DNA of 64,000 nt from Aegilops tauschii subsp. strangulata. Taxonomy: Eukaryota; Streptophyta; Magnoliopsida; Poales; Poaceae. The position numbers and the translations under genes are program-made. Positions 1 through 64,000 of this stretch are shown piece after piece. The DNA is taken from positions 150,723,148-150,787,147 of the forward strand of contig NC_053040.3 of NCBI RefSeq assembly GCF_002575655.3, read 5' to 3'. The notes below the pieces were generated by a model, which saw only the letters and a program-made list of their open reading frames with translations, ran no database searches and was not told the origin of the DNA. Numbering within the stretch: position 1 is the first letter of the stretch; each line of letters opens with the position of its first letter.

Positions 1-2779
1 GCACACGCGTCTTCCATCCCGCCGTTCCCTCCTTGGTTAACACGTCGCCAGCGCATCCCCCTCGAAACCCTAGCGCCATTCCCCCCTTTCCCCTGCGCCG
101 CTTTCTTCCACCTCGCCCACAGTCGAACCACGTTGCCATGGCCGACCTCATCCTCGTGGCCACTGCCCTCCCGCCGCCTGAGACTGCGCCGGGAGCACTG
201 CCTCTGTCGTCTTCGTCGACTACGTGGACGCATTCGAGCTCCGGACCCCTGCCTCACGCGGATCGACGCCCTCGGCCACCATGGATCGCTGCCGCCGTCC
301 GTCTGCTCCAAGTCTCCCCTTAGGCCATCTTTGTACCTCTACAAGGCCCCTGTGAACTCCTCTCCCAAATCCCACTTGCCCCGGTCTCGATCCGTTGTCG
401 TATGCGGTTGCCTTGAAGTCACCATGGCCGCACATCCGCCATGCCCTGCCCCATGACCTCCTCGCTCGCACCGGCCATGCCCCCGGGCTCCCCTGCCCGC
501 ACTTCGGTCGCCCCCTGCCCGCTATACCGCGCGCCGGCGGCGCCCTGCCGCGCCTTGTGCGTGCGCTCGCGCCCGCCTGCGTTGCGCCGCCTGTTGCCTT
601 GGGCGCCCTGACGCCCGCGCCCAGGCACCCCATGCAGCCGCTTGCGCGCCCGCTGCCCTGCTGTTGCCGCGCTACTGCTGTTGCTTGCACCGCTCGCCTC
701 GCTCGCAACGCCTCTCGCCGCCGCTGCCCCGCGTCCTGCTGCTGCCGTGCGCACGCCCCGCCGTGGCCTTGCCACCGCCCCTGGACAGCGCCCTGGCCGC
801 CTCGTGCGTGCCCTGGGTTTGCACCTCACCCCGCGCTCGTCGCCGCGCAGCGCTGCTGCTGCCGCCGTTTTGCTGCTGCCGCTGCTACAGTGAACTGAAC
901 TTCACTATAGCGCTGGCTAGCTCTGCTACAAAAACGCTGATTAGCCCTCTGTGTAGCTGCAAAACAATAGCAAAACAAATTTTATTTTGGGAAATATTTA
1001 TATTGGCGTGTAGTACACTTGATAGGGTTCAATTCCTTCCATTGGACCAAATCCAAAAATCGCCTAGATTAATTCCTATGAAAATGACAAAAGTCTATGT
1101 TCTGTTAACAGCTAAGACTAAAAACAGAGTTATTGTGGTAGCTACTTTAGAGCAGTAAATAAACAGGATGCATGGTTATAACAGAGATGCAATTGATACC
1201 ATCTTGTACATCACAGAAAATTGATCAAGTTTGGTATAAGCCACTAACCCATAGGATGAATAGAACACTAGCTATAGCCTTTGCAAAACAACTAAGTGAT
1301 GTTTAAAACTGAGGACTTGGCCAATTTTCAGAGATTCGAGAAAATGTTCGAAAGCTTCGGAAAATCGTAGAAATTCATCCGTAACTCGGATGAAAATACT
1401 TTGTACATGAAAGTTGCTCAGAACCATGAGACGGATCCGGATACGCAGCCCATTCGCCCGCCACCCATCCCTAGCATAGTGAACATGCAACTTTTCCACT
1501 CCGGTTCATCTGTCCAAAAACGCGAAACACCCGGGATACTTTCCCGGATGTTTCCCCCCTTCGCCGGTATCACCTCCTACTGCGTTAGGGCACACCTAGC
1601 ACCACTCATTGTCATGTCATGCATCGGCATGCATATGTTTGCATTGTATTTATTGTTTTCCCCCTCTTCTCTCGCTAGACACCGAGACCGACGCCGCTGC
1701 TACCCAGTACGACTACGGTGTTGACGACCCCTCCTTCTTGGCTGAGCTTCCAGGCAAGCCCCCCCCCCCTGATCACCAGATATCGCCTATTCTTCTCTCT
1801 ACTGCTTGCATTAGAGTAGTGTAGCATGTTACTGCTTTCCGTTAATCCTATTCTGATGCATAGCCTGTCTTTGTTACTACTGTTGTTACCTTTACCTGCA
1901 ATCCTAAATGCTTAGTATAGGATGCTATTATTCCATCAGTGGCCCTACATTCTTGTCCATCTTCCATGCTATACTACCGGGCCGTAATCACTCGGGAGGT
2001 GATCACGGGTATATACTTGTATACATTACATGATACATGTGGTGACTAAAGTCGGGTCGGCTCGTAGAGTACCCGCAAGTGATTCCGATGTGGGGGCTGA
2101 AAGGACAGGTGGCTCCATCCCGGTAGAGGTGGGCCTGGGTTCCTGAGCGTGTTGGGTAATGTGGTGCACCCCTGCAGGGAAGTTTATCTATTCGAATAGC
2201 CGTGATCCTCGGTAACAGGACGACCCGGAGTTGTACCTTGACCTTATGACAACTAGAACCGGATACTTAATAAAACACACCCTTCCAAGTGCCAGATATA
2301 ACCCGGTGATCGCTCTCACACAGGGCGACGAGGGGAGGACCGCCGGGTAGGATTATGCTATTCGATGCTACTTGGTGAACTTACCATATACTCTCTTCTA
2401 CATGTTGCAAGATGGAGGCTGCTGATACGTCTGCAACGTATCTATAATTTATGAAGTATTCATGCTATTATACTATCTGTTTTGGATGTTTATGGGCTTT
2501 ATTAAACACTTTTATATTATTTTTGGGACTAACCTATTAACCCAGAGCCCAGTGCCAGTTTCTGTTTTTTCCCTTGTTTCAGTGTTTCGCAGAAAAGGAA
2601 TATCAAACGGAGTCCAAACAGAATGAAACCTTTGGGAGCGTGATTTTTGGAACGAACGTGAACCAGGAGACTTGGAGTTGAAGTCAAGGAAGCTTCGAGG
2701 TGGCCACGAGGCAGGGAGGCGCGCCTGCCCCCTGGGTGCGCCACCACCCTCGTGGCTCCCCTGACCGACTTCTTTCGCC

Positions 2780-2788
2780 TATATATAT
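2780..2788 (+). promoter_or_regulatory. TATA-like element in solo LTR
   Basis: TATATATA lies about 360 bp into the LTR, downstream of a GC-rich stretch, at the expected place for the U3/R promoter. The sister LTR at 59265 has TATAAATA at the matching position (59599-59606). Confidence 0.4.
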
Positions 2789-3007
2789 CCATATACCCTA
2801 AAAACATCGGGGAGCGGAATAGATCGGGAGTTCCGCCGCCGCAAGCCTCTGTAGCCACCAAAAACCAATCGGGATCCTGTTCCGGCACCCTGCCGGAGGG
2901 GGGATCCCTCACCGGTGGCCATCTTCATCATCCCGGCGCTCTCCATGACAAGGAGGGAGTAGTTCACCCTCGGGGCTGAGGGTATGTACCAGTAGCTATG
3001 TGTTTGA

Positions 3008-3031
3008 TCTCTCTCTCTCTCTCTCTCTCTC
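3008..3031 (+). repeat. (TC)n microsatellite
   Basis: An uninterrupted dinucleotide TC run sits inside the solo LTR. A shorter version occurs at the homologous place in the LTR at 59265-60897, near 59816-59829. Confidence 0.9.
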
Positions 3032-6000
3032 GTGTTCTTGAGGTGGTACGATCTTGATGTATCACGAGCTTTGCTATTATAGTTGGATCTTATGATGTTT
3101 CTCCCCCTCTACTCTCTTGTAATGGATTGAGTTTTCCCTTTGAAGTGATCTTATCGGATTAAGTCTTTAAGGATTTGAGAACACTTTATGTATGTCTTGC
3201 ATGTGCTTATCTTTGGTGACAATGGGATATTCACGTGATCTACTTGATGTATGTTTTGGTGATCAACTTGCGGGTTCCGTAACATTGTGAACTTATGCAT
3301 AGGGGTTGGCACACGTTTTCGTCTTGACTCTCCGGTAGAAACTTTGGGGCACTCTTTGAAGTACTTTGTGTTGGTTTGAATAGATGAATCTGAGATTGTG
3401 TGATGCGTATCGTATAATCATACCCACGGATACTTGAGGTGACATTGGAGTATCTAGGTGACATTAGGGTTTTGGTTGATATGTGTCTTAAGGTGTTATT
3501 CTAGTACGAACTCTTGAATAGATCGATCCGAAAGAATAACTTTGAGGTGGTTTCGTACCCTACAATAATCTCTTCGTTTGTTCTCCGCTACTAGTGACTT
3601 TGGAGTGACTCTTTGTTGCATGTTGAGGGATAGTTATATGATCCAATTATGTTATTATTGTTGAGAGAACTTGCACTAGTGAAAGTATGAACCCTAGGCC
3701 TTGTTTCCTAGCATTGCAATACCGTTTGTGCTCACTTTTATCATTAGTTACCTTGCTGTTTTTATATTTTCAGATTACAAAAACCTATATCTACCATCCA
3801 TATTGCACTTGTATCACCATCTCTTCGCCGAACTAGTGCACCTATACAATTTACCATTGTATTGGGTGTGTTGGGGACACAAGAGACTCTTTGTTATTTG
3901 GTTGCAGGGTTGCTTGGGAGAGACCATCTTCATCCTACGCCTCTCACGGATTGATAAACCTTAGGTCATCCACTTGAGGGAAATTTGCTACTGTCCTGCA
4001 AACCTCTGCACTTGGAGGCCCAACAATGTCTACAAGAAGAAGGTTGTGTAGTAGACATCAGCTGCCAGAAGCGTAGTCTTCGACAGGACTAGCTCTCCCC
4101 CTCTTATTCTGGCATTCTGCAGTTCATTCCACCGATATTGCCCCTTTACACAGATACCCATGCATATGTAGTGTAGATCCTTCCTTGCGAGTACTTTGGA
4201 TGAGTACTCACGGTTGTTTTTCTCCCTATTTTCCTCCTTTCCTTTCCTTTCCTCTCGGTTGTCGCAACCAGATGCTGGAGCCCAGGAGCCAGATGCCACC
4301 GTCGACGACAACTCCTACTACACCGGAGGTGCCTACTACTACGTGCAGGCTGCTGACGACGACCAGGAGTGGATTAGGAGGATCCCAGGCAGGAGGCCTG
4401 CGCCTCTTTCAATCTGTATCACAGTTTGTGCTAGCCTTCTTAAGGCAAACTTGTTTAACTTATGTCTGTACTCAGATATTGTTGCTTCCGCTGACTCGTC
4501 CACGATCAAGCACTTGTATTCGAGCCCTTGAGGCCCCTGGCTTGTATTATGATGCTTGTATGACTTATTTTATTTTTAGAGTTGTGTTGTGATATCTTCC
4601 CGTGAGTCCCTGATCTTGATCGTACACGTTTGCGTGTATGATTAGTGTATGATTGAATCGGGGGCATCACAGCAACCTCGGCGCGGACCGCATCAACCTG
4701 CCGCCCTTCGTCGACGCGCCGCCGCGGGCGAAACAGAACTGGGGTTACTACCCCAAGCAACCGTCGCAGGAGGTGCTCAACCTGTGCGAGCGGGTGTTGA
4801 TGATGAAGGAGCGGGAAGGGCTCACCTGCACCGACCTCATCACCGCCTTCATCAGGCGATGAGTGTTGCCGCTGCAGCAGCGCAGCCACCTCATCGATCA
4901 GATGACCGGGCTCCAGAACGCCAACCGCATGTCGAACTTGCGGCTGGCAGCGGACCAAGTCGCCCGCCGGGTCAACGACATCTCCAGGGCCAACCTGCGG
5001 GACGACTGGGAGTTCGGGAAACCCCCATACAGCCAGATGAACCCGGCACCCGTGGTGAGTCCCTGGTCTTCATACTTTGCTGCTTCTCATCTTCTTATTC
5101 GTCCATACGCGACGCGGAAGGTGCTTCTGAACGCCATCCGGCATCCTTACAACTGGGCGCCGACGCAGGTGGCGCGGGCTGTCTCAAAGGAACCCGCGGC
5201 CCGCGGCGGAGGGGAGGAGGCGTCCGCCGACGTCGGTGCAGGGCGCCGTGCGGGTAAGTTTGTCCTCTGTATTTGTTGAGTTGCCGGGCGCGAGGCGGCA
5301 TTGGAGGTTCTGACGCGAGTTGTCGATGTAGGGGCGCTGGGTGGAGGAGGCGGCAGCGCGACTGGAGCCGGGTTGTCCCGGGGGGTGCCAGCGGCGAGCC
5401 GGCCGCATGGGAAGGACAATGTCGCGCCGCGGGCTCCGGCCGGGAAGCGCGTGGCGAACCCGGCCGGCGGCGCGAAACCTCCCGCCAAGAGGAGGCGAGG
5501 CGCTCCGCAGGAGAGGTCGGCGAGGCTTGCCGTTCCGGTGGTGCCCGGGTAAGTCCCTTGTTGTTGGATTTGAGCAGCCGAGCGGCTCTGCTTGGTTCTC
5601 GTATGTTTACTTCTTCGTGCTTCAGGTCGCCAATTTCGCCGGCGCTGGCAGCGGCGGACGGGGCGCTGTGTTCCGGAGGACCCAGACTAGCGCCGGCGAG
5701 GAGGAGGAGGAGGCGGCTAATCCGGACCTCGGCCTGGACCCGGCCGATGCCAAAGTCCAAGCCTGGTGGGACCGGAACAGGGCTGTGGCGGAGCTGGAGG
5801 CGGCGTCGACCTAGGCCTGGGACAATGCCGCGACGACGTGGGCGCGTGCCGGCGAGGAGCCGAAGTGGCCGGAGATGCCGGCAGGGACGGTTCCGGTGGT
5901 GACAGTCTTTGTGCCGGCGTCGGAGGGGGGACGCGGCCGAGGCGGCCGCGCGGACGTGATGGACTTCGACCAGGAGGTCGTGGTAGTTGGGGATGACACC

Positions 6001-6495
6001 CCGCCGCGGATCGACGTGGTCGAGCGGGTGGGGACCGGCGGAGGTGGCGGTGACGCCGTGTTGGCGGAGGCGCCGCGGACGGCGCTGGAGGAGACGCCCC
6101 AGGCGTCGACGAGTGTGGCGCCGCCGCAGGTCATTTCGGCCACCGCGCCGGAGACGGCACCGGAAGGAACACCGGAGAAGGCGCCGGAGAAGGCGCTGGA
6201 GGAGGCGCCAGCCGCAGAAGAAGCGGTCAGCAGAAAGCACGCCCTGGTGCTTAGGCCAGGGGGTCGCCGGGCCGTCGGTTCGCAGCCGGCTCGGGGCAGG
6301 ACCAGCGATGTCTTCTTCGAGCCCCTGACCCAGGAGGAGTCGGTGATGGCCGCCGTGAGCCGACGCCTACGGGGGAAGTCGGACCGGATCCAGGCCTTCG
6401 CCCAGGCCGAGGTGGAGCAGACGCGGGAGCTGGAGCGCGTCGTGTTCGTAAGTTCTCCCTTGCCTTCTATTTTTCTCTTTCATTGCTTCTTCTGT

Positions 6496-6575
6496 GTGGG
6501 GGCGCGCCAGCGCACCCACTGGGTCTAGCCCCCTAGATTCGGGCCAACTGCGTAGCAGCTGGGTCGAATCTTAAA
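6496..6575 (+). repeat. Intronic 80-bp repeat, copy 1
   Basis: This 80-bp block begins GTGGGGGCGCG and ends TCGAATCTTAAA. It lies in the fourth predicted intron of the antisense gene and matches 6740-6819 with only scattered substitutions. It contains short internal inverted repeats such as CTGCGTAGCAG. Confidence 0.85.
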
Positions 6576-6739
6576 TCATTGTCTTGTGTTGATCGTTGCT
6601 CCTTGCAACAACTGGACTCCTACCGGGTCAGCATCTTCAACCGGCTTCTGGACAAGCATCGGCAGCTCAAGGAGTAGTTCACCGCCAAGAAGGAGGAGCT
6701 CCGCATCGCCGCAGGTATTTTTCGTGCGTGCTCTTTTTA

Positions 6740-6819
6740 GTGGGGGCGCGCTAGCGCAACCACTGGGTGTAGCCCCCGAGATTCGAGCCAACTGCGTAGC
6801 AGTTGGGTCGAATCTTAAA
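6740..6819 (+). repeat. Intronic 80-bp repeat, copy 2
   Basis: Second copy of the block at 6496-6575, in the next predicted intron (6715-6852). The spacing of both copies to the surrounding splice sites is similar, which suggests duplication of an exon-intron unit. Confidence 0.85.
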
Positions 6820-8240
6820 GTGGTGTTTGGTTTATGAATCTTTTTTCCGCAGCCGAGGTGCTGTCTTGGAGGACCCGGCTGATTCGAGCCGGCTTCCCCT
6901 ACGACCGGCTCGTTGCCGACGCCGGCCGGCTTGAGGCCGAGGAGGCAAAGGCAAGGGCGGAGGCGACGGGTGCCCGGCAGGCGCTTGATGACGCCGGCCG
7001 GCTGCAGGAGCGGCTGACGGACGACAAGCGCCGTCTTGAGGCCGAGGTGGAGCGCATCAAGGTGGAAGCCGCCAAGGTTGGGGAGGCACAGCGGGCCCTT
7101 GCTGAGGCCGATCAGCAGCGCGGCAAGCTCGCTGACGACAAGGGCCAGCTTCAGGCTGAGGTGGAGCGTCGGATGGTGCTAGTGGTCGCAGCGGAGGAGA
7201 CCCGTCAGGGGGAAACCCAACGCCGCGAGGAGGCCGAGAAGGCGGCCGAGAGCAAGGACGCCGAGCTGAAGACGGCCCTTGCCAAGGTCGTCTACTTGGA
7301 AAAAACACTCCAGGAGCATGACCACACCATCGCCCGGGAGCGGCGCGGTACGTTGCTCGAAGCGCAGCACGTGGAAGAGTCCTTCTCCAGTAAGTGCTTT
7401 CCTTGGGTTCTGTCGGGCTGGGATCCCGGCTTCTTGTCCTTGGTGATTTTCTTCTGACTTGCTTTACTTCTCGACAGGGGCCTTCCCGAAGACGCGCCCG
7501 CTGGTGGAGGAAGCCGTCCGCTTTCAGCATGACCCGCAGGGCGTCGTCGGCTCCAGAACCGACCCGCAGGTGGCTTGGACCTTCCGGGAGATCGTGACCG
7601 CCGTCGAGGCTTGTCTCGAGTCTTGAGCGAGCAGATGGGGTGGCTCTCTGAGGCCGGGACAGCGATGACGGTGGCCCTGTGGTCGGGCTGCGTTGCACCG
7701 AGTAGCTTCTCGCGTCTAGCGCGGTGGTTGGAGGCGGGACTGGACTGGCTCCACGAGTGGCGCATTTCTGCCGCTTGTGACGGTGCCGAGATGGCGCTCC
7801 GGTTTGTGATGTCTTGGCATCCGGACCTGTCGCCGGAGGCGTTGATGGGCCAGCGAGATGACTCGGAGAACCAGCTGCGGGCGGAGGCCGGACGAATCGC
7901 TGCCCGGGCCAGCTACATTGTCGGGTTTGCTTTTCACGACGAGTTCTAGCCGGAGCGGGCAGAAGCTCGCGAAGTCGTGCCCGCTGACGACTACGGCCTG
8001 CTTCTGCATGACCCAAAGGGCAGCTTCGAGGAGACGGGCATCTATGGTGATGAAGATGCCAAGGAGGAAGGCACCGGCACTTTGGCAAACCCGGAGGCCA
8101 CCGAGGGGGGGCCAGCAGCTCCGCTACGCGGAGCTAGAGACGCCTGAGGCTGCCCTGTTTGACTTAGTAAAAATCTCTGTTAGGTAGCAGGTCCACCCAC
8201 ACACTGGGGGTGCTTGGGTGTAATGAACTCTGGCCTTGGG

Positions 8241-10966
8241 TGTAACATCCCAAATTTTCAATTTGGAATGTTATACATAGATCATCATTGCATATCATGT
8301 TTTGTTGCATTTTGACAAATCCTCGATAAATCCTAAGCAACTCAAGGACCCTCTGAGAGAGTTGGGGATTTTCCCGAATTTTTCAAATTAATTTTCCAAC
8401 GAGGATTTTGGTTTTAATTATTTTTCTCTCTGGAAAAATATTTCATTTTAAATAAACGAGAGGAGAAAATATGACTTCTCCAAAACAATTGAAATACTGG
8501 AGGAAAAATGTTAAAATCATTTATTGGCATTTATTTGGATTTTATTTGCAATTTTTATTGCATTAAAATTATTGCATGTTTTCAAAATATTTATTTTTGA
8601 TTTTAAAAATGTTCACCCTATTCTAGATTTTCTAGCTAGACGGGGAAAATTTATTTCATATTTTTCTGATTTTTATTTATTTTTCTAGGCAATATTTTCC
8701 GCGGAACTTATTTAAAAAAAATGCCCGCGCGCCGACTGGGCCAAAGGCCCAGCCGACGGCCCGCCCGCGCCCTCTCCTCTTCCCGCACGGGATCGCCGCC
8801 CGAGTCCGGCCGCCGCACGATGCCCGCCGGCCGACCCCTTCCCCAAGCCGCCGCCGCCCCCCACCCCTCCTTAAATACCCCCCCCCTCTCTTTCTCTCCT
8901 CACCCCGAGCCGCCGCCGCCAACATCGCCGCCGCCGCCCGCCCGCATCTCGCCCGCCGCCGCCGCCGGTTGCCTCGCCCGCCGCCGCCGGCGGGAGCCCC
9001 GGAGCCGCCGCCCCTCGCCGCCTCCCCGATCCCCGCACCCCTCCGCCGAGCCCCGCCCCGCCGGAGCCCGCCGACGAGGTACTGCCGCCGCCGTTTTCCG
9101 TCGTTGACCGGTTTTCTGTAAAAAAAACCCTTCGTTTAAAAAAAACCTAGATCGGTTTTTTTCGGTTTTCTTATTTCGCGAGCGTTCACCGAACCGTTCG
9201 TTTTAACGAACGTGTTCGTCGGTTTTTCTCTGTTAACGAACGTCCGTTATTTAACCGTTCGTCCGTTTTTCTTTTTCGTCGGATTTTCTCGTTATTTTCT
9301 CAGATTCGATTTCTGATCGAATCTTTGATTCTGTTTAACTTCTCGCTCGTTTATCGGAATCAGGTGATTCAAGCGCCTAGAGTTTCGTCTCGAAATTCTC
9401 TTTCCGTTTAACCTACTCAAACAAGTTTTTGCTACGGTAAAATTTGACCTAGATCCAGATTAGCAAACGAAGTTTCTTTCTTTCGCCGTTTGACTTTCGT
9501 TGCTTCTTTCGAGTTGATTCTTTTTGCAAACCGGAGTTCTTAAGTTGAACTTTCTGGTTGGATCTTTCATTCGAGTTTTACCTGTGCATTAGTTGAGTAC
9601 TGATTGTATGCTTGTTTGTTTACGATAGAGTACCCGGAGTGTGCCGCTTGTTACTTCGACTCGTTAGGTTTTGCGGATCATTAGCAAGGCAAGTAACACT
9701 TTGATCATATCCCGTTCATACCCAGTTTTATTGCATTAGATCTATTTCCTCAAACACATTGCATGCTTAGGATCTAAATAAACTGTGGGTATTGGGAAGT
9801 AGTTGAGGTAGTACCTATTACTTGTTTTCTTATCAAACCCTTGGGAGTTACTTCTACGTTGCTTTTATTATCGCCATGCTATGCTCGTAGATGTGGATTG
9901 GGTTTGAGTGATATTCATGACAGATGTGAGATGTTTAATAATGGTTCAACTTAAGGTGGCAACTAAAACTCACATCTGGGTGGATTGAGGCACCTGGAGA
10001 ACCCAGTGTTGTCTGTATGTATAAGGTCCGCCACCCAGGCTCAAAGGGGTCATAAGATTATTCATGCTAGAAACTTCCGTGTGCAGCCACAAGCTATTAT
10101 GGGCTCTAGCATAGCTGAGTAGGTTACAGGATCTCTTGAAGAGGTGGACTAGCAGATGTAGGGGAAAGTAGGTGTACCGGTCCATCCAGAGTAAAGAGTG
10201 ATTGTTTCTGAAAGACTGTGTCTCGGTCATCCGTTTCTCAAACATCATGCAATGCGAGAATCAAGCGGAGGCGATCGAGTCTTGTGGGGAAAAGTGCACA
10301 AACCTCTGCAGAGTGTACAAACTGATCATGATTAGCCGTGTCCCCGGTTATGGACAACTTGAGTATCTAGTACCTGGATTATCATTTGAATCTCATCACC
10401 GTGATACTTATAATTAATTTTGTTGGGTTAATGATGTTACTTAATTGGGATTGAGTTGGAGGTACCTTCTCAATGTTTCAACCACCATGATAGTTAAAAT
10501 AAAATTTATTCCTTTTGAAGTAGGATAAAATTGGCTTTTCGCAAAACTGTAACCATAGAGCTTTCCACCAGCCATATATGCATATAGTATAGCATTATTA
10601 TTGTTCATTGCTCTCTATGTGTTACATTGCCAGCATATTCTAAGACTGACCCGTTTTCGGGCTGCAACATTTCATGTTGCAGACTTTTCAGACGACGAGT
10701 AAGGTGCCTTAGGTCGTGGTCTTATACTCAGTGATGCCGCTGGAGTTGATGGACTCACTTATCTTCCAAGTCTTCCGCTGTTATCGTTATTAGATGGCCT
10801 TAAGCCATGTTTTCATACTTAATCTCTTCGGAGATATTCGATGTAATAAGTGTGTGATTGCTACTCTGTTATAAATCCTCCATTTGTACTGTGCGTGTCA
10901 GCATTACTGATCCAGGGATGACACTGGTGCACAGCAGCACAGGCCATTTGAGGTCTGGTCGCTACA
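8241..10966 (+). repeat. 5' LTR of chromovirus
   Basis: The first part (8241-8700) is AT-rich. A GC-rich stretch of about 400 bp (8720-9110) follows, then T-rich leader sequence. It ends TCGCTACA at 10966, four bases before the primer-binding site. TTAAATA at 8871-8877 is the best TATA candidate. ORFs inside it, such as 9970-10248, reappear in the 3' LTR and are not genes. Confidence 0.95.
8871..8877 (+). promoter_or_regulatory. TATA-like box of chromovirus LTR
   Basis: TTAAATA stands alone in a GC-rich block and is conserved at 17038-17044 in the other LTR. If used, transcription would start near 8900 and leave an R-U5 leader of about 2 kb. Confidence 0.45.
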
Positions 10967-10970
10967 AAGT

Positions 10971-10982
10971 TGGTATCAGAGC
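10971..10982 (+). other. Primer-binding site, initiator-Met tRNA
   Basis: TGGTATCAGAGC is complementary to the 3' end of plant initiator-Met tRNA, the standard minus-strand primer of many plant LTR elements. It lies four bases after the 5' LTR. Confidence 0.95.
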
Positions 10983-11078
10983 ACACGCTGACTGTAGGAC
11001 ACGACCACTAAGCTTAAGCCCTAGAAAAACTTCTCTCTTCTCATTTCTGACCCCTCTCCACTTTCTACTCTTTTAGGA

Positions 11079-11810
11079 ATGGCGAATGCAAGGAGCAAGT
11101 TCATGCAACCAGATGAAGACACGCCGTTTGGACGATATTTGAAGGAAGTCACCAAGTACCTGAACATAGGAATACCAAGCGTCACCGGAACCTACAATGC
11201 CACCTTACCTGAAGAGGAGAGCTGGAAGATTCAAGTTATCATTCCAGGAAGAACGTTTGTGCCAATTACGGAACCCATGAGATTGGTTTTCGAAGCACCA
11301 ACTTGGAGTTTAGGGAAGAGCATGGCCGCACATATCGCCATGGGACGCATTGGAGAAGTCTACCACCAGGAGCTTAAGGATACAATTTATCAAATTTGTG
11401 GACGTCGAGACGCGCAATGGGAGATGATCAAGACCAAGAAGGATGGATCAATTGCAGCTTTCATCCAGGAGCAGAACCAACATATCCGACGCCAGGAGAA
11501 TCAAATGTGCACGGACAAGGAAGAACTGAAGAAGGCATTCACGAAGATCAAGGAACTCCAAGAAGAACTCAAGACTACACGCGAAGATTACTTGGAGGAA
11601 ATCAACGCACTAGTCGGGAAGATTGACGACCTGGAGAATAAGATTGGAGCATTCGTGGGAAATCCAGTGCCAAAAGCAGAAGTCGACGAATGCACTTGTC
11701 CGGATAACTACATCATCATCGACGACACCGACTCGGAACCAAGTGAAGACGAATGGATTGATGAAGCTGGAGCAGACATCATGGAGTCTTCAACGGATCA
11801 GAATTTCTAG
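11079..11810 (+). CDS. Upstream accessory ORF (ORF0-like) of chromovirus, 243 aa
   Basis: A complete ORF between the primer site and gag, about 100 bp after the primer site and 202 bp before the gag-pol start, closed by TAG. I see no zinc knuckle, protease or membrane segment. Residues 1-115 look globular. About 115-205 are rich in Glu, Lys and Gln with heptad spacing (KELQEELKTTREDYLEEI), indicating a coiled coil. The last 35 residues are strongly acidic. An additional ORF ahead of gag has been described for rice gypsy elements (orf0 of RIRE3/RIRE8, from memory); whether this is the same protein cannot be told without alignment. It has no stops or frameshifts, like the gag-pol beside it, which is consistent with a retained function, but the element is young enough that absence of decay is weak evidence. 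Confidence 0.75.
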   Translation: MANARSKFMQPDEDTPFGRYLKEVTKYLNIGIPSVTGTYNATLPEEESWKIQVIIPGRTFVPITEPMRLVFEAPTWSLGKSMAAHIAMGRIGEVYHQELKDTIYQICGRRDAQWEMIKTKKDGSIAAFIQEQNQHIRRQENQMCTDKEELKKAFTKIKELQEELKTTREDYLEEINALVGKIDDLENKIGAFVGNPVPKAEVDECTCPDNYIIIDDTDSEPSEDEWIDEAGADIMESSTDQNF

Positions 11811-12012
11811 TAGACCACCATATCAGTAGTAGTTTTTTTCCCCCATTTAGTAGTATAGTTCAAGCACTTTGTAACGCTAGTTAGATCGATTGTTTTGCCT
11901 TGTTTGGATTGATTGAGTGATATTGATTGAATTTGTCTCATGAGCATATGGGTAGTGTTTTCTCTCTAGACCTCATTCTATTCTTAACTCTCATCTTTTC
12001 TAAACCTATCAG

Positions 12013-15000
12013 ATGCCTCCGAGACGCGACACCGGATTTGTTTTCCCGCCAGAGATCACCCAGTTGATTCAGCAACAGAATGCCCTGATGCAAGTGTTAG
12101 TGCAGAACCAAGGCAACAACAACAACAACCCACCGCCACCACCACCTGTTGATCACTTAGCCCGTTTCTTAAGGCTAAACCCGCTGGTGTTTTCCAATAG
12201 CACCGAGCCGATTGTAGCAGATGATTGGCTCCGCAAAGTTGGAAGGGAGTTGACCACTGCAGGATGCACAGATGCGGAAAGAGTGCGTTTTGCCGCACAT
12301 CAGCTTGATGGACCCGCAGCATCATGGTGGGAGAATTATACAGCCACGCACCCTATTGACACTGTCACATGGGACCAGTTTCAGCAAGCTTTCTGTACAG
12401 CTCAGGTTTCAGCAGGAGCTATGGCTATGAAGAAGCGTGAGTTTCGCAACCTACGCCAAGGAGGACGCACCGTAGGCCAGTATGTGGAGGATTTCAGTAA
12501 GTTAGCACGTTATGCACCAGATGACGTTGCTACAGATGCTGCCAAGCAGGAGAAGTTTCTGGAAGGATTGAATGATGAGCTGAGTATGCAGTTGATGGTA
12601 GCAACTTTCAACAACTACCAGGAGCTGGTAGATAGAGCTCTCATGATTGAAGGGAAGCAACAGCAGATTGAAAACCGCAAGAGGAAGTATGGACAAGGGA
12701 AGTACAATTCTGGAGCCCAGCAGAAGCCACGATTTACCCCGAAGCCGGGAGGACAGTTTCAGCATACCCATGGAGGAGGTAGTTCGCACAACCATAATGG
12801 CTCCAAGAATGGTAATGGGAATGGAGGAGGAAACAGACAGAACCACACCAACCCATCTACCCCAACCAAGAGAGATCTAAGTCACATTATCTGTTTCAAG
12901 TGCCAGAAGACGGGACATTACGCTACCGATTGTCCCGAAGCCCAAAATGGAAATGGCAATGGAAGCTCTGGGAAGAAGCCGAACCCGTTCAACAAAGGAC
13001 ATGTGAACCACGTGAGCGTGGAGGAGGTTGAAGCTCAGCCTGATGCAGTAATAGGTAAGTTTTTGGTTAAGTCATTTACTGCAACTGTTCTTTTCGATAC
13101 TGGTGCATCGCATTCATACATATCAAGGGGATTCGTAAACAAGTTTAAGATGTCCACCCAAGTTCTCAAAAGCCCCATGTTAGTAACCTCGCCAGGAGCA
13201 GAGTATATGGCCACCCAAGGATGTTTTCAGATACCATTGGCCATTGGTAGGCATGTTTTCCCCTCAGACCTCATTGTTTTGGAATCGCAAGGTTTGGATG
13301 TGATTTTGGGAATGGATTGGCTATCGTTGTATGGAGGAAACATCGATTGTGCCAGCAAGACGATTTTGCTTACCACCCCGGAAGGAAAAAGGATCAAGTA
13401 TGTATCCCGGCATATGCCGAAGAGGACTCAAGTGAATTCCTTATCAGGAGTTGTACAGGAGGAAGTACCAGTGGTGAAGGACTATCCGGATGTATTTCCA
13501 GAAGAGTTGCCAGGCATGCCACCGGATAGAGACATTGAGTTCTTGATTGAAATTTTGCCAGGCACAGGGCCAATATCTAAGAGACCGTACAGGATGCCCG
13601 CAAAGGATTTGGAGGAAATTAAGAAGCAGATCAAGGAGTTACTGGATAAAGGCTATATTCGCCCAAGTTCGTCACCTTGGGGATCACCAGTACTTCTAGT
13701 GGAGAAGAAAGATGGATCGCTGAGGATGGTTGTTGATTATAGAGGATTGAATGAAGTGACCATGAAAAACAAGTACCCACTGCCGATGATCAATGATTTG
13801 TTTGACCGCCTGCAAGGAGCTAAAGTATTTTCCAAGATCGATCTACGATCAGGATACCATCAGTTAAAGATTCGAGAGCAGGATATACCCAAGACGGCAT
13901 TTACCACCAGATATGGATTGTATGAGTATACCGTTATGTCATTTGGACTGACTAACGCACCGGCCTATTTCATGAACCTGATGAACAAAGTGTTTATGGA
14001 GTTTTTGGATAAGTTCGTCGTGGTGTTCATTGATGATATTTTAATCTTTTCCAAGGATGAAGAAGAGCATGAGGAGCATTTGCGATTGGTACTTGAGAAG
14101 CTCAGAGAACATCAGTTGTATGCCAAGTTCAGTAACTGTGAGTTTTGGCTGAAGGAAGTTGGATTCCTTGGACATGTTATTTCTGGAGAAGGAATAGCAG
14201 TAGACCCTGCCAAGGTTGACACAGTGACAAGTTGGGAATCGCCCACGATAGTTGGAGAAATCCGGAGTTTTCTTGGACTTGCAGGATACTACCGGAGATT
14301 TATCGAGAATTTCTCAAAGATTGCTAAGCCCATGACTGAGCTATTGAAGAAGGACACCAAATTCAATTGGACTGTGGAATGTGAAGCTAGTTTCCAAGAG
14401 TTGAAGAAACGATTGGTTACATCACCAGTGTTGATTCTGCCAGATCAACGCAAGGATTATGAAGTTTATTGCGACACTTCTCGTCGAGGACTTGGAGCAG
14501 TGCTTATGCAGGAAGGAAGAGTTGTTTCGTATGCTTCACGACAACTTAAACCCCATGAGAATAATTATGCTACGCACGATTTGGAATTAGCAGCCGTGGT
14601 GCATGCATTGAAGACATGGAGACATTTTCTCATCGGAAACCATTGTGAGGTGTACACGGATCACAAGAGTTTGAAGTACATTTTCACGCAGAAGGAGTTA
14701 AACCTCAGACAGAGGAGATGGTTGGAGCTCATAAAAGACTATGATATGAGATTGCATTACCACCCTGGAAAGGCTAACATAGTAGCAGACGCGTCGAGCC
14801 GCAAGAGTCATGTCAACACCCTCATGACCGGAGAGTTACCTCAGGAGTTAGCCGAGGACCTACGTGAGCTATGTTTGGAGATAGTCCCTAGAGGCTATTT
14901 AGCGACATTGGAGATTCAGTCTACCTTGATGGAAAGGATCAGAGAAACTCAGAAGACAGACAAGGGGATTGAAGAGATAAAAGAGAAGATGAGCAAAGGA

Positions 15001-16401
15001 AAAGCCAAGGGATTTCGTGAGGATGAGCACGACACCTTATGGTTCGAGGACCGCGTATATGTGCCAAATGATCCGGAGATCAGGAAGTTGATTTTGCAAG
15101 AAGCCCATGATTCACCGTACTCGATTCACCCAGGAAATACCAAGATGTATTTGGATTTGAAGAATACTTTCTGGTGGACCGGAATGAAGAAGGATATTGC
15201 GGAGTATGTAGCAGTTTGTGATGTATGTCAGAGAGTGAAGGCAGAGCATCAGAAGCCAGCAGGATCGCTACAGCCATTGCCGATACCCGAATGGAAGTGG
15301 GATAAAATAGGCATGGATTTTATCACAGGATTACCCAGGACTCGTTCAGGCTATGACTCGATATGGGTTGTAGTCGACCGTTTGACGAAAGTGGCTCATT
15401 TCATTCCAGTGAAGACCACTTACAACAGTGCTAAGTTGGCAAAGATATACATGACCAGGATAGTATGTTTGCATGGAGTTCCGAGGACCATTGTATCAGA
15501 CAGAGGAACCCAATTTACCTCAAAGTTTTGGAAGCAGTTACGTGAAACATTGGGAACCAGGCTGGAATTTAGTACAGCATTTCACCCACAGACAGATGGA
15601 CAGACCGAGAGAGTCAACCAGATTTTGGAGGACATGTTGAGAGCATGTGCACTAGATTATGGATCTAGTTGGGACGACAATTTGCCATATGCGGAGTTTT
15701 CTTATAACAACAGTTATCAAACCAGTTTGAAGATGGCCCCTTTCGAAGCTTTGTACGGAAGGAGGTGTAGAACACCGTTGTTATGGGACGAAGTTGGAGA
15801 TCGTCAGCTGTTTGGACCAGATTTGATTAAGGAATCTGAACAGAAAGTGAGGATGATTCGCGATAGGCTCAAGGTAGCCCAGTCCAGGCGGAAGAGTTAT
15901 GCTGATTCTAAACGAAAGGAGACAGTTCACGAAGTCGGAGACAGAGTGTATCTTAGAGTATCACCCCTTCGAGGAGTGAAGCGCTTTGGAGTTAAGGGAA
16001 AGTTAGCGCCCCGTTTTATCAGACCATACAGAGTGTTGGAACCTATGGGAGAAGTTGCCTACAAGCTGGAATTGCCCGAAGGATTGTCTGGAGTACATGA
16101 TGTATTTCATGTTTCGCAGTTGAATAAGTGCCACGCAGAGATGGCTGAGATACCACTAAGAGATACTGTGCCACTAGAAGCGATTCAGTTGGAAAGTGAT
16201 TTGACCTATGACGAGAAGCCAGTTAAGATTCTCGAGTATGCCAGCCGAGTTACCCGCAGCAAGGTTATCAAGTTTTGCAAAGTCCAGTGGAGTCACCACA
16301 TGGAGGATGAAGCCACCTGGGAGCGAGAGGAAGATCTACGGAAAAACCACTCCCACCTGTTTTCTAGCCAACCCGAATCTCGAGTGCGAGATTCATCTTA
16401 A
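12013..16401 (+). CDS. Gag-Pol polyprotein with C-terminal chromodomain, 1462 aa, intact
   Basis: One uninterrupted frame encodes the particle protein and replication enzymes. Domains in order: retrotransposon gag (about 60-210); CX2CX4HX4C zinc knuckle (294-307); aspartic protease with DTGAS at 362-366; reverse transcriptase (about 530-725) with FIDD at 672-675; RNase H (about 810-916); integrase zinc domain with H1032 and H1039 and a later CX2C; integrase core with D1102, D1163 and E1199 (35 residues between the last two); GPY/F-like module (about 1322-1353); and a chromodomain-like end (about 1397-1450). Gag and Pol share one frame without a stop or frameshift between them, as is common in chromoviruses. 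The GPY/F motif reads RPY where GPY or GPF is usual. The product would act in cytoplasmic particles and then integrate cDNA, with the chromodomain guiding target choice. Confidence 0.97.
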
Positions 16402-16413
16402 GGGGGGTAGGTT
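16400..16413 (+). other. Polypurine tract of chromovirus
   Basis: AAGGGGGGTAGG lies between the gag-pol stop codon and the first base of the 3' LTR, where plus-strand DNA synthesis is primed. The tract overlaps the last base of the stop codon region. Confidence 0.85.
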
Positions 16414-19111
16414 TGTAACATCCCAAATTTTCAATTTGGAATGTTATACATAGATCATCATTGCATATCATGTTTTGTTGCATTTTGACAAATCCTCGAT
16501 AAATCCTAAGCAACTCAAGGACCCTCGGAGAGAGTTGGGGATTTTCCCGAATTTTTCAAATTAATTTTCCAACGAGGATTTTGGTTTTAATTCTTTTTCT
16601 CTCCGGAAAAATATTTCATTTTAAATAAACGAGAGGAGAAAATATGACTTCTCCAAAATAATTGAAATACTGGAGGAAAAATGTTAAAATCATTTATTGG
16701 CATTTATTTGGATTTTATTTGCAATTTTTATTGCATTAAAAATATTGCATGTTTTCAAAATATTTATTTTTGATTTTAAAAATGTTCACCCTATTCTAGA
16801 TTTTCTAACTAGACGGGGAAAATTTATTTCATATTTTTTGATTTTTATTTATTTTTCTATGCAATATTTTCCGCGGAACTTATTTAAAAAAAATGCCCGC
16901 GCGCCGACTGGGCCAAAGGCCCAGCCGACGGCCCGCCCGCGCCCTCTCCTCTTCCCGCACGGGATCGCCGCCCGAGTCCGGCCGCCGCACGACGCCCGCC
17001 GGTCGACCCCTTCCCCAAGCCGCCGCCGCCCCCCTCCTTAAATACCCCCCTCTCTTTCTCTCCTCACCCCGAGCCGCCGCCCGCCCGCATCTCGCCCGCC
17101 GCCGCCGCCGGTTGCCTCGCCCGCCGCCGCCGCCGGGAGCCCCGGAGCCGCCGCCCCTCGCCGTCTCCCCGAGCCCCGCACCCCGCCGCCGAGCCCCGCC
17201 CCGCCGGAGCCCGCCGACGAGGTACTGCCGCCGCCGTTTTCCGTCGTTGACCGGTTTTCTGTAATAAAAAAACCCTTCGTTTAAAAAAAACCTAGATCGG
17301 TTTTTTTTCGGTTTTCTTATTTCGCGAGCGTTCACCGAACCGTTCGTTTTAACGAACGCGTTCGTCGGTTTTTCTCTGTTAACGAACGTCCGTTATTTAA
17401 CCGTTCGTCCGTTTTTCTTTTTCGTCGGATTTTCTCGTTATTTTCTCAGATTCGATTTCTGATCGAATCTTCGATTCTGTTTAACTTCTCGCTCGTTTAT
17501 CGGAATCAGGCGATTCAAGCGCCTAGAGTTTCGTCTCGAAATTCTCTTTCCGTTTAACCTACTCAAACAAGTTTTTGCTACAGTAAAATTTGACCTAGAT
17601 CCAGATTAGCAAACGAAGTTTCTTTCTTTCGCCGTTTGACTTTCGTTGCTTCTTTCGAGTTGATTCTTTTTGCAAACCGGAGTTCTTAAGTTGAACTTTC
17701 TGGTTGGATCTTTCATTCGAGTTTTACCTATGCATTAGTTGAGTACTGATTGTATGCTTGTTTGTTTGCGATAGAGTACCCGGAGTGTGCCGCTTGTTAC
17801 TTCGACTCGTTAGGTTTTGCGGATCATCAGCAAGGCAAGTAACACTTTGATCATATCCCGTTCATACCCAGTTTTATTGCATTAGATCTATTTCCTCAAA
17901 CACATTGCATGCTTAGGATCTAAATAAACTGTGGGTATTGGGAAGTAGTTGAGGTAGTACCTATTACTTGTTTTCTTATCAAACCCTTGGGAGTTACTTC
18001 TACGTTGCTTTTATTATCGCCATGCTATGCTCGTAGACGTGGATTGGGTTTGAGTGATATTCATGACAGATGTGAGATGTTTAATAATGGTTCAACTTAA
18101 GGTGGCAACTAAAACTCACATCTGGGTGGATTGAGGCACCTGGAGAACCCAGTGTTGTCTGTATGTATAAGGTCCGCCACGCAGGCTCAAAGGGATCATA
18201 AGATTATTCATGCTAGAAACTTCCGTGTGTAGCCACAAGCTATTATGGGCTCTAGCATAGCTGAGTAGGTTACAGGATCTCTTGAAGAGGTGGACTAGCA
18301 GATGTAGGGGAAAGTAGGTGTACCGGTCCATCCAGAGTAAAGAGTGATTGTTTCTGAAAGACTGTGTCTCGGTCATCCGTTTCTCAAACATCATGCAGTG
18401 CGAGAATCAAGCGGAGGCGATCGAGTCTTGTGGGGAAAAGTGCACAAACCTCTGCAGAGTGTACAAACTGATCATGATTAGCCGTGTCCCCGGTTATGGA
18501 CAACTTGAGTATCTAGTACCTGGATTATCATTTGAATCTCATCACCGTGATACTTATAATTAATTTTGTTGGGTTAATGATGTTACTTAATTGGGATTGA
18601 GTTGGAGTACCTTCTCAATGTTTCAACCACCATGATAGTTAAATAAAATTTATTCCTTTTGAAGTAGGATAAAATTGGCTTTTCGCAAAACTGTAACCAT
18701 AGAGCTTTCCACCAGCCATATATGCATATAGTATAGCATTATTATTGTTCATTGCTCTCTATGTGTTACATTGCCAGCATATTCTATGTGCTGACCCGTT
18801 TTCGGGCTGCAACGTTTCATGTTGCAGACTTTTCAGACGACGAGTGAGGTGCCTTAGGTCGTGGTCTTATACTCAGTGATGCCGCTGGAGTTGATGGACT
18901 CACTTATCTTCCAAGTCTTCCACTGTTATCGTTATTAGATGGCCTTAAGCCATGTTTTCATACTTAATCTCTTCGGAGATATTCGATGTAATAAGTGTGT
19001 GATTGCTACTCTGTTATAAATCCTCCATTTGTACTGTGCGTGTCAGCATTACTGATCCAGGGATGACACTGGTGCACAGCAGCACAGGCCATTTGAGGTC
19101 TGGTCGCTACA
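16414..19111 (+). repeat. 3' LTR of chromovirus
   Basis: Near-identical copy of 8241-10966. The length difference of 28 bp comes mostly from indels in the GC-rich block and in short homopolymers. TATA-like TTAAATA is at 17038-17044. Confidence 0.95.
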
Positions 19112-19116
19112 TTGGG

Positions 19117-19780
19117 CCTGTAATTTGAATTTGAACTCGTGATGTATATATTTTGTGGACGTTTGCGCCTTTTGCCTTTCGTTTCTTGAGCCGTGTTCTT
19201 GCGACCTTCCCCTCTTGGGCCTCCCCCCAGCGCGTCTGACGGCCGAGGCTCCGGTCCATGACAAGGAGTTCGGCCTTTGAGAGGAGCGTGCGGTACTTAG
19301 GCTTTCAAAATATTGAGCGCGAGCGAAACACCCACTGGGCCGGCTGGCGGCAATCCGGCGAAGCCGGTTGGTGAGCAGCCGGTCGTGCGGCAATCTTATA
19401 AGTGGTGGGGTCGGGTTGGGTAACCAGCCAGTCCTTGGCTTAGTATCCATGGCGCGCTGGTGCTTTGGCCCGTTGTGCTTGCCAGTCGACAGCCGAAGCC
19501 GGTTCTGTGGCCTAGGGCAAAGTGGGGGGCTGCGGCAACCTTAACGCGTCAGGAATCACTAAGGAAGGCGGCGGGTGGTGACCAAGCCGGCCAGCCCCCG
19601 AGCCCCCGGGTCGAGCAAGTCGAACCAGCGGCCGGGTTGGTCCAAGAGGATGGTAATGCACAAATGCAGGGGACACAATAGCTTGGTCGAAAAGGGGCAG
19701 CCCCCGAGCGTCGTTCGGGGACTCCATAGTTTTCATATGATTACAAAAGGCAGCGATACATACGTGCATACAGCTAACTG
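19117..19780. other. Tat element spacer between convergent pol and antisense gene
   Basis: Sequence continues from 8240 once the chromovirus and one target copy are removed. It holds the presumed 3' ends of both the minus-strand pol and the plus-strand antisense gene. I see CCGGC-rich imperfect repeats around 19340-19400 and no coding signal. Confidence 0.5.
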
Positions 19781-20729
19781 TAAAACGGGCGGAGGAGTTC
19801 CGCGTTCCTCGGCCGGGTTGTTTCTTCGCCGGCGGTGTCTCTCTTGCGCTTGTTTGACTTGCGGGTGTCGATGAGGTAGTGGGCATTGCAGTCGCACAGG
19901 GCCTTGCTGACGATGAATGGGCCCTCCCATGGGGGGGACAGCTTGTGCTGGCCGGCTTGCTTTTGGACGAGTTGGAGGACGAGTCTCCCTCGTGAAAAGC
20001 GAGGGGCTTGATCTTCTTGTTGTGGTAGTGCCTCAGGCCTTGCTGGTAGATGGCTGAACGGCTGAGCGCCAGGAGACGTGCTTCTTCGAGTAGGTCAACG
20101 TCCTCCTCACGGGCTTCTCCGACTTTGGCTTCAGTGTACATCGCGACGCGTGGCGAGTCGAACTAGACGTCGGTCAGGATGACGGCCTCGGCTCCATAGA
20201 CGAGGAAGAACGGGGTGAACCCGGTCAATCGGTTTGGCGTGGTGTGGAGGCTCCAGAGGACGGCCGGCAACTCGTCAAGCCAGCTGCCAGGTGCGCGGAT
20301 GAGTGGCTCGATGAGCCGTGGCTTGATGCCAGATAGGATGAGGCCGTTGGCCCGCTCGACCTGGCCGTTGGACTGTGGGTGTGCAACGGACGCAAGGTCG
20401 AGGCAGATGCCGAAGATGGAGCAGTATTGCGTGAGCGCGCCCTTGGCGAAATTGGTGCAGTTGTCCGTGATGATGCTGTTCAGCATGCCATAACGTACTG
20501 CGATGTCTTTGATGAACCAGACGGCCGTCGGCCCGTCCAGCTTCTTGATTGGCCTTGCTTCGATCCATTTGGTGAACTTGCCCACCGTCACCAGCAAATG
20601 CGTCATTCCGCCTCGAGCGGTCTTGAAGGGCCCCACCATGTCGAGTCCCCAGACCGCGAAACCCAGGTGATCGGGATGGTTCGGAGTGCTGAGGCCGGCT
20701 GGTGGCTGCACTTGCTGAAGCGCTGGCAT
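19780..20729 (-). pseudogene. Tat integrase (catalytic core and C-terminus), broken
   Basis: The core retains all three acidic residues of a DD35E integrase: GLDMVGPF, then TDNCTNF, then NGQVERAN, with 35 residues between the second and third. A stop at 20163-20165 cuts the C-terminus. Downstream sequence to about 19780 still resembles the family C-terminal tail in several frames (LDLLEEARLLALSRSAIYQQ). The zinc-binding domain lies upstream in the frame of the next entry, and a frameshift near 20690 separates the two. Confidence 0.85.
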
Positions 20730-22802
20730 CCCTCACACTTGTGGACGAGCGACTTGGTGTCTTGGAGGGCTGTGGGCCAGTAGAAACCATGGTGGAAAGC
20801 CTTGGCCACCAGGGACCGCGAGGCGGCGTGGTGCCCGCACTCGCCCTGGTGTATGTCGAGGAGGATCTCAATGCCCTGGTCCTGCTCGACGCAGCGCTGA
20901 AATACGCTGGTGGAGCTGCGCTTGACGAGCTCGTTGTTGATGATGTTGTAGGCGGACGCCCGGCGCTGTACTTGCCGGGCCTCGGTCTCGTCCATGGGGA
21001 GAACCCTGTTTTCCAGGAACTCTAAGATGGGCAGGGCCCACGACGGTGCCATCACAACGGCGAAGACGGCCACCATGGCGGGTTCCGGGGTGGCAGCCCC
21101 CGAGCCGGGGTCGGCAGCCCCCAGGTTAGGGACGGCGGCGGCCAAGTTAGGGACGGCGGCGGCTGCAACCCCCGGGCCGGGTTCGGCAGCCCTCGGGCTG
21201 GGTTGAGGCGCGGCCGGGTCGTCCGGGACGTAGATGGACTCGGAGTCCGGAGACGGCTTGACGGACGGCTTGTGTAGGTGCTCGAGGGAGAGGCCGGACG
21301 GGATGGACTGCAGTGACGAGGCGATCTTGGCGAGCATGTCGGCGGCCTCATTTTCCGCGCGAGGGACGTGGAGGAACTCGTAGCCCACGAAGAACTCGGA
21401 CAGCTTCTGGACGAGGAAGCGGTAGCTCGCCATGTTGCGGTCGCGGGCGTCCCACTCGCCGGAACACTGCTGCACCACCAAATCCGAGTCGTCGTAGCAT
21501 AGGATGCGCCGGATGCCGAGTTCCTTGGCAAGCTGAAGGCCATGCACAAGGGCTTCGTACTCGGCGACGTTGTTGGAGGCAGTGAAGTGGATCTGGAGCG
21601 CGCACGGAAGCTGGTCGCCCTTCGGGGAGGACAGCACGATGCCGGCACGCAGGCCGAGACGCATATTGGAGCCGTCGAAGTGCATGCGCCAGTGCGTCGA
21701 GTCCGACGGCGGCGGCAGGTACTGGGTCTCGGTCCAGTCGACGAGGAAGTCGGCCAAAGCTTGGGACTTGATCGTAGTGCGAGGCTCGTAGAGGATGGTG
21801 TGGCCGGCTAGCTCGAGTGCCCACTTGGCGACCCGGCCAGAGGCATCCCAGCACCCGATGATCTCGCCGAGGGGGGCCGCGCTGACCACGGTGACAACGT
21901 TCTCTTGGAAGTACTGCTTCAATTTCTTGGCGGTGAAGTACACGCCGTAACACATCCTCTGGTAGTGCGGGTAGTTCTGCTTGGAGGCGGAGAGCACCTC
22001 GCTCAGGAAGTACACTGGGCGCTGGACGGCTTGGATCTTGCCCTTCTCTGGTCGCTCGACCACCATCACTGTGCTAACCGACCACGAGGTTGCGGCAATG
22101 TAGAGCAACAACGGCTCCTTCTCGGCCGGCGCGGCCAGTACTAGTGCGGTGGAGAGCATGCGCTTGAGTTCCCGAAAAGCCTCGTCCGCCTGGTCGTTCC
22201 ATTCGAACGGCGTTGTCTTCTTCATCAGCTGATACAGGGGCAAGGCCCTCTCGCCCAGCCGGCTGAGAAACCGGCTGACCAAGGCCAAGCAGTCGGTGAA
22301 CTTCTGGACATCACGCAGCCGAGCCGGCTTGTGCATGTGCTCGATGGCCTTGATATTCTTCGTGTTTGCCTCAATGCTGCGCTCCGAGAAGAGGAAGCCG
22401 AGTAGCTTTCCGGCCGGGACGCTAAAACGCACTTCTCCGTGTCGATGACTTGGTCGATCCGCGGGAGGGCGAACGGATCCTTGGGGCATGCCTTGTTCAG
22501 GCTGGTGTAGTCTATACACATGCGCCAGGTCTTGTTTTTCTTCAGGACGAGGACTGGGTTGGCCAGCCACTCGGGGTGAAACACTTCCATGATGAAGCCG
22601 GCCGCCAAAAGCTTGGCGACTTCTTCACCAATGGTTCTTCTTTTTTCTTCGGAAAAACGTCGCAGGGGTTGACGGACATGCTTGGCGTCCTTGCGGACGT
22701 GGAGTTTGTGCTCGGCGTACTTCCTCGGGATGCCCGGCATGTCCTTTGGGTCCATGCAAAAATATCCCAATTCTCACGAAGGAAGTCGACGAGCTCGCCT
22801 TC
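20603..22802 (-). pseudogene. Tat reverse transcriptase / dual RNase H / integrase zinc domain, RT core deleted
   Basis: The N-terminal part (about 22446-22802) encodes the start of the RT with WRMCIDYTSLNKACPKD. It then jumps near 22437-22442 from the RIDQVIDT motif straight to the EKC motif that normally follows the YVDD block, so the central catalytic part (on the order of 120 residues in relatives) is missing. A one-base loss follows. Next come a degenerate RNase H (about 21760-22190), a second RNase H with FDGS, NNVAEYEAL and NEAADMLAKI (about 21310-21705), a Pro/Ala-rich linker, and an HHCC zinc domain near 20760-20850 (HKCEGCQRF). Two RNase H domains are a known hallmark of Tat elements. 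It cannot be active. Confidence 0.88.
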
Positions 22803-23831
22803 CTATTTGTTGTCGAGGCGGGTGCCCACGACAACGTACTTGCTGCAGCTGGGGTCTTCCGGGTTCCGCTTCACTTTCTTGATCTCCTTGGAGGGCTTGA
22901 ACGAGGCCTCGTCGGCCAGCTCCTCAGCCAGAACTGGTGTGGTCGATGTCTCGTTGGCCAGGGCGACGATCCGATCGAGCTGGCGCCGCTCCTCGGCCAG
23001 CTTGGCGCCGTCTTGGGCGCACTCCAGGGACTTGCGGTAGTCGCCGGTGATGGTGATGAGGCCCTTCGGACCCGGCAGCTTCATCTTCAGGTAAGCATAG
23101 TGGGGGACCGCCATGAACTTGGCGAGCGCTGGCCGGCCCAGCAGCGCATTGTACGTGCTGGTCAGGTCCACCACCTCAAACCAGAGCGACTCGCGTCGGA
23201 AGTGGTCGCAGTCGCCGAATAGGACGTCGAGCCGGATCCGGCCGATCGGAGAGCAGGAGAGGCCGGGAACGATGACGTGGAAGATCGTCCAGGTCGGCTC
23301 CAGGTCTTTGGCCTCGAGGCCGAGCTTGGTCATGGTGTCACGGTAGAGGATCTTGATGCTGCTGCCGCCGTCGATGAGGACTCGGGAGAACTTGCACGTG
23401 CGCCGGGGTGCAACGATGGTGGGGTTGAGGACGAGGGTGTAGCCACCCGGGTTCGGCATGACAGCCGGGTGGTCTTCCCGGGTCCACGTGACCGGGCGTT
23501 CCGACCAGTGCATGTACTCCGGCTTGGCCAGGATGACGGTGTTCAGCTCCTCCCGAAGTAGGCGCTCGCTACGCTTGTCGATGTCGAGGCTGGTGAAGAC
23601 AACGTAGGTCAAATTCTGGGTCGAGTAGACGTCATCACGCATTGCGCCGCCCGCGGGGGGCGGTGGAGGAGGCGGAGGCGGCTGCCCCGCTCCTGGAGCC
23701 GGGGCCGGAGGAGGCGGGATGTCGCCTCTCATGATGCGCTTGGTGATGGCGCACTGCTGAAGCGTGTGCGTGGACGGCCTTGCGCCACTGTGGTGCTTGC
23801 AGGGAGCGTCGAGCATCTCCACGAAACTCAT
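22803..23831 (-). pseudogene. Tat gag C-terminus and aspartic protease
   Basis: The frame begins just after an in-frame stop that separates it from gag. Near its start are Cys and His residues of a zinc-finger-like motif (CKHH...HTLQQC). A Pro-rich stretch follows, then a retropepsin-like domain with VLIDGGSS at residues 151-158 and NALLGRP. The DGGSS form of the active site is usual in this lineage. The frame ends at 22803 and the RT follows in another frame. Confidence 0.8.
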
Positions 23832-23858
23832 GGTGGGTTGCCACGCCGTCTTGCCGGT

Positions 23859-25706
23859 CTACCGGCGTTTGGCGGCCGGGTCGGGCGCGGGCGCCTGCTC
23901 GACGGCCGCAACGAGCAGGTTGTCGTAGCGCTGGGCCGGCTGGTCGGCCTTGCGCTTGTTGTTTTGCTGGTTGTGCTGCTGCCGGCTTCCTTCGCTGGCC
24001 GGCTTCGGAGGGGGGACCGCCTTTGCTTTGCCGGCTTCATCCAGTGCCACCTGGATCTTCATGGCGGAGTCGGCGTTGGCGTACTTGTCCGCCGTCACTA
24101 TGAGTGCGGCCATGGTGGCCGGCTCGGAGCGTAAGAGCTTCTGATTGAGGAGGGTGCCATCCTGGCACCTGTTGACGAAGTACTGGATCGCTTGGACTTC
24201 GTGGACGCCCTTGCAGCTGTTCCGGAGCTCAGTCCAGCGTGCAAGGTACTCGCGGCCCGTTTCCGCCGGTCCCTGCACGCACATGGCGAGCTGGCTGGGA
24301 CGGCCGGGTCGCTGGTAGGTCCCGGTGAAGTTGCGCATGAAGGCTTGCTCGAAGTCGACCCACGTGTTGATGCTGCCCACCGACAGGCTGTTCAACCACG
24401 TGCGGGCCGACCCCTGGAGCATGAGCGGCGTGTAGCACACGGCGAGATGGTGGTTGCCGCCGGCAATGCCGATGGCGGTGGTGTAGTCGGTGAGCCAGTC
24501 CTCCGGCTTCACGGTGCCGTTGTACTTGGGGGTGTCGCGGGGAAGTGTGAATCCTTTGGTAAAGGGATCGTCCCGGATGCGCGGGCCTAAGCACGCCATC
24601 CCGACCGGGCCGCTTTCCTCCAGCTCCTGGGAAAGGGCGAGTCGGTCGAGGCGGTGGCGGGCGTCGGTGTCGTCGATGTCGCGCGGGCCCAGCCGGCTGG
24701 TGACCGCGCCGTGGGGGGCCGGGTCGACCGAAGCCGGACGTCGGCCGGGCTGGAGTGAAGGGTCGAGCCGGCGTCGGTCTTCCAAGGCCGGCTCGTCGCC
24801 CAAGCCGTCGGCAGTCGTTGGAGTGGGGTTGCGCCGGGTCCGGGTGCGGCCGAAGTGCGCCTCGTCGGGTGGCGAAGACGTCGTGTTCTGATGATCGCTG
24901 GGTCCATCGGCGTGGGTGGAGCCAGATCCCGCCGGCTTGGCAAGTTGGTCGAGGCGGTCCTGCTGCGGGTTGGCCGCGTCGAGGAGGTTGTTCACCCGCT
25001 TTAGGCGATCCTTTAGCTCCTTGCCCGCGAGTTGATCCAGGCCGACCGCAGCCGCCTGGGCGGCATGCATGTTCTTCCCAGGAGTCTCGTAGACGGGCGG
25101 GACGGCACCGAAGGCGCGGCCGATTGCGCCTCCCTAGGCTCGCACGTCGGTGACCCGTCTTGGCTCCGCCGCGAGGGGTGTGAAGCCGTAGGCGGCATTG
25201 CGCTCCAGCTGAGCGGAGTCCAGGCGTCGCAGCGTGGCGGCGAGCGTCTCGGTCAGGTCCAGCAGGCGCTGGCGGTCCTCCTCGAGCCGACTCCGGGACT
25301 AGGCGATGCTGGAGGCGTCGACGTCGGTGGCGATGGGGACGCGAAGGCTCTGCATCATGGCTCGCATCGAGTTGGGCGAGTCGGCCCGCTCCGCTGCAGC
25401 CCTGGCTGCGGCGGCCTTCCTCACCGCGTTGGACGAGGAAGAGGCGCCGGTATCGGTGACGAAGACCTCCACACAGAGGTCCGTTCCTCCGGCAGGAGTG
25501 CTGCTACAGAGGGAGTGGGGAGAGTCGGAGAAGTCAAGTACCTCGCTGGGGTACTCGTCGGCCGCAGGCGCGTCGGATATGCGCAGCACAGCGAAGGAAA
25601 CGGCGAGCGCGTTGATGACATCATCCGCCAGCGTGACGGGCTCATTGGAGTCGGAGGGGAGCCCCGTCTGGAACATGCTTCCGGCCAGCACCTCGAGTTG
25701 GCCCAT
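23859..25706 (-). pseudogene. Tat Gag with two in-frame TAG stops
   Basis: A single reading frame runs from an ATG at 25706 (inside the primer-binding site) to 23859. It is interrupted by TAG codons at 25299-25301 and 25134-25136. The retrotransposon gag domain (PF03732 type) is clear at about 24100-24560, with KYNGTVKPEDWLTDY, WLNSLSVGSINTWVDF and REYLARWTELRNSC. The N-terminal part is Ala/Arg-rich and the C-terminus is Lys/Gln-rich. It would form the particle coat if intact. A third stop at 23859-23861 precedes the zinc-finger part described in the neighbouring entry. Confidence 0.85.
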
Positions 25707-25717
25707 GGTGGGCGCCA
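25702..25717 (-). other. Primer-binding site of Tat element
   Basis: Read on the minus strand, TGGCGCCCACCATGGG follows the LTR end by two bases. TGGCGCCCACC is the common primer-site start in grass Tat elements. Its ATG is also the first in-frame gag ATG. Confidence 0.7.
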
Positions 25718-25719
25718 AC

Positions 25720-26680
25720 TGTCATGGTGGGCGCACGGCAGATGCCAAGGGATGGCTAAAGAGAGGAGGAGGCTCGAGGGCACTGGTGGGCTCCAGAGGC
25801 GAGGTCGGCATGAGCAAGCGCGGGACGCAAGACATACCCAGGTTCGGGGCTCTCTGGAGAGATAACACCCCTAGTCCTGGCGAGTGTGGTTGATGCGTAA
25901 CAATATAGAGTTGCTCCTCGAGCTATATGGAAGAAGAAGGAAGGCAGGCTAGGGCCTAGGCTGCTCCCTCTCCTTGGGTGTGTTTGAGTGTGTTTGTTTC
26001 TGTGATCACCCATATGCATGAGGGCTCCTGGGGGATTTTATAGGTCAACCCCCCAGGGATACAATGGTAATGTTACAAGGCCGTGGGGCCAGGTTGTCAT
26101 TGTTCGGGAAGCCGGTGCTGGGACCCGCCGGGTGTCAGGGCTCGCCGGGTTCTCCGGGCGTGGGACCCGCCGGGCATAGGGGCACTATTTGCCGTCTTGT
26201 CGATCGTCAGGGAGTGGCCAGGTTGAGTCCGCTACAGTGGCGCTCCGTCAGGTTGCCGCTTGCTGGTGTTAGCAGTGACGATGGGTGCACTGTAGCCACG
26301 CCAACCCTGGTCAGCGGGTAGGTGGGGCACTGTTGCCACGCCCCGGCTGACCAGAGGCATGGGAGAGGCACTGTTGCCTTGCTCATATCTGAATGAAGAC
26401 TCGTCCCATCGTACGGCCTGGGTGGGACGGGAGCTGACCCGCGGCCGGGTTGGGGAACACGCCAAGGGGGAGCTAGCTTGTTGGAGAAGTCTTGGTGCAC
26501 CGGGTTCAGCTGTCTTGCGCCGGCCGTCAGGGCCGGGTTCAGGAATTCGGCCGGGTCGCGGGGCTTGGCCGGGTCGGGCGACCCGGCCAAGCGCGAGCCG
26601 GCTTGAGGGGCGTTGCTGGCCCCGTTGTTTTTGAAAAGGATCCGGGTTCCGTTGCCAGCCTAGGGTTCATCCCCCCGACA
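25720..26680 (-). repeat. 5' LTR of Tat element
   Basis: 961 bp, TGTCGGGGGG at 26680 to ACCATGACA at 25720 on the minus strand. TATAAAA lies at 26036-26042 on that strand. It is rich in CCGGG-type repeats. The right flank TATAG (26681-26685) would be the target duplication; the partner is out of the window. Confidence 0.85.
26036..26042 (-). promoter_or_regulatory. TATA box of Tat LTR
   Basis: TATAAAA on the minus strand, about 640 bp into the LTR and upstream of the primer site, in the expected position for the element promoter. Confidence 0.55.
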
Positions 26681-27232
26681 TATAGAGATGGCGGCGGCGG
26701 CCTAGGCTGCGGCTACCAGAGAAGAGGTCAATCCTCGGTCGATGGGCGGTGACGGCATCATAGGAGGTCAATCCTCGGTCTGCGGCGGGAGATAGGAGGA
26801 GCTCAACCATCGAGGTCGGCGGCGGCATGATTCGAGAACATCCATCGCGGTCGATGGCGGGATAGCGGAGGTCGAACTTCAGGCGGCAGCCGCACTAAGC
26901 TTTGCTCCTCGACCCAGCTGTCTCGGCGTGCTGCGGCATCGCACTTCTCTGCCTGCTGGGTGGAGGTCGCCGCGCGGCTAATTAATTAAGGCATTCTTTT
27001 CATGAGTGGCTTAATTAAGGTATTCAATTCCTAAGGGTAGTGTTGTACTAGTACTCTGCGTGTAAATTGACTGGCCATTAATTTTTGTCATTGCACGTCT
27101 GGATAACAATGTGGAGCGCCCTCGGTAATTATGAAAATAAAACCTTGTGATTTATGCATGCATCTTTGGGCAGCAGTTAATTAGTGTATTAATGTTGTTG
27201 TTTTGTTTTTAATTACCATTTGTGTGGTGCAG
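26681..27232 (+). other. CACTA 5' region: leader and intron before tnp2
   Basis: The left part has short direct repeats (GGTCAATCCTCGGTC at about 26728 and 26764). The right part is AT-rich and ends TTGTGTGGTGCAG immediately before the transposase ATG, an excellent splice acceptor. No ORF is convincing here. Confidence 0.5.
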
Positions 27233-30200
27233 ATGGAACGATCTCGATGGATGAAGAATCGGAAAACTGTAGATTTTATCAGTGATGTGACAGAGTTCAT
27301 GAATTTGGCTGAAAGTACAAAGAGGAGAATTGGTGATGCGGATTACATCCTGTCTCCCTGTACTGATTGTGCCAATACAGAGTCACATGAAGTTGCAGAT
27401 GTCCAGTTGCACTTAGTCTCTAGGGGATTCATGGATGGATATACACGTTGGGCCAGACATAGTGAAGAGGAGGTCATGAATGAAGATACCCAGGGCTGCG
27501 AGATGCCAAACCCCGATCAGTGTCACATGGATGTTGAATCTAACATCGGGGCAGAGGCGTCAAGCTACCAATGGAACACCAAAAAGTTGAAACGCCCACT
27601 GGAAAACCAGATGTCGACGCAGATGACGACGATCTTGATATGCCAGATTTTGCTACTATGATTGCAGATTTCGAGGGCCCAAAAAAGGATATGATTGGGT
27701 ACAAGGATCTGCCAACCATTGATGTGGACTCCATGAAAGAATTGTATCCAGGTTGCAAAAAGAAATATTCCAAGTTGAGTGCCACCCTGGCGCTTCTCAG
27801 ATTTAAAGCAGCAAACGGTCTATCAAACAAGGGCTTCACAGAGATGTTAGGTCTTTTGAAAGAAATTCTTCCGGAAGATAATGTGCTCCCCAGAAGCACG
27901 AATGAAGCAAAGAAAATTGTTTGCCCATTGGAACTTGAAGCACAGAAGATACACGCTTGTGTGAATGATTGTATATTGTACCGTGGTGAGTACAAATATT
28001 TGCGTGCATGTCCCACATGCAAGCATGCATGATACAAGCACAAAAGAGCAAAGGACAAGTACAAATTGGGCGACGAGATCAAGACAGGAATCCCATTCAA
28101 GGTTGTTTGGTACCTGCCATTAATTCCAAGGTTGAGGCGTTTGTTTGCAAACCCTAGAGAGGCAAAGAGGTTGCAGTGGCATCATGATGAGCGAATTGCG
28201 GATAAGTTTATGAGGCACCCGAAAGATGGGGCTCAGTGGGAAATAATCGACAACAAGTTTGAAGACTTTGCCAAGGATCTTAGAAGTATAAGGCTCAGGG
28301 AGTGTACTGACGGGATGAATCCTTTTGGCGATATGAGCACCAATCACAGCACATGGCCGGTGCTTCTGTGCATATATAACCTAGCTCCTTGGTTGTGTAT
28401 GAAGAAAAATACATTATGATGTCAATGATTATCCAAGGCCTGAAGCAACCTGGAAATGACATGGACATTTACTTTCAGCTACTGGTAGAAGAACTGCTGA
28501 CAGTGTGGATAGATGCGCCTACTGTAAAATGTTATGATGCTTGCAGAAAGGAGATTTTTGATCTACATGCGATGCTGGTGCACACCATTCAAGATATGCC
28601 GGCATTAGGCAACACATCAGGGCAGAAAACAAAGGGAAATGTAGGCTGTGTCACAAGCATGGATAGGACAGCTAGCAGAAGACTTCCCAACTCGCACAAA
28701 ACCGTGTATTTGCGTCATCGTAGGTTCTTACGAAAAAATCACCCATACCAAAAGATGAAGCTGAATTTGATGGTACGGCAGAGGCAGGTGTGGGCCCAAG
28801 ACCCTATGAAGGGGAGGTGGTCCACAACATGGCTAAGAAAATTAATGTTGTGCTTGGCAAGAACCACCCTTTGACGATGAAACAAACACCCAAGGGTCAA
28901 GTGTTTAAGAAGAAATTGGTGTTCTAGAAATTACCCTACTTGGAGATTCTACGTGTACGTCACTGCATCGATTTCATACACGTAGAGAAGAACGTATGTG
29001 AAAACATCCTTGGTACTCTGCTCAAGATTAAAGGTGAAAGAAAGGATGGTGACGGTTCACGGCTCGATATGCTTGCTGATCAATCAAAACGCAAGAGTGA
29101 AGCACAAGATGATGACAAATTCATCAAAGCTCGCCAGAGTTACAATTTCAGTACAAAAGAAGTAACACAGTTCTTCCCCTATTTGTTGTCAGTTAAGACG
29201 CCCTCTTCCTACTGCGCAAACATCAGAAGTCTCGTGGATGTGAGCTCGGATAAAATGAAGTTGGGACACATGAAGCCACATGATTGCCACATAATGTTGA
29301 CACAAATCCTCCCGGTGGGCATCAGGAATCTGATGGGCAAAGATATAAGAAACACACTCATTGACCTCTGTGATTTCTTCAACCAACTATGGCAGAAAGT
29401 TGTAGATCCTGAAGAGTTGGATCATATGCAAGATGATATTGCAAGAATATTGTCCAACCTAGAGATGTTTTTCCCACCGTCATTCTTTGATGTCATGGTC
29501 CATCTCACTGTGCACCCTGTCGATGAGATAAAGTATTGTGGTCCTGTGTGTCTTCGCAACATGTATCCCTTCAAGCGGTTCATGGGAATACTAAAGCGCT
29601 TTTGTCATAACTAAAACCATCCAGAGGCAAGCATCCTACAAGGTTATACCATGAAGGAGGTCGTTGAGTTTTGCATCGAATACATGAAACAAAGACCTAT
29701 AGGTTTGCCCCTCTCTCGCCACGAGGGAAGGCTGAAAGGTAAGCCGGTCCTTGCTGGCACGCAAATGGCTGCACCCGGAGACTTGGCAGAGAAAGCCCAT
29801 TTGACGGTACTGCTTAACAGCCCAGTTCTCAGCGCTTATGCCGAAGAACACTTGGCGGAGATACGCCAAAGCTTCTTACCAACGGTGCCTTCATCAGATG
29901 TGGAGATGAAGGAGCAAACTAAGAACTATGCCGAATGGATGAAGAATTGTTTGGCACAAGGATCCATCGATGACATTGTTACGTGGTTGGCACAAAAGCC
30001 ATCACCTACGGTGTTGACGTACCAAGCATATGACATAAATGGATACACGTTCTACACTGAGGAATGTGATCAGAAGACCTAATATCAGAATAGCTCTGTT
30101 CGAATAGAATGCATGACTGTAAATGAAGCTAATAAAAGGATATACTATGGAACCATCAAAGAGATTTGGGAGCTTGACTATGTGAAAGTTAAGGCGGCAT

Positions 30201-30565
30201 TATTCAGGTGTGCATGGATCCCTCTTGGTCATGTAAGGATTGATGAGTACAGGAAGACCTGTGTTAACAGGACAACGATGGCATATCACGCGGACCCATT
30301 CATTCTTGCCAGCGATGCTACCCAGATTTTCTTTGTGGAAGACCCCTTGCATAAGAACTGCCATGTAGTGATGCATGGGAAGAGAAGGGTACTGGGTGTC
30401 GACGATGTTCCCGATGAGGACGAGTACGATGAATTTGATGAGTTGCCAGCCAAGGGATCACGCACCAGTGTAACAGAGAAGCGTAAAATCATCAGAAAAC
30501 CCAAGTTCATTCGGGGTCAACGTAATGATCCCAGTTCCCCCATGTACATGGGAATTAAGCCGTAA
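27233..30565 (+). pseudogene. tnp2: CACTA transposase tnp2, multiply interrupted
   Basis: Domains are in canonical order: transposase-associated N-terminus (27233-27480, MERSRWM... with DYILSPCTDC and HLVSRGFMDGY); tnp2 (about 27600-28900, with CPLELEAQKIHACVNDC and LYRGEYKYLRACPTC); DUF4218 (about 29440-29590, HLTVHPVDEIKYCGPV); and DUF4216 (about 30130-30330, with KVKAALFRCAWIPL). The protein binds element ends and catalyses cut-and-paste transposition. Breaks: a frame change near 27560-27600, TGA at 28030-28032 (consistent with CGA to TGA), a frameshift near 28400, another near 28740-28800, a stop near 28925, TAA at 29612-29614 and TAA at 30080-30082. The start is the ATG directly after the splice acceptor. 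Confidence 0.92.
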
Positions 30566-30779
30566 GACTAGTCTTTATGCCTGCCCTGCAACTTTATTCG
30601 TTCAATTTAGAACTGTCGTGTGTACTGAATTTGTGAGTTATGCCTAGTTTTCTGTTGATGTAAGATCCGTTAATATGTTGACCTTGATATGCTATCAGCT
30701 CAGGCAATGAATATGAATTGTTTTTTGTTATTATTATTATATCATAGAGGTAGCACACTCAATTGATCTCACTACAGTA
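30566..30779 (+). other. Downstream region of tnp2
   Basis: AT-rich sequence after the tnp2 stop, including a short TTA run near 30737. It probably holds the transcript 3' end; nothing else is visible. Confidence 0.4.
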
Positions 30780-31671
30780 TGTGTGAACAAAAATATGCAA
30801 TCTGGTTTGCGAATAGCACACGATTCGTTGATGAAAGCCGTGTGCCGACCAAACCCCGCCCACGATCTGAGTCGTGCTTTCCGATTGGCTAGAACCCAAA
30901 CCCCACGGATCATACGTCTGCACCGTTGGATGCTCCTAGATCGAACGGCGATCCTCATCCCTGTCGACAGCACATGCAGTTCCGGTTGTAATTTTATTTT
31001 TATGCACAAAATGCATGTTAAACTCAAAAAATGTCTTAAAGATAGCTAACGATACTTGAAATGCGCCAGAAAATCAAACCCGTGGTATAATGGTGATTGC
31101 GTACCGTGGAAATTTTTATGAGCCAAACGATGAAGTCACCGGCCACATGAGTTTAAATTGACACGCCTAATTTTGGAAACCATGATCCTTCATGTGAGAT
31201 GCTCCGGTTTGGAAGGAGCGGTCATCAAAACTTGTGCCGAACTGTACCAATTTTTTCCACGGGGTCGTGAGAGCATGCCACGGGCACACATCAATTTTGA
31301 TGATGTCCGGACTCCATCTGAATTTCTTGTAATTAAAATACCAACTAGGCCTACGCCAGTGGCCGCACCTCGCGGCCAAAATGTTTGAAACTTCTCCCCG
31401 CTTCTCGAACAAACAGATGAAAACTCACAAAGCGACGCACAAATGATATGTACACCTTCTTTGCTAGGCTGATAGTAAGGGGGTATCATAGCGAGTATCA
31501 TGCATGCCAACTAGGCAATTTTGATGAGCTGTCATAGAATTAAATGAAGAAAGAGAGGATTAAGTGTCATATCATGAAATCGTATCATAATAAATGCTAT
31601 GCTACTATGTGTCATGCATGACAATAAATAAAGTACTACATGATACTACTCTATGATACTATGCATTAGAG

Positions 31672-31945
31672 CAAGTACAATAGAGTGACATAAGCAGGCT
31701 ATAAGGAATGGAATAATATATATGTGCTTAGTTGGAGGAAAGAGAAGAGGAGAGAGAAGAGAAGCGGGCTCTTGGTTAGTAGCCAACTGCAACACGAGAC
31801 CCGAGACACTTTGTGAGAATGTAAGGTGGGCCAACTATTGATAAACTAGTACATATTTAAAACAAATTATTGTACATGCCGGCTGAGAGGTTGGCTGTAT
31901 ATGACATGGCAACTTCTGACCGTTGGTTGTATTATTAACCATGCT
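31672..31945. mobile_element. Nested MITE within the cluster
   Basis: Begins GAGCAAGTACAATAG and ends with the inverse CTATT-like TATTAACCATGCTC, giving imperfect terminal inverted repeats. It sits inside a longer MITE whose ends (GGCTGATAGTAAG at 31467 and CTACGACCAGCC near 32233) face each other. Confidence 0.5.
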
Positions 31946-32510
31946 CAAAGTGAGGTAGCTAGTATATCACAGACTAGCTAGTATCATATATATGCATGAT
32001 ACTAGTATATGATCGATAATACCTCCGTAATGTGTGCATAGTATCATAAGTTAGTATCTTAGGTTGCCTTATTAATTGCCAAGCATGACACAAAGTAGTA
32101 CAACATTTAATATGATACAGTATCATGATATGATACCACACACTCTCTTTCCTCATTTAACTGTGTGCCACATCATCCAAAAAGTCTAGTTGGCATGCAT
32201 GATACCGCTTGATACTCCCATACTACGACCAGCCTTAGGGTGGCCATAGTGGGGGTATCATATATAGCCGGTATCATGCATTCGTAGCAAATATGATGAT
32301 GTGGCAAAGAAGCAGTAACATAGGTAGATACCGTAACATATATAATAAATGCTTTACTACTTTGCGTCATGCATGGGCATAAATACGGTCATATATGATA
32401 TATACTACTCTATGATACTATATATGCACTATGAAGGTATGTACGTAGTATCATACACTAGTATCATATGCATGATACTATAATATATGATACTCCCCAC
32501 TATATAAGGC

Positions 32511-32754
32511 TGGCCATAGTGGTGGTATCATAGCCGACGATATCATGCACTCGGAAATAGCAAGTATGCTGATGTGGCAAAGAATTAAATATAGAGAGGG
32601 TTAGAGTAACATATAGGTAGATACCGTATCATGTTAAATGCGATGCTAATTTGTGTCATGCATGGCAATAAATACGATCAATGATACTATACTCTATGTA
32701 TTATATATACTATGCGCTATAATTAAAGGTAGTATCTCTCCACTATGAGTAGCC
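32511..32754. mobile_element. MITE with GGCTGGCCATAGTGG ends
   Basis: About 244 bp from GGCTGGCCATAGTGG to CCACTATGAGTAGCC, flanked by TAA on both sides, as expected of a Tourist-like (PIF/Harbinger) MITE. Confidence 0.65.
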
Positions 32755-35318
32755 TAAGTATAGCCTAACTAAAACACCCACATGTAGTTGTAGTAGGGTT
32801 TTTGACTTTAATTATATGCACTAAAATGCAAGGTAAGTGCAAAGAATAACTTAAACATAGCAGACAACCTGAAATGGGCCGGAACGATTTAGCTAGTAAC
32901 TGATGATTTGTAGTCCGAAGTGCCGCGTCTCCTTTTGGAAACTATTATCCTTCTTGTGATATGCTCCGGTATGGAAGGTGCGAGCACCAAAACTTGTGCC
33001 AAACTTTACCAAAAAATTTCCATGCGATCGTGAGAGCACGCGACAGTGACACAATGATTTTTGTTTTTTCCGGACTCTATATGTATTTCCTGGAATTAAA
33101 ATACCAACAAGGCCTATGCCTCTGGCCGCACCCTGCGGCTGAACTGTTTGAAGTGTTTTCCCGTTTCTCGCACAATGAATGAAAACTCGCAAAGCGACAC
33201 ACAAATGATCTTGCTAACACGCACGTGTAGTTGCAGGTATATATATACATAAAAACGAGATCTTTTTTTTGCATATTCAAAGTTTGAGATGGCTAGTGAG
33301 GCCTGCCACGTGGTAAAATGTAACAGAAAATCAAAGCATAGGGTACAATCGTGATTTCTTACCGTGGAAAAGAATTGGAGGCGAAACGATGAACTCATGT
33401 TTTCATTCAAACAAAAATATGTTGTTAGGTAATGTAAATGTTTTCAAATAGCACATGGTTCACTCACGAAAGCCGTGTGTCCACTAAACCGTGGCCGATG
33501 CCCACCCCTCTGCCACGCGTGCGATCTGAGTCATGCATTCTGGTTGGCCAGAACCCAAACCCCACGGATCGTACGTCTACATCGTTGGATTCTCCTTGAT
33601 CGAACAGCGATCCTCATCCCTTTAGAAAGCACATGCAGTTCCGGTTGTGATTTTATTTATATCCACAATTGCACGTTAAATTCAAAAAAAGGCCTTAAAT
33701 ATAGCAAATGATTCCTGAAATGTGTTAGAAAATCAAACCCGTGGTATAATGGTGAATGCATACCGTTGAAATTTTTATGAGGCCAAACAATGAAGTCACC
33801 GACCACTAGAGTTTGAATTGACACATCTCCTTTTGGAAACCATGGTCCTTCATGTGAGATTCTCCGATTTGGAAGGAACGATCATCAAAACCTGTGCCAA
33901 ACTTTACCAAAAAAATTCCCCGGGGTCATGAGAGCACGCCACGGGCACACACCGATTTTGATGAAGTCTAGACTCCATCTGAATTCCCAGTAATTAAAAT
34001 ACCAACTAGGCCTATGCCGGTGGCCGCACCTCGCGGCCGAAATGTTTGAAACTTCTCCCAGTTTCTCAGACAATGGATGAAAACTCGCAAAGCGACACAC
34101 AAATGATTTGTACACCTTCTTTGCTAACTAACACCCTAGATGTAGTTGTAGAACGGTTTTGAATTTAATTATATGCACTAAATGCAAGGTAAGTGCAAAA
34201 ATTGACTTGAATATAGTAACTAGACCTGAAATGGGCCAGAAAATCAAACCTAGAGTATATACGTGATTGTTTATCGTGAAAATAATTCAAAGCGGAACTA
34301 TGTAGTCACTGACAATTGGAGTCTGAAGTACCCCGTCTCCTTTTGGAAACTATGATCCTTCTTGTGAGATGCTCCAATTTGGAAGGTGTGAGCATCAAAA
34401 CTCGTGCCATCTTTACCAAAAAAATTCCATGTGATCCTGAGAACACGCCACAGTGACACACTGATTTTCGTTATTTCCGGACTCTATATGCATTTCCTGT
34501 AATTAGAATACCAACAAGGCATACGCTTCTAGCCGCACCCTGCGGCAAAATTTTTTGATTTTTTTCCCGTTTCTCGAACAATGAATGAAAACTCCCAAAG
34601 CGACACGTGATCTTGCTAGCTAGCTAGCACCCACGTGTAGTTGCGACTATAGCAAATGACTCAAATATAGCAAACGATACCTCAAATGCACGAGAAAATT
34701 GAACCATAGGGTACAATGGTGATTTCTTACCATGGAAAACAATTTGGAGGCGAAACGATGAACTCTTGTTTTCATTCAAACAAAAATGTGATGTTAGTTC
34801 ATGTAAATGTTTTCAAATAGCCCCTCGCAAAAAATGTTTTCAAATAGCACACGGTTCACTCATGAAAGCCGTGTGCCTACCAAACCGTGGACGATGCCCC
34901 CCCTTGCTGCACGCGCGATCTGAGTCGTGCATTCTGATTGGCCAGAACCCAAACCCCATGGATCGTACGTCTGCACTGTTGGACGCTCCCAGATCGAACG
35001 GCAATCCTTGTCCCTTTCGACAGGAAATGCAGTCCGGCTAGGAATTGATTTATACGCCAAAATGCACGGTAAATGCCAAAAATGTCTTACATATAGCACA
35101 CGAGACCTGAAATGCGCAAGCAAATCAAACCCGTGGTATAATGGTGATTGCTTAACGTGGGAAAAATTTAGAGGCAAAACGATGAACTCACGTCTTCATT
35201 TCAAAATTAGTATGTCTTCATTTCAAACAAAAATATCATCTTTGTGCACACGAGCGCTTAGAGGCAACTGTTTGCATAGCCTTTCCGTGCGGCGACCGGG
35301 GATATTTTTCACCCTTTT

Positions 35319-36200
35319 CAGGAGTGTGTGTGGATTTGTTGGCAGGGCAAGGCTCAACATTAATCTGCCAGGGTTTCGGAAGGCTGACACCGAAACACGG
35401 CGAAGGATAGTCAGGGAGATCATGGATCACTTCAACATTCCAGAGCAGTGGAGAATGCAGGTGGAACACGCTGCACTAAAGAAGGCTAGGGATGCTTGGA
35501 GAAACTGGAAGCATGTGTTGTACAAGAAGTACTTGAGTGAAGGCAAGGACCCAATCCCCGCATAACCCCAAATTACAAAGGCAGACTGGGCGGAATTCAA
35601 AAGGGTCCGGGCAACTAAAGAGTTTGTTGAGAAGAGTTTCAAGCAATCGGAACTTCAGAAGAAGAACATACACCCCCACCGTATGGGTGTGGTAGGATAC
35701 TACGGCATGAAACTGACATGGGACCAGGAGGACAAAGAAGCAGTAGTAGCGGGTGGGAATTCAGCCTTTAGTGAAATCAGGGGCCAACGCGCCAGAGACT
35801 ACTTGCGGGCACGTGCAAGGAGGTGCGATGACAGAACTTATTACTTTAAAAACTCACATGACGAAGAAGTGTGTCAAGTGATGTTAGAGGCTTCCAAGAT
35901 CCCTGGAAGGTTCTACAGGAACTAATGGCCATGTGACATTCTGTCCGTTGCTCTGGAAAGAAAAGAGCCCCCTGGCCGTGCAAGGGGTATAGGTGTTAAT
36001 GTCCCGCACAAGAGGGCTTTCACACTCAGCAAAGAAGAGAGGCTCAGCATGAAAAAGGCAAGGAGTGAAATGAAGCAGAATGCATTGTATGAAAGGTTGA
36101 GGAAGGAGATGTATCCGGTTGTTCAAAAGGATGTTGAGGAGTCAATGATGACGCGGAAGACTCTTACACTGACAGATAGCCAGCAGATGGGAGGGGAGGC
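35319..36200 (+). pseudogene. CACTA second gene, Transposase_24 (PF03004) domain, 5' fragment
   Basis: Coding similarity begins after a TTTTCAG acceptor near 35318. Motifs NINLPGFRKADTETRRRIVR, WRNWKHVLYKKYL, ADWAEFKRVRATKEFVEKSF and HRMGVVGYYGM are characteristic of the plant En/Spm second protein, thought to bind subterminal repeats. In-frame TAA codons at 35563-35565 and 35923-35925 break it. Otherwise one frame runs to 36200, where a gypsy element is inserted. The frame resumes at 43263 after the target duplication (GAGGC/GAGCC). Confidence 0.88.
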
Positions 36201-36349
36201 TGTCGGTGTACAAAAGTAGGGGCTTTTTCTGTACCCCTTTACTTGTGCAGTCGTAGCCATGCCTGCGGCCGGGTTTGGCAGTGCGGAGGAAGGGAAGGTA
36301 CAAGGCCACTCAAGCCAGTAGCATGAAGAGCAAAAGGGCAAGGTGGATT

Positions 36350-36700
36350 CCCCCGGCAAGACCCTTGTCGGGGGCGGCCTACACAGCCCCGGCAAGAGCC
36401 TTACCGGGATGACTTGCCCAACACCAGCAAGGCCGCCACCCTTGAGCCCGAGAGTCCTGACACCATCGACAAACATCAACACCAAGGCTCAGGGGCGCCT
36501 GCGTGGTGGCATGAAGATCTTTGTGAAGACCAAAGGCCTGCAAATCTAGATGTGAACCAGAAGACGAAGACCCCCGGCAAGATCCTTGCCGGGGACAGAC
36601 GAAGGCCCCCGGCAAGATCCTTGCCGAGACGGCCACGAGACCCCCGGCAAGATCCTTGCCGGGGATGCCCACAAGATCCCGGCAAGACCCTTGCCGGGGA
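36350..36700 (+). repeat. GC-rich hairpin array in U3 (5' LTR)
   Basis: At least six imperfect units have CCCCGGCAAG and CTTGCCGGGG arms around a 3-nt loop (ATC or ACC), separated by 8-130 bp. Each unit can form a short stem-loop. The same array is at 42206-42590 in the 3' LTR. Confidence 0.88.
36426..36531 (+). other. Captured polyubiquitin coding fragments in 5' LTR
   Basis: Positions 36426-36470 translate as SKAATLEPESPDTID, matching ubiquitin residues 10-24 (K11, T14, L15, E16, E18, S19, D21-D24 identical). After 25 bp, 36496-36531 translate as RLRGGMKIFVKT, matching the junction between two ubiquitin repeats (residues 72-76 then 1-7) with a single change (Q2 to K). The two pieces are offset by one frame and lack the middle of ubiquitin, so this is a deleted gene fragment with no coding role now. 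Confidence 0.85.
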
Positions 36701-36960
36701 CATCAGCGGGGCCACAACCAGGCCCGCACCAGCGCAGCAGCCAGCCAGCTAGCGTGGCGCTGCATGCCTCGTCAGCATGGACGCGCGTCGAAGCAAGGTG
36801 AGGCGGCGACGGACGGGACGAGCTTCGTTGTCGTCCCCGATAAAGCAAGAGGACACGTAGGTGGCGCATTAAATGCGTTTGTCCCATGATGTCAGGGATA
36901 GACTCGTACACTGTAGGTGCTTTCCACCTCCTGTGTGCCACTGTGGCGACCCCTTTGACA

Positions 36961-36967
36961 TATAAAA
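36961..36967 (+). promoter_or_regulatory. TATA box of 36201-43262 element, 5' LTR
   Basis: TATAAAA is conserved at 43005-43011 in the 3' LTR, about 250 bp before the LTR end. The hairpin array and ubiquitin fragments are upstream, hence in U3. Confidence 0.65.
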
Positions 36968-37221
36968 GGTGGCCCGAGGCATACTGAGGAACGATTCAGA
37001 CTTTTTGGACTAGGCATGCACTGCAGCTAGTTCAAGAACTCAAGAACACGACATACACACAAAAGCAGGACTAGGGTATTACGCATCGTTTGCGGCTCGA
37101 ACCTGGGTAAAAATCCCCGCGTTGATCTTCTAGACTCGCTCTTTGCGCAGCTCCACGCCCCGCCAACCGTAGTAGGGATTCCCTGTGATCCCATGGGTGT
37201 CGTTCCTGAGCCCCGACATCT

Positions 37222-37238
37222 TTGGCGCGCCGGGTAGG
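37222..37238 (+). other. Primer-binding site of 36201-43262 element
   Basis: TTGGCGCGCCGGGTAGG follows the LTR end by three bases. TTGGCGCGCC is frequent at this place in grass gypsy elements. Confidence 0.65.
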
Positions 37239-37829
37239 GGGGCTGAGGCTGTGAAAATCCGGTTTTGAAGCCAACGCGTCGACTCCCTCATTAGGGTGGC
37301 TCGAGAGAAGAAGGCGACGTCGATCAGCCACACTCTGGTGCCGTCCGCGGCAGCAACAACCATCCGCATGGCGACGGAAAAGCTAAGTCACGCAAAACCT
37401 TGAGCAATTTCTTTTTTTATATAAGGTTATTCTCCTCGAAAGATCTTGCTCCTTGTATGGAAAACCTGCACGCAATGAACCCTTCTGCTATTGGCAAGGC
37501 CCTTGTTCTGTTTTGAGTCCGCTCAACAGTTCAAGCGGCCGCGCTGAGAACGGCAAGGTGGCTTGTCCAGCAGCAAGCGCCCCCCGACAGGCTGCTAAGG
37601 ATCCGTTCCTCAAAGTGCCATAGCACGAGTTTATGCGCCGGCAAGCCTATCCAACTAAGCATAGTGTGCGTACATATAAAGGAAGATCAAACAGGAAGAT
37701 AGCACGCACTATTTTAGAATACTGCAAAGTTATATTACATCAATAGTTGTTGCGGTTCTAACTTAAGATAAAATTGTCTTGGTCATGAACTCGCAGCGGC
37801 AATGAGAAACGGGGTGCCTAGTCCCGGTG
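37239..37829 (+). other. Untranslated/relic region between primer site and antisense gene
   Basis: Contains a possible gag start relic (ATG at 37368, stop after about ten codons) and AT-rich sequence. This is where gag and pol would stand in a complete relative. I see no ORF of interest. Confidence 0.45.
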
Positions 37830-40800
37830 CTAGCCCTCCACCCTCTTGACTCCGTCGACGCAGCTGATGATGGGCTCGATACGCTCTTCGAGCGCCGTGA
37901 GATCCGCATCCTCCGGCAAGCTCTCCAGCGTGTTGGTGAAGTCAACGCTGGGGTTCCAGAACGCCACCTTGGTGAGCACCTTGGTCAGGGCGCCCCGGTA
38001 GAGCCTCCGGGCCTCGTTGGCCAGATAAGCTGCTCGATTGGAGCGGAGCTGCTCTAGGGCGTCGAGGATGCGCTCGAAGAACAAGGTCAGCCTAGCATTG
38101 GGGCTTACATTCGCCTCCTCGGAGAACCTGACATCCGGCATGCCCATGACAGCTAGCTGGGTGGTGAGCTTCCCCGCGACGACGATGAAGCGGCCGATCC
38201 AGAGGTTTACGCTGTCCACGTAGTCCTTGTGGGCGGCAACGTCATCGCTCCGCAGCTGCCTCTCGTCCTCCAGGGCCTTGTTCAGGGTATCATCACGGGC
38301 CCTGTCCTTCGAAAGCGTCCCCTCCAAGCCGTCCAGTGTCATCTTCAGATTGTTGATGGAGTCGTTGGCCTCGGAGAGCAGCTTGGCCTTGTCGAAGATG
38401 GCGACTTGCGAATCCGCCAGAGTGCAGTTGGTCATGTCCCTCTCCTCCGTCAGCTCCAACATCTCCTTTTTCAGCCCATCCCGCTCCAGCTCTAGCTTCT
38501 CCACCTTGCCGGCCTGGTCCAGGGCCAGAGCATCAAGTGCATCCTTGTGCTTCTGAACCAGCTCATGGGTCCGCTGCGCGATGATCTTCCCGATTTCCTC
38601 GTCCTTGCTGCGGAGCATGGCGGCAAGCGCCTGCTCGCGAGCAACGAGGTCTTCCTCCTGGGTGTCCAACAGAGCCTACTGCTGCAGCCGGGCAGCTTCG
38701 TCCTTGGCGGCCTGTTCCTTCGCCGCCTCCCGGGCCTTCTCGATATCGGCCTGCTTCAGGATTAGCTCTCGCTTCCGCTCATCCAGCTCACCCTGGGCAG
38801 TCCTCAGTTCCTCCCGGGCCTCGCCAAACCAGACCTACGTTTGAGCGACGCGCTCCTCAAAATCCGCCTCCGCCTTGTCCACCGCCGCCATCCTGGATTT
38901 CACTTTGTCTTGGCGGGCACGGTGGAGCGCCTGGAGCTTTTGAAAGTTGGCGCTCATGGCTCGGAGAAGCTGCTCCTCTCGGGAACCGCCGCCGCCAGCG
39001 CTCGGTTCGTCAACAACCTGGAGCCCGGTGGTGGCGAGTGCCTCATCATCAAACACCTCCCCTTCGGCTGGCACTCTGGTGCTCACCGTCCCTGGGAGGC
39101 GAACAAACAGGTCGTCGCCCACCCTCAGGTACATGCCCGGGGCGGGAGCTGCGGGGGAGGAAGGTTGGTCGTTGGCCTCCTTGGCAGCGGCCTCGCCGGA
39201 CTCCCCGGCAGGCCCCACGCCGGGCTCCCCGGCAGGCCCCTTGCTGGCCTCCCTGGCAGCGGCCTCACCAGTCTCCTCAGCAAGCCCCTTGGCGGCCTCC
39301 TCGGTGGCAGACTTGGCAGCTTCCCCAGCCGCGATCTTGGTGGCCTCGGCTTCAGCATCCTTGGCGACCTCCTCGATGACGGTGCCGATATCTTCCTGGT
39401 CCATCGAGGGAGGGTCTGGAGACCAGAAAGGAGAATGAAACGAGGCCAAAATCAAGGTTCAGAACAAAGAAAAAAATAGGGACGGGAGGCAGGCCGCTTA
39501 CCCGTGCCAAGCTGAGAAGAAGTGGTTCCCTCCCCGCCAACGTTCGTGGTCGGGACGGAGCCGCCAGCACCCAAGCCGGCTCCTCTTCCTCCGTGTGCGG
39601 GGCTCGGCGGTAGATGCCCTTGCCGGGGACGCCCCTCTGGGCGCCGTGGTCGATGGGGGCAGCGTGTCGGGGGCGGCCCTCAGCGGCTCCTCCTGTTGCC
39701 GCTCTCCTCCTGCAAACCCGGCAAGGTCAGCACCAAGGATTCATGCCCCAACGCCCATCGATGAGGAGTTAGTAATGAACTCACGCTGGGGGCTGAAGCG
39801 GGGGCTGCGTCAAGGGCTGTTGTCCGGGCTGATCTCCACTAACACCGGCGTGCGCGGAGTGCTCGCCGGGGGCTTGTCACCCGTTGAAGCCTTGGCCCTC
39901 TTCGCTGCCCTCTGGGCCAGCGTCTCCGTGACACTGCAAAGATAAGATCATGTCAGGGAAAATGGCATAGGCTCAGGGTCAGAAATGACGAAGGGTGAGG
40001 TACTTACTCGTCCTCCTCTGGCCTCCTCTTCCTCTTCAGGCTGAAGGACCCGAGGTCGAAATCGGCCTCCGGGGTGCCGTCTGAAGGAGGAGGAGAAGGG
40101 GATGGGGTCCTGCGCCACTTGGATGAGGAAGAGGCGGCGGCCGCTGCCTTCTTCGCTGCCGCGGCCCTCGTCAGATGCACGGGCTGTGCCTGGGCCTATT
40201 GCCGTTGCGTGGTTCTGCCGGGCCGGACCGGCTCGCTAGAGCTAGCCCGCCGCAGGACGTGTTTCCTCCCCGGGGCCGAGGAGTCATCTGCCTTGGTCTC
40301 CCCTTCGGCCGACTCCTCAACCGCTTCCTCAACAAAGGGGGCCCCGGTGCCGGTGCTGCTGGCTTCCCCGGCAAACCCCGCCCACTCGGCGAGCTCTTTC
40401 TCTTCCGCGGCCGTGTCAGCCTCGTCCTCCATGGTGCCAATGCTGTCGGCCTCCTTAGCAAGTGTCGCCTCCTCCGCCCTGGCGGCAATGTATGCCAGCT
40501 CTTCCATAGTGGTGTCGTGGACGAGCAGTGGCTCGTCATGAATATACTCTCCGACAGGTTGTCGAAGAATGCCTGCACCCGCTCCGCTTCCGGCTCGCCC
40601 CAAGTTGGATCGAGGCCATGCGCGTTGAAGTCCGGCATCATGGCGATGATGGCGGTTTGGCAAGAGCTGTTGCTCAATGGGACCACTCCCGCTGGCAACC
40701 CAAACAGAGACCCGTCGGCCTTGACGGCCTTGCCGATCCTCTCGACTCTGTCGGCCTTGTCAACCTTGAGCTGAAAGAGCCTCTGGCAAAGATGAGCATG

Positions 40801-41645
40801 CTGCAGCATCGTGAAATTGTGTTTCAGGCCGGGGCGGAGCCTCATGATGTCGGCCGCGTTCCTGAACTCCCAGGCCGGCCTCCCCTTGTTGTGCAGTGGG
40901 GCAATCCGACGGCGGATGAAGTCAGCCCCAATCATCTCGACGGTGAGCCCGGCCAAAGTGAGGCGGTGGATCCTGGTGGTGGCGACCGTGAGCTTCTTGT
41001 CATCGGCGTCGAGCTCGCCCCAGTCCTTGCTGCGGACCGGCGGCCTCCGACGGACCCGGCAGAACTCCTGCGGATCTGTCTCCTCGATCCAGCACCACCG
41101 GCCCCGCCACTCACCCCACCTCTCCTTCTGGGCTACCTCCAGGTACGTGCCCCTGCTCTGGGTCTTCGGGATCCAAGTAATACAGCCAGAGATGGCGCCC
41201 CCTGGCTGGATGCGAGGGGTGAAGTAATGGCGGAAAAGCGCCGTGCTGGGATGCACTCCGGCAAAGCCCTCACAAAGATGGCAAAGAAGGCCATGCACGC
41301 CACAGCGTTCAGCATGAAATCCAGAAGGTGGAAGCCGTAGGTGTGCATGATGTCGTTGAAGAAATCTGAGAAAGGGGGGCAGAGCCCGCAGAAGAAATAA
41401 TCAACAAAGAAGGGATATCGGTTTGGACCGGCCTCGGCGAAGGAAGCAGGGATGATGTGTGTGGCAGGGTGCCCCGACGTCTCCCTTCCCCACAGAGGCC
41501 TGAACATGTCCCTGAGGGTGAGCGCATCGACCGTCGAGGTGAAGAGGGCGCGCTGCGTCCGAAGCTCCACCAACTTGCTCTCCGGCGCCTCCTTCCCTCC
41601 GTCGTCTTTGGCCGCTCCCTTGCCCTTGCTTGTCTTGGGTGCCAT
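37830..41645 (-). pseudogene. Antisense accessory gene with PF04195 domain and coiled coil
   Basis: Starts at an ATG at 41645 (MAPKTSKGKGAAKDD). The N-terminal half carries the PF04195-type domain ('putative gypsy type transposon'), with FFCGLCPPFSDFF, DIMHTYGFHLLDF and ALFRHYFTPRI. A frameshift near 41285 separates its two parts. An acidic linker follows (40200-40560), then Ala/Glu-rich low-complexity sequence (39150-39400) and a long coiled coil (38100-38900). The C-terminal 279-codon frame, stop at 37830, is intact. Splice-like signals (for example reverse CTTAC at 39497-39501) separate blocks. Stops near 38835 and 38678 break it. It is the homologue of the plus-strand gene at 4672-8169 in the other element. 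Function unknown; despite the Pfam name there is no transposase chemistry visible. Confidence 0.75.
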
Positions 41646-42205
41646 GGCGACTGGGAGGGGATGAAGGATCGAGGGCAATGGGGGTGCGATGGCGGTGAGC
41701 AGAGGCGAGAGCTTTGATTTGCGCTTGAGGAAGAAGAAGGGATCAGCGGTTCCAAGATTGGAAAAGGCACAGAGGGTAAATGAGCAGCGCCCTTGTGATT
41801 TCCTCTTTTTTATGGGGAAGGCGCGGGCCGCCTCTTTACTATTCACCACGAGGTGACGCAAGCGTGCTACGGCCAGTCCACGCACGACCCCCATGTCACG
41901 CACTCAATGCGGATCATGGGGAAGTGCAACTGGCGAGGGAGTTACCTCAGTTAAAACTCTGCCACGCATGCCCGCGCACCGTTCTGGGCCTGGCCCAACA
42001 ACGCCTTGCGCTTGTGTGTGGCCTAGGCCCGGGGGCTCCTGTCGGTGTACAAAAGTAGGGGCCTTTTCTGTACCCCTTTACTTGTGCACGGGCAGTCGTA
42101 GCCATGCCTGCGGCCGGATTTGGCAGGGCAGAGGAAGGGAAGGTACAAGGCTACCGAGGGGGCACTCAAGCCAGAAGCATGAAGAGCACAGGAGCAAGGT
42201 GGATT

Positions 42206-42590
42206 CCCCCGGCAAGACCCTTGCCGGGGCGGCCTACACAGCCCCGGCAAGAGCCTTGATGGGGCGACTTGCCCAACACCAGCAAGGCCGCCACCCTTGA
42301 GCCCAAGAGTCCTGACACCATCGACAAACATCAAGACCAAGGCTCAGGGGCGCCTGCGTGGTGGCATGCAGATTATTGTGAAGACCAAAGGCCTGCAAAT
42401 CTAGATGGGAACCAGAAGACGAAGACCCCTGGTGAGATCCTTGCCGGGGACAGACAAAGGCCCCCGGCAAGATCCTTGCCGGGACGGCCATGACACCCCC
42501 GACAAGATCCTTGCCGGGGACGCCCACAAGATCCCGGCAAGATCCTTGCCGGGGACGCCCACAAGATCCTGGCAAGACCCTTGCCGGGGA
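42206..42590 (+). repeat. GC-rich hairpin array in U3 (3' LTR)
   Basis: Same unit type as 36350-36700, with one more or better-preserved repeat and different point changes, for example a GTGAGATCC variant near 42432. Confidence 0.85.
42281..42386 (+). other. Captured polyubiquitin fragment in 3' LTR, copy 1
   Basis: 42281-42325 matches ubiquitin residues 10-24. 42351-42386 reads RLRGGMQIIVKT, matching the inter-repeat junction with one change (F4 to I). Here Q2 is kept, unlike the 5' LTR copy, so the ancestor matched ubiquitin better than either copy. Confidence 0.85.
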
Positions 42591-42725
42591 CATCTTCAGG
42601 GCCACAACCAGGCCCGCACCTACCAAGGTTTCGCTATCCCACGGCCGTTCTGATGCGGCAACCAGTCTGCCAAACTAGGCACGCACCTACATGGTAGCAA
42701 GCAACCTCTAGGCCGACCAGTCAAG

Positions 42726-42764
42726 CACCTGCGTGGTGGCATGCAGATCTTCGTGAAGACCCTG
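42726..42764 (+). other. Captured polyubiquitin fragment in 3' LTR, copy 2
   Basis: Translates as HLRGGMQIFVKTL, matching ubiquitin residues 72-76 plus 1-8 with one difference (R72 to H). It is present only in the 3' LTR, inside the segment missing from the 5' LTR. Confidence 0.88.
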
Positions 42765-43262
42765 CCACCGCACCAGTGCAGCAGCCAGCCAGCCAGCGTG
42801 GCGTTGCATGCCTCGTCAGCTTGGACGCACGTCGAAGCAAGGCGAGGCGGCGACGGGTGGGACAAGCTTCGTTGCCGTGCCCGATAAAGCAAGAGGACAC
42901 GTAGGTGGCGCATTAAATGCGTTTGTCCCACGATGTCAGGGATAGACTCATTCACTGTAGGTGCTTTCCACCTCCCGTGTGCCACTGTGGAGACCCCTTT
43001 GACATATAAAAGGAGGCCCAAGGCGTACTGAGGAAGGATTCGGACTTTTTGGACTAGGCATGCACTGTAGCTAGTTCAAGAACTCAAGAACACCAAATAC
43101 ACACAAAAGCAGGACTAGGGTATTACGCATCGTTTTCGGCCCAAACCTGGGTAAAAATCCCCGCGTTGATCTTCTAGACCCGCTCTTTGCGCAGCTCCAC
43201 ACCCCGCGAACCGTAGTAGGGATTCCTTGTGATCTCATAGGTGTCGTTCCTGAGCCCCGACA

Positions 43263-44109
43263 GAGCCGGGCATGGAGGACGCTGCTTATTGCGCGACAAC
43301 ACTGCACAAGAGTAGTTGTGCATCAGCTGACACTAGCGACACTGAGGCTGCAGCTGCTCGTGATGATGCTATATCTGATCTATCTGGAATGAAAGACAGA
43401 CTGAAGGGCATGCTTACACATTATGAAGGTACATTAAAATGTGCAACAGCCTGGGTTTGTCCACCCTTCTTGGAAGAGGGCCTCTTGTTGGACAATGTGC
43501 CATTGAAGCCGGGCTGTGTGAAGTGTTACGACACTGAAGTAAAGCCTTGATTCAATGAATTTGCCTGAAGAATGTCCTAGGAGACTTCGATGAGCAAAGG
43601 ACCTTGGGAGAAACACTGTTACATCACATCCAATCGCCACGAAAGGAAACAGAGTTCATCAATGAGATCCCTGAAGCCCCGCCAAGAGCAACCAATGTCG
43701 CCCCTCAACCGGTGACGCTCTCCTTGCCACAGCAGCTCTTGCGTGCTTCCCCCAAAGAACCTAATCCTCGTAATCCGACGGCTGATGCATCAACCTGTGA
43801 TCAGCCGACCCGACTTTGTGGCATACAGGCCATGTCATCCTCCGCCCAAAGCAGCTAGTGGCAAGGCCTACAACTGCTGAAGATGCACCGCCCGTTCAGA
43901 TGCCGGCCGCTGAAGCAGCGGGGGGGGGGGGGGGCAGCTGCAGCGCATGCTCAGCAGACCAACCTGGTGGAATGGACTGCCAAGCAGTCTGATGCTTCAG
44001 AACCGCCTGCTAAGCAGTCTGTAGGTCCAGAACCGACTGCTCATCAGTCCGTCGGTCCGCAGTTGCATGATCAGCATACCAATGTGCCAACACTTCCTGC
44101 TCAGCAAAC
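43263..44109 (+). pseudogene. CACTA second gene, middle fragment (Gln/Ser/Pro-rich)
   Basis: Continues the frame interrupted at 36200 (GMEDAAYCATTLHKSSC...). The frame closes at 43548-43550 and further stops follow. From about 43880 the sequence encodes imperfect repeats of the type KQSVGPEP / HQSVGPQ, a low-complexity linker between the Transposase_24 and Ulp1 parts. A run of 15 G at 43920-43934 may hide a length error. The fragment ends at CAAAC (44105-44109), the target duplication of the next LTR element, and the repeats resume at 51687. Confidence 0.7.
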
Positions 44110-45701
44110 GGATGTCTACTATGCAACTTTATTCTTGTAGACACGTGTTGGGCCTCCAAGTGCAGAGTTTTGTAGGACAGTAGCAATTTTCTGTCAAGTG
44201 GATGACCTAAGGTTTATCAATCCGTCAGAGGTGTAGGATGAAGATGGTCTCTCTCAAACCACCCTGCAACAAAATACAAGAAATCTCTTGTGTCCCCAAC
44301 ACACCCAATACAATGGAAAATTGTATAGGTGCACTAGTCCGGCGAAGAGATGGTGATAAAAGTGTAATATGGATGGTAGAAATATATTTTTATAATCTGA
44401 ATAAATAAAAACAGCAAGGTAGCAAATAGTAAACGGGCACAAAACGGTATTAGAATGCTTGAAAATGAGGACTAGGGTCCGTACTTTCACTAGTGCAAAC
44501 TCTCAACAATGCTAATATAATTGGGTCATATAACCATCCCTCAACGTGCGATGAAGAATCACTCCAAAGTTCCTATCTAGCGGAGAACATAAGAAGAATT
44601 GTTTGTAGCTATTCTTTCTGATCGATCTATCCAAGAGTTCGTACTAAAATAACACCAAGTTATTCTTTCCGATTGATCTATCAAGAGTTCAACACTAAGC
44701 TATTCTTTCTGATCGATCTATCAAGAATTCGTACTAAAATAACACCAAAGCAAATTCAGATTCATAATACTCAATCCAACACAAAGAACCTCAAAGAGTG
44801 CCCCAAGATTTCTACCGGAGAAACAAAGACAAGAACGTGCATCAACCCCTATGCATAGATTACCCCAATGTCACCTCGGGAAACCGCGGGTTGAGTGCCA
44901 AAACATATATCAAGTGAATCAATACGATACCCCATTGCCACCACGAGTATTCAATTGCAAGACATATATCAAGTGTTCTCAAATCCATACTATTATTCAA
45001 TCCGATAACAACAAAATCTCAAAGGGAAAACTCAATTCATCACAACAAGATAGAGAGGGGAAAACACCATATGATCCGACTATATTAACAAAGCCCGCGA
45101 CACATCAAGATCATGACATCTCAAGAACACGGGAGAGAGAGAGATATCGAACACATAGCTACTGGTACAAAACCTCAGCCCCGAGGGTCGACTACTCCCT
45201 CCTCATCATGGTGGCCGCCAGGATGATGAAGATGGCCACCGGAGATGATTCCCCCTCCGGAAGGGTGCCGAAACAGGGTCTAGATTGGTTTTCAGTGGCT
45301 ATAGAGCCTTGTGGCCGAACTTCTGATCTAGGTTAACCCCAAGGGTTTTCGGAATATTTGTGAATTTATAGGGTAAAGAGGGGGTGCGGGAGGCCAGCGA
45401 GGTGGGCACAACCCACCTGGGCGCGCCTGGGGGCACCCCTCCAGGTGCTGCTCTGGCCCATCCTGGGTGTTCTGGTCCGTAAAAAATCTCCAAAAATTTT
45501 GCGGTGTTTGGACTCCGTTTGATATTGATTTCCTGTGATGTAAACAACAAGTAAAAAACAACAGCTGGCACTGGGCACTGGGTCAATAGGTTAGTCCCAA
45601 AAATTATATAAAGTTGCTATAAAATGATTGTAAAACATCCAAGAATGATAATATAACAACATGAATACTTCATAAATTATAGATACGTTGGAGACGTATC
45701 A
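44110..45701 (-). repeat. 3' LTR of 44110-51681 element
   Basis: 1592 bp. Contains an internal direct duplication of about 80-100 bp (blocks starting CTATTCTTTC near 44600, 44660 and 44700), shared with the 5' LTR and therefore older than the insertion. Confidence 0.93.
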
Positions 45702-45715
45702 GCATCCCCAAGCTT
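45702..45715 (-). other. Polypurine tract of 44110-51681 element
   Basis: On the minus strand, AAGCTTGGGGATGC directly precedes the 3' LTR. The same motif precedes the LTR at 59265. Confidence 0.85.
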
Positions 45716-48697
45716 AATTCCTATTCGTCCTCGAGTAGGTAAATGATATAAGAAATAATTTATGAAGTGTGAATGCTAGCAAAGTGCACAAGTTTGATCA
45801 ATGACAATTTCAATCACTTTTCCTAGCATCATAACAGCAATTCCTTTTTTTATAAAACTTCTCATGTTAAAGTAGCAACCAATTCACATGTTAAGGTTCA
45901 AACAATGAATTCTCTTGGAAGTCAACAAACTATGTTCTCAGTCACCAAGCAATTGTAATTCAACTTATTCAAAAAAGTTTAAGTAAGAGCTCCACATACT
46001 CAACCATCATATAGTCTTCTATGATTGCTAACACTCACCGCGTACACATGAGCAAAATGTTTCAACCGGACACATAGAAGATAGGGGCTTATTGTTTTGC
46101 CTCCCACCGTATTCACCTCAAGGGTGATGTCAACAATAATAACTCATGCTACCCATATCCAACTGGATATATGTGCCTAGATCTTTCCTCACCACATGAT
46201 GCTTGCCAAAAGAGAAAAATAAAAAGGAATAGAGAGAAAAACTTTGACTCTATGCATAAAAGTAAATACATAAAAGTAAAAGATAGGCCCTTTGCAGAGG
46301 GAAGCAGAGGTTGCCATGCGCTTATTTGTTTGTATTATCAACCCCTTAGTGCAAAAGAACGTCACTTTATATTGCCCCTTATGATAGTAACCTTTATTAT
46401 GCAGTCTGTCGCTTTTATTCTTTGCCATCACAAGTTCGTACAACGCTCAATTTTCTCTTACACTAAATGATCTAACACTTTTAGAAGCAATTTTTATTGC
46501 CTTATTGCACCGATGACAACTTACTTGAAGGATCTTATTCAATCCCTAGGTAGGTATGGTGAAAATAAGATTTGGGTTTAAGGGTTTTTGGATGCACAGG
46601 TAGTATCTCTACTTGGTGCGAATTTTTTGGCTAGCAAAGATGGGGGGCAAGCACCACATGTTGAAGGATCTATGACAATATAACTTCTATGTGAATATGA
46701 ACAAACATAAATCATTACGTTGTCTTCCTTGTCCAACGTCAACAATTTTGGCATATAATATTTTGATGGGGGCTCACAATCACAAAAGATTTCCAGGATA
46801 GTGTATTTGCATGTGAAAGTTCTCTTCCTTATACTAATTATTCGTGAATTGCTTGTATGACCAATATTGTGATTGTCAAGCCTCAAAAGATTTCACTTTC
46901 TAAACCCAATGTGAAGTCACCACTAGGCATGATATGATTTTAACTTCATGACATTCAATTTATTCAACAATTTACTCATAGGATATACGTGAAGCACAAG
47001 AGTAATTCCATAGAAAAGAGCTTCATTGACGGGGTGTGAATGCCCCTTACCTAGCCTCCCTGGCAACTATTTGAGGACTCTATTTTATTTAAAAACTTTC
47101 AGGTCTAAGTACTTTATCAAAACATCAATCAAAACAAAATAAAATGACAATCCAAGGATAGCACACATCATGTGAAGAAGCAAAAACTTAGGCTCAACCG
47201 ATACTAACCGATAATTGTTGTTGAAGAAAGGTGGAATGCCTACCGGGGCATCCCCAAGCTTAGATGCTTGAGACTTCTTGAAATATTATCTTGGGATGCC
47301 TTGGGTGTCCCCAAGCTTGAGCTTTTGTGTCTCCTTAATTCTTTTTATATCACGGTTTCCCTAAATCTTAAAAACTTCATCCACACAAAACTCAACAAGA
47401 ACTCGTGAGATAAGTTAGTATAAACCAATGCAAAAAACTTTATCATTCTCTACTGTAGCAAATCACTAAAATTATTATTCAACATTGCATACTAAATGCC
47501 TCTTCATATTTAATACTCCTATCCTCAAATAGAATCATTAAACAAGCAAACATATGCAAACAATGCAAACATAACAGCAATCTGCCAAAACAGTGTAGTC
47601 TGTAAAGAATGCAATATTCATCATACTTCCCTAACTCCAAAAATTCTGAACAAATTACCAAACTTTAGAACATTTATCAGATCTTGTTTTGCAAAAAGTT
47701 TCAGCATTTTATCACATTCTTACTTTTCTAGGGAATTTTTGCAACATCGATAAACTTTCTGTTTTGAAACAGCAACTCATATACTTGCAAGATAAGCATG
47801 GCAAAGGATATACTTGACATTTTTATTGAAAATAAAGATGCAAAAAATTATTCTAAATAACAGAAAGAAAATCCTAACAAGATAAATTGACGCTCCAAGC
47901 AAAACACATATCATGTGACGAATGAAAACATAGCTCCATGTGAGGTTACCGATAATGTTGGAGACGAAAGAGGGGATGCCTTCCGGGGCATCCCCAAGCT
48001 TAGTTTCTTGGATATTCCTTGAATATTACCTTGGGGTGCCTTGTGCATCCCCAACCTTAGGGTCTTGTCACTCCTTATTCTCCTCATATCAATATCTCAC
48101 CCAAAACATTAAAACTTCAATCACACAAAACTTAACGGAACTTCGTGAGATAGGTTAGTATGATAAAGAGCAAACCATTTCACTTTGGTAATGTCAAAGA
48201 CAAGATTCATAATTGTTTCCACACAATGCCTACTATAGAACATCATTTCCACAATTTATATTGAGCAATATAAGCCATAGAAACTAGAAAACAAGCAAAT
48301 TATGCATTGAAAACAGAATCTGTCAAGAACAGAATAGTCTGTAATGATCTAGATAACTACCATACTTCTGCTACTCCAAAAATTCTGAAAAAAACAGGAA
48401 AGCCTGGGTAATTTGTATATCTATCACCTGTAAAAAAATCAGAATTTTTTCACATCCAGTAAAATATAAGAATTCCTGCACTGGACACAAAAATTTCTGT
48501 TTTTGGACAGAATCAAGTCAACTATCGTCCACACTATCCCAAAGGCTTTACTTGGTACTTTATTGAAACAAAATCTATAAAAACTTGATTAATACAGTAG
48601 CATAATCATGTGAACATGCAAAAACAGTAGGTAAAAGTGTTGGGTTGTCTCCCAACAAGCGCTTTTCTTTAGTGCCTTTTAGCTAGGCATGATGATT
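45716..48697 (-). other. Non-coding internal region with PPT-like repeats
   Basis: AT-rich, no ORF of interest. Holds two imperfect tandem units of about 700-740 bp (47160-47899 and 47900-48597) and several internal copies of the purine tract motif (47248-47262, 47306-47319, 47988-48002, 48045-48058). Its 3' half is homologous to 57850-59264. Confidence 0.75.
47160..48597 (-). repeat. Two tandem units of about 700-740 bp
   Basis: Matching blocks: ATCATGTGA (47168, 47909), CCGGGGCATCCCCAAGCTTAG (47244, 47984), CTCGTGAGATAAGTTAGTAT / TTCGTGAGATAGGTTAGTAT, and ACTCCAAAAATTCTGAA (47634, 48374). A third partial start is at 48603. Confidence 0.8.
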
Positions 48698-49585
48698 TCA
48701 ATGATGCTTGCATAAAAGATAAGAATTGAAACATAACAAGAGCATCATGAAACAAATGGCAAGCACATTTAAGCCTAACCCACTTCCTATGAATAGGGAT
48801 TTTGTGATCAAACAATTATGGGAGCAAGAATCAACTAGCATAGGAAGGCAAAACAAGTATAACTTCAAAACTTTCAACACATAGAGGGGAAACTTGATAT
48901 TATTGAGATATGTAAAAGCATAAGTTCCTCTCTGATAATAATTTTCAGTAGCATCATGAATGAATTCAACAAAATAACTATCACATAAAGCATTCTTTTC
49001 ATGATCCACAAGCATAGAAATTTTATTACTCTCCACATAAGCAAATTTATTCTCATGAATAGTAGTGGGAGCAAACTCAACAAAGTAACTATCATGGGAT
49101 TGAAAATTAAAATCATGATGAAAAGTTTCATGGTTATCATTATTCTTTATGGCATACATGTCATAACCATCATCATCATAGATAGCAACCTTGTTCTCAT
49201 AGTCAATTGAATCCTCATCCAAAATGGTGGATTCATCATTAAATAAAGTCATGACCTCTCTGAATCCACTTTCATCATTATAATAATCATAAATAGGAGG
49301 CATGCAATCAATATAACAAATTTGCACATCAAAACTTGGGGGAATAAAAATATCATCTTCATCAAACATAGCATCCCCAAGCTTATGGCTTTGCATATCA
49401 CTGTCATCATGGGTATTCAAAGAATTAATACTAGCAATATTGCAACCATGCTCATCATTCAAATATTTTGTGCCAAACATTTTATTGACTTCTTCTTCTA
49501 ACAATTGAGCACAATTTTCCATTCCATCATTTTCAAGAAAGATATTATAAAGATGATCAATAATATGATGCAACCTCAATTCCAT
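48698..49585 (-). CDS. ORF of unknown function, 295 aa, non-autonomous element
   Basis: Starts about 100 bp after the primer site, at the place gag normally occupies, and is uninterrupted. The N-terminal 190 residues are very acidic with many Asp, Asn and Tyr and two copies of a DSYFVEF motif (about residues 165 and 204). The C-terminal 75 residues contain two hydrophobic stretches (FPLYVLKVLKLYLFCLPMLV and LGLNVLAICFMMLLLCFNSY) that could span a membrane. I recognise no gag, protease or env domain. An env-like origin would fit an Athila relation, but that is speculation. Confidence 0.6.
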   Translation of the reverse strand: MELRLHHIIDHLYNIFLENDGMENCAQLLEEEVNKMFGTKYLNDEHGCNIASINSLNTHDDSDMQSHKLGDAMFDEDDIFIPPSFDVQICYIDCMPPIYDYYNDESGFREVMTLFNDESTILDEDSIDYENKVAIYDDDGYDMYAIKNNDNHETFHHDFNFQSHDSYFVEFAPTTIHENKFAYVESNKISMLVDHEKNALCDSYFVEFIHDATENYYQRGTYAFTYLNNIKFPLYVLKVLKLYLFCLPMLVDSCSHNCLITKSLFIGSGLGLNVLAICFMMLLLCFNSYLLCKHH

Positions 49586-49688
49586 TTTTTATGTAGTTTT
49601 CTTTTATAAACCAAACTAGTGATAAAACAAGAAACTAAAAGATTTGATTCCATTGCAAGATCTAAAGATATACCTTCAAGCACTCACC

Positions 49689-49706
49689 TCCCCGGCAACG
49701 GCGCCA
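49689..49706 (-). other. Primer-binding site, tRNA-Asp
   Basis: On the minus strand TGGCGCCGTTGCCGGGGA, complementary to the 3' end of plant tRNA-Asp, ten bases inside the 5' LTR end. Confidence 0.92.
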
Positions 49707-49716
49707 GAAAAGAGCT

Positions 49717-51681
49717 TGATGTCTACTACGCAACTTTATTCTTGTAGACACATGTTGGGCCTCCAAGCACAGAGTTTTGTAGGACAGTAGCAATTTTTCC
49801 TCAAGTGGATGGCCTAAGGTTTATCAATCCGTGAGAGTTTTAGGACGAAGATGGTCTCTCTCAAACGACCCTGCAACCAAATACAAGAAATCTCTTGTGT
49901 CCCCAACACACCCAATACAATAGCAAATTGTATAGGTGCACTAGTTCGGCGAAAAGAGGGTGATAAAAGTGTAATATGGATGGTAGAAATATATTTTTAT
50001 AATCTGAATAAATAAAAACAGCAAGGTAGCAAATAGTAAAGGGCACAAAAACGGTATTGCAATGCTTGAAAATGAGGCCTAGGGTCCGTACTTTCACTAG
50101 TGCAAACTCTCAACAATGCTAATATAATTGGATCATATAACCATCCCTCAACGGGCGATGAAGAATCACTCCAAAGTTCCTATCTAGCGGAGAACATAAG
50201 AAGAATTGTTTGTAGCTATTCTTTCCGAAGAGGGACATGAAATCCATTAGCAGCTCTATCAGTTATTTCATTATTAGCATTCCTTAACCAATAGAAAAAG
50301 AAAGAGATCACAAGCGTTATCAGTCTCTAGACAGTGGAACTAAAGATTAGGATCGCGGGAAAGAAACTGAAACGCGAGAGTAGTTCCGTAGGAGCAAGTC
50401 ACGTGGCCTCAATACTGCTGCCCGTTGGATGCATCAAATTGGTTTCGCAGATCTCGCCTCGCACTCGCTTAGAGGTCGTGTCCTTTCTCTTCTCTTGCTC
50501 TTGCGGCCAGGAATCAATAAAAAAACAAGTGCTAAGTTTCATTTCAGATCAGTGAATAAACCAAAAAATGATCTATCCAAGAGTTCGTACTAAAATAACA
50601 CCAAGTTATTCTTTCCGATCGATCTATCAAGAGTTCAACACTAAGCTATTCTTTCTGATCGATCTATCAAGAGTTCGTACTAAAATAACACCAAAGCAAA
50701 TTCAGATTCATAATACTCAATCCAACACAAAGAACCTCAAAAAGTGCCCCAAGATTTCTATCGGACAAACAAAGACAAGAACGTGCATCAACCCCTATGC
50801 ATAGATTACCCCAATGTCACCTCGGGAATCCGTGAGTTGAGTGCCAAAACATATATCAAGTGAATCAATATGATACCCCATTGTCACCATGAGTATTCAA
50901 TTGCAAGACATATATCAAGTGTTCTCAAATCCATAAAAGTAGTCAATCCGATAACAACGAAATCTCAAAGGGAAAACTCAATTCATCACAACAAGATAGA
51001 GAGGGGAAAACACCATATGATCCGACTATATTAATAAAGCCCGCGATACATCAAGATCGTGACATCTCAAGAACACGAGAGAGAGATTAAACACATAGCT
51101 ACTGGTACAAACCCTCAGCCCCAAGGGTGGACTACTCCCTCCTCATCATGGTGGCCGCCAGGATGATGAAGATGGCCACCAGAGATGATTCCCCCTCCGG
51201 CAGGGTGCCGGAACGGGGTCTAGATTGGTTTTCGGTAGCTACAGAGCCTTGCGGCGGCAGAACTTCTGATCTAGGTTAACCCCGAGGGTTTTCAGAATAT
51301 TTGTGAATTTATAGGGTAAAGAGGGGGTGCAGGAGGCCACCGAGGTGGGCACAACCCACCTGGGCGCGCCTGGGCCCCCAGGAGCGCCCTGGTGGGTAGT
51401 GCCCCCGTCGGGGCACCACCCAGGTGCTGCTCTGGCCCATCCTGGATGTTTTGGTACATAAAAAATCTCCAAAAAGTTTCGCGGTGTTTGGACTCCATTT
51501 GATATTGATTTCCTGTGATGTAAAAAACAAGCAAAAAACAGCAACTGGCACTAGGCACTAGGTCAATAGGTTAGTCCCAAAAAATGATATAAAGTTGCTA
51601 TAAAATGTTGTAAAACATCCAAGAATGATAATATAACAGCATGAATACTTCATAAATTATAGATACGTTGGAGACGTATCA
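49717..51681 (-). repeat. 5' LTR of 44110-51681 element
   Basis: 1965 bp, longer than its partner because of an insertion of about 340 bp at about 50227-50566. Otherwise collinear with 44110-45701. Confidence 0.93.
50227..50566. other. Foreign insertion in the 5' LTR, organelle-like
   Basis: The partner LTR reads CTATTCTTTCTGATCGATC without interruption. Here about 340 bp of unrelated sequence splits it after CTATTCTTTCCGA and before TGATCTATCC, with one or two bases lost and no target duplication. Composition (balanced GC, CTCTTCTCTTGCTCTTGCGG) is unlike the surrounding AT-rich LTR and reminds me of plant mitochondrial intergenic DNA. I cannot confirm that source. Confidence 0.7.
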
Positions 51682-51686
51682 CAAAC

Positions 51687-52403
51687 CAACGCGTTGGCAC
51701 GGCCTCCTCAGCACACCGACAAGTCGGCACCACCTGCGCAGAAACCCGAAATAGCTTCAATGCATGGTCAGTAGTCCGATGCCTCTGCTCCTACACCCCA
51801 GCAGTCCGTCACAGCAGCACCGCTAGCTCAGCGGTCCGGCATAGATAAACCGTCTGCTAAGCAGGTTGTTGAAGCTTCACTATCTGCTCGATAGTCTACC
51901 TTGGAGCCAACCAGATGTTCTGCCAGAAATGCTTCAAGTACCAAGAAGGAAGTGGCCAAAAAGGCTACACCCACGAGGAAACGCAGCGGGAGAGTGAAGA
52001 GGAAAGAGAACGATTGCCTCTTACTTAAAGCACTCATCGCCTAGAACCAAATTAACAGCAGCTTGCTCGAATCGGGGAGTAATATTATTTGTGACGACAT
52101 GGATGATGAAGAAGTATTTTTGTTGCTTGCTAAAAGTAAAGCTGACGTACTTCAAGCACGCAATTACGTCCATGGCCAGCCATTTCTTGTTGGCAAATAC
52201 TTTGATGAGTGCAGCTCCAGTTGCCACGAGTTACATGAATATTGCATGGATAAAATGTCAGTAGGTCGTCATGGTTTGCTAGTCCACTACAACACAGATC
52301 ATTTCCAACACGATGCTGGTTCCATCAATGTGAGTTTCGAGGACTTACATCTCTTCTTCAACTTCAACGAGCTCGATGCCACTCTTGTTAGATGCCTGAT
52401 TTT
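51687..52403 (+). pseudogene. CACTA second gene, linker and region before Ulp1 domain
   Basis: Resumes the Gln/Pro-rich repeats cut at 44109, then a Lys/Arg-rich stretch (KKATPTRKRSGRVKRKEN) that could be a nuclear signal. A conserved-looking segment follows (52080-52403, MDDEEVFLLLAKSKADVL...). Stops interrupt the repeats and TAG lies near 52042. A GTAAGT donor at 52404 ends this exon. Confidence 0.65.
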
Positions 52404-52485
52404 GTAAGTACTTAACAAACTCTGATCAACTTCTCCATACAAGGTTGTAAATGATAAATAGCTAACTGCACTTTATTCCTCTCAG

Positions 52486-53548
52486 GGGATTAAACGCGCA
52501 AAGAAGGAAAAGGGGGAGTTTGTATTTCATAGATCCTGAATTAGCAAATGGCACAACAATACATGCTAAGGACCTACCGGACTGGGCCGTTAACACGGTC
52601 GGCCATCCCTTCGAAAACACGTCCCATGCAGAATCATCTCTGACCATATCATGAATGGTAAGTCAAGTAAACAACCATGCATACACTGATTATCTTTCAG
52701 ATTTCGACATAATTCGTAAGTTCATGGCTTTCTTAATATGTAGCAATCATTGGATATTGGTATTCATTGTTCCAGACAAGAACACAGTTTACTACATCGA
52801 TTCTCTCAGAGAGTCAACAAACACTCAGGATCTGACGCATCTTCAGCAATTCATGGATAGGTATTGAATTCTATGATGCTGAAATTAATTTGCATTCATA
52901 TCTGGTTCAACAATTGATGTTGTCCAAATTCATCTTGATTTGCAGTGTGCTCGCATTGTGGAAAACTAAACCAGGGAACCTGTTCAAGAGGGAACTACCT
53001 CTGCGGCACGAGATCGTTTCTCCGGTAACACACCAAAATCTGTTATTTTCAGAAAATTTATCCAACAGTCTGCAAATACCTTTTCTTACGCTAGTCAAAT
53101 GTTCAAGCTTCTAAATAAACCTCTTTCTATTTTGTCCAAAGAAAAAATAATGCATCTAACACCGGTTAGGTTGTTCCTAACAGGACAAATACATGACTAA
53201 TTCTGTACAAAAAAAATTCAGTGTCCTCAGCAAGAAGCAGGGACCAACCTTTGTGGATACTATGTTTGCAGACACATGATCTCCATCTGCAAATCTGCTG
53301 ATAGTTGTGATGATCCTCGCGAATTAGTACCAGTAAATCTATCTTAATTAATATCTTCTACTCCACTCATATGGCACATTCTGATCATAAAAATATTGCA
53401 GCTCATCTTAAAACCGAGGACCCCTGAACCGCTCCCGGCTATTGAATTGCTGATGGTTCAGAGATTTATCAGCGACTTCTTCTTGAATCACTACATCAAT
53501 CCCACTGGTGATAATGAAGATTCCAGCATCGTTCTCCTGAAACATTGA
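52486..53548 (+). pseudogene. CACTA-borne Ulp1-type cysteine protease domain, several exons
   Basis: Exons inferred from splice signals: 52486-52657, 52701-52860, 52946-53024, 53222-53332 and 53402-53548. The second carries the His and Asp motifs of the C48/Ulp1 family (CSNHWILVFIVPDKNTVYYI), the fourth the Gln and Cys motif (CPQQEAGTNLCGYYVCRH). These match the catalytic order His-Asp-Gln-Cys of SUMO-type proteases. Ulp1-like domains are known passengers in plant CACTA and MULE elements. Catalytic residues look preserved although the upstream part of the gene is dead. The end is TGA at 53546-53548. Confidence 0.8.
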
Positions 53549-53732
53549 GTAAGAGTTAGCCACTAAACCTATACGCATGGATCCATTGTTTTCCATCTGA
53601 TGAGGTCTTCGTATTTCGTACACTATGATTAATTATGTAATCATATATGTGTGGACAAATCATTGGAATTTAGCTACCATATGTTCAATTGCAATTGTTG
53701 CGAAATCTGATAAAGTTCTTCCCGTGGACACT

Positions 53733-53940
53733 ATTTGTTCAATTGAATATTGTGGTGAATTTGCTTTTTGCGTGCCGATTCAAAATGGGATATTTTGTTT
53801 ATTTGTTCAATTCAATATTGTGGCGAATTTGCTTTTTGCATGCCAATTCAAAATGGGATATTTTTGTTTATTTGTTCAATTGAATATTGTAGCGAATTTG
53901 CTTTTTGCATGCCGATTCAAAATGGGATATTTTTGTTTTA
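53733..53940 (+). repeat. Three tandem copies of a 68-70 bp unit
   Basis: Each unit starts ATTTGTTCAATT and contains GAATTTGCTTTTTGC and TTCAAAATGGGATATTT. Starts are at 53733, 53801 and 53870. It is non-coding and lies between the Ulp1 gene and the subterminal region. Confidence 0.92.
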
Positions 53941-53949
53941 ACCTGGCAA

Positions 53950-54719
53950 TTGCTCCGCACACGGTTAAACTAAATGAGTGTGTGCGATTCACATCGGAAA
54001 GCATATGTCAATCGTAGCGGAACCGTCGCTGATACACAGCAGAACACAAACGATTTGCAGTGCTACTACATGTGCGTAGGGTCTCCGGAACCGTTTGTGA
54101 TATCGCGTTAACGCACACGAGAACTCGGAGTAAACCGTGCCCAATGTAAAATGCAATCCCAGTCGTAATTTTTTCAGTAAACATGTGGGATCCCAAACGA
54201 AAAGCACACGTCACTCTTGCCGCAACAGTCGGTGATACACAACAAATCACAAACGGTGTGCTGCACTTGTATGTGTGGGAAGGGGCTCCTGAAACGTTTG
54301 CGATAGAACATTATCACAGACGGTAATTGTTGGGAAACGTGTGCGATGGAGTCTTGCATGGCAGACGAGTTACGCAGAAAACTCGTGTGCGATGGGGCAC
54401 AAATTGCACACAGTTCATATGTTAGCCCATGTGCCTTACATACTGTTTCCCAAGCGGTTCATTATGACACACCTTTTGGTTTCACTGTGTCATTAGAAAC
54501 ATTTAATCACCGATCCCACACGTGCGAAAGAATTTAGTGTGTGTTGCATCGCACATGATTACATTTTGGAAGGCCTCTGGATCATTGCTCCATATCCTCG
54601 ACGGTTTCTGGGTCGTGTGGGAAGGACCCCCTATCGCCCACACTCACTTGGTGACGGTCCCAAATGCCGTCGCAGAAAGGGGTTAAAAACCGTTTGTATA
54701 GCACCGAAGCATACCAGTG
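53950..54719 (+). other. CACTA right subterminal region and terminus
   Basis: Short motifs of the types GTGTGCGAT, AACCGTTTGTGAT and their inverses recur about ten times (for example near 53979, 54090, 54299, 54340, 54387), as in the transposase-binding ends of CACTA elements. The last bases CATACCAGTG (54710-54719) are the inverse of a CACTG terminus. ATC (54720-54722) would be the 3-bp target duplication. Confidence 0.7.
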
Positions 54720-54791
54720 ATCCCCTTTGATTTCCGGCTACAATCCAAGAATACTGTTGATTAACATCATTGAAAACTTGTTGGATCATAT

Positions 54792-55298
54792 CTAAAACGT
54801 GGATATTCTTTTTGAGTTTTCATCAAAAATTTGATTATTTCCAGAAAAATGTCTCAAAGTATAGTCACTATTGTAGAGAATCTCATCTATCACCAGTTTT
54901 TCATGGCTCATACCATAACAATGAAAAATTTCCCTAGCTTCCCATACTATGTGATCAAATTCATTCTTATGAACTTGGGTAGCTATATTTTTAGCCTTAG
55001 GATCTTTTATAACGGGTAGCTCATAAAAAAATCTTTGCAAGGTAGGATGAGGACGTATAAATCTACTTTCAAATTTCAGAACTAGTGCTGAAATAGCTTC
55101 CGCATAAGTTTTAGTTCTTTTAAGTATGGGAATATCATTGAGAAGCAAATTTCCTACACAATTGAAAAATTCTTGTATATGTTCTTTTCCCATAAAATTC
55201 CCTTGCCCCAAAACAAAAGTTTTGGTATCCAGATTGCCGGTCCATCCAATTTTAGGAGTTAGGTCATCATCTGTTTCTGCCATACCAAAGTCACTCAT
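54792..55298 (-). CDS. First ORF of Athila-like element, about 168 aa
   Basis: Starts at the ATG at 55298 (MSDFGMAETDDDLTPKIGW), 170 bp after the primer site, and stops at 54792, about 70 bp before the CACTA insertion. The longer frame upstream of the ATG overlaps the LTR and is not coding. No zinc knuckle or gag signature is recognised. It could be a short accessory ORF or a truncated Gag. Confidence 0.5.
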   Translation of the reverse strand: MSDFGMAETDDDLTPKIGWTGNLDTKTFVLGQGNFMGKEHIQEFFNCVGNLLLNDIPILKRTKTYAEAISALVLKFESRFIRPHPTLQRFFYELPVIKDPKAKNIATQVHKNEFDHIVWEAREIFHCYGMSHEKLVIDEILYNSDYTLRHFSGNNQIFDENSKRISTF

Positions 55299-55469
55299 GA
55301 AGATGAGTTCAAGCAAACAAAAGATCGGACGGAAAGAGGGCGAAAAAAGGCAAATATTTTTTAGTTTTTTCTGAAAATGTTTTAGAAGTGGGGGAGAGGC
55401 AAATGGCAAATAATGTAATGCAAGAGATGAGAGTTTATGGTGGGTACTTGGTAGGCTTGATGTAGAACC

Positions 55470-55487
55470 TCCCCGGCAACGGCGCCA
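55470..55487 (-). other. Primer-binding site, tRNA-Asp (Athila-like element)
   Basis: TGGCGCCGTTGCCGGGGA on the minus strand, eleven bases inside the LTR end; identical to 49689-49706. Confidence 0.92.
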
Positions 55488-55498
55488 GAAATTCTTCC

Positions 55499-57072
55499 TG
55501 CTACTTCTTGAGCTTGGGTTGTTTTTTCCCTTGAAGAGGAAAGGGTGATGCAGCAAAGTAGAGATAAGTATTTCCCTCAGTTGAGAACCAAGGTATCAAT
55601 CCAGTAGGAGGCACAAGAAAGTCTTCAATGTATGCAAACTAACAAACACTTGCACTCAACGCGGAAAAGGGGTTGGCAATCCCTTCACAGTCTCGAACAA
55701 GAGTGATATCTAATAGAGATAGGTATAAAAGATAAATAAAAGAGCAAACTAAGGTAAATCTAAATAAATTGCAGCGAGGTATTTTGGGGTTTTATGGTTT
55801 ATAGATCTAAAAATATATGATGGAAAATAGACCCGGGGGCCATAGGTTTCACTAGAGGCTTCTCTCTTGAAAGAAAACATACGGTGGGTAAACAAATTAC
55901 TGTCGAGGTATTGATAGAAAAGCGCAAAGTTATGATGATATCCAAGGCAATAATCATGAATATAGGCATCACTTCCATGTCAAGTAGACCGAAACGATTC
56001 TGCATCTACTACTATTACTCCACACATGGACCGCTATCTAGCATGCATCTAGAGTATTAAGTTCATAAGAACAGAGTAACGCCTTAAGTAAGATGACATG
56101 ATGTAGAGGGATAAACTCAAGCAATATGATGAAAACCCCATCTTTTTACCCTTGATGGCAACAATACAATACATGCCTCGCTACCCCTTCTGTCACTGGG
56201 TGAGGACACCGCAAGATTGAACACAAAACTAAGCGCCTCTCCCATTGCAAGAAGAACCAATCTAGTTGGCCAAACCAAACCGATAATTCGAAGATAAATA
56301 CAAAGATATTTAATCATGCACAGAAGAGTTCAGAAAAGACTGAAATAATATTCATAGATAATCTGATCATAAATCCGCAATTCATCGTATCTCGACAAAC
56401 ACACCGCAAAACAATATTACATCGGATAGAACTCCAAGAACATCAAGGAGAACATTGTATTGAAGATGATAGAGAGAGAAGAACCCATCTATCTACTAGC
56501 TATGGACTGTAGGTCTGTGCTAAAGTATTCACGCTTCATTGGAAGGGCAATAGAGTTGATGTAGATGCCCTCCTGATCGAATCCCCCTCCGGCAGGGTGC
56601 CGGAAAAGGCCCCAAGATGGGATCTCATGGGAACAGAGGCTTGCGGTGGCTGAAAAGTATTTTGGTGGACGCTTCTGTTGGTTTGGAAATATTTGGGAAT
56701 TTCCAGCGAAAGAATTAGGGTTGGAGGACTCCTGAGGGGCCCACAAGCCAAGGAGGCGCCCCCCTAGGGCGCACCCCTGAGGCTTGTGGCCTCCTCGAGG
56801 ATCTTCTGGCCCTCTCTCCAAGTTACATGGGTGTCTTCTGGTCCAATAAAAATCATCGCGAAATTTTTATTCCGTTTGGACTCCGTTTGATATTCCTTTT
56901 CTATAAAACTCAAAAACAAGGAAAAAAATAGAAACTAGCACTGGGCTCTAGGTTAATAGGTTAGTCCCAAAAATAATATAAAATATCATATTAATGTATA
57001 TAAAACGTCCAAAATAGATAATATAATAGCATGGAACAATAAAAAAATTATAGATACGTTGGAGACATATCA
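55499..57072 (-). repeat. 5' LTR of Athila-like element
   Basis: 1574 bp, from TGATATGTCTCCAACG (57072) to AAGAAGTAGCA (55499). The first roughly 450 bp resemble the TGATACG LTR family of this window (shared GGGACTAACCTATTAACC and AAACGGAGTCCAAACGGA); the rest differs. Confidence 0.88.
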
Positions 57073-57849
57073 GAACGCGATTTGGTTTGGTCAAGATGTA
57101 GATCGGGTCTTGCTCTCCCAATCCCCAAAGTTTCAACAAGTTTGGGTGGAGGGATTGAGAGTATTGAGCAAAATGGAGTGTAGCAATGGTGGAGCTCAAC
57201 AAGACATTAGGGTTAGGGATGGAGGAGGAAGAAAGGGGGCTTTATAGTGTTCCTGCCCGGGTGGCCGTTTCTGCCCATTGGACCCCGTGCGCACGGGCTA
57301 AGTCAACCCCGTGTGAACGGGGTACTCAGAGACTTCCCCACCCCCTGTGCGCATGGGGTACCCAGAGAGTTATGCAGTACCCCGTGTGCATGGGGGTCAA
57401 AAGAATCTGTGCGCACGGGGTACCCAGAGAGTTACGCAGACCCCGTGCGCACGGGGTACCCAAAAACTTTCTATTGCTAGCTTTCTGAGTACCACATGCA
57501 AACACGCTACGGATTTTAAATGGTAGGAATGGGTAGGCTGGTGTTTATGTTTTGGCAAAGGCATTCCCACACAACACATATCCACACCGACCCCTCTTAA
57601 TAGTGTGTCTTTCCTATGACTCGATTCGAACCAAAAGAAAGCCTTCAAATCGCCAGTAGATCACGCCTTTGATCTTTTTGAATTGAGGGGTCGCCCGTCT
57701 CCATCAAGACCAATATGGAACCAATATCCTGAGATAAACTTTAGCAACCGATATTAGTTCCACTAACCACATTGTCATCACACCAAAATAAAGTATAAGT
57801 GCCGATTACACTTTCAGAGAGTCTTCACATAGCTACTTAATTATTTGAC
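57073..57849 (-). mobile_element. LTR remnant with palindromic repeats
   Basis: On the minus strand there is a TATA-like CTATAAAG (about 57239-57246), preceded by an array of CCCGTGCGCACGGG palindromes and followed by leader-like sequence. This is the U3-R layout of an LTR, cut on both sides. Family unknown. The junction with the next element near 57850 is approximate. Confidence 0.45.
57283..57466. repeat. Palindromic repeat array
   Basis: Six imperfect copies of CCCCGTGCGCACGGGGTA, most followed by CCCAGAGAGTTA(C/T)GCAG, with 30-45 bp spacing. Confidence 0.88.
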
Positions 57850-60800
57850 TACTCATTAATCTTCACTTATATCTTTTTGGAGTAGTTTGTCATTTACTCT
57901 CGTGCTTCCCTTATATCCTATGAGTAAATGGTTGAATGAATTTAATATCATAAATCTGAAATTATATATGTTTCATATGATTATTCCATGGGGAGTAATG
58001 ACTTCACATATATAAGAGTATACGTGGTAAAATTTATTAAAAGTTAGCAAACACAGCATTGGTCACTTGAACAATTCATGAAATAATATTGAAGGAAGAG
58101 AGATTGCACATATAAATGTACTATCTTGGACATCTTCTATGATTGTGAGCCCCATTAATTATTTTCAAACTTGATAAAATTAGTTGAAGTTTGACAAGGA
58201 AGACAACGTAATGAGTTATGTTTGGGTATATTTGTGTAGAAGTTATATTGTTATGGATCCTCCAACATGTGGTGCTTGCTTAGGATCTTTTGCTAGCCAA
58301 AAATTCGTACTAAGTAGAGATACTACTTGTGCATCCAAAAGCCCTTAAACCCAGTTTCTTGCCATAAGTGACCACCGTATCTACTTATGAATTGAATAAG
58401 ATCCCTCAAGTAAGTTTTCATCGGTGCAAAAAGCAATAAAAATTGCTCCTAAATATGTATGATCTTTTATTGTAAGGGAAAATAAGCTTTGTACGAACTT
58501 GTGATGGTAAAGAAATAAAAGCGACGGGCTGGATAATAAAGGTTGCTATGACAAAGGGCAATATAACGTGAAGTTCCTTTGCATTAAGGGCTTGCACATC
58601 CAAAAATAAAAAGTGCATGACAACCTCTGTTCCCTCTGCGAAGGGCCTATCTTTTACTTTTATGTATAAACTTTTATGCAAGAGTCAATAGTATTCCTTC
58701 TCATTTTAACCTCAATTATTCTCTAGTTGGCAAGTATCATGTGGTGGGGAAAGATCCAAGTATATATGGCCATTCAATATATTTGATCATGAATTATTAT
58801 TGTTGATAATTATCTATATGATAAATAAGTTGGGAGGCAAAACATTAAGCCCCTACCTTTCTCTGTGTTTGATAGATATGCTATTTGTTCTAAAAATATG
58901 CTTCGAGTGTTAGAAATCATGGAAGGTTATATGATAGTTGAGTATGTGGAATTTGCTAAATCAAAGCTCTTACATAGACCCTTCCTGAAAATAAGATGAA
59001 TTGCAATTGTTTGATGACTAAGAACGTAGTTTGTTAATTTTCAATACAATTTATGGCCTATACTTTAACACGTGAATAGCTTGCTACCTAATCATGAGAA
59101 GTTTTATGAGATGACCTACTGTTTATGATATATAATGATGCTAGAAAAAGTGTTTGGAACTATCATTGATTAAACTTATGCACTATGCTAGCATTCACAC
59201 TTCATAAATAATTCCTTTTATCATTTACCTACTCGAGGACGAGCAGGAATTAAGCTTGGGGTGCTGATACGTCTACAACATTTATGAAGTATTCATGCCA
59301 TGTTTACAACAATTTTATATGATTTTTGTATGATTTGATTAGATAACCCGGACTGGCACTATTTCTAGCAGAACTACCATGGTGTCATTTTTGTGCAGAA
59401 ATAGAAGTTCTCGGAATGGGCTGAAAATTTATGGTGATTTTTTGTGGACCAAAAGAGACCCCCGAAGCTTCTTGGGAGGACCAGAAGACCCATGAGGAAA
59501 CGACAAGCTCTCTAGGCACGCCCTACCCCCAGGGTGCTTGGAGCGAGCTTGCGTTGCCTCATGGACCCCCTTGGCATGAGACCGACGCCAAAAATTCCTA
59601 TAAATACCCAAACCCCCAAAATGAACCCTAGATGAGAAGTTCTGCCACCGCAAGCCTCTGTATCCATGAAAACTCAATCAGGACCCTGTTTCGGCACCCT
59701 GCCGGAGGGGGAAATCATTATGGGAGGCCATCTTCATCATCCCGGTGGCCACCATGATGAGGGAGTAGTTCACCCTTGGGACTGAGGGTATGTACCTGTA
59801 GCTATGTGTTTGATCTCTCTCTCTCTCTCATGTTCTTGATTTGGCACGATCTTGATGTACCGCGAGCCTTGTTAATATATTTGGATCTTACGGTGTTCTT
59901 CCCTCTCTACCTTCTTGTGATGAATTGAATCTTTCCCTTTGAGGTTTTGTTATGTCAGATTGAATCTTTTGGATGTGAGAGCACTTGATGTATGGCTTGC
60001 GATGGGATATCCATGGTGACAATTGGATGTTCTATTGATTCACTTGATGTATGTCTCGGTTATCAACTTGTGGATTCCCATGGTGACATTGGGGTAATCT
60101 ATGCATAGGGGTTCATACGCGTTTTTATATTCCTTTCTCCGATAGAAATCTTGGGGTACTCTTTGAAGTTCTTTGTGTTGGATTGAATATCATGAATCTA
60201 AAGTTGTTTGATGCATATCGTATAATCAACTCACAGATACTTGTGGTGACATTGGAGTATCTAGGTGACATTAGAGTTGTTTGATGTGTATCATATGGTG
60301 TTATTTTAGTACGAACTCTAGGGCCGTTTGTGACACTTAAAGGAATAGCTCAATGGATTGATCGGAAAGAATAACTTTGAGGTGGTTTCATACCCTACAA
60401 ACAATTTCATCATATGTTCTCTATGATAGGAACTTTGGAGTGATTCTTTGTTGCATGTTGAGGTATTGTTAAATGATCCAATTATGTTATCATTATTGAT
60501 AGATTTTGCACTAGTGAAAGTATGAACCCTAGGCCTTGTTTTCACGCATTGCAATACCATTTTTGCTCACTCTTGTTACTAGTTACCTTGCTGGTTTTAT
60601 ATTTTCATATTACAAAAACCTATATCTACCATCCATACTAAACTTTTATCACCATCTCTTCGCCGAACTAGTGCACCTATACAATTTGCCATTGTATTGG
60701 GTGTGTTGGGGACACAAGAGACTCTTTGTTATTTGGTTGCAGGGTTTTTTGAGAGAGACCATCTTCACCCTACGCCTCCCACGGACTGATAAACCTTAGG

Positions 60801-60897
60801 TCATACACTTGAGGGAAATTTGTTACTGTCTTACAGAACTCTGCGCTTGGACGCCCAACGCGAGTCTACAAGAAGAAAGGTTGCGTAGTATACATCA
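57850..60897 (+). mobile_element. 5'-truncated LTR retrotransposon (3' internal region plus 3' LTR)
   Basis: 57880-59264 is homologous, in the opposite orientation, to 45702-47000 of the 44110-51681 element (for example ATATCCTATGAGTAAAT and AATTAAGCTTGGGG). It ends in a purine tract and a 3' LTR. The 5' LTR, primer site and ORF are missing. No coding sequence remains. Confidence 0.8.
59265..60897 (+). repeat. 3' LTR, TGATACG...ACATCA family
   Basis: 1633 bp from TGATACGTCTACAAC to GTAGTATACATCA, preceded by AATTAAGCTTGGGGTGC (purine tract). TATAAATA at 59599-59606. Collinear with the solo LTR at 2423-4060. Confidence 0.92.
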
Positions 60898-63665
60898 CGA
60901 CCCAACCCAATACGGTCAAGTCTCTGTGCTTTTTGTTCCATCCCTGGATCAGTATGCTGGCACACATAGTACTTCGATGAAATACCATAACATCACATGT
61001 AAAATAATACCGTAGATCTAGAGTGTACCTTACTTATCAGAGTGGAAACATAACAATAGGGGTGTGGAGTCCTCATCAACGCCAATGGCAAGTTGAGTGT
61101 AGACCGTAACCCTATATCGTACCTTTTTCTCGTCATAGAATTATATGCAACATGAGATGTTGCAACCATGTAGGTTAGTACATTGAATGTACCGGCAAAA
61201 TCACCACAAGAAAAACAGATGATAAAACTATTCTATATGCAATACGGCTTTGTGGCTCTATGTCTGAGGTTTTTGCATAAAAGCTGGTTTTATTTTTCCT
61301 ACTTCAAAGGAATATCAGGAGTCTTCACTATAGAGTTATCTACCATGACATGGTTTCACCAACCGATGTGTCATAGCCCAAAACATTATAAGTGGCCCAC
61401 AATTAATTGTCAGTCCAGTGTTGAGAGTTCAGAGATAGATCCAAGTCCAGAGGCTCAAACTGTCCATAATCGGGGACACGGCTAATCGGTTAGGTTTTAA
61501 CTCTGCAGAGTTTTGTGCACTTTACCCACAAGAATTGTTCCCTCCTTTTATGTTCTCGCACTGCCGGGTGTTTGAGAACGGGGCGAATGAAACATGGTCT
61601 TTCATAGATGCTTCCCTGACCACGGACAGTGCCCATCCAATCCTACCTTTCAACTACATCTGCTAGCACTGCCTCGCCAGAGTCATAGCTAAGATCAACC
61701 AAGTGAGAGCCCATATTGACTTGTGGCTGCACAGGTAAGCTTCCGGGCATGAAGTATTCTTCCGTCTCTTTGAGTATGGGCGAAGCTTTCTGCAAGATGT
61801 CATGGCGCTTCCCCATGAATCCCAGGGTCGACCACTGGATACCCCAGGGTGGCCGGCAAACCATCCTTCACCCAGTAGTGTGTATTGAATTCTTGTCTCG
61901 AGTCTTGATGTCTTGAAGAAGCAGGCCTTGAAGATATCGTCATGAAGTTGTCTTCATTGACATAGAGTCATCCTTCTCACACCACTCCCGAGCACTCATA
62001 CCAATCCCCTTCTACTATAGCGTAGCATCAAAATAGATAACGTCTCGGGGCTTGATAAGAGGATGGTGGGTTCCTACCTCATGCATTCTACTCAACTGCA
62101 AGATTCAACATCACTACTGGAGGAATTATTGAAATGGGTGTCACTAAATGTAAATAATACATAGGTATGAATAAAATGGTCAAAGTGAACTTGCCTGATA
62201 AGTTGATAAAGATTTATAATGCTCTCAGAGAAGACTTGGTAGAACTATTCGTCACTCCGATGAAATCTATATTAAACAGACATAGCATTCATATAAGTAA
62301 ACATTCTAACAAGCAATTCTAGCACTCAAAATTAACAATTAATAAAATAAAATCAATAAAGAAATCAATAATAAAACCAAACAAAAGTCCAAAGAGAACT
62401 TCAAATAAAACACTAAAGAAAACTCTAGGACTTATCTTCACAATAACAAAATAATTTTGTCCTAAGTAAAAACTTAACAACAAAGAAAAATTCTACACTA
62501 ATAAATTAACAAAAAAAAATAAAGTTTTTATTAAAATAACAGAAATAATTTTACCTCAAATTTTCTATGCAAAAATAATCAACCTAAAAGCTAATATGAA
62601 ACTCTACTTATGAACAAAACAAGTTTTCACATAATAAAGAAAATAAAAGAAACAAAATAATTTTAAAAACTCAAAAAATTTATCTACTGAAGACTAATAT
62701 AAGCATAAGACAATTTGTCAAAAAAATTAAAAAAATAAATAATTTAAGACTATTTAAAATAGCAAAGAAAAGTCTAAAGCAAAACTATAAGTAAAACAAT
62801 ATTGTTTTAGCTAAACCCCTAATTTAAAATACTCTAAAATTTCTCAAAGTAATCCAACTGCAAACAATATCACAAGTGACCAGGAGCAAAAAAAAATTAA
62901 TCTAAAATATATTTTCAAACTCAAGACATTCACAAACCAAGGTTTGAAGCAAATTCAAACTTAAACTATTCAAATTTGAAATGTAAGTGCACCATTAGAA
63001 ACTTCATAATTCGTGAACCCAAACAAAAAGAATAACTCAAATTGGGTCTACAAAATAAATGATATTGAATTTCTAAAATAGAAACTGAAAATAAAATAGA
63101 AAAGAAAAGGCTAAAACCCTACGGGTCGAGCACTGGACACGTGGCTAAGCCCTACGGGCCTAGAGGTGTGCGCGACAGCAGTTAAGCGGCAGACGCCCGA
63201 AACTTAACAGAAAACGGTTCGCAAAATAAAAAAACAACACATCTAAATGGAGTCGTTGGATGAAGATCTGAGGGTGGAGGGGTGCGTCGGTTGCATACAA
63301 TGGGCGGCGAGGCTCCGGCGGCGGCGACGGCTCGAGGTTGATGCAGGCGTGCTCTTCGGGGGTCCTCGAGCTCCGAGAACATGACGAGGAGGTGCGAGCG
63401 AGCTTGGCAGGGCGGATGGTGGACTCGGGCGATGGCGGGGGTGGCTAGAGGAAGCAGTGGGACGGCAATGGCGGCGGTGGCTCGTGGTGGTTCCGGCGAG
63501 CGATTGTGAGCCCGTGGGACCTTGGGCGAGGGGGTTTAAGGACGAGGCGGAGCGGAGAGAGAGCGGCTTTTATAGGGAGGGTGGCGTGGAGGAGGGGGCG
63601 AGGCCAGTTTGGCAGGAAATCAGGCGGGAAGGGGTTGCCGATGCGGGCTCCGGCGAGGGAAGGTG
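60898..63665 (-). mobile_element. Diverged chromovirus-type LTR, reverse orientation, partial
   Basis: Its reverse complement follows the order of motifs in the LTR at 8241-10966: GATCCAGGGATG, a GCAACAT...ATGTTGC inverted repeat, CCTACTTCAAA, AGCCGTGTCCCCG, GTGCACAAA(A/C)CTCTGCAGAG. Similarity is clear but low. The AT-rich part (62300-63100) and GC-rich part (63130-63660) match the general layout rather than the bases. Both ends are cut by neighbouring elements. ORFs here are short and unsupported. Confidence 0.6.
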
Positions 63666-64000
63666 ATGTAGGGTGGAACCCTAGATGGCCGATCTTTCAT
63701 GAAAGGAGTGGATCCCGCGATGAACACGAAGAACACGAGGAGAAATCACGAGGGGAAACAAGAGAGAATTACTCAAACCAACAAGATTAGGTCACACATA
63801 TTCTAGATCCGAGTACACATAGAGATCACACGGTCCAAATCCAACAAGAGACGATACATAGGGTAACTGGTTCTTCTCCGTGAGGAGGTCTTGAGGTCTT
63901 CCCGCTGGGGGTCTTGAATCCAAGTGGATCTTCTCCGAAGAGGTGTCCATCTCTCTCGGAGGAGCAGATCCGGACGGATGAGCGAGGCTCTATCCCACAT
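63666..64000 (+). mobile_element. Possible start of another LTR
   Basis: TGATGTAGGGTGGAACCC at 63666 has the TG start and style of a Triticeae LTR, and composition changes at this point. It continues past the window edge, so neither its family nor its orientation is secure. Confidence 0.3.

What the first reader, a model, noticed from the sequence alone, without database searches (positions are those of the whole stretch)
36426..36531. Polyubiquitin coding fragments captured inside a retrotransposon LTR
Seen directly: two adjacent stretches of the LTR translate to ubiquitin residues 10-24 (10 of the last 14 identical) and to the RLRGG-MKIFVKT junction between ubiquitin repeats (11 of 12 identical). 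The corresponding region of the 3' LTR (42281-42386) keeps Q2, and a third stretch (42726-42764) gives HLRGGMQIFVKTL. The repeat-to-repeat junction is diagnostic of a polyubiquitin gene rather than a single ubiquitin. The fragments lie in U3, in sense, upstream of the TATA box. Gene capture by LTR elements usually affects the internal region; capture into an LTR, then copied to both ends, is unusual.
Basis: partly seen in the sequence, partly recalled or inferred. Interest (0 to 1): 0.87.

Follow-up and report, generated by a model that had tools for sequence, protein, structure and literature searches.

The report
Ubiquitin gene scraps inside retrotransposon LTRs
A large family of jumping elements in a plant genome that looks like a wheat relative carries, in the control region at its ends, three broken pieces of the plant's own ubiquitin gene, copied to thousands of places; the pieces are real but look like decaying passengers.

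Summary
The LTRs (36201-37218, 42040-43262) carry three sense polyubiquitin pieces in U3: codons 9-31, codons 72-76|1-7 and, in the 3' LTR only, 72-76|1-8. Host polyubiquitin DNA matches the window's piece 3 at 97% and piece 1 at 73-78%. Tiles over the pieces reach 48-54 bits; 3162 other window tiles reach at most 32.8. In 37 LTR copies chosen by their U5 end, not by ubiquitin, 37 of 37 share 21-37 exact bases with host polyubiquitin in sense; antisense gives at most 15. The match improves in relatives: 16 of 35 sequences lack the window's extra base, and four read SSDTIDNV in frame. A 51-mer of piece 3 occurs at 3336 places within 3 mismatches, reversed control 0. A relative with gag-pol (Gypsy) domains has the same LTR. 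The window's 5' LTR lost piece 3 by a 154-bp deletion. Conservation tests disagree, so no function is shown. Best explanation: a polyubiquitin segment was captured into U3 of an ancestral Gypsy LTR, probably by reverse-transcriptase template switching, and amplified while decaying. Gene capture by LTR elements is known; spread inside the LTR is an unusual variant.

The parts
36201..37218 (+). 5' LTR (1018 bp), TG...CA; lacks piece 3
   Evidence: LTR pair alignment, 952 of 1017 aligned bases identical, K2P 0.067
42040..43262 (+). 3' LTR (1223 bp), carries all three ubiquitin pieces
   Evidence: flanks GAGGC / GAGCC, a 5-bp target duplication with one mismatch
37219..42039 (.). internal region; no gag or pol domain in the 14 ORFs scanned; antisense ORFs
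   Evidence: Pfam on 4 antisense and 10 sense internal ORFs chosen: only PF04195
36423..36493 (+). piece 1 in 5' LTR: ubiquitin codons 9-31, one extra A
   Evidence: 73% over 71 bp to L011, E 3e-8; 78% over 65 bp to L032
42278..42348 (+). piece 1 in 3' LTR
   Evidence: 73% over 71 bp to L011; 78% over 65 bp to L032
36496..36531 (+). piece 2 in 5' LTR: codons 72-76|1-7 (repeat junction)
   Evidence: 33 of 36 bases to L009
42351..42386 (+). piece 2 in 3' LTR
   Evidence: 91.9% of 37 bp to L068
42725..42764 (+). piece 3, 3' LTR only: repeat junction codons 72-76|1-8; in relatives the match can begin near codon 68 and reach codon 9-13
   Evidence: 37 of 39 bases to L063 and L068; 51-58 bp matches in other copies
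36724..36730 (+). CCGCACC, where 154 bp with piece 3 are missing from the 5' LTR (the 3' LTR has CCGCACC at 42614-42620 and 42768-42774)
   Evidence: read; 7 of 7 further copies hold the segment
36562..36702 (+). 35-bp tandem array with palindromes; in the 3' LTR (42435-42592) it lies between pieces 2 and 3
   Evidence: ubiquitin origin not supported, p about 0.10
36960..36969 (+). TATA-like box ATATAAAAGG (3' LTR 43004-43013); pieces lie upstream, so in U3
   Evidence: by inspection; no transcript data
41133..41903 (-). antisense ORF with PF04195 (Transposase_28, 'putative gypsy type transposon')
   Evidence: E 1.7e-6, 28.6 bits against cut-off 26.2

Best explanation
A stretch of a host polyubiquitin gene, in sense and including repeat junctions, entered U3 of an ancestral Gypsy LTR. 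It most likely came in as cDNA: reverse transcriptase switched template from element RNA to abundant polyubiquitin mRNA while copying U3, and strand transfer then placed the new U3 in both LTRs. The altered LTR, found on a gag-pol-bearing Gypsy element and on a partner without recognised gag-pol, spread to thousands of sites. The segment lost its middle parts, gained an extra base in some copies, and decays with the rest of the LTR. Shown: polyubiquitin origin, sense orientation, place in the LTR, presence in nearly all sampled copies, later loss from one LTR. Inferred: a single capture, its direction and the template-switch mechanism.
For: Origin. Decoys: best bits per sequence 48.3-68.3 in sense over 38 sequences (37 copies plus window), antisense at most 32.6, reversed host at most 28.3. 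Longest exact sense match 21-37 nt in 37 of 37 copies, antisense at most 15, reversed at most 13. Copies without the extra base. Genome-wide: 33-mer of piece 2 exact at 156 places, 51-mer of piece 3 within 3 mismatches at 3336, reversed controls 0 and 0; 14 of 14 piece-3 places that I picked lie in this LTR. L059 has gag, protease-like, RT, RNase H-like and integrase matches; LTRs L046 and L050 on either side of it carry the pieces. All three pieces in sense fits an mRNA template.
Against: No pre-capture ('empty') LTR was found, so breakpoints and direction are not seen. Three sense pieces also fit one DNA-level insertion. Polyubiquitin coding exons lack introns to mark cDNA (recalled). The pieces are cores of 36-42 bp at about 90-97% beside poorly matching flanks; piece 1 is more changed than pieces 2 and 3, which could mean separate captures, and the two junction pieces could also be an internal duplication.
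Confidence: 0.6

Rival explanations
1. Capture at the DNA level: a double-strand break in one LTR was repaired with short templated filler from a polyubiquitin gene; the next transposition spread that U3 to both ends.
For: Short pieces of 36-72 bp with abrupt ends resemble filler DNA; the 154-bp loss between 7-bp repeats shows that ordinary repair remodels these LTRs.
Against: All three pieces are in sense (antisense only at background); independent fillers should vary in orientation.
Confidence: 0.3
2. The pieces came with another transposon (Helitron, MULE or CACTA) that had captured ubiquitin and inserted into the LTR.
For: Such elements capture genes often (passages seen in PMC2774510 and PMC4290129).
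Against: Weak: transposon ends or target duplications around the pieces were not searched for; none was noticed, and the tandem-repeat search shows only short arrays.
Confidence: 0.07
3. The pieces are kept by selection in U3, as a regulatory site or through identity with an essential host transcript.
For: In the U5-chosen sample, core 2, core 3 and piece 1 exceed most U3 windows (31 of 609, 19 of 603 and 9 of 538 windows equal or higher). Piece 3 is the most widely shared 51-mer of the window's U3 among those tried (30 of 37 copies within 3 mismatches; best non-ubiquitin window 21 of 37).
Against: Without CpG sites the ranks fall to 75 of 599, 52 of 593 and 110 of 538. In the ubiquitin-chosen set core 3 is unremarkable (27% of windows as high); in the piece-3-chosen set core 2 and piece 1 are (231 of 878, 272 of 840). 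Stops and changes occur in the pieces.
Confidence: 0.06
4. Chance similarity of GC-rich LTR sequence to ubiquitin codons.
For: Single pieces are short; protein-level E-values in the window alone are only 0.01-0.75.
Against: Tile, antisense and reversed controls.
Confidence: 0.01

Closest known systems
Gene-fragment capture by maize LTR retrotransposons (PMC2774510, passages seen)
   Same: Host coding fragments carried and amplified by LTR elements; 425 intact elements, at least 189 captures reported there
   Different: The passages seen do not say where in the element the fragments lie; here they lie in the LTR and in nearly all sampled copies of a family with thousands of LTR places
Maize Bs1 retroelement with a proton-ATPase fragment (Jin and Bennetzen 1994; title seen in a reference list; rest recalled)
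   Same: Transduction of a cellular gene fragment by a plant LTR element
   Different: Fragment internal, low copy (recalled); here U3, high copy, in LTRs
CACTA gene capture on wheat 3B (PMC4290129, passages seen)
   Same: Wheat-group transposon carrying host gene pieces
   Different: DNA transposon; some captured genes expressed and under selection

Membership tests
LTR retrotransposon | Two direct LTRs with TG...CA ends | tested here: met
   36201-37218 and 42040-43262
LTR retrotransposon | Target-site duplication | tested here: inconclusive
   GAGGC / GAGCC, 4 of 5
Gypsy superfamily, gag-pol-bearing | gag, protease, RT, RNase H, then integrase | tested here: met
   In relative L059: PF03732, PF13650 (just under its cut-off), PF00078, PF13456, PF00665 in that order, on separate ORFs; whether it can move was not tested
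Gypsy superfamily, gag-pol-bearing | gag-pol in the window element itself | tested here: not met
   No such domain in the 14 internal ORFs scanned; a partner with shared LTR
Host gene capture by LTR element | Segment homologous to a host gene outside the transposon | tested here: met
   Host polyubiquitin loci in the same genome
Host gene capture by LTR element | Shared by several copies, so acquired before their spread | tested here: met
Host gene capture by LTR element | Related element without the segment | tested here: inconclusive
   None seen; the copies lacking pieces 1-2 in the U5 set (L079, L092, L103) are deleted or truncated there; more distant relatives not reached
Functional exapted U3 motif | Slower evolution than flanking LTR | tested here: inconclusive
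   disagree by sample

The most novel reading that the evidence does not exclude
The ubiquitin identity in U3 shields the element from RNA silencing. U3 lies at the 3' end of element RNA, and 37 of 37 sampled LTRs share at least 21 exact bases with host polyubiquitin, mRNAs the plant cannot do without, so small RNAs against this part would also hit polyubiquitin and be selected against. The LTR thus holds a host transcript hostage, or conversely tunes polyubiquitin expression.
Probability: 0.04. Interest if true: 0.88.

Novelty: new variant of a known kind. Interest (0 to 1): 0.5.

Why it matters
Thousands of LTR places with long exact matches to an essential, much-used reference gene matter for small-RNA mapping, primer and probe design on ubiquitin, and gene annotation in this plant group. 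A capture into U3 shared by gag-pol-bearing and partner elements also gives a marker for how LTR promoter regions gain host DNA, and makes the silencing-shield idea directly testable with small-RNA data.

Tried and rejected
Chance (rejected). 35-bp array as a ubiquitin derivative: the alignment looks suggestive but p is about 0.10 by a doublet shuffle; not claimed. Extension of piece 2 to codon 33 in L088: gappy, not relied on. Strong selection on the cores: my remark in the notes (no changes at 48 first and second codon positions in the cores against about 11 of 48 in piece 1, counted by eye) is not backed by the population comparisons. Antisense ubiquitin hit in the 3' LTR (E 0.008): background. 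Exact 43-mer in viral contigs and genome contigs: 0 and 0, uninformative for plants. Papers: nine searches (three of them returned nothing) showed no title or abstract start on ubiquitin pieces in a plant LTR; except for passages of PMC2774510 and PMC4290129 the papers were seen as listings only, and subscription journals and supplements are not covered. Not obtained: the DNA search with 42606-42790, the search with L088:384-578 for older or longer ubiquitin segments, and the genome-wide control count for a non-ubiquitin 51-mer (42880-42930), so 3336 has no within-LTR yardstick.

Full report
What is there. The window is C6:150723148-150787147 of a 4.1-Gb genome in 692 contigs. Its contigs C1-C7 of about 498-654 Mb fit the wheat D genome or Aegilops tauschii (inference from size, recalled; no name was given). 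The finding lies in an LTR retrotransposon with LTRs 36201-37218 and 42040-43262, TG...CA ends, a 4-of-5 target duplication and LTR divergence K2P 0.067, about 2.6 million years at 1.3e-8 per site per year (rate recalled). Fourteen internal ORFs, chosen from the list and scanned with Pfam, give only PF04195, on the antisense strand. A relative, L059, lies between two LTRs of the same kind (L046 and L050, K2P 0.070) and has gag, protease-like, RT, RNase H-like and integrase matches on separate ORFs. L062 matches the window element over 5.7 kb at 87%. So a gag-pol-bearing Gypsy element and a partner without recognised gag-pol share this LTR.

The ubiquitin pieces. Ubiquitin loci were found in the same genome (143 matches; 30 loci cut, 16 more fetched; 33 of these 46 yielded 125 units, with 68 distinct repeat junctions). 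Against them the LTR holds, in sense: piece 1, codons 9-31 (about 71 bp); piece 2, codons 72-76|1-7; and, after a 35-bp tandem array, piece 3, codons 72-76|1-8, which in other copies can extend from about codon 68 to codon 9-13. The best host junctions (L063 and L068, C6 near 114 Mb) match piece 3 of the window in 37 of 39 bases and piece 2 of copy L002 in 35 of 36. The junction points to a polyubiquitin gene as source.

Chance. Of 3195 tiles of 120 bp across the window, 33 overlap the pieces and reach at most 54.4 bits; the other 3162 reach at most 32.8. Per piece, one search gives 54.4, 48.2 and 54.4 bits. That earlier version printed a null maximum of 40.5 because an edge tile of piece 2 was counted as null.

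Other copies. Search with the 106-bp finding gave 2670 first-look candidates, 40 scored, 2 of them the window. Of the 38 others 27 were fetched; 25 (two with a second LTR fragment left out) were aligned, and 25 of 25 have pieces 2 and 3. This set was chosen by ubiquitin-bearing DNA, so a second set was drawn by U5 (5762 candidates, 40 scored, 2 of them the window). Of the 38 others 37 were used: 32 fetched already held from the first set; L047 was left out. Piece 3 is in 37 of 37; pieces 1 and 2 in 34 of 37, the rest (L079, L092, L103) being deleted or truncated there; L110 has piece 1 in part. Best score per sequence in sense is 48.3-68.3 bits for 38 sequences; antisense at most 32.6; reversed host at most 28.3. 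The longest exact sense match is 21-37 nt (median 27) in 37 of 37; antisense at most 15, reversed at most 13. In 16 of 35 sequences (34 copies and the window's 3' LTR) the extra A of piece 1 is absent; four of these read SSDTIDNV in frame (L080, L088, L090, L096), and L088 and L108 match host DNA at 86% over 64 bp. On a tree of U3 outside the pieces the two states are mixed, so copies have recombined or the base changed more than once. Not every copy is better: L093 has 72%. But the match does not fade with more copies.

Genome-wide. The exact 33-mer of piece 2 plus AAA occurs 156 times, reversed control 0. A 51-mer of piece 3 with LTR flank occurs 3336 times within 3 mismatches, control 0; 95 are exact by my count of the listing. 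Fourteen of these places, picked by me from the listing (13 exact, 1 with one mismatch), all lie in this LTR; piece 2 was detected in 12 of 14 and piece 1 in 10 of 14.

The window's two LTRs. The 5' LTR lacks piece 3 because 154 bp between two CCGCACC repeats are gone (36724-36730 against 42614-42620 and 42768-42774); seven of seven copies keep the segment. K2 of the 5' LTR is found in 0 of 25 copies and 1 of 34; I4 of the 3' LTR in none of these.

Age. U3 outside the pieces differs by median K2P 0.16 among sequences with the extra A and 0.19 among those without, up to 0.27: roughly 6-10 million years by the recalled rate. The capture is at least that old if single.

Function. Tests of conservation disagree. 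U5 set: cores and piece 1 in the top 2-5% of U3 windows, top 9-20% after removing CpG sites. Ubiquitin-chosen set: core 3 ordinary. Piece-3-chosen set: core 2 and piece 1 ordinary. Windows overlap, so ranks are not probabilities. The 51-mer around piece 3 is the most widely shared of those tried in the window's U3 (30 of 37 copies within 3 mismatches against 21 of 37 for the best other), but the matching genome-wide control could not be run (asked, unanswered). I conclude that the pieces most likely decay with the LTR.

Mechanism. A sequence put into U3 at the 3' end of element RNA is copied to both LTRs by normal strand transfer (established knowledge of LTR elements). Sense orientation of the pieces and the abundance of polyubiquitin mRNA (recalled) favour template switching in reverse transcription; DNA repair filler is the main rival. 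No pre-capture LTR was seen, so this step is inferred.

Known or new. Gene-fragment capture by LTR elements is established (PMC2774510, passages). Nine literature searches listed no title or abstract start on ubiquitin in a plant LTR. I file it as a new variant of a known kind.

Noticed in passing
37219-42039, minus strand: The element carries long ORFs antisense to its LTRs, with PF04195 matched in two overlapping frames (one above, one below cut-off); a like element (L062) shares 5.7 kb at 87%.
   Followed up: partly
36350-36410, 36562-36702, 42206-42264, 42435-42592: Palindromic repeats of the type CCCCGGCAAGATCCTTGCCGGGG lie before piece 1 and between pieces 2 and 3; the stretch GAAGACCCCCGGCAAGA resembles ubiquitin codons 6-12 but not significantly (p about 0.10).
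   Followed up: partly
36724-36730 against 42614-42774: Loss of 154 bp between 7-bp direct repeats CCGCACC in one LTR of the pair.
   Followed up: yes
G000 C7 about 579-591 Mb and C3 about 609-611 Mb: Clusters of ubiquitin or ubiquitin-like loci, some on C7 with stops, appear in the host search.
   Followed up: no
G000 C2 488.33-488.49 Mb: Pairs of LTRs of this family lie only 2-4 kb apart, and L005, L043 and L045, 22-150 kb apart, are nearly identical (K2P 0.009-0.025), which hints at local duplication.
   Followed up: no
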